From assembly GCA_043809745.1 (NCBI GenBank), contig JBDROU010000032.1:1-64000 (forward strand): a stretch of DNA of 64,000 bases. Reading direction: 5' to 3'. The first letter of the stretch is position 1, and each line of letters begins with the position of its first letter. Below are positions 1 to 64,000 of the stretch, one piece after another. Source of the DNA: JBDROU01 sp043809745 [NCBI: bacterium]. Its GTDB lineage: Bacteria > Elusimicrobiota > JBDRMW01. The translations under genes were made by a program, and so were the position numbers. The notes under the pieces were generated by a model that was not told the DNA's origin, did not search any database, and saw only the letters and a program-made list of their open reading frames with translations.

Positions 1-139
1 CCACCCTTCCCACAACTGCTTGGACAACCCTGTGGGTTGCCCACAGTTACCACAATACTACGGTTACGATTATTTGAAATGGCAAAAACCGGAAGTTTCT
101 AATTTGGTAAAAATAGGAAGTTTCTAAATTGGCTTGACA
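1..139. mobile_element. Probable end fragment of an IS21-family element
   Basis: This non-coding stretch contains a small hairpin at 25-39 (CAACCC, TGT, GGGTTG). It also has two direct copies of a GGAAGTTTCTAAnTTGG-type unit, near 92-107 and 116-132, and ends in TTGACA at 134-139. From memory, IS21-family elements have repeated terminal motifs of this kind, terminate in TGACA, and carry a similar CCACA-rich stretch after istB. No transposase gene lies inside the window. The island would therefore begin directly beside an insertion sequence. The call rests on resemblance only. Confidence 0.45.
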
Positions 140-216
140 CACATAATTATTTAATTTGAAGTTAAAAGTTTAATGTGTTAAAATGATATAATATTTTAAT
201 AAATAGAGGAGTATAC

Positions 217-1764
217 ATGTTAAGTAATAATACGAATAAACAAATTGTAAAAAATATAATTGTGTTAGTTAATCCTTGTGTTATGTCCCCGGAAAAAATA
301 AAGCAAAGTACTCAATATTTCCCAAGAATACCAATATCTATTCTAGCAGCTTCGCGACTTGCACTTCAGGAAGGTTTCAAGATTAAAATTATTGACCTTA
401 ATATTTCGGATGAAAGACAATATATACTGGATAATAGAGAACATATTTTGTTTATAGGTATCACGGCAATGACCGGTTACCAGATAAGATCAGGGCTGGA
501 CTTTGCAGAAGCAGTAAATGAGATTAGTAAAATAATTCCCATAGTCTGGGGTGGTGTGCATGTGAGTTTATTGCCTGAACAAAGTTTACAAAATGATTTA
601 CTCGACATTGTAGTAATTGGGCAAGGCGAACTAACACTGCTGGAGTTAGCAAAAAGACTGCAGAAAAATGAGAGTATGCATGAACAAAAGGGTATTGGTT
701 TCAAAGAAAATGGGAAGATTATATTAAATAGTGCGAATAAGTTTGTGGCATTGGAAGACCTGCCAGAGATGCCGTATGAGTTAGTTGATGTTGATTTGTA
801 TATGCAAAAACAGCAAGAAGTTTATGGTTGTAGGCAATTCCCTTATGTTTCGAGTATGGGATGTCCTTATAGATGCACGTTTTGTGCTCCATCAACAATC
901 GCTCCTCATTGGTCCAGCTTATCAGCTTCAAGAGTTTTAAATGAATTGGGTAAATTAATAAAAAAATATTCCATTGATGAGATTCTTTTTTATGATCAGG
1001 AATTTTTTATTAATAAAAAACGATCTTTGGAGATAGCTGAAAGTATACTAAAAAGAAACCTTAATATTCAGTGGGAATCTCAAATACGAGTGAACATACT
1101 TGCTTCCATGAAATTGAATGACCTGCTATTACTGAAGAAGAGCGGGTTAAAGCAGGTAGATATGGGAGTAGAATCTGGCAGCAGTGTTATGCTTAAGCGA
1201 ATCAACAAATCGATAACAATAAAGCAGGTTCTTAAATGTATAAAGTTGATAAAGAATGCTGGTTTAGAATGTTGTTGCAATTTTATTTATGGGTTACCTA
1301 AAGAAACTAAAAAGGATTTATATGCAAACTTCAGGCTTTCTGCTAGAATTAAAGAAAGTATACCGGAAGCGGTTCTCCCTCTATTCTTTTTTGAGCCATA
1401 TCCATGTGTGCCTATATATAATGATGCTCTGGAGATGGGTGCAATAAAGCAGGATACGCTTCAAGGTTGGGCCAACATATTAAATTACTCATATTCGCAA
1501 ATTTCACCGTTTACCCCCTGGTTGAAAAAGAAATATATGGATTTAGTTTTTAGGGTAATAATTTTTTACATTCCACTGGCATTCCCTGCAAATATGAACA
1601 GAGGAACAGTAACTTTCTTTCAAAATAAACTCGAAAATTCACGTCTAAGCATATTCCTTTATTTAATACACAAGATTGCTCTATGGAGAGTAAAAAAGCA
1701 ATTTTATTATTTCCCAATAGAATGGAATATATTTAAGCTGTTCAAGAATGTAATCAGGTTTTGA
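217..1764 (+). CDS. Cobalamin-binding-type radical SAM protein
   Basis: This is a BchE-like radical SAM enzyme of 515 residues. The N-terminal 40-150 or so resembles a B12-binding fold, with a WGGVHVSLLPE stretch followed by GQGE. The radical SAM cluster motif is C216-x3-C220-x2-C223 (GCPYRCTFC). A later GVESGS motif fits the SAM barrel. The ATG start has a good ribosome site (AGAGGAG, 5-6 bases upstream) and a TATAAT at 187-192 with no clear -35. As first gene of the glycan island it could perform radical methylation or rearrangement of a sugar, but the substrate is unknown. The C-terminal 120 residues are basic and hydrophobic, perhaps membrane-associated. Confidence 0.8.
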   Translation: MLSNNTNKQIVKNIIVLVNPCVMSPEKIKQSTQYFPRIPISILAASRLALQEGFKIKIIDLNISDERQYILDNREHILFIGITAMTGYQIRSGLDFAEAVNEISKIIPIVWGGVHVSLLPEQSLQNDLLDIVVIGQGELTLLELAKRLQKNESMHEQKGIGFKENGKIILNSANKFVALEDLPEMPYELVDVDLYMQKQQEVYGCRQFPYVSSMGCPYRCTFCAPSTIAPHWSSLSASRVLNELGKLIKKYSIDEILFYDQEFFINKKRSLEIAESILKRNLNIQWESQIRVNILASMKLNDLLLLKKSGLKQVDMGVESGSSVMLKRINKSITIKQVLKCIKLIKNAGLECCCNFIYGLPKETKKDLYANFRLSARIKESIPEAVLPLFFFEPYPCVPIYNDALEMGAIKQDTLQGWANILNYSYSQISPFTPWLKKKYMDLVFRVIIFYIPLAFPANMNRGTVTFFQNKLENSRLSIFLYLIHKIALWRVKKQFYYFPIEWNIFKLFKNVIRF

Positions 1765-2206
1765 TTTTAAACCCGGATTGTATATAAAGAGATTTCTCAT
1801 AAATCTCTCAGTACATCATTACTGAATGGATGTGTAAGTCTTTCTATTCTTATTTCAAATCTAACACAATAGACAGCTGAAATTCTAAGTTTATTATTAT
1901 TTCAGTAAATTCTAATCCCTGCAGAATCAATCTTGCTGAAAATCTGAAAATATAAAAGCATTCTAAAGGAATAGCATAAAATTTTAGTGTGATTAGATAT
2001 AGTTTTGTGATATAATGTACTTAGTATAAAAAAGCAACTTTCTATTAATTTAGCAATTAGGGTTTTATGGCTCTTGAAAAGGCAAATTTAGCAGATAAAA
2101 TAACGATGATTACTCCTGTCTTAGGAAAAAGCATACAACGAGTATTGTAAAAAATACCCCGTAAAAAAGAAGCAAATAGTGTGATGTAAAAAAGAGGATA
2201 ATTTTA
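1765..2206. other. 442-base gap without a convincing gene
   Basis: The gap holds a perfect 8-base inverted repeat (AGAGATTT at 1788-1795, AAATCTCT at 1801-1808) that lacks a following T run, so it is not a classical terminator. A TATAAT at 2011-2016 could be the -10 of a promoter for the aminotransferase, but no good -35 sits at the right distance. A 27-residue open frame at 2067-2150 may be a remnant. The low coding content fits island DNA that has suffered rearrangement. Confidence 0.5.
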
Positions 2207-3517
2207 ATGGATAGAACTGAAATATATTATAGGAAAGCGAAAGAGTTAATACCCGGTGTAACACAGCTGTTTTCGAAGAGACCGGATTTATTTTTACCGG
2301 GTTTGTGGCCTACATTTTACGAAAAAGCAAAAGGTTGTGAGATTTGGGATTTAGATGGAAGAAAATATATTGACATGTCATATATGGGAATAGGGACATG
2401 TATTCTTGGATATGCTGATCCAGATGTAAATAAAGCTGTCAAGACATGTATTGACAAAGCAACTGCAACTACTTTAAATACAAGAGAGGATGTTGAACTT
2501 GCCGAATATCTATTAAAAATTCATAGTTGGGCTGATATGGCCAGGTTTGCCCGTAGTGGTGGCGAGGCAATGGCAATCGCAGTTAGAATAGCCAGGGCGT
2601 TTTCAAATAAGGAAATAATATTGTTTTGTGGTTATCATGGCTGGCATGATTGGTATCTTTCTGCAAATTTAGCTTCGTTAAAAAATTTGGATGGGCATCT
2701 GTTGCCTGGGCTCAGCCCTCTAGGTGTGCCCCGTTCATTAAAGGGCACTACTAGTGCTTTTAAATATAATGACACAAAAAGTTTCTTAAAACTTGCAAAT
2801 AAATTTAAGAATAAAATTGCAGCTGTTGTTGTTGAATCTATAAGAAGCACAAATCCGGAAAAGGAGTTTGTCCAAACATTAAATAAAGTTACAAGACAAC
2901 AAAATATTGTTCTGGTCGTTGATGAAATATCAGCTGGTTTTAGATTGAATCTGGGTGGAGCTCATCTGCTTTTTGGTTTTGATCCTGACATAGCGGTGTT
3001 TGCAAAAGGGATTTCAAACGGGTTTCCTATGGCTGCGATTATCGGGAAAAGAAATATAATGAAAGTTGCACAAGATACATTTATAAGCAGTACTAATTGG
3101 ACAGAAAGGATAGGCCCGGTTGCTGCATTAGCAACACTAAAAAAAATGAAAAAGCTTGGAGTCCAAAAATACATAACCAGTAACGGAAAGGAAATAAAAA
3201 ATAACTGGGAAGTACTAGCTCTCAAACATGGATTAAGTATCGAAGTTGGAGGTATTGATCCTGCCGGCCATTTTTACTTTAAGTATGATAACGCATTAGT
3301 TATTAAAACACTATTTACTCAGTTAATGTTGGAAAAGGGTTTCCTTGCAACTACGGCATTGTATTCTTCGTATGCGCATTCAAAAAGTCATATATTGAGG
3401 TACTTAGAAGCTGTTGATGAAGTGTTTGGTTTCATTTCTAAAGCAATTAAAAAAGATAATATTAAGAAGTATTTAAAGGGTGATGTGTGTATTTCAAGTT
3501 TCAAGAGACTTGCATAG
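2207..3517 (+). CDS. Class III (glutamate-1-semialdehyde aminomutase-like) aminotransferase
   Basis: This is a PLP-dependent fold type I enzyme of 436 residues. The PLP lysine is K267 in FAKGISNGFPMA, preceded by the VVDEISAGFR motif that holds the cofactor-binding Asp. It resembles HemL, but its setting directly before a PseI-type synthase argues against heme synthesis. Enzymes of this family accompany SpsF, aldo/keto reductase and NeuB genes in many nonulosonic acid loci, where they probably aminate the sugar chain. The ribosome site AAGAGGA precedes the ATG. The exact keto-sugar substrate is inferred, not shown. Confidence 0.8.
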   Translation: MDRTEIYYRKAKELIPGVTQLFSKRPDLFLPGLWPTFYEKAKGCEIWDLDGRKYIDMSYMGIGTCILGYADPDVNKAVKTCIDKATATTLNTREDVELAEYLLKIHSWADMARFARSGGEAMAIAVRIARAFSNKEIILFCGYHGWHDWYLSANLASLKNLDGHLLPGLSPLGVPRSLKGTTSAFKYNDTKSFLKLANKFKNKIAAVVVESIRSTNPEKEFVQTLNKVTRQQNIVLVVDEISAGFRLNLGGAHLLFGFDPDIAVFAKGISNGFPMAAIIGKRNIMKVAQDTFISSTNWTERIGPVAALATLKKMKKLGVQKYITSNGKEIKNNWEVLALKHGLSIEVGGIDPAGHFYFKYDNALVIKTLFTQLMLEKGFLATTALYSSYAHSKSHILRYLEAVDEVFGFISKAIKKDNIKKYLKGDVCISSFKRLA

Positions 3518-3548
3518 AGATCTAAGGTAGAAAGGTTTAATAATTAAA

Positions 3549-4592
3549 GTGGCTGTTAAGATAGGTAAAACTTTAATAGGGGATAATAAAAAAACATTTA
3601 TTGTTGCAGAATTATCTGCTAACCATAATCAAAAATATGATATAGCATTAAAAACACTCAAGGCTATTAAAGCATCAGGAGCAGATGCAGTAAAACTACA
3701 AACCTACACAGCAGATACTATTACACTCAACTCAAAAAATAGATATTTTAAAATTAAAGATGGTACAGTTTGGAATGGAAAAGCATTGTATGAGCTTTAT
3801 AAACAGGCTTATACACCATGGGAATGGCACCCCAAATTAAGAGATACAGCTATTGATTTAGGGTTGGAATGGTTTTCTTCCCCATTTGATGTTTCCGCTG
3901 TTGATTTCTTGGAGAAACTTAAAATCCCTGCTTATAAAATTGCTTCGTTTGAAATAACGGACATACCGCTGATAGAATATATTGCTTCAAAAGGCAAACC
4001 GGTTATTATTTCTTCAGGGGTTGCTACAAAAAATGATATTGAAAATGCCATAAGAGCCTGCAGAAAAGTAAGAAACAAAAAAATAATTTTACTTAAATGT
4101 ACATCTTCTTATCCAGCAAAATTTGAGGAGATGAATTTGCGCACCATATCGGATATCAAAAAATCGTTTAATGTCATTCCAGGGCTATCTGATCATACTC
4201 TTGGCACGATTGTTCCAGTTGTTGCTGTAAGTTTAGGTGCGAAGGTTGTAGAGAAGCATTTTATATTGGATAAAAAACTTGGCGGTCCAGATGCAAACTT
4301 TTCCTTAGACCCGGATGAGTTTAAACAGATGGTAGATTCAATTAGAATAGCGGAGAAATCTCTTGGAAAAGTAAATTATGCATTGACTAAAAGCTCAAAG
4401 AATATGAGAAAATCAGTGCGTTCTTTGTTTGTTGTGAAGAATATGAAATCTGGCGAAGTTTTAACACATGATAATATTAGATCAATTAGGCCAGGGTATG
4501 GTCTACATCCAAAATATTTAAGAAAGATTATTGGAAAACGAATAAAGAAAAACGTAAGAAAGGGAATTCCATTTAAGTGGAGTATGGTCTAG
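3549..4592 (+). CDS. pseI: Pseudaminic acid synthase-like NeuB protein
   Basis: The protein (347 residues) condenses phosphoenolpyruvate with a 6-deoxy diamino hexose to give a nine-carbon sialic-acid-like sugar. It has the NeuB TIM barrel (residues 1-270) with AELSANH, DAVKLQTYT, GLSDHT and VEKHF motifs, then a SAF antifreeze-like domain (about 285-345) with RPGYGLHP. The AELSANH variant and the LYELYKQAYTPWEWH region match PseI better than sialate NeuB. The start is GTG with a weak, distant ribosome site. It follows the class III aminotransferase by 31 bases, probably in one operon. The sugar made could be a pseudaminate relative rather than pseudaminate itself, because no PseB is present. 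Confidence 0.88.
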   Translation: MAVKIGKTLIGDNKKTFIVAELSANHNQKYDIALKTLKAIKASGADAVKLQTYTADTITLNSKNRYFKIKDGTVWNGKALYELYKQAYTPWEWHPKLRDTAIDLGLEWFSSPFDVSAVDFLEKLKIPAYKIASFEITDIPLIEYIASKGKPVIISSGVATKNDIENAIRACRKVRNKKIILLKCTSSYPAKFEEMNLRTISDIKKSFNVIPGLSDHTLGTIVPVVAVSLGAKVVEKHFILDKKLGGPDANFSLDPDEFKQMVDSIRIAEKSLGKVNYALTKSSKNMRKSVRSLFVVKNMKSGEVLTHDNIRSIRPGYGLHPKYLRKIIGKRIKKNVRKGIPFKWSMV

Positions 4593-4701
4593 CATTAATA
4601 AGGAATTGGACTCATTGTTGAGAACATTTTTCATAAAGTTACATGGCGTATATAAATGTTGAAGCAAGGCAGCTTCAGAAAATACAGCAAAAAGATAGTT
4701 G

Positions 4702-4740
4702 GATTAAGATATTTTCTATGAAAGCAAACTCATCTTAATC
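4702..4740. other. Perfect 9-base inverted repeat upstream of the AsnB-like gene
   Basis: GATTAAGAT (4702-4710) and ATCTTAATC (4732-4740) are exact reverse complements around a 21-base loop. They lie about 50 bases before the start of the asparagine-synthetase-like gene. The hairpin could be an operator or a weak leader structure. No T run follows it. Confidence 0.3.
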
Positions 4741-4791
4741 TCAGTAAGACATGAAATTGAAATAATTAAAGATTAAGAGGGGTAAAAAAAT

Positions 4792-6729
4792 ATGAATATA
4801 AAATTAGCAATAATAAAAGGTAAAGAAATGTTTTTTAATAAGAGTTTGGAAAAAGTGTTATCTTGGGGTAGGGAAAGAAATCTATGGTTAAATTTAAAGG
4901 ATGCGAATTTTTCTATTATAGTAAGCAATCACAAGCAAATATACATGTTTGGTGAAGTGTTTTACTACATAAAAGAAGATGGTAACATTGTATATTTAAA
5001 TGAAAAAAGTTCTTCTTGGCTTAGAAAATTATTTACTGTTGAGAGATTAGAAGACATAATAGAGAACTTAGAGGGTCAATATTACGGAATCTATATTGAT
5101 AGTATAAACAAGACTGCAAAGATTTTCAGCGACAAGTATACACGTTATGAATGCTTTTACGCTCATAGTGGAGAAGATTTTTATTTAGGTTCAGACTTAG
5201 ATTTTATTTTTCAGTATGTAAAGGCTGCGTATAATCAGAAAATGATAGCCCATATGTTCAGCGTATATGGTTGGTATACACCTAAGGGGATGACTATATA
5301 TAGCAATGTTAAGAGAGTTAAAGTTGGCGAAATATTAACTCTTTCTTCTAAAGGGATAACCAGTGCTATATTAAAATTTAAGCCCATTAATATTTCTGAA
5401 CATTCTGATGACAATTTAGAAAAATATGCTAAATTTTTTAGAGAGTCAATAATAGCAAGGGTAGGGAATAAAAAGCATGTTTGGGTATCTAGCTCAAGTG
5501 GGTGGGATTCTTCTGCGATCTTAGGTATGCTTGTTGATCAATTTGGGCCAAGCAAAGTAAGCATGATTACTGGCAGCATGAAGTATTCAAAACAGACTGA
5601 TGTAATTAACAAGTTTGAAATGGACAAAATAAAGAAAATAGGAAGATTTTTTGGTTTGAAACCAAAAATTGTTGATTTTAATTTTATAAATAAAAATTCC
5701 GCTGATTACTGGCAAAAGATAAGTCCTTACTTTAAATCAAGACACATATATACTAATTCTTGTTTTAACTTTGCTAAAATCTCAGATGGGCTTAATAATT
5801 CAAGAGGAGATAGCCAGCTGATATTTAATGGGGAGTTGTCTGATTCGATCCATAACTTTGGTTTTTCCCAATTTGCAACTTTCTTTCACACCAGCAAATC
5901 TTTTACTGAATATGGTGATAAAATGAACTGTTATTTGTATGGCCCTTCATTTTTTAAAAAGGTTTTGAATGGAACTTATGAAAAAGATAAGGTTTATGTA
6001 ATATTTAAAAAGATGCTTGGGGAAAATAATTTTGAGGAATATATAAGCAATTTGGAAAACAGAAAAAAGAGTTATCTATTTCCATTGTTTTATGGATCTC
6101 CAAGGGTGCCTTTTGCAAAAACTTATAAAAATCAGGTTCTAACAGTTAAAGGACAGAATGCAATATTCAATTATCCATTTAATGAATATATGCCTGAAGC
6201 ATTATCTTTTACTGATAAAAATATGTATTCCTGGTTTTTAAATCTTTATCAGCATTTTCATTCACAAGGATCAACAGTCACTATACAAAGGTATGCGATG
6301 GAGTATAATAACCATAAGTCCAGACAACCGTTTAATGATTACAGGCTTATTAGTTTAATGTCCAGCGCTCCAGAGAGCTGGGGCAGGGGGTTAGACTTGA
6401 ATAACACAAAATTCCCATTAAAATGGGTCTTGAAAAATAAAATCAGATTTCCTTATGAAGTGCTGCAAGAAGGTCCACATTCTTACTTGTATGATGTAAT
6501 TGAGGGATTTACTTTGACTGCTGAAGTACTTTATCGTTCAGGTATAGCCAATTATTATAAAAGTGTATTACAGAGAAGACCTTACAGGGAAATTATTAGT
6601 GATGAATATGTTAATATGAACTATCTTGATAAACTTACCAAAGACTATATTAGCGGCAAAGAGGTTAAGGGGTTGGATTTAAATAATTTAGCGTCACTAA
6701 TCACTTTCTGCATAACAGGATGGTATTAG
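4792..6729 (+). CDS. Asparagine synthetase-like amidotransferase without the glutaminase cysteine
   Basis: This 645-residue protein has the two-domain layout of AsnB. The N-terminal Ntn-fold half (about 1-190) contains GSDLDFIF and VYGWYTPKGMTIYSNVKRV stretches typical of AsnB. The C-terminal ATP-pyrophosphatase half has a PP-loop, SSGWDSS, near residues 234-240. The N-terminus begins MNIKLA, so the catalytic Cys2 of true glutamine amidotransferases is missing and glutamine hydrolysis is unlikely. It may form an amide or ligate an amine after adenylating a carboxylate, as beta-lactam-synthetase relatives do. The ribosome site AGAGGGG supports the ATG. Its product is probably a modified sugar or substituent. 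Confidence 0.75.
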   Translation: MNIKLAIIKGKEMFFNKSLEKVLSWGRERNLWLNLKDANFSIIVSNHKQIYMFGEVFYYIKEDGNIVYLNEKSSSWLRKLFTVERLEDIIENLEGQYYGIYIDSINKTAKIFSDKYTRYECFYAHSGEDFYLGSDLDFIFQYVKAAYNQKMIAHMFSVYGWYTPKGMTIYSNVKRVKVGEILTLSSKGITSAILKFKPINISEHSDDNLEKYAKFFRESIIARVGNKKHVWVSSSSGWDSSAILGMLVDQFGPSKVSMITGSMKYSKQTDVINKFEMDKIKKIGRFFGLKPKIVDFNFINKNSADYWQKISPYFKSRHIYTNSCFNFAKISDGLNNSRGDSQLIFNGELSDSIHNFGFSQFATFFHTSKSFTEYGDKMNCYLYGPSFFKKVLNGTYEKDKVYVIFKKMLGENNFEEYISNLENRKKSYLFPLFYGSPRVPFAKTYKNQVLTVKGQNAIFNYPFNEYMPEALSFTDKNMYSWFLNLYQHFHSQGSTVTIQRYAMEYNNHKSRQPFNDYRLISLMSSAPESWGRGLDLNNTKFPLKWVLKNKIRFPYEVLQEGPHSYLYDVIEGFTLTAEVLYRSGIANYYKSVLQRRPYREIISDEYVNMNYLDKLTKDYISGKEVKGLDLNNLASLITFCITGWY

Positions 6730-6802
6730 CAGCAGATCGATAAGGAAGTAGTTTAATGAAAATTAATATCTTTAGATCATTTTTTATCTATTCGGTATAC
6801 CT

Positions 6803-6833
6803 GTTAAATTTATGTTCAGTAAATAAATTTAAC
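6803..6833. other. Perfect 11-base inverted repeat between two island genes
   Basis: GTTAAATTTAT (6803-6813) and ATAAATTTAAC (6823-6833) pair perfectly with a 9-base loop. The hairpin is AT-rich and has no T run, so it may be an attenuator, an operator or simply AT-rich noise in the 236-base gap before the ATP-grasp gene. Confidence 0.3.
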
Positions 6834-6965
6834 TATAACCGTTAACCAAGCGATACAACATGATGCACGCATTTTAAGAGTATTTTTATATAGCTTATAT
6901 TTCTGGGTAATTATGCGAGCTAAGTATGTGTTTAGTTTTCAAATGAATAAACAAATTTTGCATCT

Positions 6966-8162
6966 ATGAATAATAAACAAAAAAGAATACTAATAATAGG
7001 AGCCGGTATATATCAAGTTGCTGGAATACAAAAAGCAAAACAGCTAGGTTTGTACGTTATTGCTACAGATGGCAATAGAAAAGCTCCTGGTTTAAAGATC
7101 GCAGATAAATCATATGTAATAGACGTAAAGGATGCTGATAAGCATATAGATATTGCAAAAAAAAATAATATTGACGGTGTTTTATCAATCGCTTCAGATG
7201 TTAGTGTTATAAGTGTTGCCAAAGTAGCATCAGTACTGGGGAAATTAGGAATTCCTGTGTCAGCTGCCGAAAAAAGTACTGATAAGGCTTTAATGCGGCA
7301 TGCATTTAAGAATGCTGGATTACCATCACCAAAAACTGCTGCTGTCACTTCGTTTACTGAAATGCAGGACATGATAAATTTTATTGGATTACCGGCAGTA
7401 ATCAAACCATCAGATAATGCAGGCAGCCGGGGAGTTCAGTTGGTAACTCGCAAAAATGAATTAAAAAAAGCATATACAAATGCATATGCAAACTCAAAAA
7501 ACAAAAAGATTATGTTTGAAGAGTATATCGATGGCGATGAAGTCAGTGTAGAGGCTTTCGTTTATCATGGCAATATAACAATTCTCACACTTTCTGATAA
7601 AGTACGAACAAAACCGCCATATTTGCTAGATGTTAAGGTTATATTTCCTTCAGTATATAAACTTGCAACTCAGCAAAAAATAATATCCATTGCCAAAAAA
7701 GCAATTCGATCTGTCGGAATTACCAATGGCCCAGTTCATATGGAGTTGATAATGTCAAAAAATGGACCAGTACCAGTAGAACTGGCTGCAAGAGGGCCTG
7801 GGTTTAAAGTATTTACTGATATCATTCCATTAATTACAGGAATTGATGTAGTAAAAGCTCTCATTCAAATGTCAATCGGAGAAAAACCTAATTTAAAAAG
7901 GACTCATAATTATTCTTCTGCAATACAATTTTTAGATGCTAAGGATGGTTTCATAAGCAGTATTCATGGTATAGAAGAAAGCAGAAAACTTCCGAATATA
8001 CATGAAGTTCTACTTTATGTAAATAGTGGCGATAGAGTGAAAAAGCTAACATGTGGTTCAGACAGAATAGGACATATAATTTCATTTGCCAAAAGCAGGA
8101 AGAATGCAGTAGCTGCTATTTACAAAGCACATAGAATGATTAAAGTAAAAATTAAGGAATAG
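6966..8162 (+). CDS. ATP-grasp domain ligase
   Basis: The protein has 398 residues. An N-terminal Rossmann-like pre-ATP-grasp domain (IIGAGIYQVAGIQKAKQLG) is followed by the ATP-grasp core: AVIKPSDNAGSRGV, FEEYIDGDEVSVEAF and a metal-binding PVELAARGPGF stretch. Such enzymes (PurK, biotin carboxylase and carbamoyl-phosphate synthase relatives) activate a carboxylate as acyl phosphate and ligate it to an amine. Next to an AsnB-like protein and a methyltransferase it probably adds or carboxylates an amino group on the island's sugar. No ribosome site is obvious before the ATG. The substrate is unknown. Confidence 0.75.
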   Translation: MNNKQKRILIIGAGIYQVAGIQKAKQLGLYVIATDGNRKAPGLKIADKSYVIDVKDADKHIDIAKKNNIDGVLSIASDVSVISVAKVASVLGKLGIPVSAAEKSTDKALMRHAFKNAGLPSPKTAAVTSFTEMQDMINFIGLPAVIKPSDNAGSRGVQLVTRKNELKKAYTNAYANSKNKKIMFEEYIDGDEVSVEAFVYHGNITILTLSDKVRTKPPYLLDVKVIFPSVYKLATQQKIISIAKKAIRSVGITNGPVHMELIMSKNGPVPVELAARGPGFKVFTDIIPLITGIDVVKALIQMSIGEKPNLKRTHNYSSAIQFLDAKDGFISSIHGIEESRKLPNIHEVLLYVNSGDRVKKLTCGSDRIGHIISFAKSRKNAVAAIYKAHRMIKVKIKE

Positions 8163-8212
8163 ATCCCTTTAGAATCTCTTAATATAAAGAGGTGCAAGGT
8201 TGGAGGAAGATT

Positions 8213-8845
8213 ATGAACTCATATGACAAAAATGTAATTATTAAAAGATATACCGACAGATTTAAGAAATTTGGGATAGACATTAAAACACTTGCTTCTG
8301 GTGATACTTCAAGACAAAAAATACGCTATGATGTATTTTTAAGGATTGGGGAGTTAAATGGTGCATCACTTCTTGATGTGGGCTGTGGTCTTGGTGATTT
8401 TTATCAATATTTATTAGACAAAGGAATAAAGTTAGAATACACTGGGATTGATATTTGCCCTGCATTTATAGACGTATGCAAACAACGTTTTCCAAATGGA
8501 ACTTTTCTAGTAGCTGACATTCAAACCGACACACTTGGTAAACATTATGACTATATTATCTCATCACAAACCTACAATAATAAGTTAGAGAAAGAAGACA
8601 ACATGACTGTAGTTCATGATGTATTGAAAAAATGTTACTCAGTGTGTAAAAAAGCATTAGCATTTGATTTTATAACTTCGTATGTTGACTACAAAGAAGA
8701 ACGTTTATACTACTACTCTCCAGAAAAGATATTTACTTTTTGTAAGCAAATTACAAAGCGAGTTGCATTATTACATGATTATCCTTTGTATGAATTTGCA
8801 ATATTTTTATATAAAGATTTTAAGGGATGGAGAGCTGATGGATAA
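8213..8845 (+). CDS. SAM-dependent class I methyltransferase
   Basis: The 210-residue protein has the SAM-binding glycine motif LLDVGCGLGDF at about residues 53-63 and the acidic loop YTGIDI about 20 residues on. The start is set by GGAGGAAG four bases before the ATG at 8213. An in-frame GTG 21 bases upstream has no ribosome site. The stop overlaps the next start by eight bases, so the two genes are translationally coupled. It probably N- or O-methylates a sugar or its precursor. Confidence 0.75.
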   Translation: MNSYDKNVIIKRYTDRFKKFGIDIKTLASGDTSRQKIRYDVFLRIGELNGASLLDVGCGLGDFYQYLLDKGIKLEYTGIDICPAFIDVCKQRFPNGTFLVADIQTDTLGKHYDYIISSQTYNNKLEKEDNMTVVHDVLKKCYSVCKKALAFDFITSYVDYKEERLYYYSPEKIFTFCKQITKRVALLHDYPLYEFAIFLYKDFKGWRADG

Positions 8846-9752
8846 AGTATATTTTGCTCTTACAGTAGATATCGATCCTGATAACTTTGACTCCTCCATT
8901 TTTGGGAGTCACAACATTAATTCATGGCGCGGAGCTGATCAATGCATAGCAAATTTTAAAGAAAAACTTTCAACGTTAAAAGACAGCCAAGATTTAAGCC
9001 CCAAAATCACATGGTTTGTAAGAGTGGACTCAGAGTTGCAGCAGAGATATGGTTCATACACATATTTACTTGAAAGGTATAAGAATGAATGGGAACATTT
9101 TGAAGCAAATAGGGATGAGATAGCTTGGCATCCGCATGAAATAGATATTAAAAAGTTAGATGCATCATACAAAGCATTAATGGCAGTACGAACAAACATT
9201 ACCGCAGTGCGTATTGGTAATGCTTTTCATTCTAATGAATTTATGAAATCGTTAAGTTCTAAAGGATTTTTGGTTGATTCTACTGCTCTGCCAGGCAGAA
9301 CAAGAAACGACTCTGAAAGAGGTTTTAACTGGGTATCCACTCCTGCATATCCATATCATCCTTCTATCGATGATTATCGAATACCACTTGGAGATAATCT
9401 TCCAATATTGGAGGTTCCCATGACTATGCTTAACACTAGAGCTTCATATGATACCAATATTTTACAAAGATACTGCAATCTCGCATATAATCATGAGATA
9501 ATCCGTGATTCACTCACTTCAAAAATTCAGACAAACAACCTAATCATAGCAATAGTGCATCCTTCTGAAATGCTAAATCATGACAAACCTCACCCATTGA
9601 TCTCGTTTTCTACGGAAACGGTAGTGCGAAATATTTCATTTTTACTTGAACAAGCAAAGCAGGCGAAGAAAGAAGTAGTTTATACAACTATAACAAATAT
9701 CTATAATTTATTTAAGGCAAGTATAATTGCAAATGAAACAATTAAAAAGTAA
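8838..9752 (+). CDS. Polysaccharide-deacetylase-fold protein
   Basis: This 304-residue protein begins MDKVYFALTVDIDPD, with the early Asp pair expected of NodB-fold (carbohydrate esterase 4) enzymes, and contains IAWHPHEID, a likely metal-binding His pair. A classical HxxxH is not seen, so it may be a divergent member or act on a small molecule. The ATG at 8838 sits inside the end of the methyltransferase gene and has a GGGATGGAGAG site upstream. A longer frame reaching back to 8682 lacks support. Its end overlaps the next gene. It could remove an acetyl or formyl group from the island's sugar. Confidence 0.65.
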   Translation: MDKVYFALTVDIDPDNFDSSIFGSHNINSWRGADQCIANFKEKLSTLKDSQDLSPKITWFVRVDSELQQRYGSYTYLLERYKNEWEHFEANRDEIAWHPHEIDIKKLDASYKALMAVRTNITAVRIGNAFHSNEFMKSLSSKGFLVDSTALPGRTRNDSERGFNWVSTPAYPYHPSIDDYRIPLGDNLPILEVPMTMLNTRASYDTNILQRYCNLAYNHEIIRDSLTSKIQTNNLIIAIVHPSEMLNHDKPHPLISFSTETVVRNISFLLEQAKQAKKEVVYTTITNIYNLFKASIIANETIKK

Positions 9753-10839
9753 AACACATTTAGAAAATATATTGGCAAAGATGCATAAGCGTAAATATTG
9801 CATAGTAACGAGCAGAGCAACAACTGCACTGTACCTTGCCATGAAAACAATTGATGTTAGCCATAAAAAAGTTATTATACCTTCTGCTGTCTGCATGAGT
9901 CCTGTGAACGCTATACTCTATGCGCAAGGTCAACCTCTTTTTTGCGATGTAAGCTTGAGAGATTTCAATATAGAGCTGAAAGCCCTTGATAAATTATTAC
10001 AATCAAATATAAACATTCGCGCATTAGTGTTGCCACACCTTTATGGGCGTTCAACTAATATTTCTAAAATCCTAACGCTGTTAAAGAAACACTCTGTTTT
10101 ACTAATAGAGGATGTAGCTCAGGCACTAGGGGGTATTTATAATAAAGAGCCATATGGTTCTTTTGGTGATATATCAATATTAAGTTTTGGGCATACAAAA
10201 ATAATCGATGTTGGTTCTGGAGGTGCGATCCTCTTTGACAAAGACTCATACTATCCGAAACTGCAATCTCTTATTAACGGGCTTTCAGGCAAGTCAAAAT
10301 CTTTTAATGAATTGCAAAATAGCTATAGCAAGATATACTATGGACTGCAAGTATTAACAGGTGACAATAGAGGCTTTAAAAGGTTATATTATGCTTTCCC
10401 CCATATTTATAAAGATTTATATTTATATAAATGTGATACACCTTTAGTTTACGAAAATATTATTAATAAGCTTAAACATTTATCTTCTATAGTAGCGCAG
10501 CGTAATGAATCTGCTAGCTGGTATCATGAATTTTTGCAGCATGAAAGAATTGCCGCCCCAAAACCGAACCCAGATAATGCATGTTGGAGATATAGTTTCC
10601 TACTGCACAGTAACTATAAACGCGCAATTGTAGAGAATATCAGGAAAAGAAATATCCATATAAGTAACTGGTATCCACCGGTACATTTATTTTATGAACT
10701 CAATCCGCCTAGATTGCCAAACTCAGAGTTTTTAGGTTCACATATATGTAACTTGTGGGTGGATGGTACATATTCAAAAAATGATATCAAAAAAATATGC
10801 AATTATATTAAAAAGGAGATTGATAAAAATAATGAGTAG
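9733..10839 (+). CDS. DegT/DnrJ/EryC1/StrS-family sugar aminotransferase
   Basis: This 368-residue PLP enzyme aminates keto sugars bound to nucleotides. K156 in FGHTKIIDVGSGGA is the expected PLP lysine, and ALVLPHLYGR and LLIEDVAQALGG hold the Asp-x-x-Gln cofactor contacts. The start ATG lies 20 bases inside the preceding gene. The sequence around the lysine departs from the usual TTGEGG, so the protein is a divergent member. It could play the PseC role in this locus. Confidence 0.8.
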   Translation: MKQLKSKTHLENILAKMHKRKYCIVTSRATTALYLAMKTIDVSHKKVIIPSAVCMSPVNAILYAQGQPLFCDVSLRDFNIELKALDKLLQSNINIRALVLPHLYGRSTNISKILTLLKKHSVLLIEDVAQALGGIYNKEPYGSFGDISILSFGHTKIIDVGSGGAILFDKDSYYPKLQSLINGLSGKSKSFNELQNSYSKIYYGLQVLTGDNRGFKRLYYAFPHIYKDLYLYKCDTPLVYENIINKLKHLSSIVAQRNESASWYHEFLQHERIAAPKPNPDNACWRYSFLLHSNYKRAIVENIRKRNIHISNWYPPVHLFYELNPPRLPNSEFLGSHICNLWVDGTYSKNDIKKICNYIKKEIDKNNE

Positions 10840-12877
10840 GAGTATTGATATTTTGGAATGTACGTTGAGGGATGGGAGTTACGCTATTGATTATCAGTTT
10901 ACTGCAGAAGATACTGCAATTATTTCTGCTGGATTGGAAGCAGCTGGATTTAAGTTTATTGAAATAGGTCATGGACTCGGTTTTAGTGCTTCGTCAGCAA
11001 AACATGGTTTTGCTGCTGAAAATGATGAAGATTACATAATAGCAGCAAAAAACACTTTGCGTAAAGCACGCTTTGGTATGTTTTGCATACCTGGAACAGC
11101 TAACTTGCGTGATATTGGTATAGCAGCAAAACATGGTATGGGTTTCATCCGTATCGGAGTAAATGTAACAGAAATAGAAAAAGCTGAGCCATTTATTAAG
11201 AAAGCGAAAAATGCAGGTATGTTAGTATTTTCAAATTTGATGAAATCGTACGCTGTCACTCCAAAAGAATTTGCACATAAGGTTAAGCTTGCATATCAGT
11301 ACGGGGCAGATGTAATTTGTGTGGTTGATTCTGCAGGCGGAATGTTGCCTAATGATGTTCGAGAGTATATTACGGTTGTCAAAAATGAAACGGATGCGCG
11401 TATAGGTTTTCATGGCCATAACAATCTTCATTTAGCAGAAGCAAATGCTATTGAGGCAGTAAACGCAGGAGCTAGTATTATTGATACATCACTATTGGGA
11501 ATGGGGAGGAGTGCAGGTAATGCACAGACAGAACTAATGGTAATACTCCTTGAAAAGCTTGGATTTAATACAGGGATTGACCTTTATCAAACACTAGATC
11601 TTGGGGAAAAGGTTATTAAGCCAATTGTTGGAGAGCATGGTGTTGATTCAATCAGCGCTATTGTTGGGGCGGCACAGTTTCACTCAAGTTTTATGAAAAT
11701 TGTCAATAAGGTGTCAAAAATATATTCAGTGGATATTAGGCAACTTATAACAGAAGTAAGCAAAATTGACAGGATTAATGTTACAGAAGAATTAGCAAGC
11801 AGAGTTGCGCAAAAACTTAAACCAATAAAAAAGAAAACTAAGCAGATTCATTTCGAATTGGATCTAACTGATTTTATGAAGCAAGTAAATCCTTCTAAAC
11901 TGGATTCAATTTCAAAAAATATTATTAATGAAATGTTTATGTTGTCAAAGAAAACCGGCAGGAAAACAGTTTTCACAATTTCTAAGTCGTTAGACCCATT
12001 GAAAAAAAGCACCACTTTTCCTTTTATTCGATATAATGAGAATTATATTGTTGGTAATGCTGAGCTAAAAGATGATGGTGATGCCCTCGAAATAATGAAC
12101 GCTATTGATGGAACTGTTGATTTTATGCTTATAGATTTTCCACTATGGAATCGCGGTATTACTGGTAAAAAAGAGTGGAAGAGCAAAACTCTGCCATATA
12201 ATGATTTGAACGCGCAGGCTATGGGTACAGTGAACATGATAGTTGCACTTACCCAAAGGATTTCTAGCTCTGTTTTAGTAACCGGCAATAACTATCTCAC
12301 GAAAAAGCTTATATTGGATCTCCTGTATTTTAACTACAAAGTTTACACTGTAGAAACTACACTTGCTGCATCCAAAGAATACAACAGCTTACCTGGCAAC
12401 CTAAAATTATTTTCTTCAGAGTATTCACCAAAAATTGATTTTATTGTGGGATTAACACCATACAAGAAGAGTATTCAATGTAATATGCTCTCAAAAACAC
12501 ATTCTAATTCAATTATTATTGATGCTGGACCGATGTCTATTGCAGAAGACGTGCTGAATTATGCTCATAAGCATAACCTAAAAGTTTTTAAGATAGACAT
12601 GCGCGCAGGATTGTTTGGAGAAATAGAAACTACGCTCAAAACACACCTAGTAACAAAGGCGATTCTTGGCAAAGATACAATTAGAGGAGCTCGAGTTATT
12701 GCGGGTGGCTTTATTGGTAAAAAGGGGGATATTGTATTAGATTCCATTCAAAAGCCTACGAGGATATTAGGTGTATCAGATGGCAAAGGGGGACTTTTGA
12801 ATTCAAAAATGACACAAAATTATAGGAATAAACTACAAAAAGTAAAATTAGCAGTTACTAAGTCTATTTTTGAATAA
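10832..12877 (+). CDS. HMGL/DmpG-like aldolase fused to an unrecognised C-terminal domain
   Basis: The 681-residue protein starts with an aldolase barrel (residues 1-300). It has ECTLRDGSYAI (catalytic Arg13, metal Asp14) and FHGHNN (metal His194 and His196), followed by an AGNAQTEL stretch as in 4-hydroxy-2-oxovalerate aldolase. Residues 340-681 are a second part with a Rossmann-like SSVLVTGNNYLTKKLI and a later IAGGFIGKKGDIVLD. I do not recognise that part. DmpG normally works with the dehydrogenase DmpF, so a tethered dehydrogenase or synthase-like partner is plausible. The ATG overlaps the previous stop by eight bases. It may extend or cleave a pyruvate-type side chain. Confidence 0.75.
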   Translation: MSRSIDILECTLRDGSYAIDYQFTAEDTAIISAGLEAAGFKFIEIGHGLGFSASSAKHGFAAENDEDYIIAAKNTLRKARFGMFCIPGTANLRDIGIAAKHGMGFIRIGVNVTEIEKAEPFIKKAKNAGMLVFSNLMKSYAVTPKEFAHKVKLAYQYGADVICVVDSAGGMLPNDVREYITVVKNETDARIGFHGHNNLHLAEANAIEAVNAGASIIDTSLLGMGRSAGNAQTELMVILLEKLGFNTGIDLYQTLDLGEKVIKPIVGEHGVDSISAIVGAAQFHSSFMKIVNKVSKIYSVDIRQLITEVSKIDRINVTEELASRVAQKLKPIKKKTKQIHFELDLTDFMKQVNPSKLDSISKNIINEMFMLSKKTGRKTVFTISKSLDPLKKSTTFPFIRYNENYIVGNAELKDDGDALEIMNAIDGTVDFMLIDFPLWNRGITGKKEWKSKTLPYNDLNAQAMGTVNMIVALTQRISSSVLVTGNNYLTKKLILDLLYFNYKVYTVETTLAASKEYNSLPGNLKLFSSEYSPKIDFIVGLTPYKKSIQCNMLSKTHSNSIIIDAGPMSIAEDVLNYAHKHNLKVFKIDMRAGLFGEIETTLKTHLVTKAILGKDTIRGARVIAGGFIGKKGDIVLDSIQKPTRILGVSDGKGGLLNSKMTQNYRNKLQKVKLAVTKSIFE

Positions 12878-12899
12878 TTAAATTATCAGAGGAGTTATT

Positions 12900-13445
12900 A
12901 TGGCATTACTGTATAAAGAATATAATCGAATTTACATTCGTCCGTTTTTAGTGCGTGATATCAACAAACGTTACATTGAATGGTTAAATAACAATAAAGT
13001 TAATAAATTTTTGTCCATTAGAGGTCACAAACAAACTCTAAAGACAGTAACCGTTTATGTTCGTTCTTTCCAAAAACAAAGAAGCCGTTATTTTTTTGGT
13101 ATATTTTTAAAAGAAAATGATTTGCACATTGGCAATATAACATTATCCCATATAGATTGTAAAAACAAATATGCTATAGTTGGAATTTGCATCGGGGATA
13201 CACAGTATTGGGGAAAAGGAATCGGTGGAGAGGCACTTGAATGTACAAAAAAAATAGTTTTTGACTCACTAAAATTAAACCGTCTTGAAGCAGGTGTTAG
13301 TTCTTTAAATAATACATCTCTAAAACTCTTTAAAAAATCCGGTTTTCAAGTTGAGGGAGTTTTGCGAGAAAGGGAACGCATCAATGGAAAATTTTGTGAT
13401 GGGATAATTCTAGGCATTACAAAGCGCATGTACCGCAAATATTAA
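12900..13445 (+). CDS. GNAT-family N-acetyltransferase
   Basis: This 181-residue protein of the RimJ/RimL type contains the acetyl-CoA loop GDTQYWGKGIGGEAL and the closing SLNNTSLKLFKKSGF motif. In this setting it probably acetylates an amino sugar, as PseH does in pseudaminic acid synthesis. The ribosome site GAGGAG is six bases before the ATG, and the gene follows the aldolase by 22 bases. It is the last gene before a decayed transposase. Confidence 0.8.
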   Translation: MALLYKEYNRIYIRPFLVRDINKRYIEWLNNNKVNKFLSIRGHKQTLKTVTVYVRSFQKQRSRYFFGIFLKENDLHIGNITLSHIDCKNKYAIVGICIGDTQYWGKGIGGEALECTKKIVFDSLKLNRLEAGVSSLNNTSLKLFKKSGFQVEGVLRERERINGKFCDGIILGITKRMYRKY

Positions 13446-13846
13446 ATATTTTGAGGTTTTATAAATAAACAATATTTTAATAGTAGAAGCACTGGATTTA
13501 AGTATAACGCGAATAGGGAATCTGTGTGCTCGAGTAAAAAATGAAGGGGATTGAGGAGTTATACATCGATTGAGGGACAGCAGTCAAACCACCGATTAAA
13601 CGAAAGGTGTACAGAACAAGCAATAAAGATTATTAAGGGAGACTATTCTGATTTTGGTCATACATTAGCGTTTGAGAAGTTAGAAGAATGTCTATGCAAT
13701 TTCTAAAAACTTGTAACATTCTTTATCGAGGACATTGTGTTAGATGTGTTAATAATGTATATTAACTGACAATAGATAAATTATGTCATTTTGATTTGAT
13801 TTTTTATTAAAATAAAATTACAAACCACTATAGTAGAATTCAAAAT
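13446..13846. other. 401-base gap holding a decayed insertion sequence
   Basis: No intact gene is present. Most of the gap is a frameshifted transposase remnant (listed separately). Downstream of it TGACA and TGTCA face each other around 13769-13792, which may be part of the element's end. The aldo/keto reductase start at 13847 follows without a clear ribosome site. Confidence 0.6.
13471..13706 (+). pseudogene. Remnant of an ISNCY-type transposase N-terminus
   Basis: Reading across at least one stop and one frameshift gives a helix-turn-helix start (VEALDLSITRIGNLCARVK, then NEGD), then GVIHRLR, then SNHRLNERC and IKGDYSDFGHTLAFEKLEE. The last stretch matches the well-known YxDFGPTLAxEKL region of this transposase family. 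The fragment ends at a TAA at 13704-13706 and the DDE catalytic domain is missing. It is plainly non-functional and marks an old insertion that splits the glycan island into two gene groups. Confidence 0.75.
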
Positions 13847-14737
13847 ATGAATAGTAGATTAGTTCTAGGCACTGTTCAGTTAGGTATGCCTTACGGTATT
13901 AATAACAAGGTTGGAAAACCTAGTTTTGATAATGCTGTGAAAATAATTAAGACAGCTTTTGATAATGGCATCAATCGTTTTGATACTTCTCAAGCCTATG
14001 GTGAAAGTGAGGAAGTTTTAGGTAGGTCATTTCAAGAACTTGGCATAAAAAGCGATGTAAGAGTATACACTAAGTTAGATCCGAAGCTCAACCTCTGTGA
14101 TAGGGCTGCAGTTAGAAAGTCAGTAGAAGATTCTCTGCTTAAACTTAAAGTAAACCAGCTTGAATGTATAATGATACATCATGAGGAAGGCATGGATTAT
14201 TGGGACAAAGGATTAGGAGTTATATTAAAAGAATTGATAACAGAGGGTAAAACGAAATCGTTAGGTGCGTCATTTTATACTCCCAAAAAAGTTTTAGAAA
14301 TCCTTGATGTTGAAGGAGTTAATGTTTTTCAGATACCGTCTAATATTTTAGATAGTAGGTTTGAAAACTTTGGGGTGTTTGAGAAAGCTGAAAAATTAGG
14401 AAAGGATATTTTAATTAGAAGTATTTTTCTGCAGGGATTGCTTTTAATGGAGCCGGAAAAAGTTCCAAAGACACTTAAAGCTGTTATTCCTTATATCGAA
14501 AAGTTTAGAAAAATATCAGCAGAAATGAATATGAGCCATAAAGAGTTAGCTTTCTGCTGTGCTGCCTCTATGTGGCCAAATGCCTATATTGTTTTTGGAG
14601 TCGAGACTCCCGAACAAGTGATTGAGAATATTAAATATTCTAAGAATGTGATCAGTAATGATGTTTGTAAAAAGATTTTTAGAGAATTTTCTAATATTGA
14701 TGAAAAACTACTAAATCCAGTTTTCTGGATTAAATAA
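13847..14737 (+). CDS. Aldo/keto reductase family protein
   Basis: The 296-residue TIM-barrel NADPH-dependent oxidoreductase begins LVLGTVQLGMPYG. The catalytic tetrad is visible: Asp and Tyr in FDTSQAYG, Lys in YTKLDP and His in IMIHHEEG. Members next to SpsF, PseI and class III aminotransferase genes are common in nonulosonic acid loci, where they may oxidise or reduce a side-chain carbon before amination. The ATG lacks a strong ribosome site. Confidence 0.8.
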   Translation: MNSRLVLGTVQLGMPYGINNKVGKPSFDNAVKIIKTAFDNGINRFDTSQAYGESEEVLGRSFQELGIKSDVRVYTKLDPKLNLCDRAAVRKSVEDSLLKLKVNQLECIMIHHEEGMDYWDKGLGVILKELITEGKTKSLGASFYTPKKVLEILDVEGVNVFQIPSNILDSRFENFGVFEKAEKLGKDILIRSIFLQGLLLMEPEKVPKTLKAVIPYIEKFRKISAEMNMSHKELAFCCAASMWPNAYIVFGVETPEQVIENIKYSKNVISNDVCKKIFREFSNIDEKLLNPVFWIK

Positions 14738-14768
14738 ACTAATTAGTATTTTGTATTATGGGAGTTTT

Positions 14769-15521
14769 ATGAAAAAAAAACTTGTAGCAACATTAGCGTG
14801 TAGGAATCAAGGAACTAGATTATATGGTAAGCCTCTTCAAAATCTAGATATAGAGAAAAATATTTCTATACTGCAGTATATGGTTGATTGGCTAAAAACA
14901 ATGAAAGTGGTTGATGAAATTGGGCTGGCAGTTTCTGATGGGAAAGATAATCTTGTATTTGCAGATTTTGCTAAAAAGGCCTCAATAGCTCACATAATAG
15001 GAGATGAGGAAGATGTGCTTGGGAGATTGATCCAGTGTGCCGATAACTTAAAAGCGACTGATATACTTAGATTAACTACAGAGTCGCCTTTTACTTACTT
15101 TGAAGCAATTGAAGATGCTTGGAGTAAGCATGTGAAGGAAGGTTGCGATCTTACTTGTTTAGATAATGTACCTGATGGAAGTGGATTTGAAATTATAAAG
15201 TTGGATGCTTATAAGTATTCGCATCAACACGGAGAGGAAAAACACCGTTCAGAATATTGCAGTTTATATATACGTGAAAATAAAAGCAAATTTAAATTAA
15301 ATTATGTTGAGGTCCCGGTTGAGATAAAACGTACTGATATTAGATTAACGGTTGATTATCCTGAAGATTTGATATTGTGCAGGGCGATTTATCAAAGGTT
15401 TAAGGATAAAGCGCCTAAGATCCCCTTGAAAGAAATTATAGTATTTTTAGATGAACAGCCGAGGCTTAAAGAATTAGTTGCAGGTTTTGTTGAAGAAGGC
15501 ATTAAAACGATGTATTTGTGA
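14769..15521 (+). CDS. SpsF-like cytidylyltransferase
   Basis: This nucleotidyltransferase-fold protein (250 residues) begins KKKLVATLACRNQGTRLYGK, the SpsF version of the NTP-binding loop. LRLTTESPF takes the place of the usual LTGDxP metal site. SpsF-type enzymes activate nonulosonic acids with CMP, so this is the best candidate for that step here. GGGAG five bases before the ATG at 14769 fixes the start. An in-frame TTG at 14751 is less likely. It is followed after 21 bases by the PseG-like gene. Confidence 0.78.
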   Translation: MKKKLVATLACRNQGTRLYGKPLQNLDIEKNISILQYMVDWLKTMKVVDEIGLAVSDGKDNLVFADFAKKASIAHIIGDEEDVLGRLIQCADNLKATDILRLTTESPFTYFEAIEDAWSKHVKEGCDLTCLDNVPDGSGFEIIKLDAYKYSHQHGEEKHRSEYCSLYIRENKSKFKLNYVEVPVEIKRTDIRLTVDYPEDLILCRAIYQRFKDKAPKIPLKEIIVFLDEQPRLKELVAGFVEEGIKTMYL

Positions 15522-15542
15522 GTAAATAAGAGAATCGCATCA

Positions 15543-16547
15543 ATGAATAATTCTAATACAACAATTTTGATAAGCACGTTTGGAAGTTCTCGTTTAGGAA
15601 CAGGCCACCTCTTCCGTTCAATAACTTTGGGGAAGTTTATAAAAAAATTTATGCGGGTTGTATGGCATATAAATGACTCCCCTAGAGCGAAAAGAATAGC
15701 TAAGCAATCAAATATAAGATTTTTTGCATCTAAAAATATTAATTCTTTTTTGAAAAATATTAGGCCAGATTTAGTAATCTATGATAAACCGTTTTTATTG
15801 GGAGCTGTCCCTCGCTGTATTAAACCGAAAGGGAACAAATTATTAGGATTAGATTATTTTTATTATAACGATGAATCGGTTGATTGTATGATCAACCTGA
15901 TAAACCACAGGTTGAAAATGATCGGAAACCGTTCAGAGAAGGTGCTTAGCGGGCTTAAATACGCTATAATAAGAGATGAGATCATAAAATGGAGAAGAAA
16001 ACATAAAATTCGTAAGTCAGTAATTAATGTTTTGATTACTTTTGGCGGAGCTGATCCTAAGAATAATACTTTGAAAGCATTGCAGTTAATTGAAAAAGCA
16101 GGTATTGTAGGTAGAAGGATAAAAATAGTCTTAGGCCCACTTTTTCAAAATAAAGGTAAAATAAAAAGTTTTGCAAAGCGGCACTTAGGCAACTCAGTTA
16201 GAGTTTTAGATTATACAAAGCGTATTGGTGAAGTTATGGTTAAATCAGATTTGATATTTTGCGGGGGCGGAACAACACTTTTGGAGGTTCTTTGTATTGG
16301 AATTCCCTGTATTGTTATACCACAGACTCAAGATGAGATGAGATTTGTAAGCGAAACTAAACTTAAAACTTCTGTTTGTTTGGTTTCTCAAGATTTATCT
16401 ATATTTAAAATGACAAATATGGTAAAGAGAATGTTTAGTAATATTATTCTTAGAAAAAAGTGTATTGCAAAAGGTAAAAAGCTTATTGATGGAAATGGAA
16501 AAAAGAGAATTTTTAAAAAGATAGTTGATCTTCTTGGAGAAAAATAA
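15543..16547 (+). CDS. pseG: PseG/SpsG-like UDP-sugar hydrolase or transferase
   Basis: This GT-B-fold protein of 334 residues has GTGHLFRS near its N-terminus, LVIYDKPF, the ITFGGADPKNNT switch between domains, and FCGGGTTLLEVLCIGIP for UDP binding. PseG removes UDP from the diamino hexose before PseI condensation, so it fits a nonulosonic acid pathway. The canonical LVxDxY motif reads LVIYDK here. Its stop overlaps a small reading frame by one base. A true glycosyltransferase of the SpsG family is the alternative. Confidence 0.72.
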   Translation: MNNSNTTILISTFGSSRLGTGHLFRSITLGKFIKKFMRVVWHINDSPRAKRIAKQSNIRFFASKNINSFLKNIRPDLVIYDKPFLLGAVPRCIKPKGNKLLGLDYFYYNDESVDCMINLINHRLKMIGNRSEKVLSGLKYAIIRDEIIKWRRKHKIRKSVINVLITFGGADPKNNTLKALQLIEKAGIVGRRIKIVLGPLFQNKGKIKSFAKRHLGNSVRVLDYTKRIGEVMVKSDLIFCGGGTTLLEVLCIGIPCIVIPQTQDEMRFVSETKLKTSVCLVSQDLSIFKMTNMVKRMFSNIILRKKCIAKGKKLIDGNGKKRIFKKIVDLLGEK

Positions 16548-16714
16548 TGAATAAACCAACACTTCTAAAGGTTCTTGCAAGCTCAGGGGGAAAAGTGATC
16601 CCCTTCAACTACTGTGTATCTATTGATCTAACGTATCCACCAGCTTATATTGTATATGGTAATATACGTAAAGAGGTTGTAGCAAATGCTGATCGTGTAG
16701 AAGGAACAGTATAA
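16547..16714 (+). CDS. Small protein or gene fragment, unrecognised
   Basis: A 55-residue frame starts at an ATG overlapping the pseG stop (TAATG). It begins MNKPTLLKVLASSGGKVIPF and ends at a TAA 36 bases before the aminotransferase. It has no signal peptide or membrane segment. I recognise no family. The coupled start supports translation, but the abrupt end and nearby remnants make a truncated gene equally possible. Confidence 0.35.
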   Translation: MNKPTLLKVLASSGGKVIPFNYCVSIDLTYPPAYIVYGNIRKEVVANADRVEGTV

Positions 16715-16750
16715 TTCGTAATTAAAAATAACTGAAAAGGTAGAATTATT

Positions 16751-17935
16751 ATGATTAACAATAGGGGATCGATTATTGCAGATAATTTTTCTGAAATTAT
16801 ACCCTCTGCGTCCATGCAAATAAGTGAGCAAGCTGAAGAGTTAAAGAAAAAAGGAGTGGATATTATTGATCTAAGCATTGGTGAGCCAGATTTTGATGCT
16901 CCGAAACATGTTAATGATGCTGCCAAAAAAGCAATAACGGATCATAAAACGCACTATACAGCAGGCCGAGGTATTCCTGAACTAAGAAAAGCAGTTGCAA
17001 AAAAGCTAGCTTTTTACAATAAGATAAACGTTGATCCAGAAAAAGAAATCATTATTATTCCCGGAGCAAAACAGGCAGTTTTCTATGCTATAGCTGCACT
17101 TATTAATCCTGGTGATGAAGTATTAATACCTGATCCTTATTGGTTGAGTTATCCTGATATAGTTAAACTTGTAAGAGGTAAGCCCATATCTGTTTGCTCT
17201 AATGAGGATAATGAGTTTCAGCCAGATATTAGTGAATTAGAAGGTTCTTTAACACCAAAGACTAAGGCAATAATAATTAACAATCCTACTAATCCAACCG
17301 GTATGGTGTGGGAAAAAAATTATTTGCAAAAGCTTGCAGATTTTACTATAAAACACAATTTAATTGTAATTTCCGATGAGATTTACGAAAAAATTATATT
17401 TGACGGTAAATCATTAATAAGCATGGCTTCCATCCCTGAAATGAGGGAAAGAACTATAACTATAAATGGATTTTCGAAATCATATGCTATGACCGGATAC
17501 AGAATTGCTTATGCTGCAGGGTCCGGTTGGCTCATCGATCAGATGTATAAGGCTCATCAGCATATAGCTACTTCTGCTAGTACAATAAGCCAGTATGCAG
17601 CTCTAGCAGCTCTTGAGGGACCTCAGATTGAAGCAGATTTCATGGTTGAGGAGTATCAGAAGAGGCGGGAGCTTTTATCCGAAGGAATAAAAGCAATACC
17701 ATATTTAAGTTTGCTTAAACCATCTGGTACTTTTTACGCTTTTTTGAATATTAAAAAGCTTAATGTGTCTTCGTTACAAGCTGCAAAGATCTTTCTAGAA
17801 AAGATAAATATTGCTGCGGTTCCGGGATCTGCTTATGGCGAATCAGGAGAAGGTTTCCTGCGTTTATCTTTTGCTACTTCTCAAGACAATATCAAACTAG
17901 CTGTCCAAAGAATGAAGGATTATTTTTTGAAATAA
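16751..17935 (+). CDS. Class I/II aspartate-type aminotransferase
   Basis: The 394-residue PLP enzyme has all landmarks of the AspC I-gamma group: DLSIGEPDFDAP, HYTAGRGIPELRKAV, INNPTNPTG, SDEIYEKI, the PLP lysine K243 in GFSKSYAMTGYR, and FLRLSFATS near the end. It probably interconverts aspartate and oxaloacetate, supplying amino donors. Its place at the end of the glycan genes may be incidental or may serve the amino-sugar steps. Confidence 0.85.
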   Translation: MINNRGSIIADNFSEIIPSASMQISEQAEELKKKGVDIIDLSIGEPDFDAPKHVNDAAKKAITDHKTHYTAGRGIPELRKAVAKKLAFYNKINVDPEKEIIIIPGAKQAVFYAIAALINPGDEVLIPDPYWLSYPDIVKLVRGKPISVCSNEDNEFQPDISELEGSLTPKTKAIIINNPTNPTGMVWEKNYLQKLADFTIKHNLIVISDEIYEKIIFDGKSLISMASIPEMRERTITINGFSKSYAMTGYRIAYAAGSGWLIDQMYKAHQHIATSASTISQYAALAALEGPQIEADFMVEEYQKRRELLSEGIKAIPYLSLLKPSGTFYAFLNIKKLNVSSLQAAKIFLEKINIAAVPGSAYGESGEGFLRLSFATSQDNIKLAVQRMKDYFLK

Positions 17936-17950
17936 AAAGGGAAAGTAATT

Positions 17951-18067
17951 ATAGCAGTTATAATCAATACAAAGATACACAGAACTCCAGCTGATATAAT
18001 TATAGAATTGAAACGTATTCAAACGACAATTGTATCTGATTTTATGAATATATTGAAAATAGTCTAA
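17951..18067 (+). pseudogene. Possible fragment of an RraA-family gene
   Basis: An open stretch without a normal start reads TPADIIIELKRIQTTIVSDF and then MN, which resembles the N-terminus of RraA-like aldolase/regulator proteins (the TxxVSDxM pattern). It stops after 38 codons, with no glycine-rich GGxRD region anywhere downstream. It is probably a decayed leftover in the gap between two convergent gene groups. The similarity is from memory and short. Confidence 0.3.
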
Positions 18068-18175
18068 TCTGTATATTTCTTAGAAGTCCTACGTTTTATG
18101 ATTCGTTCCAAAAAAAGTTACAGTTATTTTTTATTAGTTTAGTAAGATGTTAAATATTTTAGAGAAATTCGAGAT

Positions 18176-19642
18176 TTATGCATTTTTGACTTGAATAAAT
18201 GATTTAATCACTTTTTGGATGTTGTCTTTAGTTATGATCTGAGCGTAAATTCCAATAAATACGAAAGTGCCTATAAAGAGGGCTTTAATTAAATACTCAA
18301 CTCCCAAATGTATAGAGTTATTTCTAAGATAAAGCATCGTTCCAACAGCACTAAAGACAATAGTAAAACATAAAGAAATTGTTTTCCAATCGTACACTAC
18401 TTTATGGAGTCTCTGACCCACCATTGTTCCAATAGCATTAGTAAAGATATAAGTAATAATTATAGCTCCTGCAGCCCCCATGACTCCGAAATGAGAGATA
18501 AGAACAATATTTGACAGTATATTTACTATAGCGCTAGATACCATTATTGGGAAACTTAAGTATACCTTTTTTGTATAAGCGAATTGGACAGTCATGAATG
18601 TCCCAAAAACATTTGTAGCTATGCCTCCAAGTATTACTATCATTATGTTAATTGCTCCGTAATATGAAGATGGTGCTAGAATCATAACTATCTCTTCCGC
18701 AAAGACTATTAACAATATTACTGGAGCAAGGGCTATGTAGGCGTATATAGTAAATAGCCTTCCAGCTTTCTGTGCACCTTCGGCTCCATTATCAAAAATC
18801 TCTCTATAAACTACAGGTTGTATAGCAGCCCAAATTGTGTTCATAAAAAGAAAAACAGTATTGCAAATGTTTTGTCCGATACTGAAAATACCTACTGAAG
18901 ATAAAGATAAAAGCATGTTTAATACGTATTTATCAAAAAAACGATTTACAAAGCCCATCATTGTTTTTGGAACTATTTGAATGCCGTAGCGGATATTTTC
19001 TAAAAGTATTTTAGTATTGAACTGAAATGAGACCTTTCTATTAAAATGGAATAATAATGCAAGGCAAACAATACTCGATCCAGATAATGTACCATAGAGC
19101 ATACCTATATAACTAAATTTAAAAATCCAAACTAATGAAAGACTTACCGAAATTGTAACAAAGGTTTGAAATATTGAAAAGAAGGCAAATTCCTTTGCAT
19201 GTTCTCTATTTTGATAAATAATTAGATAGAATTGAATAATTGTATTAAAAAATGTTGCAATATAAGATACAAGCACAGCATGTCCATATGCTCTGCTGCC
19301 GAAAATTATACCAGAAAGAAAGTCCTTAAAAAAAATAACAAAAATTGTTGAAAGTACACAGGCTGTAAATAAATAGAGCTGAAGTGATGTATAGAAAGCA
19401 TTAATTTTTTCTGCATCTGCTCGGTATTCAAAATAGAAACGTTGTGCTGATCCTTGAAGGGCGCATGAGAAAATGCCTACCAGAATAGACGGTAATAAAG
19501 CTGCCATGGTGATTATGCCGTAATCTTGAGGAGTAAGTAAGCGGGTAAATATTGGTAGAGTAATTATGCTTATGCCAAAAGCGGCAAATTTTGGAACTGT
19601 GTAAATGAATATATTTCTTATGTTTTTTTCAGAAAGGCCCAC
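18176..19642 (-). CDS. Wzx-like polysaccharide flippase
   Basis: This 488-residue membrane protein of the MOP superfamily starts with FIYTVPKFAAFGISIITLPI and FTRLLTPQDYG, typical of O-antigen and lipid-linked-oligosaccharide flippases. About 12-14 hydrophobic segments follow. It would move the finished undecaprenyl-linked glycan across the inner membrane. The start is GTG with AGAGGAG nine bases upstream and overlaps the end of the upstream gene by 14 bases. It is transcribed toward the rest of the island. Confidence 0.85.
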   Translation of the reverse strand: MGLSEKNIRNIFIYTVPKFAAFGISIITLPIFTRLLTPQDYGIITMAALLPSILVGIFSCALQGSAQRFYFEYRADAEKINAFYTSLQLYLFTACVLSTIFVIFFKDFLSGIIFGSRAYGHAVLVSYIATFFNTIIQFYLIIYQNREHAKEFAFFSIFQTFVTISVSLSLVWIFKFSYIGMLYGTLSGSSIVCLALLFHFNRKVSFQFNTKILLENIRYGIQIVPKTMMGFVNRFFDKYVLNMLLSLSSVGIFSIGQNICNTVFLFMNTIWAAIQPVVYREIFDNGAEGAQKAGRLFTIYAYIALAPVILLIVFAEEIVMILAPSSYYGAINIMIVILGGIATNVFGTFMTVQFAYTKKVYLSFPIMVSSAIVNILSNIVLISHFGVMGAAGAIIITYIFTNAIGTMVGQRLHKVVYDWKTISLCFTIVFSAVGTMLYLRNNSIHLGVEYLIKALFIGTFVFIGIYAQIITKDNIQKVIKSFIQVKNA

Positions 19643-21668
19643 TATCTATACTCCTCTCGCCCCATTTATTTATATACTCATTATTCGCAAATTGTATTGC
19701 TTCTTCACGTGAAGCTCCGTTTTTGAGTTGTCTAAAGAGAGATGTGATGTGCGATCCAATTCTTAATGAGGCTTGACCATCTCGAAAGGGGTCTTTATCG
19801 CTTGCCCATTTTGAAATGTCTCCAAATCCTTTGACTGAGTCTTTATCAGAACGATATTTGTTAAGAGCTGACCAAAATCCATCCAGGTTATCAAAAACTA
19901 CTCTGTCTTTTCCCCACTGGTAGATAGGTTGCGTATAGAGATGTTCTAAATCAAGAAAAACTGAAGGTACACCAGCTAAAAAAGACTCTAAGACAACTGC
20001 CCCGCTAAACAAGAAGCCTACAGCTAAATCCGATGAAAGTGCTACTTCTGCAGGGTATGAGTTTGTTGTATAGATCCCGTCATCCACAAATACGCAGCGC
20101 TCAAAGGCCCGCGCCTGCTCCAGAAGAGGTGCGATAGATTCAAGTCTTTTTGAGAGAGTCTTTGGATAGCCTGGTTTGAAAATTATTCCGAGTGATTTAT
20201 CAGAAAGAAGTTTATTTATAAGGAATGAATAGATTGTTGCGGATTGTTTATGAGTAACAATACTGGTAAAATGGTTAGAGGAGTTTTCATCAAAGAAACA
20301 TAATATAAATTTTGCGCCAGCTTTAGTAAGCGATTCCCTTAAATTCTGAGCTTTCTTTTTTACATGCTGAAAAGAGTGATCTGTAGGATATCCGCTGTAG
20401 ACTAAATTTTGTGTGAGTGATCTGTTCTTTTGCCAAACCCATTTATAAGAAGGACTGAATAGGTATATTATATCTGCAGAACTGCTAAATGCCGGAGTAG
20501 AAAACCAAAAATGTGAAAACTGGAATGATGCCTGTAAAGCATTTGCTTTAGTTGCAGCGGCTGCAACGGCAGGTGAGTAAACGGAGAAATCGTTTGAATC
20601 AACAACAATTCTGATATCGTTTGAAACAAAGAAGTCGTACCAGAATGCATGCTGTCTGAGGAATGCAAGCATTCCAAATAGAAAAAACTGTTTTGGAGGC
20701 TTTAGGCGAAGTGTAGCAGATATAAATGATTTAGCGCAAAGCATCAGTGAATTTATTAGTAGACTTTTATACTTTTTTGAAGAGTTGTAAGTTGGTACTA
20801 GAGTAGATGCTGAAGAATCTGATGAGATTGCACACGCCTGGACCCCCTCATTATGCAAAACCTCTGCGGTAGCATCAGTTGCAGGAACATCCGCTCTAGT
20901 AAAATATACTAATACATTTTCACGTGGTATATCAGCATTTAATAGCCAGAAAAAATCACTTCGTGTTTCCATGCTAAAAGAGACTGTCTTTAACGTATAA
21001 AGTGCCCCGATCATACAATTATTCTTTTTAACTGATGGACAAGCTTGATTATCATTTTCTGCTTTTTTTGAGGAATTAAGAGTACATATTAATTTGGATT
21101 TTATTAATGAGGCTGCTTTTACTGTAAAATGATATAAAAGAGGTTTTCTTATAGCTTTATATAGTTTTGTATTAAAGCTAAGCTCATTTGCCCGTTTTGC
21201 GATATAACTTGAGTAAAAACTTTTTTCAATAAGCATTGTGTTATTGCTAGATTTCAGTTTTTCAGCATGCCACTTTGCTGCGCGCATTAGATAAATTTGA
21301 GGATATAGAGTATGATGAAGAAGTTTTTCAAAATAATTTATAATTATTTTTCGATCGACAAATTCAATAAATGAAGAAAGAAAGGTTTGTTTTGATATAA
21401 TTTGATCGCTGATAAGATAGCAAAGGTCAGTAGCATCTTTTATTATATCTGGTATAAGCGACCCGCTAGAATTATCTTTAAGATCTGCAGCTGTAAAGTT
21501 GATCTTTTCTGGGATATGCTTTAATATGCCGATTTTAAATAAGAATGATGCAAGTTTTAGTGCAGTTGCGGTTGTGTTGAAATAAAACAGCTTTGAACGG
21601 CGCAATCCAGCTGTGGTAAACTTAACAATCGATGATATTTCTAGGACGTTAGTATATGCTATTTCCAT
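19629..21668 (-). CDS. Large surface-carbohydrate biosynthesis protein, putative glycosyltransferase
   Basis: The 679-residue protein is soluble by appearance. The last 250 residues contain IIFKPGYPK and VFVDDGIYTTNSYPAEVALS, then SSDLAVGFLFSGAVVLESFL and AGVPSVFLDLEHL. That arrangement is seen in GT-B-fold capsule and CDP-glycerol-transferase-like proteins, where the donor site follows a Gly-Ser/Glu helix. The N-terminal 300 residues show no family I know. Coupling with the flippase supports a role in assembling the same glycan. The ATG has no strong ribosome site. Confidence 0.6.
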   Translation of the reverse strand: MEIAYTNVLEISSIVKFTTAGLRRSKLFYFNTTATALKLASFLFKIGILKHIPEKINFTAADLKDNSSGSLIPDIIKDATDLCYLISDQIISKQTFLSSFIEFVDRKIIINYFEKLLHHTLYPQIYLMRAAKWHAEKLKSSNNTMLIEKSFYSSYIAKRANELSFNTKLYKAIRKPLLYHFTVKAASLIKSKLICTLNSSKKAENDNQACPSVKKNNCMIGALYTLKTVSFSMETRSDFFWLLNADIPRENVLVYFTRADVPATDATAEVLHNEGVQACAISSDSSASTLVPTYNSSKKYKSLLINSLMLCAKSFISATLRLKPPKQFFLFGMLAFLRQHAFWYDFFVSNDIRIVVDSNDFSVYSPAVAAAATKANALQASFQFSHFWFSTPAFSSSADIIYLFSPSYKWVWQKNRSLTQNLVYSGYPTDHSFQHVKKKAQNLRESLTKAGAKFILCFFDENSSNHFTSIVTHKQSATIYSFLINKLLSDKSLGIIFKPGYPKTLSKRLESIAPLLEQARAFERCVFVDDGIYTTNSYPAEVALSSDLAVGFLFSGAVVLESFLAGVPSVFLDLEHLYTQPIYQWGKDRVVFDNLDGFWSALNKYRSDKDSVKGFGDISKWASDKDPFRDGQASLRIGSHITSLFRQLKNGASREEAIQFANNEYINKWGERSIDSGPF

Positions 21669-21764
21669 AAGTTTTTATGAGATCTAAAAAAATTAGTTTA
21701 TTAGATTTATAGGATACTAAATAAAACAAAACTTCACAATAGTAGCAAAAAAGACATTATTTGA

Positions 21765-21793
21765 TTGACCAGAGGGGCTGTATTTTATATAAT
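21765..21793 (+). promoter_or_regulatory. Sigma-70-type promoter of the rplU operon
   Basis: TTGACC (21765-21770) and TATAAT (21788-21793) are separated by 17 bases, a near-consensus promoter. It starts transcription about 25 bases before the L21 gene, whose ATG is preceded by GAGGG. Confidence 0.75.
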
Positions 21794-21822
21794 AAAAACT
21801 CAAAAAAAATGAGGGTAAATAA

Positions 21823-22134
21823 ATGTACGCTATAGTTAAAACAGGTGGTAAAGAGTATAATGTTTCAAAAGGCAGTATTATAGAGGTTGAGAAGTTGAAC
21901 GGTAAAATCGGAGAAGAGGTAATACTTGATAAGGTGTTATTAACCGCTGACAATGATAATGTAAATGTTGGCAAGCCTTATGTAGACGGTGCTCAAGTTA
22001 TCGCTGAAATAAGGAGCCAAAAAAAGGGCAAGAAGATTATTGTTTTTAAGAGAAAACCTAAAAAAGGGTATAAGAAAAAACAGGGGCACAGACAGCTTCT
22101 CACAGAACTTAAAATAAAAGATATAAAGATATAA
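21823..22134 (+). CDS. rplU: 50S ribosomal protein L21
   Basis: The 103-residue protein has the usual L21 length and starts MYAIVKTGGKEYNVSKG. The conserved C-terminal KRKPKKGYKKKQGHRQ binds 23S rRNA. It lies 49 bases before rpmA, the conserved bacterial order. Confidence 0.97.
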   Translation: MYAIVKTGGKEYNVSKGSIIEVEKLNGKIGEEVILDKVLLTADNDNVNVGKPYVDGAQVIAEIRSQKKGKKIIVFKRKPKKGYKKKQGHRQLLTELKIKDIKI

Positions 22135-22183
22135 TTATTCGTTTTCTGCAAAAAAATATAGAACAAATGAGGGGTATTAAGAT

Positions 22184-22438
22184 ATGGCACATACAAAAGC
22201 ACAAGGTAGTTCCACTAACGGTCGCGATAGTGCAGGCCAACGTTTAGGCGTTAAATGCTTTGGCGGGCAAGTAATTAAAGCAGGTTCCATTATTGTTAGA
22301 CAACGCGGAACAAAATTTTTTCCTGGCATTAATGTTGGGGAAGGGTCAGATAATACTCTTTTTGCTAAGATTTCCGGAAGAGTTAATTTTGGATGGATGC
22401 GCGGCGGCAAACGCCAGATCAGTGTCCATCCGAATTAA
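22184..22438 (+). CDS. rpmA: 50S ribosomal protein L27
   Basis: The 84-residue protein starts [20 protein letters not shown], the L27 signature whose N-terminal tail reaches the peptidyl-transferase centre. There is no N-terminal extension of the Firmicutes type that needs cleavage. [12 protein letters not shown] is the conserved core. GAGGGG lies nine bases before the ATG. Confidence 0.97.
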
Positions 22439-22440
22439 AG

Positions 22441-22490
22441 CTACACATCGCTTAATCCCCAGAAATAAGGGGACACATTACTTAATTCAA
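22441..22490. repeat. Candidate REP-like palindromic element
   Basis: Two near-identical units (ACACATCGCTTAAT and ACACATTACTTAAT) flank a small hairpin formed by TCCCC and GGGGA around an AGAAATAA loop. GGGGACACATTACTTAATT resembles short repeats I recall near REP-associated tyrosine transposases in environmental genomes. It separates rpmA from obgE. Confidence 0.4.
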
Positions 22491-22549
22491 TGCATATTCA
22501 GCAAATTCCTTAGAATTAATTATATGTCCTATTATTTCTTCATTTATTT

Positions 22550-23845
22550 ATGACTACATTTATTGATAAAGCAAGAGTCTATTTAAAAGCAGGTTCGGGT
22601 GGGAATGGGTGTCTTTCCTTTAGAAGAGAGAAGTACATTCCTTTTGGAGGACCTGATGGAGGAAGTGGAGGCAAGGGCGGGGATATTTATTTGATAAGCG
22701 ACCCAAATCTTACCACATTGGTTGATGTAACTTACAGACCCCACTTTAATGCTCCTAATGGATATCCAGGTCTTGGAAAAAATAAATATGGTAAAGCTGG
22801 GGAGGATTTGGAGATAAGGCTTCCTTGCGGCACAGTAGTCTATAAGAACGGTGAATTTTTTAAGGATTTATCTATTTCAGGAGAAAGAGTAAAGATATGT
22901 ATAGGCGGACGTGGTGGAAGAGGGAATGCTGCCTTTAAGACCTCAAGACAAACTGCTCCAAGAATTGCTGAAAAGGGTCAGCCAGGCGAGCAATTAACAT
23001 TGGATTTGGAATTAAAATCCATAGCGGATGTTGGATTAGTTGGATATCCCAATGCCGGGAAATCAACGCTCCTTTCACGTATATCTAATGCACACCCAAA
23101 AATTGCTGATTATCCTTTTACGACCTTACGCCCAAATCTTGGCGCTGTTGCCCATAAAGGTAAAAATTTAGTTGCGGCTGATATACCCGGTATTATTGAT
23201 GATGCGCATAAAGGTAAAGGTTTAGGATTGGAATTCCTTCGGCATATAGAAAGAACAAAAGTATTAATTCATGTTATAGACTTGTTTGGTTTTGAAAATG
23301 AGGAAGCATTCGTAAATTGGAAGGCTATTGCAAAGGAGTTAGATGCTTATGGCCATGATGTAAGTATAAAGCCATACGTAATTGCGTTAAACAAGATAGA
23401 CTTAACCGGATGGGAAGAAAAATTTGAGAAGTTCCAGAGAGCGCTTAAAAAATGGAAAAAAGGAAAAAAGAAAAGAATGAGTCTTCCTATATACTTGATA
23501 TCTGCCATTAGCGGTGAAGGTATAGAAAAGCTGTTAGATAAAGTCATATATATGCTTGCTAATCCTCCAAAACAAAGAATAAAAAGAAAGGAGAATAAGG
23601 AGGTATCTCATTATACATATGAACCCGAGTTTAATGTAAATGTAGAAAACGAATTTTTTATTGTAAGCGGAAAGAAAGTTGAGGATCTTGTAGCAATGAC
23701 TAATTTTAGTCAGGAAGAGGCGGTTGTGCGTTTGCAGCATATACTTAAAAAAATGGGTGTTGATAAGACATTAATTCAGCGAGGTATCAAGCAGGGACAG
23801 ATGGTTAAAATAGGAACATTCGAATTCGAATTTGAAAATACATAA
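22550..23845 (+). CDS. obgE: GTPase ObgE/CgtA
   Basis: This 431-residue ribosome-assembly and stress GTPase has the glycine-rich Obg fold (1-160; FGGPDGGSGGKGGD), the G domain (160-340) with GYPNAGKSTLL, DIPGII and NKID motifs, and a C-terminal OCT domain (360-431) ending EFEFENT. It is therefore the long Obg form. The ATG follows a region with little ribosome-site character. Its position after rplU-rpmA is conserved in bacteria. Confidence 0.96.
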   Translation: MTTFIDKARVYLKAGSGGNGCLSFRREKYIPFGGPDGGSGGKGGDIYLISDPNLTTLVDVTYRPHFNAPNGYPGLGKNKYGKAGEDLEIRLPCGTVVYKNGEFFKDLSISGERVKICIGGRGGRGNAAFKTSRQTAPRIAEKGQPGEQLTLDLELKSIADVGLVGYPNAGKSTLLSRISNAHPKIADYPFTTLRPNLGAVAHKGKNLVAADIPGIIDDAHKGKGLGLEFLRHIERTKVLIHVIDLFGFENEEAFVNWKAIAKELDAYGHDVSIKPYVIALNKIDLTGWEEKFEKFQRALKKWKKGKKKRMSLPIYLISAISGEGIEKLLDKVIYMLANPPKQRIKRKENKEVSHYTYEPEFNVNVENEFFIVSGKKVEDLVAMTNFSQEEAVVRLQHILKKMGVDKTLIQRGIKQGQMVKIGTFEFEFENT

Positions 23846-23925
23846 TTTATTGCTCTTTTTGAGGAACTTCTTTGTATGATTATTGTTATACTTTATGTAT
23901 TTGAGAAATATAAGTTTAAAGCTGC

Positions 23926-23954
23926 TTGACTTTCATTTTTTTTTGTTATATATT
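23926..23954 (+). promoter_or_regulatory. Promoter of clpB
   Basis: TTGACT (23926-23931) and TATATT (23949-23954) are spaced by 17 bases. The -10 box runs into the CIRCE operator, so a bound repressor would block RNA polymerase. Confidence 0.65.
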
Positions 23955-23979
23955 GGCACTCGTACCATTAGAGTGCTAA
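23953..23979. promoter_or_regulatory. CIRCE operator (HrcA binding site)
   Basis: TTGGCACTC (23953-23961), nine bases, then GAGTGCTAA (23971-23979). This differs from the consensus TTAGCACTC-N9-GAGTGCTAA at one position. It lies 20 bases before the clpB start and overlaps the promoter. CIRCE is bound by the HrcA repressor until heat shock. Confidence 0.92.
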
Positions 23980-23998
23980 CTTTATGGAGGTGAAATTT

Positions 23999-26584
23999 GT
24001 GAGAATGGACAAACTTACTATAAAAGCCCAAGAGGCGATTGCGAATGCGCATTCAATAGCCGATAAAAATAACAACCAAGAAATTGGTGGCATTCATTTA
24101 TTAAACGCATTACTTGACCAAAAAGATGGTATCATAATTCCAATAATAGAGAAAATTGGCGCAGATGTTGAGAAGCTTAACATAAGTGTGCACAAAGAGT
24201 TGGAAAAAATACCACAGGTTGAGGGGGAGGTTCAGATATTGTTAGCCCCGCATTTAAGGAAGGCTATAAATTATGCATTTGAAGTTTCCAAACAGATGAA
24301 GGATGATTTTGTGTCAGCAGAGCATCTGCTAATCAGCTTGTCCAGTGTTGAGAGTGAAGTAAAAAAATTATTAAACGGAATTGGTATTAATCGTGAAGCG
24401 ATATTAAAATCACTTATTGAAGTGCGCGGGAATCAGCGCGTTACAGATCAAAATCCAGAAGACAAATTTCAGGCGCTGGAAAAGTATAGCAAAGATCTAA
24501 CTGACTTAGCCCGAAACAGTAAATTAGATCCGGTGATAGGCAGGGATTCTGAAATAAGAAGGACTATACAGATATTAGCTCGGAAAACCAAGAATAATCC
24601 GGTACTTATTGGAGAACCAGGGGTAGGCAAAACAGCTATAGTCGAGGGCTTAGCTCAAAGGATAGTTGCGGGTGATATTCCTGAAACATTAAAGAATAAG
24701 CGCTTAATTGCGCTTGATTTGGGTTCGCTGATAGCAGGCGCAAAATACCGTGGGGAGTTTGAGGATAGATTAAAGGCTGTATTAAAGGAAATAGCTTCTG
24801 CGGGCGGTAAAATAATTTTATTTATAGATGAACTGCACACAATAGTTGGAGCGGGGGCCGCGGAAGGAGCTGTTGATGCCGCCAATATGCTAAAGCCGAT
24901 GTTAGCGAGAGGAGAACTTAGATGTATAGGCGCGACCACCATTGATGAATACAGGAAATACATTGAGAAGGATGCCGCGCTTGAAAGAAGATTTCAGCCA
25001 TTAAAGGTTGTAGAACCTTCGGTAGAAGATACAATTGCTATATTAAGAGGTTTAAAGGAACGCTATGAGGTGCATCACGGTGTTCGTATAAAAGATACAG
25101 CTCTGGTTGCCGCCGCTACACTTTCAAATAGGTACATCAGTGATAGATTTTTGCCTGATAAAGCTATTGATCTAATTGATGAGTCTGCATCCAGATTGCG
25201 TATAGAGATAGATTCCATGCCGAATGAGCTGGACGTTATTGAGAGAAAGATTAAGCAACTGGAGATTGAACTGCAGGCTGTAAAAAAAGATAAAGATGAT
25301 TCTTCCAGGGAAAGGCAGAAGAAGATAGTTTCTGATATTGAGATATTAAGAGGTAAATCCGGTCAGATGAAAAACCATTGGGAAAAAGAGAAGGGGTGTA
25401 TATCAGAGATCAGATCATTAAAAGAAAAAGCAGAGATGATGAAGATTGAAGAGCAGCGCGCTGAGAGAGAAGGTGATTTAGAAAAAGCTGCGGAGATCAA
25501 ATATGGACAGCTGCCTCAGCTTGAAAAAGAATTAAATCAGCAGAATGATAAATTGAACAACTTACAGAAAGAATTGAAGTTTCTCAAAGAAGAAGTTGAT
25601 GAGGAAGATATAGCTGAAGTAATTTCCAGCTGGACTGGAATACCAGTTTCTAGAATGCTGGAAAGTGAGAAAAGGAAGCTTCTTAATTTGGAAGATAATC
25701 TGCATAAGAAGGTTGTTGGCCAGGAAGAGGCTGTTCAGGCTATAGCAAATGCGGTTAGACGCGCCAGATCCGGTATAGCAGATCCGAATAAACCAATTGG
25801 TAGTTTTATATTTTTGGGCCCAACAGGCGTAGGTAAGACTGAGCTCTCTAAAACACTTGCGGAGGTGTTGTTTGATACGCAGAAAAATCTCGTAAGAATA
25901 GACATGAGCGAGTATATGGAGAAGCATTCTGTTGCCAGGCTGATAGGAGCTCCTCCGGGGTATATAGGGTTTGAAGAAGGAGGACAGCTTACAGAAGCTG
26001 TAAGAACAAGACCGTACAGCGTAATTCTCTTTGATGAGATAGAAAAAGCGCATCAAGACGTATTAAATATTATGCTTCAGATACTTGATGAAGGCCGGCT
26101 TACCGACGGGCAGGGCAGAGTGGTTGATTTTAAGAATACGATTATAATAATGACTTCTAATATAGGTTCTAGCTTAATACGCCAGATGCAGAATTATGAT
26201 GAGATTAAGAAACAAATTGAAGAAGCATTACTTGCTCATTTTAAGCCTGAATTCTTAAACAGGATAGATGAAATTGTAGTATTCAAGAAACTTGCGGGCG
26301 AAGAGTTAAGAAGGATAGTGGAAATTCAGCTTGATAATGTGAATAAAAGGCTGGCAGAAAAGGGGATTGTTTTAGAGTTAACAAAGAAAGCTGAGAACCT
26401 TTTAGCCCGTGAAGGGTATGATCCTGTGTACGGGGCGCGTCCTTTAAAAAGGAGCATCGAGAAGCTTTTAATAGATCCTCTATCCAAACAGATAATTTCA
26501 GGCGAAATTTCGGAAGGTGATAAAGTAATTGCAGATACCGCCAGAAAATCAAATATAGAACTGATAACCTTCACTAAAAAATAA
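23999..26584 (+). CDS. clpB: ATP-dependent disaggregase ClpB
   Basis: ClpB extracts and refolds aggregated proteins together with DnaK. The 861-residue product has the Clp N-domain (1-145), a first AAA+ module with GEPGVGKT near 205, the coiled-coil middle domain (about 400-530, rich in E, K and Q) that separates ClpB from other Clp ATPases, and a second AAA+ module with GPTGVGKTE near 606. A GTG at 23999 lies six bases after GGAGGTG. ATG codons at 23984 and 24005 are alternatives. The CIRCE element implies HrcA control. Confidence 0.95.
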
Positions 26585-26954
26585 TGGGTACTAATCACCA
26601 TAAAACTCTCGATGTTTTTGTAAGCGATCTTCACGATTTTTAGACGCTCAGAAGGAAAAATACGGAAACTTCGTCCGACGTGTTTGAGCCGCGAAAAGTC
26701 ATCGACTTTTCGCGTGCGAGTTGTCGGACGACCAGATTTTTTCGTCCATCGAGCGTCGTAAAAAAATCGTGTAGGAGCGAACAAAAATCATCGAGAGCTT
26801 TGTTTAACTGAAAACAATAACGGTAATGTACATGTAGTAATACGGAATCACATAAGCGGTTAAAGTTGCTTATATACAATTAATTTTGTAAAATTACACA
26901 CATTAACAGTAAAGGTGATCTAATTAAAGCTAGAGAATGGGATGGTAAGAAAAC
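26585..26954. other. 370-base gap dominated by a long palindrome
   Basis: The gap between clpB and proA has no convincing gene. About 195 bases form one imperfect palindrome (listed separately). The remaining 150 bases before proA are AT-rich, with GGGATGG near 26939 as a weak ribosome site for proA. In many genomes proB lies in this neighbourhood; it is absent here. Confidence 0.7.
26606..26797. repeat. Long imperfect inverted repeat (about 192 bases)
   Basis: Five nested blocks pair in register. CTCTCGATG (26606) pairs with CATCGAGAG (26789); CACGATTTTT (26632) with AAAAATCGTG (26762); GACGCTC (26643) with GAGCGTC (26751); TCGTCCGAC (26671) with GTCGGACGA (26723). The centre is an 11-base perfect stem (26690-26700 with 26704-26714) around the loop ATC. 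The element is more GC-rich than its surroundings. It could be a MITE-like mobile palindrome, a structured RNA, or a strong terminator for clpB. Confidence 0.85.
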
Positions 26955-28220
26955 ATGACACAAGATATTATTTTAGAAGAAATTAGTCGTAAAGCTCTTC
27001 AAGCAAAGCTTGCCAGTAGGAAACTTGCTCTGATTTCTGATGATGTGAAGAAAAAAGCGCTTATTGCAATGGCAGAAAGTATAGAAAAGAATAGAAAAGA
27101 GATTATATTTCGCAATGAAATTGATCTGGAAGCAGCTAAGGAAACTAATCTATCTGCCGCCATCATTGATAGGTTGAGGTTTGATGATAAACGAATTAAT
27201 TCTCTAATACAAAGTCTTAACGAGGTTGGTGAACTTAAAGATCCTGTAGGAGAGATAATAGAATCAAAGAAGAACAAATTAGGTTTTTATCAAGAGAAAA
27301 TAAGGGTTCCTTTGGGGGTTATAGGCATAATCTATGAATCAAGGCCGAATGTAACTGTTGATGCAACTGCTCTTTGTTTAAAAGCAGGTAATTCGGTAAT
27401 ATTAAAGGGGGGCAGAGAGGCTGCAGATACTAACAGACAGCTATACCATGTAATAGCTCAAGCGGCCTATCAGGCAGGTATTCCTGAAGGTTCTATTCAG
27501 TTTATAGAGACTTCTGATAGGCGTGCAATTGAGGAACTTATTAAGTTAGATCATCTTGTTGATTTGATCATCGCCAGAGGCGGTGAGGAGATGATACGGT
27601 CTGTTAGAGAAAAATCAATAGTCCCTGTGTTAGGACATGGGAAAGGATTGTGTCATACATATATAGATGAAGATGCTGATGTTTCTATGGCAGAAAATAT
27701 CGCGTTTAACGCAAAGGTTCAAAGACCCGGTGTTTGCAATGCTATGGAGAGTCTATTAATTCACGAGAATATAGCTCCAAAAATTACTGCGTCGCTGATG
27801 GATAAATTTAAGAAAGCAGGTGTCAGGATAAAGGGATGTGAAAGAACTAAAGCGTTTGCTCCTTGGATCGAGATAGCTACAGAGGAAGATTATCGAACTG
27901 AGTATCTGGATATGATTTTGTCAGTAAAGATAGTAAGCTCTTTTGATGAAGCAATAAATCATATTAACCGTTTTGGAAGCGGACATTCAGAAGCAATAGT
28001 AACTCAAAATAAAAATACAGCAGACCGTTTTCTTAAAACAATAGATGCAGCTTGTGTTTTCCATAACGCCTCTACACGGCTTCATGATGGCGGTATTTTC
28101 GGACTTGGCGCTGAAATTGGCATATCCACTCAAAAGTTACATGCCAGAGGAACCATGGGCGTGAGGGAGCTTACAACTACGAAGTATATTATAAAGGGGA
28201 GTGGGCAAATACGGGAGTGA
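26955..28220 (+). CDS. proA: Gamma-glutamyl phosphate reductase
   Basis: This NADPH-dependent enzyme of proline synthesis makes glutamate-5-semialdehyde. The 421-residue aldehyde-dehydrogenase-fold protein has PLGVIGIIYESRPNVTVDA near residue 120 and the catalytic Cys in VQRPGVCNAMESLL. The length matches the family. The stop overlaps the nadD start by four bases. Its partner kinase gene proB is not adjacent. Confidence 0.95.
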   Translation: MTQDIILEEISRKALQAKLASRKLALISDDVKKKALIAMAESIEKNRKEIIFRNEIDLEAAKETNLSAAIIDRLRFDDKRINSLIQSLNEVGELKDPVGEIIESKKNKLGFYQEKIRVPLGVIGIIYESRPNVTVDATALCLKAGNSVILKGGREAADTNRQLYHVIAQAAYQAGIPEGSIQFIETSDRRAIEELIKLDHLVDLIIARGGEEMIRSVREKSIVPVLGHGKGLCHTYIDEDADVSMAENIAFNAKVQRPGVCNAMESLLIHENIAPKITASLMDKFKKAGVRIKGCERTKAFAPWIEIATEEDYRTEYLDMILSVKIVSSFDEAINHINRFGSGHSEAIVTQNKNTADRFLKTIDAACVFHNASTRLHDGGIFGLGAEIGISTQKLHARGTMGVRELTTTKYIIKGSGQIRE

Positions 28221-28792
28221 ATATTGCAATTTTTGGCGGTTCTTTTGATCCTATCCATAAAGGCCATTTGGCCTTGGCAAAAAGCGCCTTGAAGCTTGCG
28301 GGATTAAAAAAGATTATTTTTGTTCCTACCAGCAACCCTCCGCATAAAACTAAAATATTTGCGTCCGGGAAAGATCGTCTTGCAATGATAAGATTGTCAA
28401 TACGAAATAACTCATGCTTTTCTATTTCAGATTATGAACTGAAAAAAAAGGGTGTGTCATATTCTTATCAAACAATAGAGTATATAAAAAGGAAATATCC
28501 AAAGGATAGAGTATGCTTTTTAATGTCGGATGATTCATTGTCGGCTATTACAACTTGGGAAAAGGGTTGGAATTTGTTGGATTTGTGTCCTTTTTTGGTA
28601 GGAAGGCGCAAAGGAATAAAAAATATTAAAATTCCTTCTGAAAACAGATCTAAAATTACATTTTTATCTACTCCATTAATTAATGTATCTTCATCTCTAG
28701 TAAGGGACAGAATTAAGCATGATAAAAAAATAAACTCATTTGTGCCTAAGTCTGTCTCTAAATATATCCAAAAAAGAAAGATCTATAAGTGA
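28217..28792 (+). CDS. nadD: Nicotinate-nucleotide adenylyltransferase
   Basis: NadD adenylylates nicotinate mononucleotide in NAD synthesis. The 191-residue protein starts with the nucleotidyltransferase signature GGSFDPIHKGHLALA (HxGH). It has FVPTSNPPHK, and a VSSSLVRDRI motif near the C-terminus in place of the more usual ISSTxIR. The GTG start overlaps proA. The nadD-yqeK pair is conserved in many bacteria. Confidence 0.93.
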   Translation: MNIAIFGGSFDPIHKGHLALAKSALKLAGLKKIIFVPTSNPPHKTKIFASGKDRLAMIRLSIRNNSCFSISDYELKKKGVSYSYQTIEYIKRKYPKDRVCFLMSDDSLSAITTWEKGWNLLDLCPFLVGRRKGIKNIKIPSENRSKITFLSTPLINVSSSLVRDRIKHDKKINSFVPKSVSKYIQKRKIYK

Positions 28793-29376
28793 TGAATACT
28801 TTGGAAAAAAGAATAACAGATTACTTATCCCGCAATTTGAGGCATTCAAAATTCAGACATTCGTTAGGGGTAGCTAAAATGAGTGAATTGTTAGCTAATA
28901 AACATGGTGCCTCAGCATCAAAGGCTTATATCGCTGGTTTGCTTCACGATTGCGGCAGAACAATACCTGTAAAGAAATATTATACCTATGTTAAAAAACA
29001 TTCGATCAAATTAGGGCCATTTAAGAAGTTATATTTTTCAAATCCATTCTTGCTTCATGGTATAATAGGCAGACATGTAGCTGGAAGTAAGTTTAAGATA
29101 AAAGCAATAGGGGTGTTGGATTCTATCAGTGCTCATACAGTTGCAAAAAGATCTATGAGTAAGCTTGGAAAGATAGTTTATCTCGCGGACATGATAGCGC
29201 CTGATCGCAGATATGCAGGGGTTAAGATGCTGCGCAAGAAATCATTTAATGATTTAAATGATGCGATGATATTTGCGCTTAAGATTAAGTTATCTAAAGT
29301 GCTAAACAGTCAAAGACAAATATTTCCAGAAACGGTATTTTTGTGGAATGAACTCAATAAAAAAAGTAACCACTAA
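28792..29376 (+). CDS. yqeK: HD-domain hydrolase YqeK
   Basis: The 194-residue HD-domain protein has RHSLGVAKM (first metal His) and AGLLHDCGR (HD pair), followed by a LHGIIGRHVAG His. YqeK-family enzymes split diadenosine tetraphosphate symmetrically into two ADP. The ATG at 28792 overlaps the nadD stop by one base (TGATG). It is followed by the LCP gene, which starts 29 bases before this one ends. Confidence 0.9.
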   Translation: MNTLEKRITDYLSRNLRHSKFRHSLGVAKMSELLANKHGASASKAYIAGLLHDCGRTIPVKKYYTYVKKHSIKLGPFKKLYFSNPFLLHGIIGRHVAGSKFKIKAIGVLDSISAHTVAKRSMSKLGKIVYLADMIAPDRRYAGVKMLRKKSFNDLNDAMIFALKIKLSKVLNSQRQIFPETVFLWNELNKKSNH

Positions 29377-30559
29377 TCATATTTTGTTTGTATGTTTTTT
29401 TACAGCCTGCATAATTTGTATTTATTTAAATATAGGAAGTCCTATAGCTGAATCGATAAGGAAAGGAGAAAGAATAAATATACTGCTAATAGGGAGTGAT
29501 TTGGTAGATTATGCCCGTCATTCAGATACGATGATTTTATTAAGCTATGAACCTACTGCAAGATTTATTGATGTGCTTTCAATACCCAGAGATACGCATG
29601 TAAAAATTCAGGGATATCGTTTCAGAAAAATCAACGAAGTATATACATATCATTATAGGAAAAGCAAAGATAGTGATTATGCCAGCCGTAAGCTTTGTGA
29701 CACAGTAGAGGTTTTATTATCTTCTGGAGGAATCAATATTGATATCCCGTATTATGCAGAGATTAATTTTGAAGCATTTGCGAGAATAATCGATTTAATC
29801 GGCGGAGTTACAATAAAAATAGATTCACTTATGGACTATGACGATTATCATGGAAATCTGCATATTCATTTTGAGCCGGGGATGCATCATCTAAATGGTA
29901 AAAACGCACTTGAGTATGTAAGATACCGAGGTTTCAGTGGTGATAGGGGAAGAATCTATCGTCAGCAGCAATTCTTAAAAATGGTTATGAAAAAGTTCCG
30001 TAATCCTATGTTGGTTTTTAAGTTTCCCCAGTTGCTTAAGGAATTGGCTGTTAGAGTAAATACAAATTTAAAGTTTTGGGATCTGTTAAATATTTCAATG
30101 GAAATAAAGGAGTTAAATACTCGGAACATGAGGCTTTTTCAGCTGCCTGGCAAGCCTGAGCACGATTTATGGGAAGCAGATACAGAACGAAGTGTTCGTA
30201 TAGTTAAATTAATGAAAGGCGAAGCAAAACCTCTTAGTTATCAGGTTGCTCAGGTTAAAGAAACGGGATTTAAACGCGAGGAGATAAAAATAGAAGTTTT
30301 TAATGCTTCTAATTATGAGGGATTGGCAAAAGATGTAACAGACCTTCTGCGCGGTGATGGTTTTGATGTGGTTAGCTGGGGTAATTATGCGGTTAAGCAG
30401 AATCGAACTATTGTTGTGGATAGAACAGGGAATGTTGCTCCAGCGCAATATATCGCTGAGTTGATAAATAGTTCAGAGGTAATAAGCAGAATAGATTTAT
30501 CACGGATGGTCGATGTTTCGCTAATACTTGGGAAGAACTATAAATTGAAAGATCAGTAA
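29348..30559 (+). CDS. LytR-CpsA-Psr (LCP) family protein with LytR C-terminal domain
   Basis: This 403-residue membrane-anchored protein has one N-terminal transmembrane helix (about residues 10-29). The LCP domain (about 45-200) contains RHSDTMILL, SIPRDTHV and ALEYVRYR, the Arg and Asp residues that bind pyrophosphate of polyprenyl-linked glycans. A LytR_C domain follows (about 315-400; IEVFNASNYEGLAKDV). LCP enzymes transfer glycans from lipid carriers to the cell wall. In a Gram-negative setting the acceptor is unclear. The start overlaps yqeK. Confidence 0.88.
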   Translation: MNSIKKVTTNHILFVCFFTACIICIYLNIGSPIAESIRKGERINILLIGSDLVDYARHSDTMILLSYEPTARFIDVLSIPRDTHVKIQGYRFRKINEVYTYHYRKSKDSDYASRKLCDTVEVLLSSGGINIDIPYYAEINFEAFARIIDLIGGVTIKIDSLMDYDDYHGNLHIHFEPGMHHLNGKNALEYVRYRGFSGDRGRIYRQQQFLKMVMKKFRNPMLVFKFPQLLKELAVRVNTNLKFWDLLNISMEIKELNTRNMRLFQLPGKPEHDLWEADTERSVRIVKLMKGEAKPLSYQVAQVKETGFKREEIKIEVFNASNYEGLAKDVTDLLRGDGFDVVSWGNYAVKQNRTIVVDRTGNVAPAQYIAELINSSEVISRIDLSRMVDVSLILGKNYKLKDQ

Positions 30560-30646
30560 ATTTCCATTTTTAATGCTAAATCTAGTATAATCTAAAGTGA
30601 ATATTGTTATCTTGAATAAAACTATATCAAAAGGAGTGATGCAAAA

Positions 30647-31723
30647 ATGATAGATTTTATAGAAGTATTGAGAAGAGCAGTAGGCATGGGAGCCTCAGAT
30701 ATTCATATAGTTATTGGGAATCCTCCAATGGTTCGCATACACGGTGAGATGTTGCCAATTCAAGGTTTTCCAATAATTAATTATGAGGAATCGCATAAGG
30801 TAATTTATAGCTTTTTATATGAAAATCAAAGAAAAGAGTTTGAGACTAATCTGGAACTTGATTCATCTCTGAGCATTCCTGACCTTGCAAGATTCCGCGT
30901 TAATGTTTTCAGGCAGAAAAATGGTATAGAGGCTGTACTAAGGGTGATTTCGTCTAAGATTCCGTCTCCGGAAGAGTTAGGATTAACTCCTACAATATTA
31001 CAATTGACAGATCTGCCAAAAGGTTTGGTCCTTGTAACCGGGCCAACTGGATCTGGGAAATCCACTACACTGGCATGCTTGATTGATCAGATTAATTCCA
31101 AAAAAAAGTGCAATATTATAACAATTGAAGATCCGATTGAATATGTATATGAGAATAAAATGTCAACAGTAAGACAGCGTGAAATCGGCAGTCATACTCA
31201 TACATTTAGTGAAGCGCTTAAGAGAGTACTCCGACAGGATCCGGATGTTATTCTAATAGGTGAGATGCGTGATTTAGAAACCATTTCAACTGCTTTGACT
31301 GTTGCTGAAACAGGCCATTTAGCATTTGGGACGCTTCATACTACCGATGCCCCGCAAACGGTTGAACGTATAATCGATGTTTTTCCTCCATATCAGCAGC
31401 AGCAGATCAGAACGCAGTTAGCCGGTGTTTTAGAAGGTGTGATCTCACAGATATTGGTCCCTAAAGCGGATGGGCATGGGGTTGTTGCTGCAAGGGAGAT
31501 CATGATCGTTACGTCAGCTATTTCAAATTTAATAAGAGAAGGGAAAGGACATATGATATATAATGCGTTAGATACCGGTTTAAAATACGGAATGATTTCT
31601 ATGGACAAAAGTTTATTGCAGTTAGTGAAAGACGGAAAGATAAAACCGGAAGTTGCGATATCAAAAGCTACGAATCCGGATTTAATGAAAAATGCTTTGC
31701 ACGGTTCGCCGTCGAAAACATAG
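30647..31723 (+). CDS. pilT: PilT-family twitching motility ATPase
   Basis: This 358-residue secretion/retraction ATPase has a PAS-like N-terminal domain (1-100; DIHIVIGNPPMVRIHGE), Walker A GPTGSGKST near 132-140, an Asp box, Walker B DVILIGEMRD and the His box FGTLHTTDAPQTVERI. PilT powers type IV pilus retraction in the cytoplasm. AAGGAG precedes the ATG. No pilin or other pilus gene is adjacent. It is followed after nine bases by a cyclic-nucleotide-binding protein, which suggests signal-controlled motility. Confidence 0.92.
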   Translation: MIDFIEVLRRAVGMGASDIHIVIGNPPMVRIHGEMLPIQGFPIINYEESHKVIYSFLYENQRKEFETNLELDSSLSIPDLARFRVNVFRQKNGIEAVLRVISSKIPSPEELGLTPTILQLTDLPKGLVLVTGPTGSGKSTTLACLIDQINSKKKCNIITIEDPIEYVYENKMSTVRQREIGSHTHTFSEALKRVLRQDPDVILIGEMRDLETISTALTVAETGHLAFGTLHTTDAPQTVERIIDVFPPYQQQQIRTQLAGVLEGVISQILVPKADGHGVVAAREIMIVTSAISNLIREGKGHMIYNALDTGLKYGMISMDKSLLQLVKDGKIKPEVAISKATNPDLMKNALHGSPSKT

Positions 31724-31732
31724 GAGGAATTA

Positions 31733-32716
31733 ATGGAAGGAATTCCTATAGAAGAACTCAGAAGCTTAGATATTTTTAAGGAAACTAATGAAGAAGTGCT
31801 TAAAGAATTAAGCAAAATTGTTATAAAACAGGAATTTGCTGATAATAGCGAGATTTTTTCAGAAGGCAGTTTAGGGGATACATTTTATATAGTAGCTTCA
31901 GGTGAGGTTATAATAAGAAAAAGGCTTGGTTCAGAACAAAATGCTTACAAGGATCTAAGCTTTTTGGGTCAGGGTGAGTTTTTTGGTGAGTTGTCTCTTA
32001 TCGATACTTTAAAGCGCTCAGCGCAGGCTGTCGCTCATGGAAAAACTTTGGTTTACTGCATTAAGCAGGATGATTTTAAGAAGCTATTATTAGCGTGCCC
32101 CGAAATGGCAGTTGAGCAGCTGTTTAATTTTTTAAGAACAATGAGTCAACGTTTGAGGCTAACAAACAATCATCTAATTGCGATATATGAGGTGGGGCTC
32201 TTAATCTCCAGGGAAAAAGAAGTTGATGTGCTCGCTAAAAAAATACTGTCTCGGATTGTTTCACTTATGGATCCGTCTATTAAAGGTGTTATGGCATTGT
32301 GGAATCCCTTTAATGAAGAATTTGACGTAAAGGCTAAAGTCGGTGGGTTTGATAATGAAGAATCTTTAATAAAAGTAATAACTGACAAGAAATTCCTTGA
32401 TGCATTTGGTAAGAGTGGAGAGAGCGTAGTTGTTAATGAAATTATCAATAATTCGTCATTGTCAGAACATCAAAAAAATGTGTTAGGTGAGTGTGATTCT
32501 CTGCTTTTTTCTCCTATGTTTGATGAAAGCCGGAATATTAGTGGCTTTATTGTTTTATTTAATTCAGAGAAAATGCGGAACTTTAACTCAAACCACAAAA
32601 TTATAGTTTCAACTTTTTCATCGCTTGCTTCACTAGCATTAATAAATGCGGGATATGTGCAGGAAGAAAATTCTAGGAATAGGCTTAACATTGCAAAGGG
32701 GATGAAACATTGGTAA
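31733..32716 (+). CDS. Cyclic nucleotide-binding and GAF domain protein
   Basis: Residues 15-130 of 327 form a cNMP-binding fold with FGELSLIDTLKRSAQ, the phosphate-binding cassette (GE and Arg-x-Ala pattern). Residues 145-315 resemble a GAF domain. There is no helix-turn-helix, so it is not a CRP-type regulator. AGGAGGAA precedes the ATG, and the gene sits between pilT and rsfS. It probably relays a small-molecule signal to the PilT motor or to another protein by contact. Confidence 0.8.
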   Translation: MEGIPIEELRSLDIFKETNEEVLKELSKIVIKQEFADNSEIFSEGSLGDTFYIVASGEVIIRKRLGSEQNAYKDLSFLGQGEFFGELSLIDTLKRSAQAVAHGKTLVYCIKQDDFKKLLLACPEMAVEQLFNFLRTMSQRLRLTNNHLIAIYEVGLLISREKEVDVLAKKILSRIVSLMDPSIKGVMALWNPFNEEFDVKAKVGGFDNEESLIKVITDKKFLDAFGKSGESVVVNEIINNSSLSEHQKNVLGECDSLLFSPMFDESRNISGFIVLFNSEKMRNFNSNHKIIVSTFSSLASLALINAGYVQEENSRNRLNIAKGMKHW

Positions 32717-33108
32717 AGAAGGCGCTTAATTTTAGAAATATAGCAAAAAATATTGCCCGACTCGGAGATGAAAAATTTGCAAAAGACATTGTTGTATTCA
32801 ATGTGTGTAAAATATCCTCAGTTACTGATTATCAGATTATAATGGGGGCAGAGTCTCATCCGCAGCTTGAAGCCATTTTTAGAAATATTTCCGATAAGCT
32901 TAAGGAGTCAAATATATTTCCATTAAGAACTGAGGGTGGAACAGCTTCTTCCTGGGTAGTACTGGATTTTGGAGGAGTGATCGTCCACTTAATGCTGGAC
33001 AATATAAGACGCTTTTATTCACTTGAAAGGTTATGGATCGATGGTAAAAGTGTTAAATGGAAGACTAAAAAAAATGTTAAAAAGACAAATAAAACAAAAA
33101 ATAGATGA
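32710..33108 (+). CDS. rsfS: Ribosomal silencing factor RsfS
   Basis: RsfS binds L14 and blocks joining of ribosomal subunits in starvation. The 132-residue protein has the DUF143 core DIVVFNVCKISSVTDYQIIM and WVVLDFGGVIVHLM. A Lys/Asn-rich tail follows the core (about 20 residues). The start is TTG, overlapping the previous stop by seven bases. The end overlaps argS by up to 68 bases, which shows strong coupling. Confidence 0.9.
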   Translation: MVKKALNFRNIAKNIARLGDEKFAKDIVVFNVCKISSVTDYQIIMGAESHPQLEAIFRNISDKLKESNIFPLRTEGGTASSWVVLDFGGVIVHLMLDNIRRFYSLERLWIDGKSVKWKTKKNVKKTNKTKNR

Positions 33109-34696
33109 GATATTAAGCAAATTGGTAAAAGATGAATTTCGAGAAATACCATCATTTGCCGTTGAAATCCCGCCGAAAGAATTTGAATCAGATCTTGCGT
33201 GCAACATCGCATTGTTGACGGGAAAAATATTAAAAAAAAATCCAAGAGAATTGGCAAAGCAGTTTATTGATCTGCTTTGTTCTGAATTAAAACCTGGAAT
33301 CGTTAGAGAAATTGATATTGCAGGACCGGGTTTTATAAATATAAGATTATCCCAAAAGTTCTTGGTTGGTAGTTTTGATTCATGTATAAAAAATAATTTT
33401 AAGTTTGATTATAGCGAAAAAAAAGAAAATGTTTGTATTGAATTTGTATCAGCAAATCCTACTGGGCCGCTGCATGTAGGACATGGCAGAGGCGCCGCCA
33501 TCGGGGATTCTCTGGCAAGAATTTATGAACATGGAGGGGCAAGAGTTGTTAGAGAATATTATGTTAATAATTTAGGGAACCAGATTGATATTCTGGGAAA
33601 ATCTGTTGAAGCAAGAATTAAGGAACTTAAAGGTGAACAAGCAGAATTACCTCAAGACGGATATAAAGGTGGGTATATAAAAGATCTCGCGAAGCAGTAT
33701 ATCGATGGAGGCAGAAAAGATGAAATTAAAAAATATTCATATGAAATTGTTTTAAGTAACATAAAAAACGACCTTTTGAAATTTGGGGTGGAGTTTGATA
33801 AATGGTCTTTTGAAAATTTGTTTCATGATAACGGTTTGCTTGAAGTTGCGTTGAAGCAGTTAGAGAAAAAAGGAATTATATATAGAAATGAAGGCGCTTT
33901 ATGGCTGTCTTCAAGCACTATGGGTGATGAGAAAGATCGTGTAGTACGCAGGACTGATGGAAGATACACATATCTTGCGAGTGATATCGCGTATCATTAT
34001 GATAAGCTAAATCGTAATTTTGATAGAATAATTAATATTTGGGGTGCCGACCATCATGGATATCAGAAGCGGTTAGAAGCGGTGATGAAATCCTTCGGTT
34101 TTAATTTGGAGATGCTTCATATTGTCTTCTATCAATTAGTTCGACTGCTTAGAAGTAAGCAGATTGTCCCCATGTCGACAAGGGCCGGTGAGTTCATTGC
34201 ATTAAAGGAGGTTATTGATGAGGTAGGAAAAGATGCATGCAGGTTTTTTTTCTTGCTTAGAAGTCCGGAATCACACCTTGACTTCGATTTGGAATTGGCA
34301 AGAAAGCATACTTCTGAAAACCCTGTATATTATGTTCAGTATGCCCATGCTCGCATTTGCAGTATATTTAGGGAGGCATTAAAGAAAAATATTGTTTTTA
34401 ATAATGATGTTCCTAACGAAAAAATATTAAGTGAAAAACAGGAGATCGATTTGATAAAGCAAGTGGTATTTTTTCCTGATATGCTTTACAGCTGCATAAA
34501 AGACGCTACACCGCATTATATAACTACTTATTTAATAGAATGTGTAAAAAAATTCCATGCCTACTATGATAATCATAGAGTAATCTCCGAAGATATTCAA
34601 CTTACCCAAGCCAGATTGTATCTCATTAATGGAGTTAAAAAGATGATTGCTATGGGACTGCATCTGCTTGGTATAGATTCCCCGGAAAAAATGTAA
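33041..34696 (+). CDS. argS: Arginyl-tRNA synthetase
   Basis: This class I synthetase has an Arg-tRNA N-terminal additional domain (1-110), the HIGH-type motif in ANPTGPLHVGHGRGAA, and the DALR anticodon-binding domain near the end (VQYAHARICSIF). The KMSKS equivalent is weak (VPMSTRAGEF), as in many ArgS. Starts at 33023 (TTG), 33041 (ATG) and 33074 (ATG) are possible. The 551-residue form chosen follows GAAAGG by ten bases and is near the family's usual length. Confidence 0.93.
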   Translation: MVKVLNGRLKKMLKRQIKQKIDEILSKLVKDEFREIPSFAVEIPPKEFESDLACNIALLTGKILKKNPRELAKQFIDLLCSELKPGIVREIDIAGPGFINIRLSQKFLVGSFDSCIKNNFKFDYSEKKENVCIEFVSANPTGPLHVGHGRGAAIGDSLARIYEHGGARVVREYYVNNLGNQIDILGKSVEARIKELKGEQAELPQDGYKGGYIKDLAKQYIDGGRKDEIKKYSYEIVLSNIKNDLLKFGVEFDKWSFENLFHDNGLLEVALKQLEKKGIIYRNEGALWLSSSTMGDEKDRVVRRTDGRYTYLASDIAYHYDKLNRNFDRIINIWGADHHGYQKRLEAVMKSFGFNLEMLHIVFYQLVRLLRSKQIVPMSTRAGEFIALKEVIDEVGKDACRFFFLLRSPESHLDFDLELARKHTSENPVYYVQYAHARICSIFREALKKNIVFNNDVPNEKILSEKQEIDLIKQVVFFPDMLYSCIKDATPHYITTYLIECVKKFHAYYDNHRVISEDIQLTQARLYLINGVKKMIAMGLHLLGIDSPEKM

Positions 34697-34773
34697 TCTT
34701 TTAAAAAAATTCGTTTAAGCCAACAAATCTAAACATAATAATAATTAGTTTTTACAGGTTAACAAAGGTGGTA

Positions 34774-34803
34774 TTGACTTAAATGGTAAAAAAGCTATAT
34801 AAT
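34774..34803 (+). promoter_or_regulatory. Promoter of the TPR lipoprotein gene
   Basis: TTGACT (34774-34779) and TATAAT (34798-34803) are separated by 18 bases. A 5' leader of about 80 bases follows before the proposed start. Confidence 0.65.
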
Positions 34804-34812
34804 ATAACAGAA

Positions 34813-34842
34813 TCTGGTAATATATGGTATAACATTACCAGA
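34813..34842 (+). promoter_or_regulatory. Perfect hairpin in the leader of the TPR lipoprotein gene
   Basis: TCTGGTAAT (34813-34821) and ATTACCAGA (34834-34842) are exact reverse complements around 12 bases. The hairpin begins about ten bases after the -10 box, at or just past the transcription start, so it may be an operator or an mRNA 5' stabiliser. Confidence 0.5.
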
Positions 34843-34889
34843 AGTGTGATTGTTATTTAATGTACTTATAATTTTGGAAGGAAGATCAT

Positions 34890-36332
34890 ATTAAAAAATT
34901 TCTTAACCTAGCTTTCAGTTTTGTTATTATTGGACTTTTTAGTTGCGCCCCTCAAGTGTCTAAAATCGAAGAGGAGCCTTTAATAGAGGAACCGCCAATA
35001 GAGTTCTTCGAGGAAAACGGTAAAGGGGAGTTAGTCGAAAGCAACATCGATGATGCTCAAACTAAGGTGCTGATCGGTAAGGCAAGCTTGCAGTTAGAGG
35101 ACTACGATAAGGCGATTGAATACCTTTTAAAGGCCGTTGAAATCCAACCTGATTTAAAAGATCAAATAGACCCACATCTGGCAGAGGCTTATAGGCAAGC
35201 CGCAAAAGCAAAACTGGATGCGGAAGACTTTTCCGGTGCAGTTCAATATTTTCGCAAGATGATTGATTTAGATTTTCGCAAACTGGATGATTCTCTTCCT
35301 AATATAATTAACGCTTATGTAGGATATGCTAAGGAGATGGATAGGAAGGGAGAAGCTGACCAAGTATTTGAATCCTATAATGCTATTACAAAACTAAGTG
35401 AAAACAATACGGAACTTCTTATGGGCTTAGGCAGAATCAATTTTGAGATTAATAGATATTCCAATGCTCTTGAGGTATTTGAGAGGGTTAATGAGTTAGA
35501 TGAAAATATGAAAGCCAAAACAAATATTTTCATAAGCAGGATTTATATGAGTAGAGGAAAGAATGATTTAAATAACGGTTCTTATGACAAAGCAATTAAG
35601 AATCTTGTGCTGGCCAAAGAGAACAATGAGAGTCTGGAAGAGGAAGTGGACAGACTTCTGGTTGAAGCACATCTGAAATTTGGCGAGACGTTTAATAGAA
35701 TGGGAAAGTACGAAGAAGCAGAGGAACAATGGAAAAAGTGTTTCGAATTAGCGCCCGATAGTTTAGTTATTTACAGCAAACTTGGTTTGTTTTATATTGA
35801 GAGAGGGAAGAGCGAAAAAGCGTTAGAAATGTATAATCGAATGAATGAGTTAGAGCCTGACAATCTTGAGGTTCTAGAAAAAATAGCAGATTTAACTCTA
35901 AAATTAAAGCAATTTGAAAAGGCGCAGGAAATTCTGCTAAGAGTAGTAAGCTTAGACACAGAGAATTTGTATACGCGCTTTAATAAATACCTGGCTGAAA
36001 TTTACTTGCAAGAAGAGAAATATAATAGTACCGTTAAGTATTATCTTGACTATTTAGATTTTTATCCCGGAGATGCTGAAGCTGCATACAACCTTGCAAG
36101 GGCATACAGCTTTACTAAGGAATACGCGCTTGCAAATGAGTATTATAAACAGGCAATAAGTATAGATAAGAGTTGGAAAAATAAGGGCGGATTCTCAATG
36201 GGATTTCGTTTTTACAGGATGAGGGCGCTCGTTATAATTTTATTTTTATTTCTTATATCAAGCCTGATCGCAGTTTTCTTTGTTATACAAGCCAAGAGAA
36301 AACATGGAAGTCCGTTAAAAATCCCTGTCTGA
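34890..36332 (+). CDS. TPR-repeat lipoprotein starting at an AUU codon
   Basis: In frame upstream of the first GTG (34956) lies a lipoprotein signal peptide: KKFLNLAFSFVIIGLFSC with LFSC as lipobox and Cys19. The only codon able to open it is ATT at 34890, five bases after GGAAGGAAG. An in-frame TAA at 34869 closes the frame above, and no ATG, GTG or TTG lies between. The mature part has at least eight TPR units (about 45-430) and a C-terminal membrane helix (near 443-462). It is probably a periplasmic scaffold. AUU starts are rare and are known for infC. Confidence 0.72.
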   Translation: MKKFLNLAFSFVIIGLFSCAPQVSKIEEEPLIEEPPIEFFEENGKGELVESNIDDAQTKVLIGKASLQLEDYDKAIEYLLKAVEIQPDLKDQIDPHLAEAYRQAAKAKLDAEDFSGAVQYFRKMIDLDFRKLDDSLPNIINAYVGYAKEMDRKGEADQVFESYNAITKLSENNTELLMGLGRINFEINRYSNALEVFERVNELDENMKAKTNIFISRIYMSRGKNDLNNGSYDKAIKNLVLAKENNESLEEEVDRLLVEAHLKFGETFNRMGKYEEAEEQWKKCFELAPDSLVIYSKLGLFYIERGKSEKALEMYNRMNELEPDNLEVLEKIADLTLKLKQFEKAQEILLRVVSLDTENLYTRFNKYLAEIYLQEEKYNSTVKYYLDYLDFYPGDAEAAYNLARAYSFTKEYALANEYYKQAISIDKSWKNKGGFSMGFRFYRMRALVIILFLFLISSLIAVFFVIQAKRKHGSPLKIPV

Positions 36333-36390
36333 TTAAAGATCTCAGTTTTATATAAATTTTTGTAGCTAAGGGCATAGGTTTTTTGCTATC

Positions 36391-36423
36391 ATGTTAACTA
36401 CTATAATTAATATAGGTTAACAG
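36391..36423. promoter_or_regulatory. BirA-type operator over the biotin operon promoter
   Basis: ATGTTAACT (36391-36399), 15 bases, then GGTTAACAG (36415-36423). This fits the BirA operator pattern TTGTTAACC-N14/15-GGTTAACAA. A TATAAT (36402-36407) lies between the arms, so a bound BirA dimer would cover the promoter. It precedes the FabG-like gene by nine bases. Confidence 0.8.
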
Positions 36424-36431
36424 AGGATAAT

Positions 36432-37172
36432 GTGATTTCTAAGTCTGGAAGGGTAGTAATTATAACGGGAGCTACAGGCAATATTGGTTCTAAAATTACC
36501 AAGGAGTTTAGCAGAGACGGATGGAATATTGCTGTTGCCTATCACAAAAACAAATGCAAGGCTATGGAATTAGTTGAGGAAATAATACATGATGGTCATT
36601 CAGATGCAGCAGCCTGGAATATAGATCTCTCAGATATACGTATGTTAGAAAGTATGGTTAACGGAATAATACAGAGATGGAAGAGGATAGATGTATTAAT
36701 TAACAACGCTAGTATCTCTCGGGATGGATTAGTTTTAAAAATGTCGTTAGATGATTGGGAAAAAGTATTAACGGTTAATTTGACAGGAAGCTTTAATCTC
36801 TTGAGAATGACTTCGAGAATTATGATGAAGCAGAGAGATGGGCACATCATTAATATCGCTTCACTATTAGGATTGAAGGGATCTATAGGAGCGAGTAATT
36901 ATGCTGCTTCAAAGGCTGCGTTAATTAGTTTAAGCCAGTCTGCTGCAAAGGAACTTGGAAGATTCAATGTTAGGGTAAACGCGGTGTTGCCTGGATTTCA
37001 TAAAAGCAGTATAAATGAGAACGCGGATAAAAAAATTATTGAACAGGCCAAAAATGACAGCCTCTTGCATTGCACTACGGATCCAAGAGAATTGGCAGAA
37101 TTTATACTTTTTATCTCTAAGACAAAAAGCATAACCGGGCAAATATTTAATTGTGATTCAAGGGTTTTGTAA
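36432..37172 (+). CDS. FabG-like 3-oxoacyl-ACP reductase in the biotin operon
   Basis: This 246-residue short-chain dehydrogenase has the cofactor loop TGATGNIGSKI, LINNAS, the catalytic Ser in NIASLLGLKG and the Tyr-x3-Lys of NYAASKAAL. It reduces a 3-oxoacyl chain on ACP. Its place as first gene behind the BirA operator and before a FabF-like gene suggests a role in building the pimeloyl chain for biotin rather than general lipid synthesis. The start is GTG after AGAGGA. Confidence 0.85.
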   Translation: MISKSGRVVIITGATGNIGSKITKEFSRDGWNIAVAYHKNKCKAMELVEEIIHDGHSDAAAWNIDLSDIRMLESMVNGIIQRWKRIDVLINNASISRDGLVLKMSLDDWEKVLTVNLTGSFNLLRMTSRIMMKQRDGHIINIASLLGLKGSIGASNYAASKAALISLSQSAAKELGRFNVRVNAVLPGFHKSSINENADKKIIEQAKNDSLLHCTTDPRELAEFILFISKTKSITGQIFNCDSRVL

Positions 37173-37237
37173 AGTGTATTTCATTTGGTAAAAAAATTAT
37201 TGAAATGAAAACGTTAAAGATTTCCCGGCTATAATTT

Positions 37238-38383
37238 ATGGAAAGAGAAGTTGTAATAACAGGTATAGGTCTTATTACCGCTTTAGGCAGCAGGGAAGAT
37301 ACTTGGAGATCTGTAAAATCTGGCAGGAGTGGTGTTCGAAAATTCAATTTAGATAATTTTGAATTCACGGGTGCCTGTATAAACAGGAATATTCAAAAAG
37401 TTTTTAATTTAAGCGATTTAATAAAGACTGCAATTGATGAATCTCTCATTGATAGCAATATAAATCATGCGAATAACAAAAACAGAAGTATTTGTTCTAC
37501 GTTAAGTGTAAGTAAACCTGATTTCAGCTCATATTCACGCTCCGGAAACTTCCTTGAACTATTTAACTCATATAGTGTAAAATCATCATTGCAGGAATTA
37601 GGTTTTGTTTCTCAAGTTTATGAAATTTCTGCCGCATGCGCTACAGGTATATATTCAGCGATTAAGGCCTATAAATTAATAAAAAATGGAGAAGTTGATA
37701 TTTGCATAGCCGGAGCAGGGGAGATGCCGTTTAACGCACTTTATTATTCAGGTTTTAATAATATGGGTGTTTTAGCTCAGGATGGAGAACCAAGAGAGAT
37801 GATGAAACCTTTTGATAGGAATCGAAATGGATTTGTGCTTGGTGAAGGAGCATGTGTTGTTATTTTTGAAGAGCTGGAATCTGCTGTTGCAAGAGGAGCC
37901 AGCATATATTGTAAGGTTGCAGGGGGCATTAGCGCATTTGATCCTAAAGGATTCTTGAAGTTTGAGAAGGATAGTTTATTTCTTACAAAAGCATTACTCG
38001 GGATTGTAAAGGATGGTGGTATGGATATAGGCAAGAATACCTATGTGCATAGTCATGGTACCGCTACAGCTGTTAATGATATAATGGAGACAAACTCTTT
38101 GAAAAGGGCTTTTAACAAAGAGGCTTATAAACTAAAAATATCGTCTACAAAACCGATGACGGGCCATTTGTTAGGGGTCTCCGGGATTTTAGGCGTTGCC
38201 TTCTCATCATTAGCATTACGTGATCAGTTTGTGCCGCCTACAATTAATTTGAGCGAGACAGATCCTGAATGCGACTTAAATTATACAGCATTAAAAGGTC
38301 AAAAAGTAAAAATCGAAAATACGATTGCCGTTTCTATGGGTTTTGGCGGACATATAGGAACAATGGGATTAAGTAGAGTGTAA
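37238..38383 (+). CDS. FabF-like beta-ketoacyl-ACP synthase in the biotin operon
   Basis: This 381-residue thiolase-fold condensing enzyme has the full Cys-His-His triad: C134 (SAACATGIYS), H273 (HSHGTATAVND) and H310 (KPMTGHLLG). The spacing almost equals that of E. coli FabF. It is shorter than FabF (about 410). It probably elongates a malonyl-derived chain for pimeloyl-ACP. It follows the FabG-like gene by 65 bases. A role in general fatty acid synthesis cannot be excluded. Confidence 0.85.
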   Translation: MEREVVITGIGLITALGSREDTWRSVKSGRSGVRKFNLDNFEFTGACINRNIQKVFNLSDLIKTAIDESLIDSNINHANNKNRSICSTLSVSKPDFSSYSRSGNFLELFNSYSVKSSLQELGFVSQVYEISAACATGIYSAIKAYKLIKNGEVDICIAGAGEMPFNALYYSGFNNMGVLAQDGEPREMMKPFDRNRNGFVLGEGACVVIFEELESAVARGASIYCKVAGGISAFDPKGFLKFEKDSLFLTKALLGIVKDGGMDIGKNTYVHSHGTATAVNDIMETNSLKRAFNKEAYKLKISSTKPMTGHLLGVSGILGVAFSSLALRDQFVPPTINLSETDPECDLNYTALKGQKVKIENTIAVSMGFGGHIGTMGLSRV

Positions 38384-38385
38384 TA

Positions 38386-40153
38386 GTGAAAGAGAAAATT
38401 AATAAAAAATTGTTTTTGTTTTATAAAATTTGCCGCGATAACAGAATTAGTTTGATAATATTTTTTGCAGCTTTTTTAATCCGCTTTATTTTTTACATCA
38501 ACATTAAAGATACTTTTCTTTTTGAAAATCCCATATTGGATGCCAAATACTATTTCGATTGGGCGCGGAGTATCGCGAACGGGGATTTGATTTCAAGCCA
38601 ACAGGGTGTTTTTCTAATGAGTCCGGGATATCCTTATATTTTAGCTGTTTTATTTAAGTTATTATCAATAAAAGTAGATTATCCAATTTTATTTCAGATT
38701 TTTTTAGGGAGTATTTCGTGCGTGCTTATTTTCCGTATCTGTCTTAGATTTGTTAATAGGTTTTTAGCTGTTGCAGCCGGTTTGCTGCTGGCTTTTTATG
38801 GAATTGCAGTGTTCTATGATGGAATGCTGCTTAAGTCCAGTCTTTATCAATTTCTAAGCATTCTTTTTATCTTTCTATTCCTGGTTCAAGTTGAAAATAA
38901 AAAATATGTTTTAAGCTTATTTTTAGGATTAATTATAGGTTTGTTGATCCAGCTTAGGCCGTATGCTGTTCTTTTATTTTTTTTGACAACTGCGTTTTAT
39001 GTATATGAATGCAGAAAAGAATCATTAAGAAGGCTTCTTTATAATAGTTTATTTCTAACTGCAGGATTATTGATAATGGTTTTACCTGTTGGAATAAGAA
39101 ATTACATTGTCGGGAATCAATTTGTGTTATCGACCGCGCATGGTGGAATGAATTTTTATACTGGGAATAATAAATATTCTGTAGGGCCGTATACCCCACT
39201 GCCTTTTGCACGCACAGATCCGGAATATGAACAGCAGGATTTTTTAGATCATGCAATAAGGTTGTCAAAGAAAAAACTCTCCCGGTCAGAAGCAAATATA
39301 TTTTGGTACAAGGAAGGATTGAAGTTTATAAGCGCTAATCCAGTTAAGTGGCTGAAATTGATGGGCAAGAAGCTATTAATATTTATAAATAACTATGAAC
39401 CGCCGATTAACATAGATTATTATTTTTTTAATGATTATTACGGCAGCTTGCAAAGAATAGCGGTTATATCTTTTGGATTAATCGCTCCTTTCGGTATAAT
39501 AGGTTTGGTGTTTTATAGCCGTAAATCAAGAAAAGAGACATTCTTAGTGTTCTATTTTTTAATCTATTTCTTTAGTAATATTGTGTTTTTTGCGGTTTCT
39601 GAATACCGCTACCCAATTGTGCCGGTTTTAATTATCTTTACAGTTATTCTAATGTCGAGAATTGCAGATTATTGGAAACATAACAATTGGGGCAAGATAA
39701 CCATAATTTCAATCAGCGTGTTTTTCTTATTATGGTTGTGTAATGCAGATATTTACAGTAAATGCTTTAAATTACAAACTTATAAAGCAGCAAATCTGGC
39801 AAACTCATATTTTGGATTAGGGGTCACTTATGAATCATTTAATAAAGACAATGAAGCAGTTGAAGCCTATAAAAAATCAATTTCAATAATGCCTCAGGAT
39901 AGCAGTATTGTGAATTTAAGCAACAAGCTTTTAGAAAAAGGAAAAGAGCAGGAAGCTGAGAAATTATTATTATGGGCAATAAAACTAAGGCCGGATTCAT
40001 TTGAAGCGCATAATAATCTTGGCAACTTGTTTTATCAGCGCGGAGAGTACAAAAATGCATTTAATGAGTTTTCTATTGCGTTTAAGCTAAATCCTTATTC
40101 GGAAGCTGTAAAGAATAATGTAAAAATAGTATCGGAGAAATTAGGGGTTTTGA

Positions 40154-40173
<20 letters not shown>
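38386..40173 (+). CDS. Membrane glycosyltransferase (GT39-like) with C-terminal TPRs
   Basis: The 595-residue protein has about ten transmembrane segments (20-455). An early acidic site in a periplasmic loop (FENPILDAKYYFDWARS) resembles the catalytic region of the Pmt/ArnT family, which uses lipid-linked sugars. Three TPR units follow (about 460-590). The start is GTG two bases after the FabF-like stop. The end overlaps bioF by 20 bases. Its presence inside a biotin operon is unexplained. Confidence 0.78.
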
Positions 40174-41972
<1,799 letters not shown>

Positions 41973-41992
41973 TTTCGTATTGAGAAACAATT

Positions 41993-43359
41993 ATGAAATT
42001 GCGTTTAAAATCTAGATTAGAGCATTGGGATAAGAAATATATCTGGCATCCATTTACCCAAATGAGTGATTGGGAAAAAGAGCCCCTTACAATTATAGAA
42101 AAAGCAAAGGGTAATTATATTTATGATATATTTATGGGAAGAAGTATCTTGATGGCGTTTCATCGCTTTGGGTCAATTTGCACGGGCATAAGAATCAAAC
42201 TATTAATAGAGCGATAAAAAAACAATTAAAGTATGTTGCCCATTCCACGTTTTTAGGATTATCGCATCCTTCCGCTATTATTTTAGCAAGGGAGCTTGTT
42301 AAGGTCTCCCCAAAGGGCCTTACAAGGGTATTTTTTTCCGATAATGGGTCCACCGCAGTGGAGATTGCTGTAAAGATGGCATACCAGTACTGGATACAGA
42401 GGAATGATAAAAATAAATGTAAATTCTTAACCCTTAAGAATGCCTATCATGGGGATACTATTGGGGCAGTCTCAGTCGGAGGTATAGATCTGTTTCATTC
42501 TAAGTTCAAGCGGCTGCTTTTCAGTACTATACAAGCTCCGTCCCCTTATTGTTATAGGTGCTATCTTAATAAAACTCTGCCGGAATGCAAGATGAGATGT
42601 TTGGACGATTTAGAGAAGCTTTTGAATAAGAATTCTAAGCAGATAGCAGCATGTATAGTTGAACCAATGATTCAAGCTGCGGGCGGAATGATAACGATGC
42701 CTAAGGGATACCTTGGCGCTTTAGAGAAACTCTGCAGAAGATACAATGTCTTAATGATTGCTGATGAGGTAGCTACCGGTTTTGGAAGATCCGGCAGATT
42801 ATTTGCTTGTGAGATGGAAGGCGTTCGCCCAGATTTCTTATGTGTTGCTAAGGGAATTACTGGAGGGTATCTGCCTTTAGCCGCTACTTTAACGAATGAG
42901 AAAATCTATAACGGGTTCTTAGGGAAATACGAGGAATTCAAAACCTTTTTTCACGGTCATTCGTATACGGCAAATCCGCTGGGTTGTGCTGCAGCATGTG
43001 AGAATCTGGATTTGATTAAGCGAAACAATGTGCTTCGCGAAGTTAGAGTTAAGAGTAATATGCTGACTTCTGAATTGAGAAAATTGAAGGGTATTCAATG
43101 CGTTGGGGATGTACGGCAATTAGGGTTAATGGCAGGCGTTGAGCTTGTTAAAGATAGGGTTACAAAGAAACCATTTCCATTTAGCAATAAGATAGGAATT
43201 AGGGTTTGTATGGAGATGAGGAAAAGGGGTTATTTTTTGCGCCCTCTGGCTAACATAATTGTCCTTATGCCGCCTTTGAGCATTACCGAATCACAGATCA
43301 AAGGCCTAATTATGAATTTGAGAAGAGTCTTGAAAATAATACCGACTTTAGAAGATTAA
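41993..43359 (+). pseudogene. bioA: bioA with a one-base frameshift
   Basis: BioA aminates 8-amino-7-oxononanoate to 7,8-diaminononanoate. Frame one (41993 on) reads KKYIWHPFTQMSDWEKEP and then NYIYD. Near 42134 the reading changes frame and continues as KKYLDGVSSLWVNLHGHKNQ up to 43359, with the PLP lysine in CVAKGITGGYLPLA. Adding one A in the TTTATGGG stretch restores a single protein of about 455 residues. Everything else is intact, so either the gene is freshly broken or the base was lost in sequencing or assembly. Confidence 0.88.
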
Positions 43360-43559
43360 TTTAAATAAATTTTTCAAAAGGTTTAAGAATAGTTTACAAA
43401 AATTTTACAACTATTTAATTGTCGAATGAGTTTTGCTGATTTTTAGCTATTTTTACAACCCCCTTGAAATATTCACAAATGGTCTTTAGAATAATATAGG
43501 CTAATAAATGATGCCAGTAAGTTTATAGATATTAAAGATTGTAAGTATATTTAAGTGAT

Positions 43560-44162
43560 ATGGGAATATTTTGCTCAAAAAAAGATGTTTTGACCATGCT
43601 TCATGATCAAGCATGTAAATTGGAAGAAGGGCTTATGGTATTGGATGAATTTGTTAATCGTCCAAATGAAGAAAGTAAGTTAAAAATTCAAAAATTAAGG
43701 GTAGAAATTGAGAAATTGCAGGAACGTATAGTTGAAGAATCCAATTTTGATTCTGCGCCTCCATTTGAAAAGGAGGATATTTTTAATTTTAGCAGACTTA
43801 TTTACGACACTATTGATTATTCAAACTCAACTATAGAAGACATGCTGCTTTTCAAATTAGAATCCAATCAATACCTGTCCAAAATGGTAAAGATACTGTA
43901 TGAATCAAATCAACACCTAGGAATAGCAATTAAGCTTATTAACCTATATCCAAGATTCTGCTATGAGTATGTTTTAAGAGCTAAGAGATATGCTGATTAC
44001 ATAAGGGCTTTATTTAAGGATGCTTTAAATGATCTTTCAAAAGGCAAAGATAGGGTAAGTGAAATGGCCTTAAAAGAGGTTTATAAAGATGTATTGTCAG
44101 CTTTTGAGAGCAGTTATGAATTGGTTAATGACATATCACATGCAGTTGTTATGGTAGATTAA
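43560..44162 (+). CDS. DUF47/PhoU-like helical protein
   Basis: The 200-residue all-helical protein resembles DUF47 (a PhoU relative often paired with Pit phosphate transporters): an N-terminal region with FVNRPNEESKLKIQ, an acidic PFEKEDIFNFSRLIYDTIDY helix and a long C-terminal helix pair. No transporter is next to it. The two following small genes code for zinc-ribbon membrane proteins. Its partner is unknown. Confidence 0.7.
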   Translation: MGIFCSKKDVLTMLHDQACKLEEGLMVLDEFVNRPNEESKLKIQKLRVEIEKLQERIVEESNFDSAPPFEKEDIFNFSRLIYDTIDYSNSTIEDMLLFKLESNQYLSKMVKILYESNQHLGIAIKLINLYPRFCYEYVLRAKRYADYIRALFKDALNDLSKGKDRVSEMALKEVYKDVLSAFESSYELVNDISHAVVMVD

Positions 44163-44175
44163 AAATTGTTGGTTG

Positions 44176-44451
44176 ATGTGGACTTATATGATACAGTGTA
44201 AAAAAATAAATATTTCAAAAAATAATCTTATTAAACCAATACAGATATCCAGAGAATGCTCTGTATGCGGTGAGCTTAATAAGAAATACCATGGTTTCTG
44301 CATTTACTGCAATGAGAGATTAGATAGCAAACAAAATGTGAATACGAAGCAAGAAGGTTCATTTAGAGTAAAAGGCAGATTATTTTTAGTGACAGTTTTC
44401 ATTGTTGTGCTGGCTCTGATTCTTTATATAATGATTAAATATATCGGTTAA
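44176..44451 (+). CDS. Small zinc-ribbon membrane protein
   Basis: The 91-residue protein has a zinc-ribbon with two Cys pairs (CSVCGELNKKYHGFCIYC), a basic linker and one C-terminal transmembrane helix (about 68-88). It thus shows its ribbon to the cytoplasm. No known function. A related but longer protein follows after three bases. The ATG has a poor ribosome site. Confidence 0.65.
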   Translation: MWTYMIQCKKINISKNNLIKPIQISRECSVCGELNKKYHGFCIYCNERLDSKQNVNTKQEGSFRVKGRLFLVTVFIVVLALILYIMIKYIG

Positions 44452-44454
44452 TTT

Positions 44455-45060
44455 ATGATAAATAAAAATGACAAAAAACAGGCAGATGATTTATTAGGAG
44501 AAGATTTTGCCGGAGCTAAAAGTTTACTTGAAGAATCTCCTGAAAAGAAAATAAATGAAAAAGATCAATCTGAAGCAAATGAACCTAAAAATGTTTCACA
44601 TTGTTCAAATTGCGGCGCAGAATTGGTAAATAATGAATTAAAATGCGCACGTTGCACTGAGGCGCCAAGTACTGAATCAAGACGGACAGATGAAGAGGAT
44701 ACAAGAATTACAATTGATCCGACTACCAAAGACTATGAGAAAATTAAAATTTATAAAAGCGGTCCTATAGTCGCAGTAAGCATTAAAGGGACTCAGTATA
44801 CATCTGAAGATGAGAATGTGCCGGTAGAGATTCGTAATATATTTGAGAGGGTTTTAAAAGGCGAGTCGGTAAAGAGTATAATTAAAGAATTCAAGGGTGA
44901 AAAAGACAGCGTGGAACAAGAGAGTTTTATGAAAATGTTAGTCACAAAATTATTTAAGTTGCTCAAATCGCTGTTCGGGAACGTATATTTAATAATAATA
45001 ATAGTTCTTTCAATTATTTTGTTCTTTCAATTGTTAAGTATGATTAAGGGCTGCTCTTAA
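44455..45060 (+). CDS. Zinc-ribbon protein with C-terminal membrane anchor
   Basis: The 201-residue protein has an acidic N-terminal region, a two-CxxC ribbon near residues 52-69 (CSNCGAELVNNELKCARC), a small folded region (90-145) and a transmembrane helix (about 177-195). I recognise no family. The ribbon-plus-tail-anchor design matches the preceding small protein, so both may form one complex at the inner membrane. Confidence 0.65.
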   Translation: MINKNDKKQADDLLGEDFAGAKSLLEESPEKKINEKDQSEANEPKNVSHCSNCGAELVNNELKCARCTEAPSTESRRTDEEDTRITIDPTTKDYEKIKIYKSGPIVAVSIKGTQYTSEDENVPVEIRNIFERVLKGESVKSIIKEFKGEKDSVEQESFMKMLVTKLFKLLKSLFGNVYLIIIIVLSIILFFQLLSMIKGCS

Positions 45061-45142
45061 AAATTAATTAATATTTTTACAGAACTAAAGTTTTGGTTAT
45101 TATTTTTTGAGCAAGCTAAATAAAAAAAGGGAGGAATTTAAG

Positions 45143-45895
45143 TTGAGAGTACCACTTATGGCAGGAAACATGAAGATGTTTAAGACATCAAAAGAAGCGG
45201 CAGAATTATTAGAGGCTTTAAAGAGCAGATTGGGAAATGTAAAAAATTGTGAGATTGTTATGTGTCCAAGTTTTACATCTCTTGCCAGTGCAAAAAAGGC
45301 AATTATGCAAAGCAGTATTCTGTTGGGGGCCCAGGATGTTTATTGGGAAAAAGAAGGGGCATATACTGGAGAGGTATCAATTCAGATGTTGGCAGAAATT
45401 GGATGTTCTTATGTTATTATTGGTCATTCTGAAAGGCGGCAGTACTTTAATGAGACAAATGATACGGTTAATAAAAAGACTTCAGCAGTCATTTCTGGTG
45501 GGTTAAGGCCTATAGTCTGCGTAGGAGAAACGCTTGAGGAGAGAGAAAGCAATAAGACATTTAATATTATTGATGATCAGGTTAAAGCAGGTTTGAAGAA
45601 TATTCAACTGAAAACCGGAAATGAGATGGTTGTGGCTTATGAACCTGTGTGGGCTATAGGGACTGGAAAAACTGCGACTCCGGATATGGCTCAAGAAGTG
45701 CATGCTTATATAAGAAAATTATTGAAAGAAATGTTTGGAGAAACTGTTGCCAAGAACATGAGGATCTTATATGGAGGTTCTGTAAAACCGGATAATGTTT
45801 CTAATTTGATGAAAGAAAAAGACATAGATGGCGGTTTAGTTGGAGGGGCATGTTTGAAGGCAGATTCATTTGTAAATATTGTAATGTATAGCTGA
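45143..45895 (+). CDS. tpiA: Triosephosphate isomerase
   Basis: TpiA interconverts dihydroxyacetone phosphate and glyceraldehyde 3-phosphate. The 250-residue product has the catalytic His in IIGHSERRQYF, Glu in AYEPVWAIGTGK, and the phosphate loop YGGSVKPDN. The active-site Asn and Lys lie in AGNMKMFKT, where most enzymes read AGNWKMNKT; Asn and Lys remain. The start is TTG, eight bases after GGGAGG. An upstream TTG at 45107 is less likely. Confidence 0.95.
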   Translation: MRVPLMAGNMKMFKTSKEAAELLEALKSRLGNVKNCEIVMCPSFTSLASAKKAIMQSSILLGAQDVYWEKEGAYTGEVSIQMLAEIGCSYVIIGHSERRQYFNETNDTVNKKTSAVISGGLRPIVCVGETLEERESNKTFNIIDDQVKAGLKNIQLKTGNEMVVAYEPVWAIGTGKTATPDMAQEVHAYIRKLLKEMFGETVAKNMRILYGGSVKPDNVSNLMKEKDIDGGLVGGACLKADSFVNIVMYS

Positions 45896-45948
45896 TTTCA
45901 CAAAAATTGCTGATTGTTTTGAGTAATTTTATTTTAAAGGAGGTAAAA

Positions 45949-46311
45949 ATGAAAGGGGAGGAAAAAAGAAGGGAAATCAGAATCTTCGTTTCCTTGCCGG
46001 TAATCTTCCATGGAGAGCAGGATCAATCAGAAAATAGGGGGGATATAATTGATCTGAGCTTAGGCGGGATGAGTTTAAAAACTGGAATCGATCTGAAAGT
46101 GAACGATACGATTAAAGTTAAATTTGAAATCCCGACTGAGATGCGATTTATTTTTTTAGGGAAGATCATTACCAGCAGAGTGGAGAATAGCGAAAAGGTA
46201 TTCGGCGTGAAATTTATAAAGCAAGATCCAGTAGATAGGCTTAACTTGAGTGAGTATATTATGCAAACAAGGTCTGAGCAGGAATTCTGGATAAAAGATA
46301 ATTTCAAATAA
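45949..46311 (+). CDS. PilZ domain protein
   Basis: The 120-residue single-domain protein has the c-di-GMP binding motifs RREIRIFV (RxxxR) and DLSLGGMSLKT (DxSxxG). It probably senses c-di-GMP and acts through a partner. AAAGGAGG lies five bases before the ATG, so translation should be strong. It lies 99 bases before the PilT/DnaA-like operon, which makes that system a plausible target. Confidence 0.85.
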   Translation: MKGEEKRREIRIFVSLPVIFHGEQDQSENRGDIIDLSLGGMSLKTGIDLKVNDTIKVKFEIPTEMRFIFLGKIITSRVENSEKVFGVKFIKQDPVDRLNLSEYIMQTRSEQEFWIKDNFK

Positions 46312-46410
46312 ACCCGCAAAAGTTCTTTGTTTGCTTTATTGGGGCTTTATTCTGATATTAGTAAGTCCTAAATATAAGTTTGCCAAGAATATCTGGGAAA
46401 GGAGAATTTT

Positions 46411-46845
46411 TTGGGAATAAAAAGAATACTTATCTTTGCGGCAGTGTTTTTGCAATTAGTTTTTGTCAGCAGTGTTTGTATCTCTCAAGAGAATTATTAT
46501 CACAAAGCTCTAAGTCTTATTGATAATGAAAAGTTAGAAGAGGGTCTGGAATACTTGCAGAAACATCTGGAAGAGCATACGGAAGACGCAGATGCCTATT
46601 TTACTCTGGCTTTAGTGCTTAATAGATTGAAGGAGTATGAAAAGGCTGAAGAATATCTGAATCAGTCGCTAATGCTTAGCCCAAGGCAAGCCTCAACATA
46701 CTTTGCCCTTGCGTTACTATCAGAAAAGATGAATGCCCATTCTAAGGCGTTAGAGAGCTGGTATAAATTTGTTATGCTTACAAAAAACAGCAAGCTTAAG
46801 AAGATTGCAAAAAAACACATACAACTTTTAGAGAGCATAAAATGA
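46411..46845 (+). CDS. Exported TPR protein
   Basis: This 144-residue protein has an N-terminal signal peptide (KRILIFAAVFLQLVFVSSVC) and about three TPR units (27-125), with AYFTLALVLNRLKEYEKAEE as the clearest. It is probably periplasmic. The start is TTG after AAGGAG. The stop overlaps the next start by four bases (ATGA), so it is the first gene of the PilT/DnaA-like unit. Confidence 0.75.
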   Translation: MGIKRILIFAAVFLQLVFVSSVCISQENYYHKALSLIDNEKLEEGLEYLQKHLEEHTEDADAYFTLALVLNRLKEYEKAEEYLNQSLMLSPRQASTYFALALLSEKMNAHSKALESWYKFVMLTKNSKLKKIAKKHIQLLESIK

Positions 46846-47447
46846 AAAAGGAAATATTTTGCTTAATTATTCTGTTATTTACTGTAAACTCTTGTGTTCA
46901 TAGAGTAGCTGTGCGTAAGGATTATAATTTTAGCGCAATTAAAAGAATTGCAATATTGCCATTTAAAGGTGAAGGGTTAATTGGGGAAGCGGTGGCGGAT
47001 GAGTTTAAACGCCAGTTGCTGCTAACAGGGATTGATGTGGTGGAGATAAGCGTTAATGGCGCGGATTTAGCTGATAATATTAAGGATTTTAATGTTGATG
47101 CATATATAACAGGGACAGTGGCTCGTTATAAACCTGAGCAGAATTTTTTAATCTACAGTCAGAAATCAAGTGAAAGCGATACAATTGTCGTGGGAAGTCC
47201 AGTGATTGAACTTGGTTCAGATAAAATATTTCAGAGAAGAAATATTTCTGACGAAGATGACAGTTATTTATTATTTACAAATGCTTCGTTAACCGTAAAC
47301 AGCAGAATAATTGAAGTAGAAGAAGGAAAGATTGTTTGGGCAAATGCATATAATTACGAGGGCTTGGATGTAGATAGCTCTATTGGATATATAATAAAGT
47401 ATTTTATAAGTTCAATGAAACCATATTGGAGGGAATTGAATCAATAG
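46842..47447 (+). CDS. Lipoprotein with a CsgG-like fold
   Basis: The 201-residue lipoprotein has a signal peptide ending VNSC (Cys18). The body begins IKRIAILPFKGEG, continues with a VADEFKRQLL helix and AYITGTVARY, an order typical of the CsgG/DUF799-like nucleotide-fold lipoproteins that act at the outer membrane. It starts by overlap with the TPR gene and precedes the second pilT by 48 bases. Confidence 0.65.
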   Translation: MKKEIFCLIILLFTVNSCVHRVAVRKDYNFSAIKRIAILPFKGEGLIGEAVADEFKRQLLLTGIDVVEISVNGADLADNIKDFNVDAYITGTVARYKPEQNFLIYSQKSSESDTIVVGSPVIELGSDKIFQRRNISDEDDSYLLFTNASLTVNSRIIEVEEGKIVWANAYNYEGLDVDSSIGYIIKYFISSMKPYWRELNQ

Positions 47448-47495
47448 AGCTGCTATTCCCAGATTGGTAAAAAAAATTTAAGGAGGTCTTTAAAG

Positions 47496-48590
47496 ATGAA
47501 TGTAAATGAACTGCTGCAGTTAATGATAAAGAAAGGTATATCAGATATTCATTTTAAGGCTGCTTCTCCGCCCATAATTCGGGTGAATGGAAAACTTATC
47601 GCGACAAACTTCGAAAACTTTACTGCTAAACATATTCATGAGTTAGCGTATAGTATTATGAGCCCTGAGCAGCAGGCTTTATTTGAGAGGGACAATGAGG
47701 TTGATATTTCGTACGCGATAGATGGCGTTTCGCGCTTTAGGGTCAACGTCTACCGTCAAAAAAACACTATAGCGGTTACTTTAAGAGTAGTACCGCTAAA
47801 AATTAAGAGTTTTGAAGATCTTAATATGCCTGTTGAGGTATTGCGTAAGCTATCCGAAGAAACTAGGGGACTTATTCTTGTGGCCGGTATTACAGGCGCG
47901 GGCAAAACAACAACCTTAAATTCGATTATAGATTATATCAATAACCAATTTGCTTATAATATAGTTACTGTTGAAGATCCTATTGAATTCTTCCATCAAG
48001 ATAAAAAATCTACTATTTCACAGAGAGAAATTGGTTCAGATACAAAATCGTTTAAGAGCGCCCTTAAACATGTGCTTCGTCAGGATCCTGATGTGGTTGT
48101 TATTGGAGAGATGCGCGAGTTTGAAGCTATTGCTTCCGGTATAACTGCGGCAGAAACAGGACATCTTGTAATGTCTACAATTCACACTATGGATTCTGTC
48201 CAGACTATAGACAGAATAGTTGATTCTTATCCGCCTCATCAACAGTTGCAGATACGTTTGCAGTTGGCAAATATTCTTAAAGGGGTCATAGGGCAGAGAC
48301 TTCTTATTTCATCTGATGGAGAGATGCGATATCCAGCAACAGAAACCCTAATTTGCACTTCATTGATACGTAAATTAATAGTAGAAGGAAAATCTCAGGA
48401 GATTTACAAAAGTATAGAGCAAGGTGATTATTATGGCATGCACACTTTTGATCAAGATCTGTACCGTCTTTATAAGCAGGGTAAGGTAAATTTAGAGGAA
48501 GCGCTCGAAAATGCAACCAATCCTGATGATTTGATGCTGAAAATCAGAGGGATAGGATCAGAGGCAGGTGTTAATAGTGGCAGTCAGTAA
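47496..48590 (+). CDS. Second PilT/PilU-family ATPase
   Basis: This 364-residue ATPase contains DIHFKAASPPIIRVNGK, Walker A GITGAGKTT near 129-137, Walker B DVVVIGEMRE and the His box MSTIHTMDSVQTIDRIVDSY. It differs clearly from the first PilT in the window. AAGGAGGT precedes the ATG. The stop overlaps the next gene, so it is translated with the disordered/DnaA-like pair, which suggests it is the motor of that system. Confidence 0.9.
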   Translation: MNVNELLQLMIKKGISDIHFKAASPPIIRVNGKLIATNFENFTAKHIHELAYSIMSPEQQALFERDNEVDISYAIDGVSRFRVNVYRQKNTIAVTLRVVPLKIKSFEDLNMPVEVLRKLSEETRGLILVAGITGAGKTTTLNSIIDYINNQFAYNIVTVEDPIEFFHQDKKSTISQREIGSDTKSFKSALKHVLRQDPDVVVIGEMREFEAIASGITAAETGHLVMSTIHTMDSVQTIDRIVDSYPPHQQLQIRLQLANILKGVIGQRLLISSDGEMRYPATETLICTSLIRKLIVEGKSQEIYKSIEQGDYYGMHTFDQDLYRLYKQGKVNLEEALENATNPDDLMLKIRGIGSEAGVNSGSQ

Positions 48591-50427
48591 GTGGAAAATT
48601 GAAAAATATCCAAATGCTAAAAGCCCAAACCAGTGTGTTCTGAAGATTAGGGGTTCTAGGGACGATATCTTGTTCGTATTCAATATGCTCATGCAAGATT
48701 GTGAGGTTCCTTACTCGATACATACTGGAGAGGAATATAATTGGGGTTTAGTTTTTACTGATCCTAAAGGTGAAGTTTCTGAAGAGATAAAGAAGCAATT
48801 GTTAGCTAGAGGCGGGGAAAATAGTGTTAGTCCTGAATCAAAAAGGCAAAAAGAAACTGAAGATTTGAAAAAAATTGAAATAACGGATTACTATGCTGAT
48901 ATAATGGAGGAAAGTGGAAAGTATAAAGTCGAGGGCAATAGCAGGAGTGATAGGTTCCCTCCAATAATCGAAGCAGGTAAAAGTGAGTCAGATGTTTCTA
49001 ATTCGGAAGAGCCAAAATTAAGCAAACCTATTTTGGATAAAACAAAACAGGATAAACCTAAAACATCCTCATCTGAGGAAGAAACTCAGTTAAAGGAGCA
49101 GCATCAAAGGTTAAAGGAAGATATTTATGCGGCTGATCAGAGGCCAAAGGTCGCAAAAGATTTAAATATGGATAAAGAAATATTAGAACCTAAGGAAAAT
49201 GTTCAAGAATATAATCAAGATAAGCTTGCTGAATCTTCGAAAGATCAGAAATGGGTGAACCAGCCGCAAGAGGTTGAAAAAGAAAGAGAGCGGAAAGATA
49301 AAGAAAAAGGTTCTGATTCGGATAAAGTTGAAATGAAGAATCTATTAGACGAGTTGAATGAAGTATTTTCTGACCTTACAAAATCGGAAAGAGATAAGAT
49401 GAGAGAAAAGCTTACATCTGATTTTGATGCTATTTCAAAGGAGCGTAGAAGGAGAAATGTGTTTGGAGAAGAAAGTACTAATTTTGAAAAGGACAAAGGA
49501 GATGTTGATCAAAAACCGCGGCCTTCAAATGAAACTTTACCGCGCGAAGCATTTTCAGAAGATAAATTTGATTCTAAAAGAAATGTATTTGAGATTGAAA
49601 ACAGAGATCATATGCAGACAAGATTAGGCCAAAAAAGAGATAATATTCCGAATAGCATGGAAACGAATTCCAATTTTCCCGACACATCTGATAGATCCGC
49701 TGAATCGTTTGAAGATGATTTTACGAATAAGCAAGTAACGCCTGATGATATGAGTGGTTTTGAAAGCAGGGGAGCTGAAAACAGAAATGAGCAGCCTGAT
49801 GAAGGTCAATCCATAACTGAAGAAGTAAAAAAGGATGCAAAACTCCAAGAGATATTAAGGAATTTTAAACAACAGAAAAAGATGGGAAACACTCAAAAAG
49901 ATCATGGTTCATATGATGCATCTGCTAATCAAGGTGATTCCTATATAGGAAAAGCTCAGCAGCAAGACGAAATAAAACAAAAGCCAGAATATTTTGGAAA
50001 AGAACCGCATGAGCAACCGATGCATGCAGCCCAAAAATTTGAGAGCCCAAGCCCAATCAATATATGCTGTGTTTGTCCTTCAAATGAAAAAAGCGGTTTC
50101 CAATTATTTCAAGAAACAATAGAGGATGTAATAGAAAAAACTACTAAAACTGCTTTTTATTCAAATATTAGTTTGTCGATTGCAATGAATGTGGGAAATC
50201 CAAACATTCAAGGAATTATTGATGAGATAAAAAGTGTTAATGTAGATGTCGTTATCTTAATTGATGAGCCTGCTATATCTAGAGCCGCAATTAATCAATT
50301 AACATTAAGCTTGAGTCAATTAAACATACCCTTTTACTCAATAAGCAAGAGTAAGATTGGTAAAAAGTTTGTATATGTTGATTTGGTAGTGGAATTAATG
50401 CTTAAGAAAAAGAATGTTAGAGAGTAG
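48577..50427 (+). CDS. Disordered linker protein sharing end domains with the DnaA-like ATPase
   Basis: The 616-residue protein falls into three parts. Residues 1-80 form a folded domain with W.IEKYP and a late EYNWGLVF motif. Residues 85-490 are disordered, rich in K, E, D, S and Q. Residues 490-616 form a second folded domain (PINICCVCP, then FQETIEDVIEK and DVVILIDEP). The N-domain matches the start of the next protein. I recognise no family. GTG at 48577 is chosen; GTG at 48568 is possible. Confidence 0.75.
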   Translation: MAVSKWKIEKYPNAKSPNQCVLKIRGSRDDILFVFNMLMQDCEVPYSIHTGEEYNWGLVFTDPKGEVSEEIKKQLLARGGENSVSPESKRQKETEDLKKIEITDYYADIMEESGKYKVEGNSRSDRFPPIIEAGKSESDVSNSEEPKLSKPILDKTKQDKPKTSSSEEETQLKEQHQRLKEDIYAADQRPKVAKDLNMDKEILEPKENVQEYNQDKLAESSKDQKWVNQPQEVEKERERKDKEKGSDSDKVEMKNLLDELNEVFSDLTKSERDKMREKLTSDFDAISKERRRRNVFGEESTNFEKDKGDVDQKPRPSNETLPREAFSEDKFDSKRNVFEIENRDHMQTRLGQKRDNIPNSMETNSNFPDTSDRSAESFEDDFTNKQVTPDDMSGFESRGAENRNEQPDEGQSITEEVKKDAKLQEILRNFKQQKKMGNTQKDHGSYDASANQGDSYIGKAQQQDEIKQKPEYFGKEPHEQPMHAAQKFESPSPINICCVCPSNEKSGFQLFQETIEDVIEKTTKTAFYSNISLSIAMNVGNPNIQGIIDEIKSVNVDVVILIDEPAISRAAINQLTLSLSQLNIPFYSISKSKIGKKFVYVDLVVELMLKKKNVRE

Positions 50428-50455
50428 AAGTTAATATTTATTTAAGGGTTTAAAT

Positions 50456-52720
50456 ATGCTAGAACGTTGGGAATTTATACACTTTCCTTGTATGAAAGAT
50501 TCTCAGAGATACAAGCTAAAATTAAAAGCTGATGAAGATAATTTAAGAAAGATCGTAAGAATGCTTTCTGCTAATTCCGGTCGTCCATTTGCTTCGCTCT
50601 CGCATGAGTATAATTGGGGAGTTTATTTTTATAGTATAGATGAGAACGAAAAAAGAAGGATTACTGATACGCTAAAAAGGATTTGTAATCAGGGTAATGT
50701 CAGCCAGTCTGAAGTAATAATGGGGCAGGAACTCCCACCAATGTTCGAGGAGTTTTTAGAAGCTACAGCAAAGGAGTTAAAAGGCAATACAGACACTGTG
50801 GATGGATCATTGCAAATGGAGGAGCTTGGTTCTGCATCTGTGGATAAGAGCTCCGAGGGATCTGCCATAAAAGAAGATAATAACATTATTTCCGGAGACA
50901 AAAATTCTGAAAATGCGGATCAAAATACCCGGATGCAGCCCTCTGTTGAAATATCGGAATTAAATGACCGTGAATCCGAATCAGTGCAAAAGGATGATTG
51001 GTCTATTGGTTCACCGGAAGCCCCGGAGCCAGATAAAATATTGGCAAAAGATGATGAAGCTTCTTTTAAAAACTCAGATTCAAAAGAGACAGCATCTTCA
51101 AAATCTATGGGAAACATTGAAACAAGAACATTTCTTAATAAAAATTATACATTAAACGAATTCGTAGTGGGTTCTAATAATCGTTTTACGCATGCGGCTG
51201 CTAAGGCGGTAGCGGAAAATCCCGGCAAAATTTATAATCCATTATTTATTTATGGAGGAGTTGGATTAGGGAAAACCCATCTGATGCATGCAGTGGGTCA
51301 TTACGTTCTTGAGAAGTCTCCATCTATAAACGTGGTATATGTAACAACTGAGAGGTTTATGAGTGAGGTTATCGAAGCTATTGGCAAAGGCGAGATTCAG
51401 TCCTTTAGAGAAAAATATCGCAGCGTTGATCTGCTGCTTATAGATGATATTCAGTTTTTATCAGAATCTGAATCAACACAGGAAGAGTTTTTCCATACTT
51501 TTAATATGCTGCATGAGAGCGCAAGGCAAATCATTATAACTTCTGATAGGCCTCCAAAACAGTTGAGTACGCTTGAAGATAGACTGCGTTCCCGTTTTGA
51601 ATGGGGATTGATTGCGGATATTAAATCACCGACTTTAGAGACCAGGGTTGCCATATTAAAAAGGAAAAATGAAGGCAGCAATGTATCCTTGGATGATAAT
51701 ATCCTGCTTTATATCGCGTCAAAATTAAAATCAAACATAAGAGAACTCGAAGGTTTCTTAAAAAGAGTAAATGCTTATGCTGCTCTAACCGGGCAGGAGG
51801 TAGATATGGAGTCTGTTAAGTCCATAATGAGAGAGTTGCTGCCGGAAGATGAGATCGAAGAAGAAGATAAAGTTATTAAGGATACTGATATTTTAAGTCA
51901 GGCATTTGCTGAAGGTCCTGCTATGACTCAACAAGAAAATGTACAGGCTAACCCTGCGCCAAAGGGACAACTTCAACCAGAACCATCATTTGTGCATGAA
52001 CCTTTAGTGAATTTTATGGAAGGATTTTCAGCTGGAGAAACAACCCCTTCTTCACCTCAGAACGATCAATATAAATCACCAGAATTGCAGCAGCCAGGAA
52101 CACCTAATTTTCAACAAGATCAACCTTTTACACAGCAACAACAATTTACACCGCCGCCGCCTCCTCCTCCTCAATTTCAGACAATGTCCGCACCGCCGCC
52201 GCCTCCTCCTCCTCCTCAAATGCAGCAGGCGCCAACAATACCGCCTCCGGTACCTGTACAACTGAATTCTGGGAATCCATCTCCAGGATTTGGTGTTGCT
52301 GGTTTAAAAAATGATGGGGTGGATCAGAATCTAGTTCCTATTGAAGTAGCCTTCTTTTATCCAGAGGGTAAGGATAAAGAATTTAGCACAATGAAAGAAA
52401 AATTTAGACAAGTAATTAAAAAACATAAGCTGAAATTTAGATTTGAGAGTATTTTTGAAAGGGGTTACAACTATGGTCAAAAAATTAATTATGCGTTTTT
52501 TACGGAACTATGTAAGACTAACAATGTTAGGATAGTAATATTTCTTGGCGCCCCTCCAAACCAGAATTTTACCAGTGAGGATTCTTCTAATTTGCTTGGG
52601 GCGATGATGGAAGATGACAAAATCTCGATGCAATATGTGCCTTGGAATGAATTGAATAAAGATTATAGGTATCTAAATCTAGCGCTTGATATAACTCTAT
52701 TAAGGAACAAAAAGGTATGA
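50456..52720 (+). CDS. DnaA-type AAA+ ATPase lacking the DnaA DNA-binding domain
   Basis: The 754-residue protein has an N-domain (1-80, EYNWGVYF) like the preceding protein, an acidic linker, then a full DnaA AAA+ module (about 226-465). This has [19 protein letters not shown], Walker A GGVGLGKT (267-274), Walker B LLLIDDIQ (D330-D331), the [10 protein letters not shown] arginine-finger region (R376-R380) and sensor 2 NIRELEG (R429). After it comes a Pro/Gln-rich linker with runs of 7 and 8 prolines and a C-terminal domain (about 620-754). DnaA domain IV is absent, so it cannot bind DnaA boxes in the usual way. The stop overlaps the kinase start (ATGA). Confidence 0.88.
52151..52216 (+). repeat. 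Duplicated proline-codon tract
   Basis: Two tracts of three CCG followed by CCT codons (four CCT at 52151-52171, five at 52193-52216) encode runs of seven and eight prolines in the DnaA-like protein. The tracts are GC-rich against an AT-rich gene and are prone to slippage. Confidence 0.9.
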
Positions 52721-55680
52721 ATGTTTTCGCGAGAGTATCGGTAAGAATTAAGGAGATTATTCGTTTTTGGTTATTATTCACATTTATTTCATTGATAATA
52801 GTTGCTCATTCTCTATTCTGGTTTGTTTTTAACATGAATAGTAATATGAAAGAAGAGATGCGTCCTCTTGTTGAAAAAAGTTTGTCTGTCGGAACCGCTG
52901 CTTTATTTTCAGATAAGAATAATACATCTGGAATATTTGATTTAAAGAAGGAAATTTCCAATTTGGAACAAACTGAATATATAATTTATGTTCATGTGAG
53001 GAATATATTGGGGAAAATTTTAATACCGGGGAAAAAGAATTTTGAAGAGCTGCCTTATTTTTTTAAGGTTAAGTTTCCCATGCAAAAAGAACAAAATGTT
53101 TTGGCTTATCTTGAGATATGGTATGATTATTCTTATGGATTAAAGAAATATTATTCGATGCTATTTCTTGGCTTTATTATTCTGCTGCATATAGCGATTC
53201 TTGTTACTATTGAATTGGCTCTTATTGAGTTAAAAGTATTTCAACCTGTGCGTATAGCTGCAGGGAACATTAATAGGATACTAGATTGGAATTCAGACAG
53301 ATTTGATTCAAAAGGATCATTAAAGGGGATCAAATTATTTGAAGGCAGAGCGACCGAGATTGTTGAAATAATGTCTGAAACTCAGGAAATACTCAATATG
53401 CTTTTTGATATATCCAAAACACTAACTCTAAATTTGGATATTCGTGAAATTCTAGATTCTGTGCTTGATACAATTCAGAAGAAATTTGATTTAATCAGCG
53501 TAGCTATACTTGAAGTTGGGGATGATGGCTATTTAAGAATTAAAAATCACAGAGGCTTTTCCCGTGAATTTGTTCGGACAACAAAAGTAAGATTTGGATC
53601 AGGTGTAATGGGAAAGGTGTATGATACTGTAAGGACAGTAATAATAAATGATATTTCACGTGAAGGAGATTTGTTCACGCAAGAAATGGCCGAACAAGAG
53701 CAAATTCAGTCTGCGCTTTATATCCCTCTTGTCCTTGAACAACAGCCGTTTGGGGTGCTTGTAGTAGCTTCAAGAAATAAGAGCTATTTTGATTACCGCC
53801 GTATCAAAACATTAACCATGATTGCTGAGACATCCTCAATTGCTATGAGGAATGCTCGGCTTTATGAACAACTGCAAAATTTTAATAGACGGTTGGAAGC
53901 AGAGGTTACTTCCACCACGCAGGAGCTTACGCAAACTAATACAAGGCTAATCAAAAAGGTAAGAGAATTAAAAGCGCTCTATGATATAGCCTTTTCAACA
54001 TCAATGCATTTAGATTTAGATCAAGTATTAAGTTTAATTGTAGAGAAAATTCAAGAAATATTAAATGTGGAATGCGTTAGTTTTGCTATTTATAATGAAA
54101 AGAAAAATGAATTGGTGCTAGAGCGAACAATGATTAGAGGAAAATTTGTAAATAATCAGCATAATTTCATCAGAATGATTGATGCCGGTATTTTAACTCA
54201 TGTTTTTAAGGGTGGAAGTCCATACATATCAAACAAGTTATTAAATGAAGAAAACAAGAATTTAGGTTTGCCGAAGGATTATATTCTTAGAACGATTTTG
54301 TCTGTTCCGCTAAAGACCAAATATAAAACAGTAGGGGTGCTGACAGTTGGTAATAAAATAGACTCTCCATTTAATGATGATGATCTTCGCCTGGTACAGG
54401 TACTTTGCAATCAAACTGGAGAAGTTATAGAAAACATAAAATTATATCAGGAAAACAAAAGACGGGTCCAGGATCTTACTACACTTCAAGAGATGTCTTT
54501 TTCAATATCATTAAATAGTTCTCTGCATGACAATCTTAAAAAAATCTGTTCGATAATTGTTAGAGAATTTGAGGCAGATTCTGCTGCATTTTTACTATTT
54601 GATGAAATGTCAAAGGAACTTATAATGGAAAAGGGATCTCATTTGTTGAAAGAAAGTCATTTTGATTATCGTATCAAAGAGGAAAATCAACGTTCATTGT
54701 CTGCAAGCGCATTCCGAATGGGAGAGCCTATATTAATGCCGGTGTATAACCCTCGAAGTACATTCCACGATGTTTTTGAGGAACAGCTTAAGTCTCTGCT
54801 GGTAATACCGCTTAAAATCGAAAATAAGATGATAGGAATATTGCATATGGGCAGTAAAAATGAGCGGTGTTTTGAATTTGAAAAACTGCGTTTGGCCGCT
54901 CTTATAGCGGATCAAACTGCAGTTATTATTGAAAGATCGAAACTGTATGAGGAATTAAATAACGCGGTTAATGAACTTCAGCAAGCAGATAAAATAAAAA
55001 ATGAATTTATTACGCATGTGTCGCATGAACTTAGGATTCCCATAAGTGCCATACAGGGATTTGTAAAAGCGCTCTTAAACAAGGAGACTGGTAAATTAAA
55101 TGAACATCAGAAAAATATACTTCATCTAGCTGAAAAATTTGTGAGCAGATTAAATGTCTTGATAAATGATTTGCTGGATGTCGCGCGTATGCAAAGAGGT
55201 GATATTCAGTTAAAGATGGCACCAAGCGCGATTGGGGGCATAGTGGATGAAGTGATTAAAGAATTAAAGCAGTTGTGGGAAGTTAAGGAACAAAAAATAA
55301 CCGTTCAATCAAATAATAATGTACCTAAGATTATGATTGATTCGAAAAGATTTATACAAGTATTTAAAAATTTAATGCTAAATGCAATTAAATTCACTCC
55401 TCACGGCGGAGATATAATAATAAAAATTGAGCATCAGAATGGCAATGTAATGCTGTGCATAAAGGATAGTGGGATCGGGATTCCAACGGAAGATCAGCCG
55501 TTAGTCTTTAACCAATTTCATCAAATTGATAATCCGGTTCATAAAGAACTTAGAGGGTTTGGAGTGGGATTGTCAATTGCAAAATCTATTATTGAGCTGC
55601 ATAAAGGCAAAATAACTATAAATTCAGAACTAAATAAAGGCGCTGAATTCATTATTACAATACCTCTAAAAGATGAGTAG
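52717..55680 (+). CDS. Membrane-bound triple-GAF sensor histidine kinase
   Basis: The 987-residue kinase has two transmembrane helices (about 14-36 and 145-172) around a periplasmic sensor loop. Three GAF domains follow (about 226-390, 418-580 and 586-745), then HisKA with phospho-acceptor H770 ([13 protein letters not shown]) and a HATPase domain with the N box (NLMLNAIKF), DSGIGIP and [12 protein letters not shown]. No HAMP or receiver domain is seen and no response regulator is adjacent. The ATG overlaps the DnaA-like gene's stop by four bases, so the kinase belongs to this system. Confidence 0.92.
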
Positions 55681-55850
55681 ATATGTCGCGGGCCAATCTT
55701 AAGAGAAATTTCTTAACACAATATTGCCGGTTCTAAATAAATTTGGAAATAAATTATAAAATTTGCAGAAATGGAAATCTGCTTCTCAAATAGTATAAAC
55801 TATTCTGCAGCAAAAATATTTAAAGAAAAACAGGCTTGCTAAATTATAAG

Positions 55851-55879
55851 TTGATTTTTTGATATATATTAAATATAAT
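55851..55879 (+). promoter_or_regulatory. Promoter of the lipoprotein operon
   Basis: TTGATT (55851-55856) and TATAAT (55874-55879) with a 17-base spacer. It lies about 40 bases before the first lipoprotein gene and separates that operon from the kinase gene. Confidence 0.65.
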
Positions 55880-55919
55880 TCTCTAAAATAAATCTTAGAA
55901 TAAGGACAGGAGGGTTATC

Positions 55920-56369
55920 ATGCATAAATGGTTTTTTTTGCTGGTGTTTGGTGTTTTATTATTGCAAATTGGATGCGGATCCGGGATTAGGACTAATGTT
56001 AAAAAAGGAGAAATTAAGAACACAATAGAAGGTGAATCAATCCAAAAGAAGTTTATCGAAACAATCGGTATTGGCGCGGCCGATCAAGGGTTGGAAAACG
56101 CAACCCAGAGAAAAGCGACCAGCAGAAATGCTGCTATTGTGGCTGCACAGTATGAGATGATCTCTACGATAAAAGGTATTGCTTTAGAAGGAGGGGTTAC
56201 AATCGAGAAAGCTATGGAAACAGATTCCAAGATAACAGCAACTGTAAATGATACTGTAAAATCGGCCCAGATAATTAAAACTGAATGGACTGATGACGAT
56301 GGATGTGTAGTAACTCTTCGAGTGAGCAAAAAGGATTTAGAAGAGAAAATGGGAATGAAGTTCGAATAA
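55920..56369 (+). CDS. LPP20-like small lipoprotein
   Basis: The 149-residue lipoprotein has a signal peptide ending LQIGC (Cys19). The mature part has GIGAADQGLENATQRKATSR, an LPP20 family feature (tandem repeats of Ala/Arg-rich helices), and IKTEWTDDDGCVVTLRVSK. It probably sits at the outer membrane. AGGAGGG precedes the ATG. It is the first of four lipoprotein genes. Confidence 0.75.
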   Translation: MHKWFFLLVFGVLLLQIGCGSGIRTNVKKGEIKNTIEGESIQKKFIETIGIGAADQGLENATQRKATSRNAAIVAAQYEMISTIKGIALEGGVTIEKAMETDSKITATVNDTVKSAQIIKTEWTDDDGCVVTLRVSKKDLEEKMGMKFE

Positions 56370-56420
56370 TTATCTAATATAAGCAGTTCAAATTGAAGAT
56401 CGGTAAAGAGTGGAGGGTGA

Positions 56421-57563
56421 ATGAGGAGTAAAACAAGGATACTGATTCTTATATTGCCTTTCCTGATTCTTGCTTGCGCCGGGAACAGGAAACTAACACG
56501 TACTTTTGATGGCCAACCAGGTGAGATTGTGATAGCTGAAGGCATAGCTCCAGTTATTGATGGTGATGTCTTAAATGCGAAGAAGGCTGCCCTTACCGAA
56601 GCTCAGAGAAGGGCTGTAGAGATGGTTGTAGGCGTCTATGTTACTGGAGAAACAAGAGTGGAAAAGGCTGTCTTAATAGAATCTAATATCGTTTCTAAAA
56701 CTAAAGGGTATATTGCCCAATACGATGTTCTTGAAGAAAAAATGCAAGATGGTTTCGTAAAAGTGAAAATAAAGGCACTTGTTAAATTAGAGGATTTGAG
56801 TAAGGATTTGAAGGAGCTGGGCTTAATTGTTAAGCCAAGTGAAGTAGGAAATCCTAAAACAGCTGTTTTAATAAAGGAATCTTTAGATGGAAAAGATCAA
56901 ACTTCTTCTGAAGCTGAATCAATGATTATACAGGAGCTTGTTAATAAGGGGTATTCAGTGGTTGAATCATCAAATCTTTCAGCAGAGGAGATAAAAGGTG
57001 TTTCAGCTGGGGAGGAGAGCTTCTATAAAAAACTCGCAGATAGATTGAAGGTTGAAGTTCTTGTGGTAGGAAAAGCAGTAAGTTCATTCTTTACAAGTGA
57101 GAATTTGGGAGGATTTGTATCTTATCGCGCTTCCATTTCTGCCAGGGTGTTAAAAGCTCAAACCGGGGAGGTGCTAATTAGCGTGTCTCAACAGGCAAGC
57201 GGTGTTGATGTTGTTAAGCAGATAGCGGGTGAAAAAGCTCTTCAAAAGGTAGGACAGCTTGTTGGAAAGGAGTTATCTGTAAAAATTGCCCAGAAATTAA
57301 AAACGCATTCAGATATTGTGCTTACAATTAAGGATTTAAGTACAGTCAACGAACTTAACGAAATTACCAATTATTTAAGAAGAACAGCATATATAAAAGA
57401 ATTAGTTATTAGCAGTTTTTCGTCAAATGAAGCTACGATCGATGTTCGCTTAAGTTCAGGTGATACCCAAAAGCTGGCCCAAACTTTGGGGAATATTCCT
57501 GGAAAGACATTCACAACTATTTCGTTGAGTAAATACCTGCTTTCGGTAAAAATTGAAAACTAA
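56421..57563 (+). CDS. FlgT/LPP20-like lipoprotein
   Basis: The 380-residue lipoprotein (lipobox ILAC, Cys19) has EGIAPVIDGDVLNAKKAALT and AVEMVVGVYVTGETRVEKAV followed by SKTKGYIAQYDVL, which matches the N-terminal domain of FlgT, an outer-membrane flagellar T-ring protein. A middle CsgG-like region follows (170-300), then a small C-terminal repeat. No flagellar genes are near, so it probably serves another envelope complex. Confidence 0.75.
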   Translation: MRSKTRILILILPFLILACAGNRKLTRTFDGQPGEIVIAEGIAPVIDGDVLNAKKAALTEAQRRAVEMVVGVYVTGETRVEKAVLIESNIVSKTKGYIAQYDVLEEKMQDGFVKVKIKALVKLEDLSKDLKELGLIVKPSEVGNPKTAVLIKESLDGKDQTSSEAESMIIQELVNKGYSVVESSNLSAEEIKGVSAGEESFYKKLADRLKVEVLVVGKAVSSFFTSENLGGFVSYRASISARVLKAQTGEVLISVSQQASGVDVVKQIAGEKALQKVGQLVGKELSVKIAQKLKTHSDIVLTIKDLSTVNELNEITNYLRRTAYIKELVISSFSSNEATIDVRLSSGDTQKLAQTLGNIPGKTFTTISLSKYLLSVKIEN

Positions 57564-57569
57564 ATATAT

Positions 57570-58205
57570 ATGTGTAAATGGCGATTTTTTCTGTTACTCC
57601 TTTTTGGCAGCGCGGTTATTAGCTGCGCCATTAACCCAAAATACATAACAGATGATTTTCATCCACCGAGGACTGTTGCCCTTTTACCGGTTGCTAATCA
57701 AAGTAACGATCTTAATGCTCCTGAACTTGTCAGGAAGCTTATGTTGGAAGTATTGGTAAGCAAGGGTTATGAAGTAAAACCGTTGGATACAACTGATGAG
57801 ATTTTAAAAAAAAACGGTATAAGTGAAGGTGGTCAGTTAAACGCGGTAACACCTGAAAAACTTGGGAAAGAGCTTGATGTCGGCGGACTTTTTTATGGAG
57901 AGATCATTGAATATAATTTCATCAATGTAGGGGTGTATAGAAACAGGGTTGTGGAAATAGATTATAAGTTAGTTGATCCTCAAACAGGAAAGATGCTTTG
58001 GGAGGATCAGAGGAAGGTTTCCAACAAGCAGTTTGAGTTTGATCAGGACAAAATGGTTAAATCTTTAGCGCTGGGATTGGCTGAAAAAGTTATCGAAAAT
58101 CTTATTTCGTCTCCGTTATTGCCTGAATGCAAGGCGGTAATAAATAAGATTGCGCGCACTCTGCCTCAAGTCTATGGAGATAGTTCTGGCCTAAGCGGTT
58201 ATTAA
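57570..58205 (+). CDS. GNA1162/DUF799-like lipoprotein
   Basis: The 211-residue lipoprotein has a signal peptide ending VISC (Cys19) and the body motif PPRTVALLPVANQSND, then VGGLFYGEIIEYN, as in Neisseria GNA1162 (DUF799) proteins. These adopt a TolB/CsgG-like fold and occur beside CsgG and LPP20-type genes. It starts seven bases after the previous stop. Confidence 0.78.
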   Translation: MCKWRFFLLLLFGSAVISCAINPKYITDDFHPPRTVALLPVANQSNDLNAPELVRKLMLEVLVSKGYEVKPLDTTDEILKKNGISEGGQLNAVTPEKLGKELDVGGLFYGEIIEYNFINVGVYRNRVVEIDYKLVDPQTGKMLWEDQRKVSNKQFEFDQDKMVKSLALGLAEKVIENLISSPLLPECKAVINKIARTLPQVYGDSSGLSGY

Positions 58206-58295
58206 GAAAGGCTGTAAAAGAAGAGTTTTTAATAGGAGAAAGCGTAATAAGTAAAGAACAGATCCAGCAGTAACAAAAAAAGAAAGGAGTAGTGT

Positions 58296-59222
58296 ATGTT
58301 AAAAAAATTTTTTGCAGTGAGTCTGATGGGTTGTTTTGTTATTATAGGCTGTGCTCCTTCAACATCAATTAAACAAAGGCAATCAACAACAGTAGAAGAA
58401 ACCAAACACCTTAGAAGCGAGCATACAGGTCCAAAAAGAAGGGTGGGCGTTATCGATTTTGAAAACAAGACAACATATGGCGCTCGATTAGGGCAATCTG
58501 CTACAGACATACTTATTACAGAGTTGGTAAAGACCAACCGTTTTATTGTTGTTGAAAGGGATAAAATGAATAAACTGCTTGAAGAACAAAAGCTTGGATT
58601 AACTGGCGTGATAAATCCAAATACCGTTGCTAAAGCAGGGAAACTGCTCGGGTTAAACGCAATAATAACAGGAAGTATATCTCAGTTTGGCGCTAAAAAG
58701 GAAGGATCGGATTATCTGATTACTCAGAGCAAAAGGCAGATAGTTGAGGCAACAGTAGATATTCGTGTAGTAGATGTTGAAACTGGTCAAATCCTATATG
58801 CGGATTCAGGAAAAGGTGTTGTCAAAAAAGGTTCCGGCAAAGTTCTTGGAATGGGAACAAAGAGTAGTTATGACGAAACACTTGAAGGGGAAGCATTGAG
58901 AGCTGCAATTGTAAAGTTTGTGGACAATATAGTTTCGCAAATCAGCGCAAGGCCTTGGTCATGTCGAGTCGCGATGGTTAAGGATTCGAGCATCTATTTA
59001 AATGCAGGCATTTTATCTGGGTTAAAGCCAAACACAGTGCTGATTGCTTATCATTTAGGCGAGGAGATTATAGATCCAACCACAGGGATTTCACTCGGTA
59101 ATACTGAAGAGGAAATTGGGAGTTTGAAAATAGAAAGAAATTTTGGTGAAGATGGATCCATTGCAAAGTTGGTAGCTGGACAGATGCCGTCCAGCAACGA
59201 TATTTGCAGATTAAAGCAATAA
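58296..59222 (+). CDS. CsgG-family outer-membrane lipoprotein
   Basis: The 308-residue lipoprotein (lipobox IIGC, Cys19) has the CsgG fold (45-215): RVGVIDFENKTTYGARLGQ, ATDILITELVKTNRFIVVER and AIITGSISQFG. CsgG forms a nine-fold secretion pore for curli. Here there is no curlin. A C-terminal beta domain (225-308) is extra. AAGAAAGGAG precedes the ATG. It closes the four-gene lipoprotein operon. Confidence 0.85.
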   Translation: MLKKFFAVSLMGCFVIIGCAPSTSIKQRQSTTVEETKHLRSEHTGPKRRVGVIDFENKTTYGARLGQSATDILITELVKTNRFIVVERDKMNKLLEEQKLGLTGVINPNTVAKAGKLLGLNAIITGSISQFGAKKEGSDYLITQSKRQIVEATVDIRVVDVETGQILYADSGKGVVKKGSGKVLGMGTKSSYDETLEGEALRAAIVKFVDNIVSQISARPWSCRVAMVKDSSIYLNAGILSGLKPNTVLIAYHLGEEIIDPTTGISLGNTEEEIGSLKIERNFGEDGSIAKLVAGQMPSSNDICRLKQ

Positions 59223-59385
59223 TATATAACTTTTAAACAAATATTAAGTTGTAAATTACAGGTGGGTTATCCGACGCAATACCAGCCAAAATGCAGGATT
59301 AAATGAGATCTCTCGATTATGCTTGTTTGATGAATGTCCAGGTTTTTCAGCTAAATCTCAAATTGCATAAGTTAAAGGAGAATAT

Positions 59386-60198
59386 ATGGATGTTAAGCAG
59401 TTAAATGAAAAAGCTAATAATGTGCGAAAGCATATTATTAATATGTTAACCCAGGCTGGATCAGGTCATCCCGGTGGTTCGCTTTCAAGTGTGGATATTT
59501 TGGTGGGTTTGTATTTTAACTACATGAAGCATAATCCTAAAGAGCCATTATGGGATGAAAGGGACTTATTTATATTGTCAAAGGGGCATGGATGCCCCGC
59601 GTTATATTCCGTGCTTGCGGAATCTGGTTATTTCGATACCAAAGAGTTGATAACATTGAGAAAACTGGGAAGCAGATTACAAGGTCATCCGGCCGGTCAA
59701 TTAAGAGAAATAGGTATTGAGATGTCCAGCGGGTCTCTGGGACATGGTTTGTCTGTTGCTGTCGGAGCCGCGATTGGTATTAGGTGCAGAAAACAAAACA
59801 GGAGGGTCTATTGTTTAATGTCGGATGGGGAACAGCAGGAGGGTTCCGTGTGGGAAGCGGCAATGGCGGCAGGCCATTTTAAGCTGGACAATCTTTGCGC
59901 TATTATCGATTATAATAATCTGCAGATTGACGGTGAAGTTGAGAATATTATGGGTGTTAAGCCTTTGGAGGATAAATACAAATCTTTTCGCTGGGAAGTT
60001 ATCATGGTTGACGGGCATGATATAAAAGAGCTTATTGAGAGTTACAAAAAAGCGGAAAGTACAAAGAAAAAACCTACTATAATAATCGCTAATACGATTA
60101 AAGGCAAGGGCATTTCTTTTATGGAAAATGTTGTGGGTTGGCATGGCAAGACCCCTTCGCAGGAAGCAGCAAATAAAGCTTTAAATGAATTAAAGTAG
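59386..60198 (+). CDS. Transketolase, N-terminal subunit
   Basis: The 270-residue half enzyme binds thiamine diphosphate. It has GSGHPGGSLSSVD near the start, LSKGHGCPALY, and the GDG-like ThDP motif in MSDGEQQEGSVWEA. The split form works as an alpha2beta2 enzyme with the next gene's product, transferring two-carbon units in the pentose phosphate pathway. AAGGAG precedes the ATG. Confidence 0.93.
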   Translation: MDVKQLNEKANNVRKHIINMLTQAGSGHPGGSLSSVDILVGLYFNYMKHNPKEPLWDERDLFILSKGHGCPALYSVLAESGYFDTKELITLRKLGSRLQGHPAGQLREIGIEMSSGSLGHGLSVAVGAAIGIRCRKQNRRVYCLMSDGEQQEGSVWEAAMAAGHFKLDNLCAIIDYNNLQIDGEVENIMGVKPLEDKYKSFRWEVIMVDGHDIKELIESYKKAESTKKKPTIIIANTIKGKGISFMENVVGWHGKTPSQEAANKALNELK

Positions 60199-60217
60199 AG
60201 AAAGGAAACTAATTATA

Positions 60218-61189
60218 ATGCCTCAGACATACGGTAAAAAAATGGCTTCTAGGTTTGGATATGGCGAAGCTCTTGTGGAATTGGGAGATAGTAATGATAG
60301 AGTGGTGGCCGTTGGTGTTGATGTTACCGGTTCTACCGGAGTGAATTTATTTGCGGATAAATTCCCAGGCAGATTTATTCAATTAGGTATAGCTGAGCAA
60401 AATGCGCTTACTGTTAGTAGTGGGTTAGCCTTAAGCGGGTTGGTTCCATTTGTGTGCGGTTACAGCGCTTTTATTCTGGGGAGGGCATGGGACCAAATAA
60501 GAAATTCTGTGTGCTATCCGGATCTTAATGTTAAAATTGCAGGTTCTCACAGCGGTGTAACTGTTGGTCCGGACGGCGCTACACACCAAGCTATAGAGGA
60601 AATCAGTTTATTGCGTGTCCTTCCAAATATGAAAATCATAGTTCCATGCGATTATGAGGAAGCAAAACAGGCCACACATGCTATGGCTGCAATTCAAGGT
60701 CCGGTGTTTATCCGTTTGTGCCGTGTAGCGATGCCAATTATTACTTCTCCGAATGATAAATTCGAGTTTGGAAAAGCAAGAGTTTTAAGCAGCGGTAATG
60801 ATGTCGCAATTATTGCTTGCGGTAATATGGTGTATGAGTCGCTTGTTTCCGGAGAGATGCTCGCAAAAGAGGGTATACAGGCTTCAGTAATAAATGTACA
60901 CACGATAAAACCGTTGGATGAAGAAACCATTGTTCAAACAGTACGAAGATGCGGTTGCGCCGTAACTGCTGAAGAACACCAAATAGCAGGCGGATTAGGC
61001 GGAACAATTTCTGAGCTGCTCGCTAAAAAATATCCCGTGCCAATGGAAATGATAGGCATAAATGATGTATTTGGTGAGTCAGGTGAACCTGAAGAGCTTC
61101 TGAAACACTTTTCTCTAAAAGCGGAAGATATCTGTGTTGGGGTAAGAAATGTATTAAAGAGGAAGAAGTCATCAGTTGTAAACCCTTAA
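60218..61189 (+). CDS. Transketolase, C-terminal subunit
   Basis: The 323-residue subunit has the pyrimidine-binding domain with RFIQLGIAEQNAL (the ThDP-activating Glu) and AFILGRAWDQIRNSVCY, and a C-terminal transketolase domain. It follows the N-terminal subunit by 19 bases with AAAGGAAA as ribosome site. It lies upstream of nucleoside salvage genes that feed ribose phosphate. Confidence 0.93.
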   Translation: MPQTYGKKMASRFGYGEALVELGDSNDRVVAVGVDVTGSTGVNLFADKFPGRFIQLGIAEQNALTVSSGLALSGLVPFVCGYSAFILGRAWDQIRNSVCYPDLNVKIAGSHSGVTVGPDGATHQAIEEISLLRVLPNMKIIVPCDYEEAKQATHAMAAIQGPVFIRLCRVAMPIITSPNDKFEFGKARVLSSGNDVAIIACGNMVYESLVSGEMLAKEGIQASVINVHTIKPLDEETIVQTVRRCGCAVTAEEHQIAGGLGGTISELLAKKYPVPMEMIGINDVFGESGEPEELLKHFSLKAEDICVGVRNVLKRKKSSVVNP

Positions 61190-61290
61190 GACTAAATTGC
61201 TCCTTATCCACAATATCCCGTAAAGGGATGTGGTCCCAACGGTACTTTACGTCCAATCGTGGTTCTAGGGTCAGACTAAATTTCTGGAAT
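61188..61290. repeat. Candidate small repeat element with direct-repeat ends
   Basis: AGACTAAATT occurs at 61188-61197 and again at 61273-61282. Between the copies lie a hairpin (CCAC, ATCCC, loop GTAAA, GGGAT, GTGG at 61208-61233) and AGGGTCAGACTAAATT. The latter resembles REP-like repeats I recall in environmental genomes. It separates the transketolase pair from deoB. Confidence 0.4.
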
Positions 61291-61306
61291 GGAGTCTGAA
61301 AATCTA

Positions 61307-62491
61307 ATGAATCCAAGAGCAATATTGATAGTTCTCGATAGCGTTGGTGTAGGTGAACTGCCGGATGCGTACTTGTATAAAGATGAAGGAAGCAACACTT
61401 TAGGCCATATCTTAGAAAAGAAACCTGCATTAAAAATCCCAAATCTCATATCACTGGGCATCCTAAATATATTAGACAACACTAATCTTAATTCCAGCAA
61501 AACAAAAGCGAAAATAATCGGTACTTATGGGAAAATGGCTGTTGCTTCTCCTGGAAAAGATACCACTACCGGGCATTGGGAGATGGCAGGGATTATATTG
61601 AAGAAGCCATTCCCAACCTATCCTAATGGTTTTCCAAAAGATTTAATAAGAAAGTTTGAGCAAGCAATTGGTAAAAAGAGTATCGGTAATTATACGGCTA
61701 GCGGAACACAGATTATTCAGGATTTAGGTGAGGAGCATTGTGAAACTGGCAGGATAATAGTATATACTTCTGCAGATAGTGTTTTTCAGATTGCAGCTCA
61801 TGAGGATGTTGTTCCGCTCAATGATTTATACTATTACTGTCAGACTGCCCGCGATTTGCTGACAGGGGATCATGCGGTTGGCAGAGTTATAGCAAGGCCT
61901 TTTGCAGGCGCTTCCGGAGATTATCATCGTACTAGAAACAGGAGGGATTATAGTTTGTTGCCGGTTGAAGATACCATACTGGATGTTTTTATAAAGAGCG
62001 GTATAGATGTTTTCGGGGTTGGTAAGATAGGAGATATATTTGCGGGGAGGGGTATTACAAAATCATTTTTAACAAAGAATAATGAGCAAGGGGTTAATAA
62101 GACTATTGAATTGATAAAAAGCAAAGATTCCAGACAATTTATATTTACTAATTTGATTGATTTTGATATGCTCTATGGGCATAGAAATGATTTAGAAGGA
62201 TATGCTAATTCCCTCGAAGAATTTGATTTGCATCTGTCAAAAATATTAAATATTTTAGGTAAAGACGATGTGCTCATTATTACTGCTGACCATGGTTGTG
62301 ATCCTGTTACTCCCTCTCCGGACCATTCTAGAGAATATGTGCCATGTATGGTGTATGGAAAAAGAATTAAACAAGGTGAAACTTTTGGTGTACGAACTAC
62401 GCTGGCAGATGTAGCAGCCACTTTGGCTGACATTTATAAAATTGGGGAATGGAGAAATGGGAGAAGTTTTTTAGAAAAAATAGTTGCATGA
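61307..62491 (+). CDS. deoB: Phosphopentomutase
   Basis: DeoB converts (deoxy)ribose 1-phosphate to the 5-phosphate. This alkaline-phosphatase-fold protein starts AILIVLDSVGVGELPDA (metal Asp) and has DTTTGHWEMAG (the catalytic Thr), AHEDVVPLNDLY and ADHGCDPVTPS. The start at 61307 gives 394 residues, the usual length in Bacillus. An upstream ATG at 61289 lies in a repeat. Confidence 0.93.
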   Translation: MNPRAILIVLDSVGVGELPDAYLYKDEGSNTLGHILEKKPALKIPNLISLGILNILDNTNLNSSKTKAKIIGTYGKMAVASPGKDTTTGHWEMAGIILKKPFPTYPNGFPKDLIRKFEQAIGKKSIGNYTASGTQIIQDLGEEHCETGRIIVYTSADSVFQIAAHEDVVPLNDLYYYCQTARDLLTGDHAVGRVIARPFAGASGDYHRTRNRRDYSLLPVEDTILDVFIKSGIDVFGVGKIGDIFAGRGITKSFLTKNNEQGVNKTIELIKSKDSRQFIFTNLIDFDMLYGHRNDLEGYANSLEEFDLHLSKILNILGKDDVLIITADHGCDPVTPSPDHSREYVPCMVYGKRIKQGETFGVRTTLADVAATLADIYKIGEWRNGRSFLEKIVA

Positions 62492-63267
62492 TGATGAAAA
62501 ATATCCTACATAAAACAAAATGCGCAATTATACTTGGATCCGGATTAAGTGATATTAATATAGGTTTAAGACCTGTTGTGTCTGTGCCTTATGAGAAATT
62601 GAAGGGGTTCAAAATCCCGGTTGTAAGCGGCCATAAACCATATCTTGATATAGTAGAATCTGGGAGAAAAACTGCTTTAGTTTTCAGGGGCAGAATACAT
62701 GGTTATGAGTGCGAGAATGTTTCTAGCAGCTATTCAATGTTAGAATATATAAAGAAGTTGGATGTAAGAAATATTCTTTTCACGAATGCGGTTGGAAGTG
62801 TTAATCCCAAAATGAATGTAGGTGCTATTGTTCTAGTAAAAGATCACATAAATTTAACTGGAACAAATCCCTTTATGTCAGGTGCTGTTAGTATTAAGAA
62901 TACTAATCCATTCCAGGATTTGAGGGGTTTATATAAGAATCGTGTTTCGGATTTAATTTGGAATATTTGCAAACAGAAAAAGATTTTTATTAACAAGGGT
63001 GTGTATGCCGGAGTGCAGGGACCAATTTATGAAACAGGCGCGGAGGCTTCATATTTAAGGCGAATTGGAGCGGATGTTGTTGGTATGTCATTAGTACAGG
63101 AGATGCTTATAGCTCATTTTTTCGGATTGGTTGGAGCGTCTATCTCTTTTGTAACCAATAACCATCTCCAAAGAACATCAGGTTCACATGAACAAGTAAT
63201 TAAAAATGCCCAAAAAGCTATTATTCCGATATCAAAAATCATATCGGATTTTATTAAAAAAATTTGA
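62488..63267 (+). CDS. Purine nucleoside phosphorylase
   Basis: This 259-residue PNP/MTAP-family enzyme splits purine nucleosides to base and (deoxy)ribose 1-phosphate. It has LGSGLSDI, RGRIHGYEC, TNAVGSVNPKMNVGAIVLVK and VQGPIYETGAEASYLRRIGA with VGMSLVQEMLIA. The ATG overlaps the deoB stop by four bases, and its product is the substrate of DeoB. Confidence 0.92.
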   Translation: MMMKNILHKTKCAIILGSGLSDINIGLRPVVSVPYEKLKGFKIPVVSGHKPYLDIVESGRKTALVFRGRIHGYECENVSSSYSMLEYIKKLDVRNILFTNAVGSVNPKMNVGAIVLVKDHINLTGTNPFMSGAVSIKNTNPFQDLRGLYKNRVSDLIWNICKQKKIFINKGVYAGVQGPIYETGAEASYLRRIGADVVGMSLVQEMLIAHFFGLVGASISFVTNNHLQRTSGSHEQVIKNAQKAIIPISKIISDFIKKI

Positions 63268-63285
63268 ATTGGTATATTTATACAA

Positions 63286-64000
63286 ATGAGCATATTAAGC
63301 ACATATGATATTATAAGTAAAAAAAGGCAGGGTTTGGTATTAGCTAGGGAAGAGATCTCCTTTATAGTGAATGGTTTTTTACAAAAAAAGGTCAATGATT
63401 TTCAAATAGGTGCCTTTCTAATGGCGGTATTTATTAAGGGGATGAATGAAGATGAGACATATTATCTTACTGAATCTATGGCCGGATCTGGAGAGCATCT
63501 TGATCTTAAAAGCATAAATGCCCCCAAAATAGATAAGCATTCCACAGGCGGTGTTGGAGATGGTGTAACTTTATGTCTAGTTCCAATTGTGAGTAGCTTA
63601 GGCCTTGTTGTTCCGACTATGGCAGGCAGATCGCTTGGCTATACCGGTGGAACAATAGATAAACTGGAATCAATCCCGGGGATTAATACTTCGCTGGAAC
63701 CTAAATCAATAGTGAAGCAGCTACAAGATATAGGATGCGCAATATTTTCTCAAACTGATCATATTGCAGCAGCTGATAAGTATTTTTACAGTATTAGAGA
63801 CAAAATAGCTTGCGTTGAATCTCCAGGTTTGATAATATCCAGCATCTTGTCTAAGAAAATGTCAGAATCAATTGATGGTTTAGTTTTAGACATAAAGGTA
63901 GGCAGCGGCGCGTTCTTGAATAGTTTCGGTGAAGCCGAAAGATTTGCCAGCAATGTAAAACAGGTAGCCAAAAGATTAGGCATCAAAATTACACAATTCA
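63286..64000 (+). CDS. deoA: Pyrimidine-nucleoside (thymidine) phosphorylase, cut by the window end
   Basis: The first 238 residues are present without a stop. Motifs of the family are clear: KHSTGGVGDGVTL (phosphate site) and SLGYTGGTIDKLESIPG, with LDIKVGSGAFL later. The enzyme releases ribose or deoxyribose 1-phosphate from pyrimidine nucleosides, feeding DeoB upstream. The ATG follows the PNP stop by 18 bases with no strong ribosome site. Confidence 0.93.
   Translation, partial: MSILSTYDIISKKRQGLVLAREEISFIVNGFLQKKVNDFQIGAFLMAVFIKGMNEDETYYLTESMAGSGEHLDLKSINAPKIDKHSTGGVGDGVTLCLVPIVSSLGLVVPTMAGRSLGYTGGTIDKLESIPGINTSLEPKSIVKQLQDIGCAIFSQTDHIAAADKYFYSIRDKIACVESPGLIISSILSKKMSESIDGLVLDIKVGSGAFLNSFGEAERFASNVKQVAKRLGIKITQF

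What the first reader, a model, noticed from the sequence alone, without database searches (positions are those of the whole stretch)
50456..52720. DnaA-type AAA+ motor without DNA-binding domain IV, re-used in a new architecture
The AAA+ core is close to real DnaA ([52 protein letters not shown]). The helix-turn-helix domain IV is replaced by a Pro/Gln linker and an unknown C-terminal domain, and a novel domain precedes it. All catalytic and arginine-finger residues remain, so ATP-driven assembly is likely but oriC binding is not. It is embedded with PilT and a kinase. I know of no described system with this design.
Basis: partly seen in the sequence, partly recalled or inferred. Interest (0 to 1): 0.88.

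Follow-up and report, generated by a model that had tools for sequence, protein, structure and literature searches.

The report
Pilus-linked DnaA paralogue without DNA-binding domain
A copy of the bacterial replication starter DnaA has lost its DNA-reading domain, gained two new domains, and usually sits in an operon with its own type IV pilus retraction motor, which suggests that a replication switch was recruited to control pili.

Summary
Confirmed. The 754-aa protein at 50456-52720 is a DnaA domain III (residues 224-466; ATPase and arginine-finger residues present) between an N and a C domain that match no known family; domains I and IV are absent. It is not a one-off: its C domain is found in 242 of 340 genomes of one phylum (Elusimicrobiota, inferred from record titles), and not credibly in samples of three others. 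A separate dnaA with domains I and IV was found in all 28 carrier genomes checked; the window's own genome is not held. The family splits from canonical DnaA on a 99-100% (SH-aLRT) branch. Two origin-DNA contacts (B. subtilis N187, K222) are lost; in a derived sub-clade most others and the arginine finger go too, while Walker A and B stay. A distinct PilT paralogue lies just upstream in 26 of 33 testable main-clade loci, but in only 2 of 9 derived-clade stretches. All 242 carrier genomes encode PilT; none of 52 PilT-less genomes carries the family. Best reading: a neofunctionalised DnaA paralogue, an ATP switch or scaffold regulating type IV pili through its own PilT (inferred, not shown). TIGR00362 passes its cutoff, so pipelines may mislabel it dnaA.

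The parts
50456..52720 (+). DnaA-derived AAA+ protein, 754 aa (N domain, linker, DnaA domain III, P/Q linker, C domain)
50456..50710 (+). N-terminal domain, residues 1-85, predicted beta-beta-alpha-beta-alpha-beta; no Pfam family
50711..51124 (+). linker rich in Glu, Ser and Asp, residues 86-223
51125..51853 (+). DnaA domain III AAA+ core, residues 224-466
51254..51277 (+). Walker A GGVGLGKT, residues 267-274
   Evidence: K273 and T274 in 35 of 35 family rows
51467..51469 (+). S338 codon, equivalent of B. subtilis DnaA K222 / E. coli K243: DNA-contacting lysine lost (0 of 35 K/R in family)
51593..51595 (+). R380 codon, equivalent of the arginine finger (B. subtilis R264, E. coli R285), retained 35 of 35 in the main clade
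51854..52327 (+). Pro/Gln-rich linker, residues 467-624
52328..52717 (+). C-terminal domain, residues 625-754, predicted alpha/beta fold resembling Argonaute/Piwi MID domains
47496..48590 (+). PilT paralogue of the clade that accompanies the DnaA-like gene
48568..50427 (+). partner protein, up to 619 aa (start codon uncertain), same N-domain family and a long charged linker; resemblance of its C-terminal part to the C domain is only by alignment (21% identity) and not significant
   Evidence: 6e-06; N domain 9.9e-08
52717..55680 (+). GAFx3 sensor histidine kinase (membrane-anchored by reading of its N-terminus); start overlaps the DnaA-like stop by 4 bases
45907..46311 (+). PilZ-domain protein upstream (possible c-di-GMP link)
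   Evidence: PF07238 6.1e-12

Best explanation
A neofunctionalised paralogue of DnaA. Either a protein with this N domain and C domain acquired a DnaA domain III in its middle, or a DnaA lost domains I and IV and gained the two flanks. The product no longer initiates replication. It is an ATP-binding switch or scaffold that acts with its neighbours, a dedicated PilT paralogue and a partner carrying the same N domain, to control type IV pilus retraction or placement, probably under the GAF sensor kinase. In the main clade, ATP binding plus the intact arginine finger would let it form DnaA-like filaments or rings whose N and C domains recruit or gate pilus-motor parts; in the derived clade only the ATP-binding motifs (Walker A and B) are kept. 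Shown: architecture, absence of domains I and IV, residue conservation, gene linkage, PilT co-occurrence, separation from canonical DnaA. Inferred: the pilus function, ATP-dependent assembly, contact with PilT, control by the kinase.
For: PilT lies 1-3 genes upstream on the same strand in 26 of 35 main-clade loci; 2 of the other 9 are cut by the contig end. The 30 linked PilTs form one side of a 100% (SH-aLRT) branch against 20 unlinked PilTs of carrier genomes plus the window's second PilT. Over 340 genomes: family and PilT 242, family without PilT 0, PilT without family 46, neither 52 (Fisher p 2.4e-34, not corrected for relatedness). Window genes overlap or nearly abut: PilT and the longest reading of the partner overlap 23 bases, 28 bases separate partner and DnaA-like gene, 4-base overlap with the kinase. 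In 36 carrier genomes the N-domain profile gives 46 matches in 33 genomes, 43 of them on the contig of the DnaA-like gene (my count); in the genome of L002 one such protein carries GGDEF, in line with signalling. DNA contacts N187 (kept in 3 of 35) and K222 (K/R in 0 of 35) are lost against 101 and 92 of 103 canonical rows, while Walker A lysine, both Walker B aspartates, sensor 2 and arginine finger are 35 of 35. 28 carrier genomes checked have a separate dnaA with domains I and IV.
Against: No experiment and no evidence of physical contact. 7 of 33 testable main-clade loci have no PilT within three genes upstream. In the deep derived clade the linkage is weak: of 10 loci PilT is seen in the stretch read for 2 (L194, L199), not for 7 (L180, L181, L182, L184-L187), and 1 (L198) is cut short. 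46 PilT-positive genomes lack the family. A paper states that all isolates of the phylum are non-motile (passage of PMC11257099), so twitching is not an established trait. ISM residues I190, R202 and E228 remain in the main clade, so single-strand DNA binding is weakened, not excluded; in the phylum's own canonical DnaAs K222 is basic in only 19 of 28, so that position alone is not decisive. Co-occurrence is not corrected for shared ancestry or MAG incompleteness. The neighbourhood also holds housekeeping genes, so linkage alone is not functional proof.
Confidence: 0.45

Rival explanations
1. An Hda-like regulator of replication: the DnaA-like AAA+ domain docks on canonical DnaA through the AAA+ interface (its arginine finger in trans) and promotes ATP hydrolysis or blocks oriC assembly, coupling replication to surface or pilus state.
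For: DnaA-type AAA+ without domain IV and with an intact arginine finger in the main clade; Hda_lid (PF22688) weakly matches 20 of 35 members; E. coli Hda has arginine at the aligned finger position.
Against: TIGR03420 scores 107.6 against a cutoff of 194.8. A clamp motif of the QLxLP[LF] type (recalled) is in 0 of 35. The arginine finger is R in only 3 of 10 deep derived members. Hda_lid also matches 18 of 28 canonical DnaAs, so it does not discriminate. Frequent neighbours are PilT and a sensor kinase.
Confidence: 0.15
2. A DNA-uptake factor: after pilus retraction the protein handles incoming single-stranded DNA in the cytoplasm, using the remaining ISM groove of domain III and the MID-like C domain.
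For: PilT-powered pili mediate DNA uptake in a wide variety of prokaryotes (start of the abstract of PMC5142622 in the listing). I190, R202 and E228 equivalents, part of base capture in B. subtilis, are kept in 34-35 of 35 in the main clade. The C-domain model resembles Argonaute MID domains, Z 14.1, rmsd 2.4, 119 aligned.
Against: N187 and K222 contacts are lost, and in the deep derived clade R202 and I190 equivalents are 0 of 10. No sequence-level relation of the C domain to Argonaute (0 PDB sequences with E up to 1); other alpha/beta folds such as lumazine synthase match nearly as well in Foldseek; the 5'-phosphate pocket residues of Argonaute, compared from memory only, are not apparent.
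Confidence: 0.12
3. A duplicated but still replication-acting DnaA, for example a domain IV-less initiator that co-assembles on canonical DnaA filaments at oriC.
For: TIGR00362 equivalog cutoff is passed; arginine finger 35 of 35 and box VII arginine 33 of 35 in the main clade.
Against: Domains I and IV absent, two DNA contacts changed, 99-100% split from canonical DnaA, PilT linkage.
Confidence: 0.08
4. Linkage to PilT is an old accident of gene order; the protein serves another cytoplasmic signalling role with the GAF kinase.
For: The kinase family is the next gene downstream in 20 of 35 main-clade loci and also beside derived-clade members with no PilT in the stretch read (L182, L184, L185, L186).
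Against: No carrier genome without PilT, 242 of 242; the linked PilTs form their own clade.
Confidence: 0.2

Closest known systems
DnaA, chromosomal replication initiator (TIGR00362; domains I-IV)
   Same: domain III AAA+ core, 52-61% identical over the matched segment in the 77 best other hits; Walker A, B, sensor 2, arginine finger
   Different: no domain I (PF11638) and no domain IV (PF08299) match, N187 and K222 contacts lost, two unrelated flanking domains, PilT-linked, separate branch
Hda (DnaA regulatory inactivator, TIGR03420)
   Same: DnaA-derived AAA+ without domain IV
   Different: below the TIGR03420 cutoff, no clamp-binding motif of the recalled type, extra N and C domains, PilT-linked
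DnaC/DnaI helicase loaders and IstB
   Same: related AAA+ proteins without domain IV; Pfam IstB_IS21 passes its gathering score here (39.4 against 24.1), as it does for a canonical DnaA
   Different: far below the NCBIfam cutoffs for DnaC, DnaI and IstB; different flanking domains
PilT/PilU retraction ATPases (TIGR01420), as partner
   Same: the gene two upstream is a full PilT-family ATPase
   Different: it lies on the other side of a 100% branch from the 20 unlinked carrier PilTs and the window's second PilT
Argonaute/Piwi MID domain (fold of the C domain)
   Same: predicted fold, Z 14.1, rmsd 2.4, 119 aligned
   Different: 8-12% identity in the rows shown, no PIWI or PAZ match in Pfam, no sequence-profile match

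Membership tests
DnaA replication initiator | DnaA-type AAA+ domain III with Walker A/B, sensor 2, arginine finger | tested here: met
   present in this protein and in 35 of 35 main-clade rows
DnaA replication initiator | domain IV helix-turn-helix (PF08299) | tested here: not met
   no match in this protein; 28 of 28 canonical DnaAs match in a like scan
DnaA replication initiator | domain I (PF11638) | tested here: not met
   no match; 28 of 28 canonical match
DnaA replication initiator | initiator-specific motif DNA contacts (B. subtilis N187, I190, R202, K222, E228) | tested here: inconclusive
   N187 and K222 equivalents lost; I190, R202, E228 equivalents kept
DnaA replication initiator | binding to DnaA boxes and oriC opening | not testable with these tools
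   needs protein
Hda | TIGR03420 equivalog score | tested here: not met
   107.6 bits against 194.8
Hda | clamp-binding motif QLxLP[LF] (recalled) | tested here: not met
   0 of 35
Hda | stimulates DnaA-ATP hydrolysis | not testable with these tools
   needs protein
Argonaute MID domain (C domain) | MID fold | tested here: inconclusive
   the 50 rows shown are all Argonaute/Piwi, Z 12.0-14.1; lumazine synthase and other alpha/beta folds also reach E below 1e-3
Argonaute MID domain (C domain) | sequence-profile relation to Argonautes of the PDB | tested here: not met
   profile of 34 C domains, no PDB sequence at E up to 1
PilT (neighbour 47496-48590) | TIGR01420 score over cutoff | tested here: met
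   447.8 against 319.1 bits

The most novel reading that the evidence does not exclude
Much of a bacterial phylum uses a DnaA-derived AAA+ filament as the cytoplasmic control unit of a second type IV pilus retraction motor: the ATP-bound protein polymerises as an initiator does on oriC, but on protein instead of DNA, displaying its N and C domains to gate PilT. To my knowledge it would be the first case of the replication initiator's motor recruited to a cell-surface machine.
Probability: 0.22. Interest if true: 0.9.

Novelty: new variant of a known kind. Interest (0 to 1): 0.77.

Why it matters
DnaA is regarded as a replication protein, and its known relatives without domain IV (Hda, more distantly DnaC/DnaI; recalled) also act in replication. 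A widespread, usually single-copy paralogue (242 of 340 genomes of a phylum) tied to its own PilT would show that the initiator motor can be moved to another machine. It would give Elusimicrobiota a testable pilus regulator, and it offers a natural series in which DNA contacts and then the arginine finger erode while ATP-binding motifs stay. Practically, the gene passes the DnaA equivalog cutoff, so annotation pipelines may report two dnaA genes.

Tried and rejected
Rejected: hidden domain IV. Rejected: chance ORF or misassembly (same architecture in L001, L002 and L003; many more). Rejected as main reading: Hda orthologue. Not rejected: sister position to the phylum's own canonical DnaA (p-AU 0.246). 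Led nowhere: Pfam on the C and N domains, 34 and 28 rows (scattered matches, best E 0.0024 and 0.0039, none shared by more than 3 members); PDB sequence profiles; Foldseek on the N domain (best E 0.017) and VIA (best Z 7.5 to archaeal aIF1, in the range of common arrangements); Rfam and tRNA scans of the window (nothing); promoter/terminator scan (38 against 39.7 and 9 against 6.8 in shuffles). Papers: listings (4 papers; 1; 7; 25; 10 of 38 shown; 7; 12 of 792 shown); from titles and abstract starts none describes such a protein, but the papers were not read apart from those named in the report. One search lists DnaA-like proteins of Rickettsia plasmids, a lead I did not follow. The careful (bootstrap) AAA+ tree was not finished; quick trees are reported.

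Rows dropped or limits before counts: of 37 loci read for the main clade, L147 and L149 gave no called ORF over the score cut and are not in the 35. The 35 carrier genomes were picked by me from its listing, by score. In the 242 the full architecture was not checked in each; of 20 further stretches read, 16 show AAA+ and C domain in one ORF, 2 are fragments at contig ends, 1 is a 253-aa C-domain protein without AAA+ (L188) and in 1 (L197) no such ORF was called. Of 105 loci taken as canonical DnaA 103 gave a match; domain IV was checked for 28 of them. The AAA+ trees used a third of the canonical rows from other phyla. In one search, 10 of the 13 divergent rows of the tree were used. The PilT tree holds one unlinked PilT, the best-scoring one, from each of 20 genomes, although carriers hold up to 6 PilT-family matches. 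In one search only 25 of 48 families are shown; PF08299 and PF11638 are not among them, and the last ones shown have two members, so a match in one or two members is not excluded.

Full report
What is there. The ORF at 50456-52720(+) encodes 754 aa. Residues 224-466 are DnaA domain III: PF00308 at 2.1e-72, TIGR00362 at 375 bits, over its cutoff of 343.9 but covering only model positions 71-343 of 437, and B. subtilis DnaA at 6.5e-92. Pfam IstB_IS21 and AAA also pass their gathering scores here, and IstB_IS21 does so in a canonical DnaA too. The protein matches neither DnaA domain I (PF11638) nor domain IV (PF08299). A 138-residue Glu/Ser-rich linker and a 158-residue Pro/Gln-rich linker join the core to an N domain (1-85) and a C domain (625-754).

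The flanking domains. The N domain is predicted with mean pLDDT 92.9 from 6 sequences and has no Foldseek match with E at or below 0.001 (best 0.017). The C domain is predicted with mean pLDDT 86.7 from 7 sequences. All 50 rows shown by VIA for it are Argonaute/Piwi chains aligned at their MID region, best Z 14.1, rmsd 2.4, 119 aligned, 11% identity. Foldseek ranks MID domains first (4.4e-5), but lumazine synthases follow at 2.0e-4, so I read this as a MID-like alpha/beta fold, not as Argonaute kinship; a profile of 34 C domains finds no PDB sequence with E up to 1. Pfam gives only scattered weak matches for 34 C domains and 28 N domains.

Relatives. One scan of the species-genome collection returned three loci with the same architecture (L001, L002, L003; 46-49% identity to the window). 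The other 77 loci are DnaA matches of 52-61% identity; of these I read one in full (L065, canonical though cut at its start). With the full-length profile I picked 35 of 294 genomes of that phylum as strong carriers. A C-domain profile of 34 rows found 79 of 340. Of 20 further stretches read, 16 show AAA+ and C domain in one ORF, several of them very divergent. A broadened C-domain profile found 242 of 340 at E 1e-3, mostly one match each; the full architecture was not checked in each of the 242. Outside: 0 of 237 (narrow profile) and 0 of 126 (broad profile) in the phylum of an Omnitrophota MAG, 0 of 129 in that of an Acidobacteria MAG, and 1 of 128 in that of a Deltaproteobacteria MAG, a 53-residue piece with two stops that I take as chance; 0 of 9 single genomes.

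Variation of the architecture. Of 35 called main-clade proteins 28 carry N domain, AAA+ and C domain; 6 (L145, L146, L150, L151, L153, L154) have no detected N domain, and L152 (398 aa) neither flank. In L146, L150, L151 and L152 the gene just upstream carries the N domain instead, which supports the idea that partner and DnaA-like protein share one module.

A separate canonical dnaA. G001, G002 and G003 each hold two clear PF00308 genes (G002 a third, weak one, 27.1 bits) and one PF08299 match, in the 456-459 aa gene. Of 28 canonical DnaAs from 28 carrier genomes, 28 have PF00308, PF08299 and PF11638; of the 35 DnaA-like proteins 35 have PF00308, and neither PF08299 nor PF11638 is among the 25 of 48 families shown. 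The window's own genome is not held, so for it the second dnaA is an expectation, not a result.

Residues. B. subtilis number = query minus 116 (from the alignment). Of the B. subtilis contacts described in PMC10721633 (section 9 read; other passages), K222 (phosphate contact) is S, A, V or G in 35 of 35 members and K or R in 92 of 103 canonical rows; N187 (base contact) is kept in 3 of 35 against 101 of 103; I190 is kept in 34 of 35, R202 in 35 of 35, E228 in 35 of 35. Among the 28 canonical DnaAs of the same phylum K222 is basic in 19, so this position alone is not decisive. The paper itself says that none of the base-capture residues it names is universally conserved. Walker A lysine, both Walker B aspartates, sensor 2 arginine and the arginine finger (B. 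subtilis R264, E. coli R285) are 35 of 35; the box VII arginine (E. coli R281) is 33 of 35. In 10 deep divergent members the Walker A lysine and both Walker B aspartates are 10 of 10, but box VII arginine is 0 of 10, the arginine finger R in 3 of 10, sensor 2 arginine 1 of 10, I190 0 of 10, R202 0 of 10; alignment of such divergent rows carries some error.

Descent. In a quick maximum-likelihood tree of 103 AAA+ domains, 48 DnaA-like rows fall on one side of a 100% (SH-aLRT) branch together with E. coli Hda (a very long branch), and 54 canonical DnaAs on the other; canonical Elusimicrobiota form one group at 95%. Without Hda and the 10 most divergent rows the split stands at 99%. A sister relation to the phylum's own canonical DnaA is not rejected (p-AU 0.246), so a duplication inside the phylum remains possible. 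The deep divergent rows join the family beside FAM_L143 at 92%, not a starred value, with long branches.

Neighbourhood. Gene order is similar in many loci: tpi, rpiB, deoC, TPR protein, lipoprotein, PilT, a partner protein, the DnaA-like gene, GAF kinase, response regulator, transketolase halves (tpi, rpiB, deoC and lipoprotein are my reading of the sequences; PilT, kinase, TPR, PilZ, transketolase, GGDEF and response regulator come). PilT lies within three genes upstream on the same strand in 26 of 35 loci; two of the rest are cut by contig ends, seven have none. The kinase family follows directly in 20 of 35; three have no downstream gene and twelve have another one. In the deep derived clade PilT is in the stretch read for 2 of 10 loci, absent for 7, and one stretch is too short. 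In 36 carrier genomes the N-domain profile gives 46 matches in 33 genomes, 43 on the contig of the DnaA-like gene. In the genome of L002 one N-domain protein carries GGDEF, and the window has a PilZ protein a few genes upstream, which hints at c-di-GMP.

A dedicated PilT. In a quick tree of 51 PilTs the 30 linked copies form one side of a 100% branch; 20 unlinked copies (the best-scoring one of each of 20 carrier genomes) and the window's other PilT (30647-31723) form the other. Across 340 genomes the family was not seen without PilT: 242 with both, 0 with family only, 46 with PilT only, 52 with neither (Fisher p 2.4e-34). By my reading, 22 of the 46 PilT-only genomes but 9 of the 242 carriers hold a single PilT match. 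Caveats: related genomes are not independent, completeness is not told, and the 20 PilT-less genomes listed (of 52) are small, 0.6-1.3 Mb.

How it most likely works. The family keeps the ATP site and, in its main clade, the trans arginine that drives DnaA assembly, but has lost the DNA-reading domain and part of the DNA grip. It is bound to a specific PilT by gene order in the main clade and to PilT in general by genome content. The simplest account is an ATP-dependent switch or scaffold for pilus retraction or placement, perhaps set by the GAF kinase. I hold the pilus role at somewhat under even odds. Passages of PMC11257099 (not read in full) state that pilins are the only appendages encoded by Endomicrobiaceae, that flagella are absent from the phylum, and that all its isolates are non-motile. 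The first points fit a lineage whose surface machine is the pilus; the last speaks against simple twitching and leaves adhesion, DNA uptake or surface sensing. I found no description of such a protein in the listings; the library lacks most subscription journals, and two of those listings were cut.

Verdict. New here: the protein is widespread in a phylum, forms its own branch, has lost two origin-DNA contacts, was found only in genomes with PilT, and in its main clade usually comes with its own PilT. I class it as a new variant of a known kind (DnaA-type AAA+ without domain IV, as in Hda) in a setting for which I know no precedent.

Noticed in passing
window 30647-31723: A second PilT-family gene in the same window (PilT-like by clustering and tree), on the other side of the PilT tree, followed by a protein with a cyclic-nucleotide-binding domain at 31733-32716 (PF00027).
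   Followed up: partly
window 56421-59222: Lipoprotein-like genes downstream of the kinase: a weak FlgT_N match (below its cutoff), a GNA1162-like and a CsgG family protein.
   Followed up: no
L121 6051-7484 (L002 6328-7761): The same N domain fused to a GGDEF domain, just upstream of PilT: possible c-di-GMP input to the same complex.
   Followed up: partly
L141 8971-11739: A family member of 922 aa with two N domains in tandem.
   Followed up: no
G002:C164:8293-8748 (L087): A third, weak PF00308 match (27.1 bits, open frame 316 aa) besides the canonical and the pilus-linked copy.
   Followed up: no
L188 5137-5898: A 253-aa protein with the C domain (2.4e-31) but no AAA+ core, in a genome that also holds a full member (G172).
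   Followed up: no
window 217-21668: Genes that look like surface sugar or polysaccharide synthesis (aminotransferases, NeuB-like, flippase-like) by reading of translations only.
   Followed up: no
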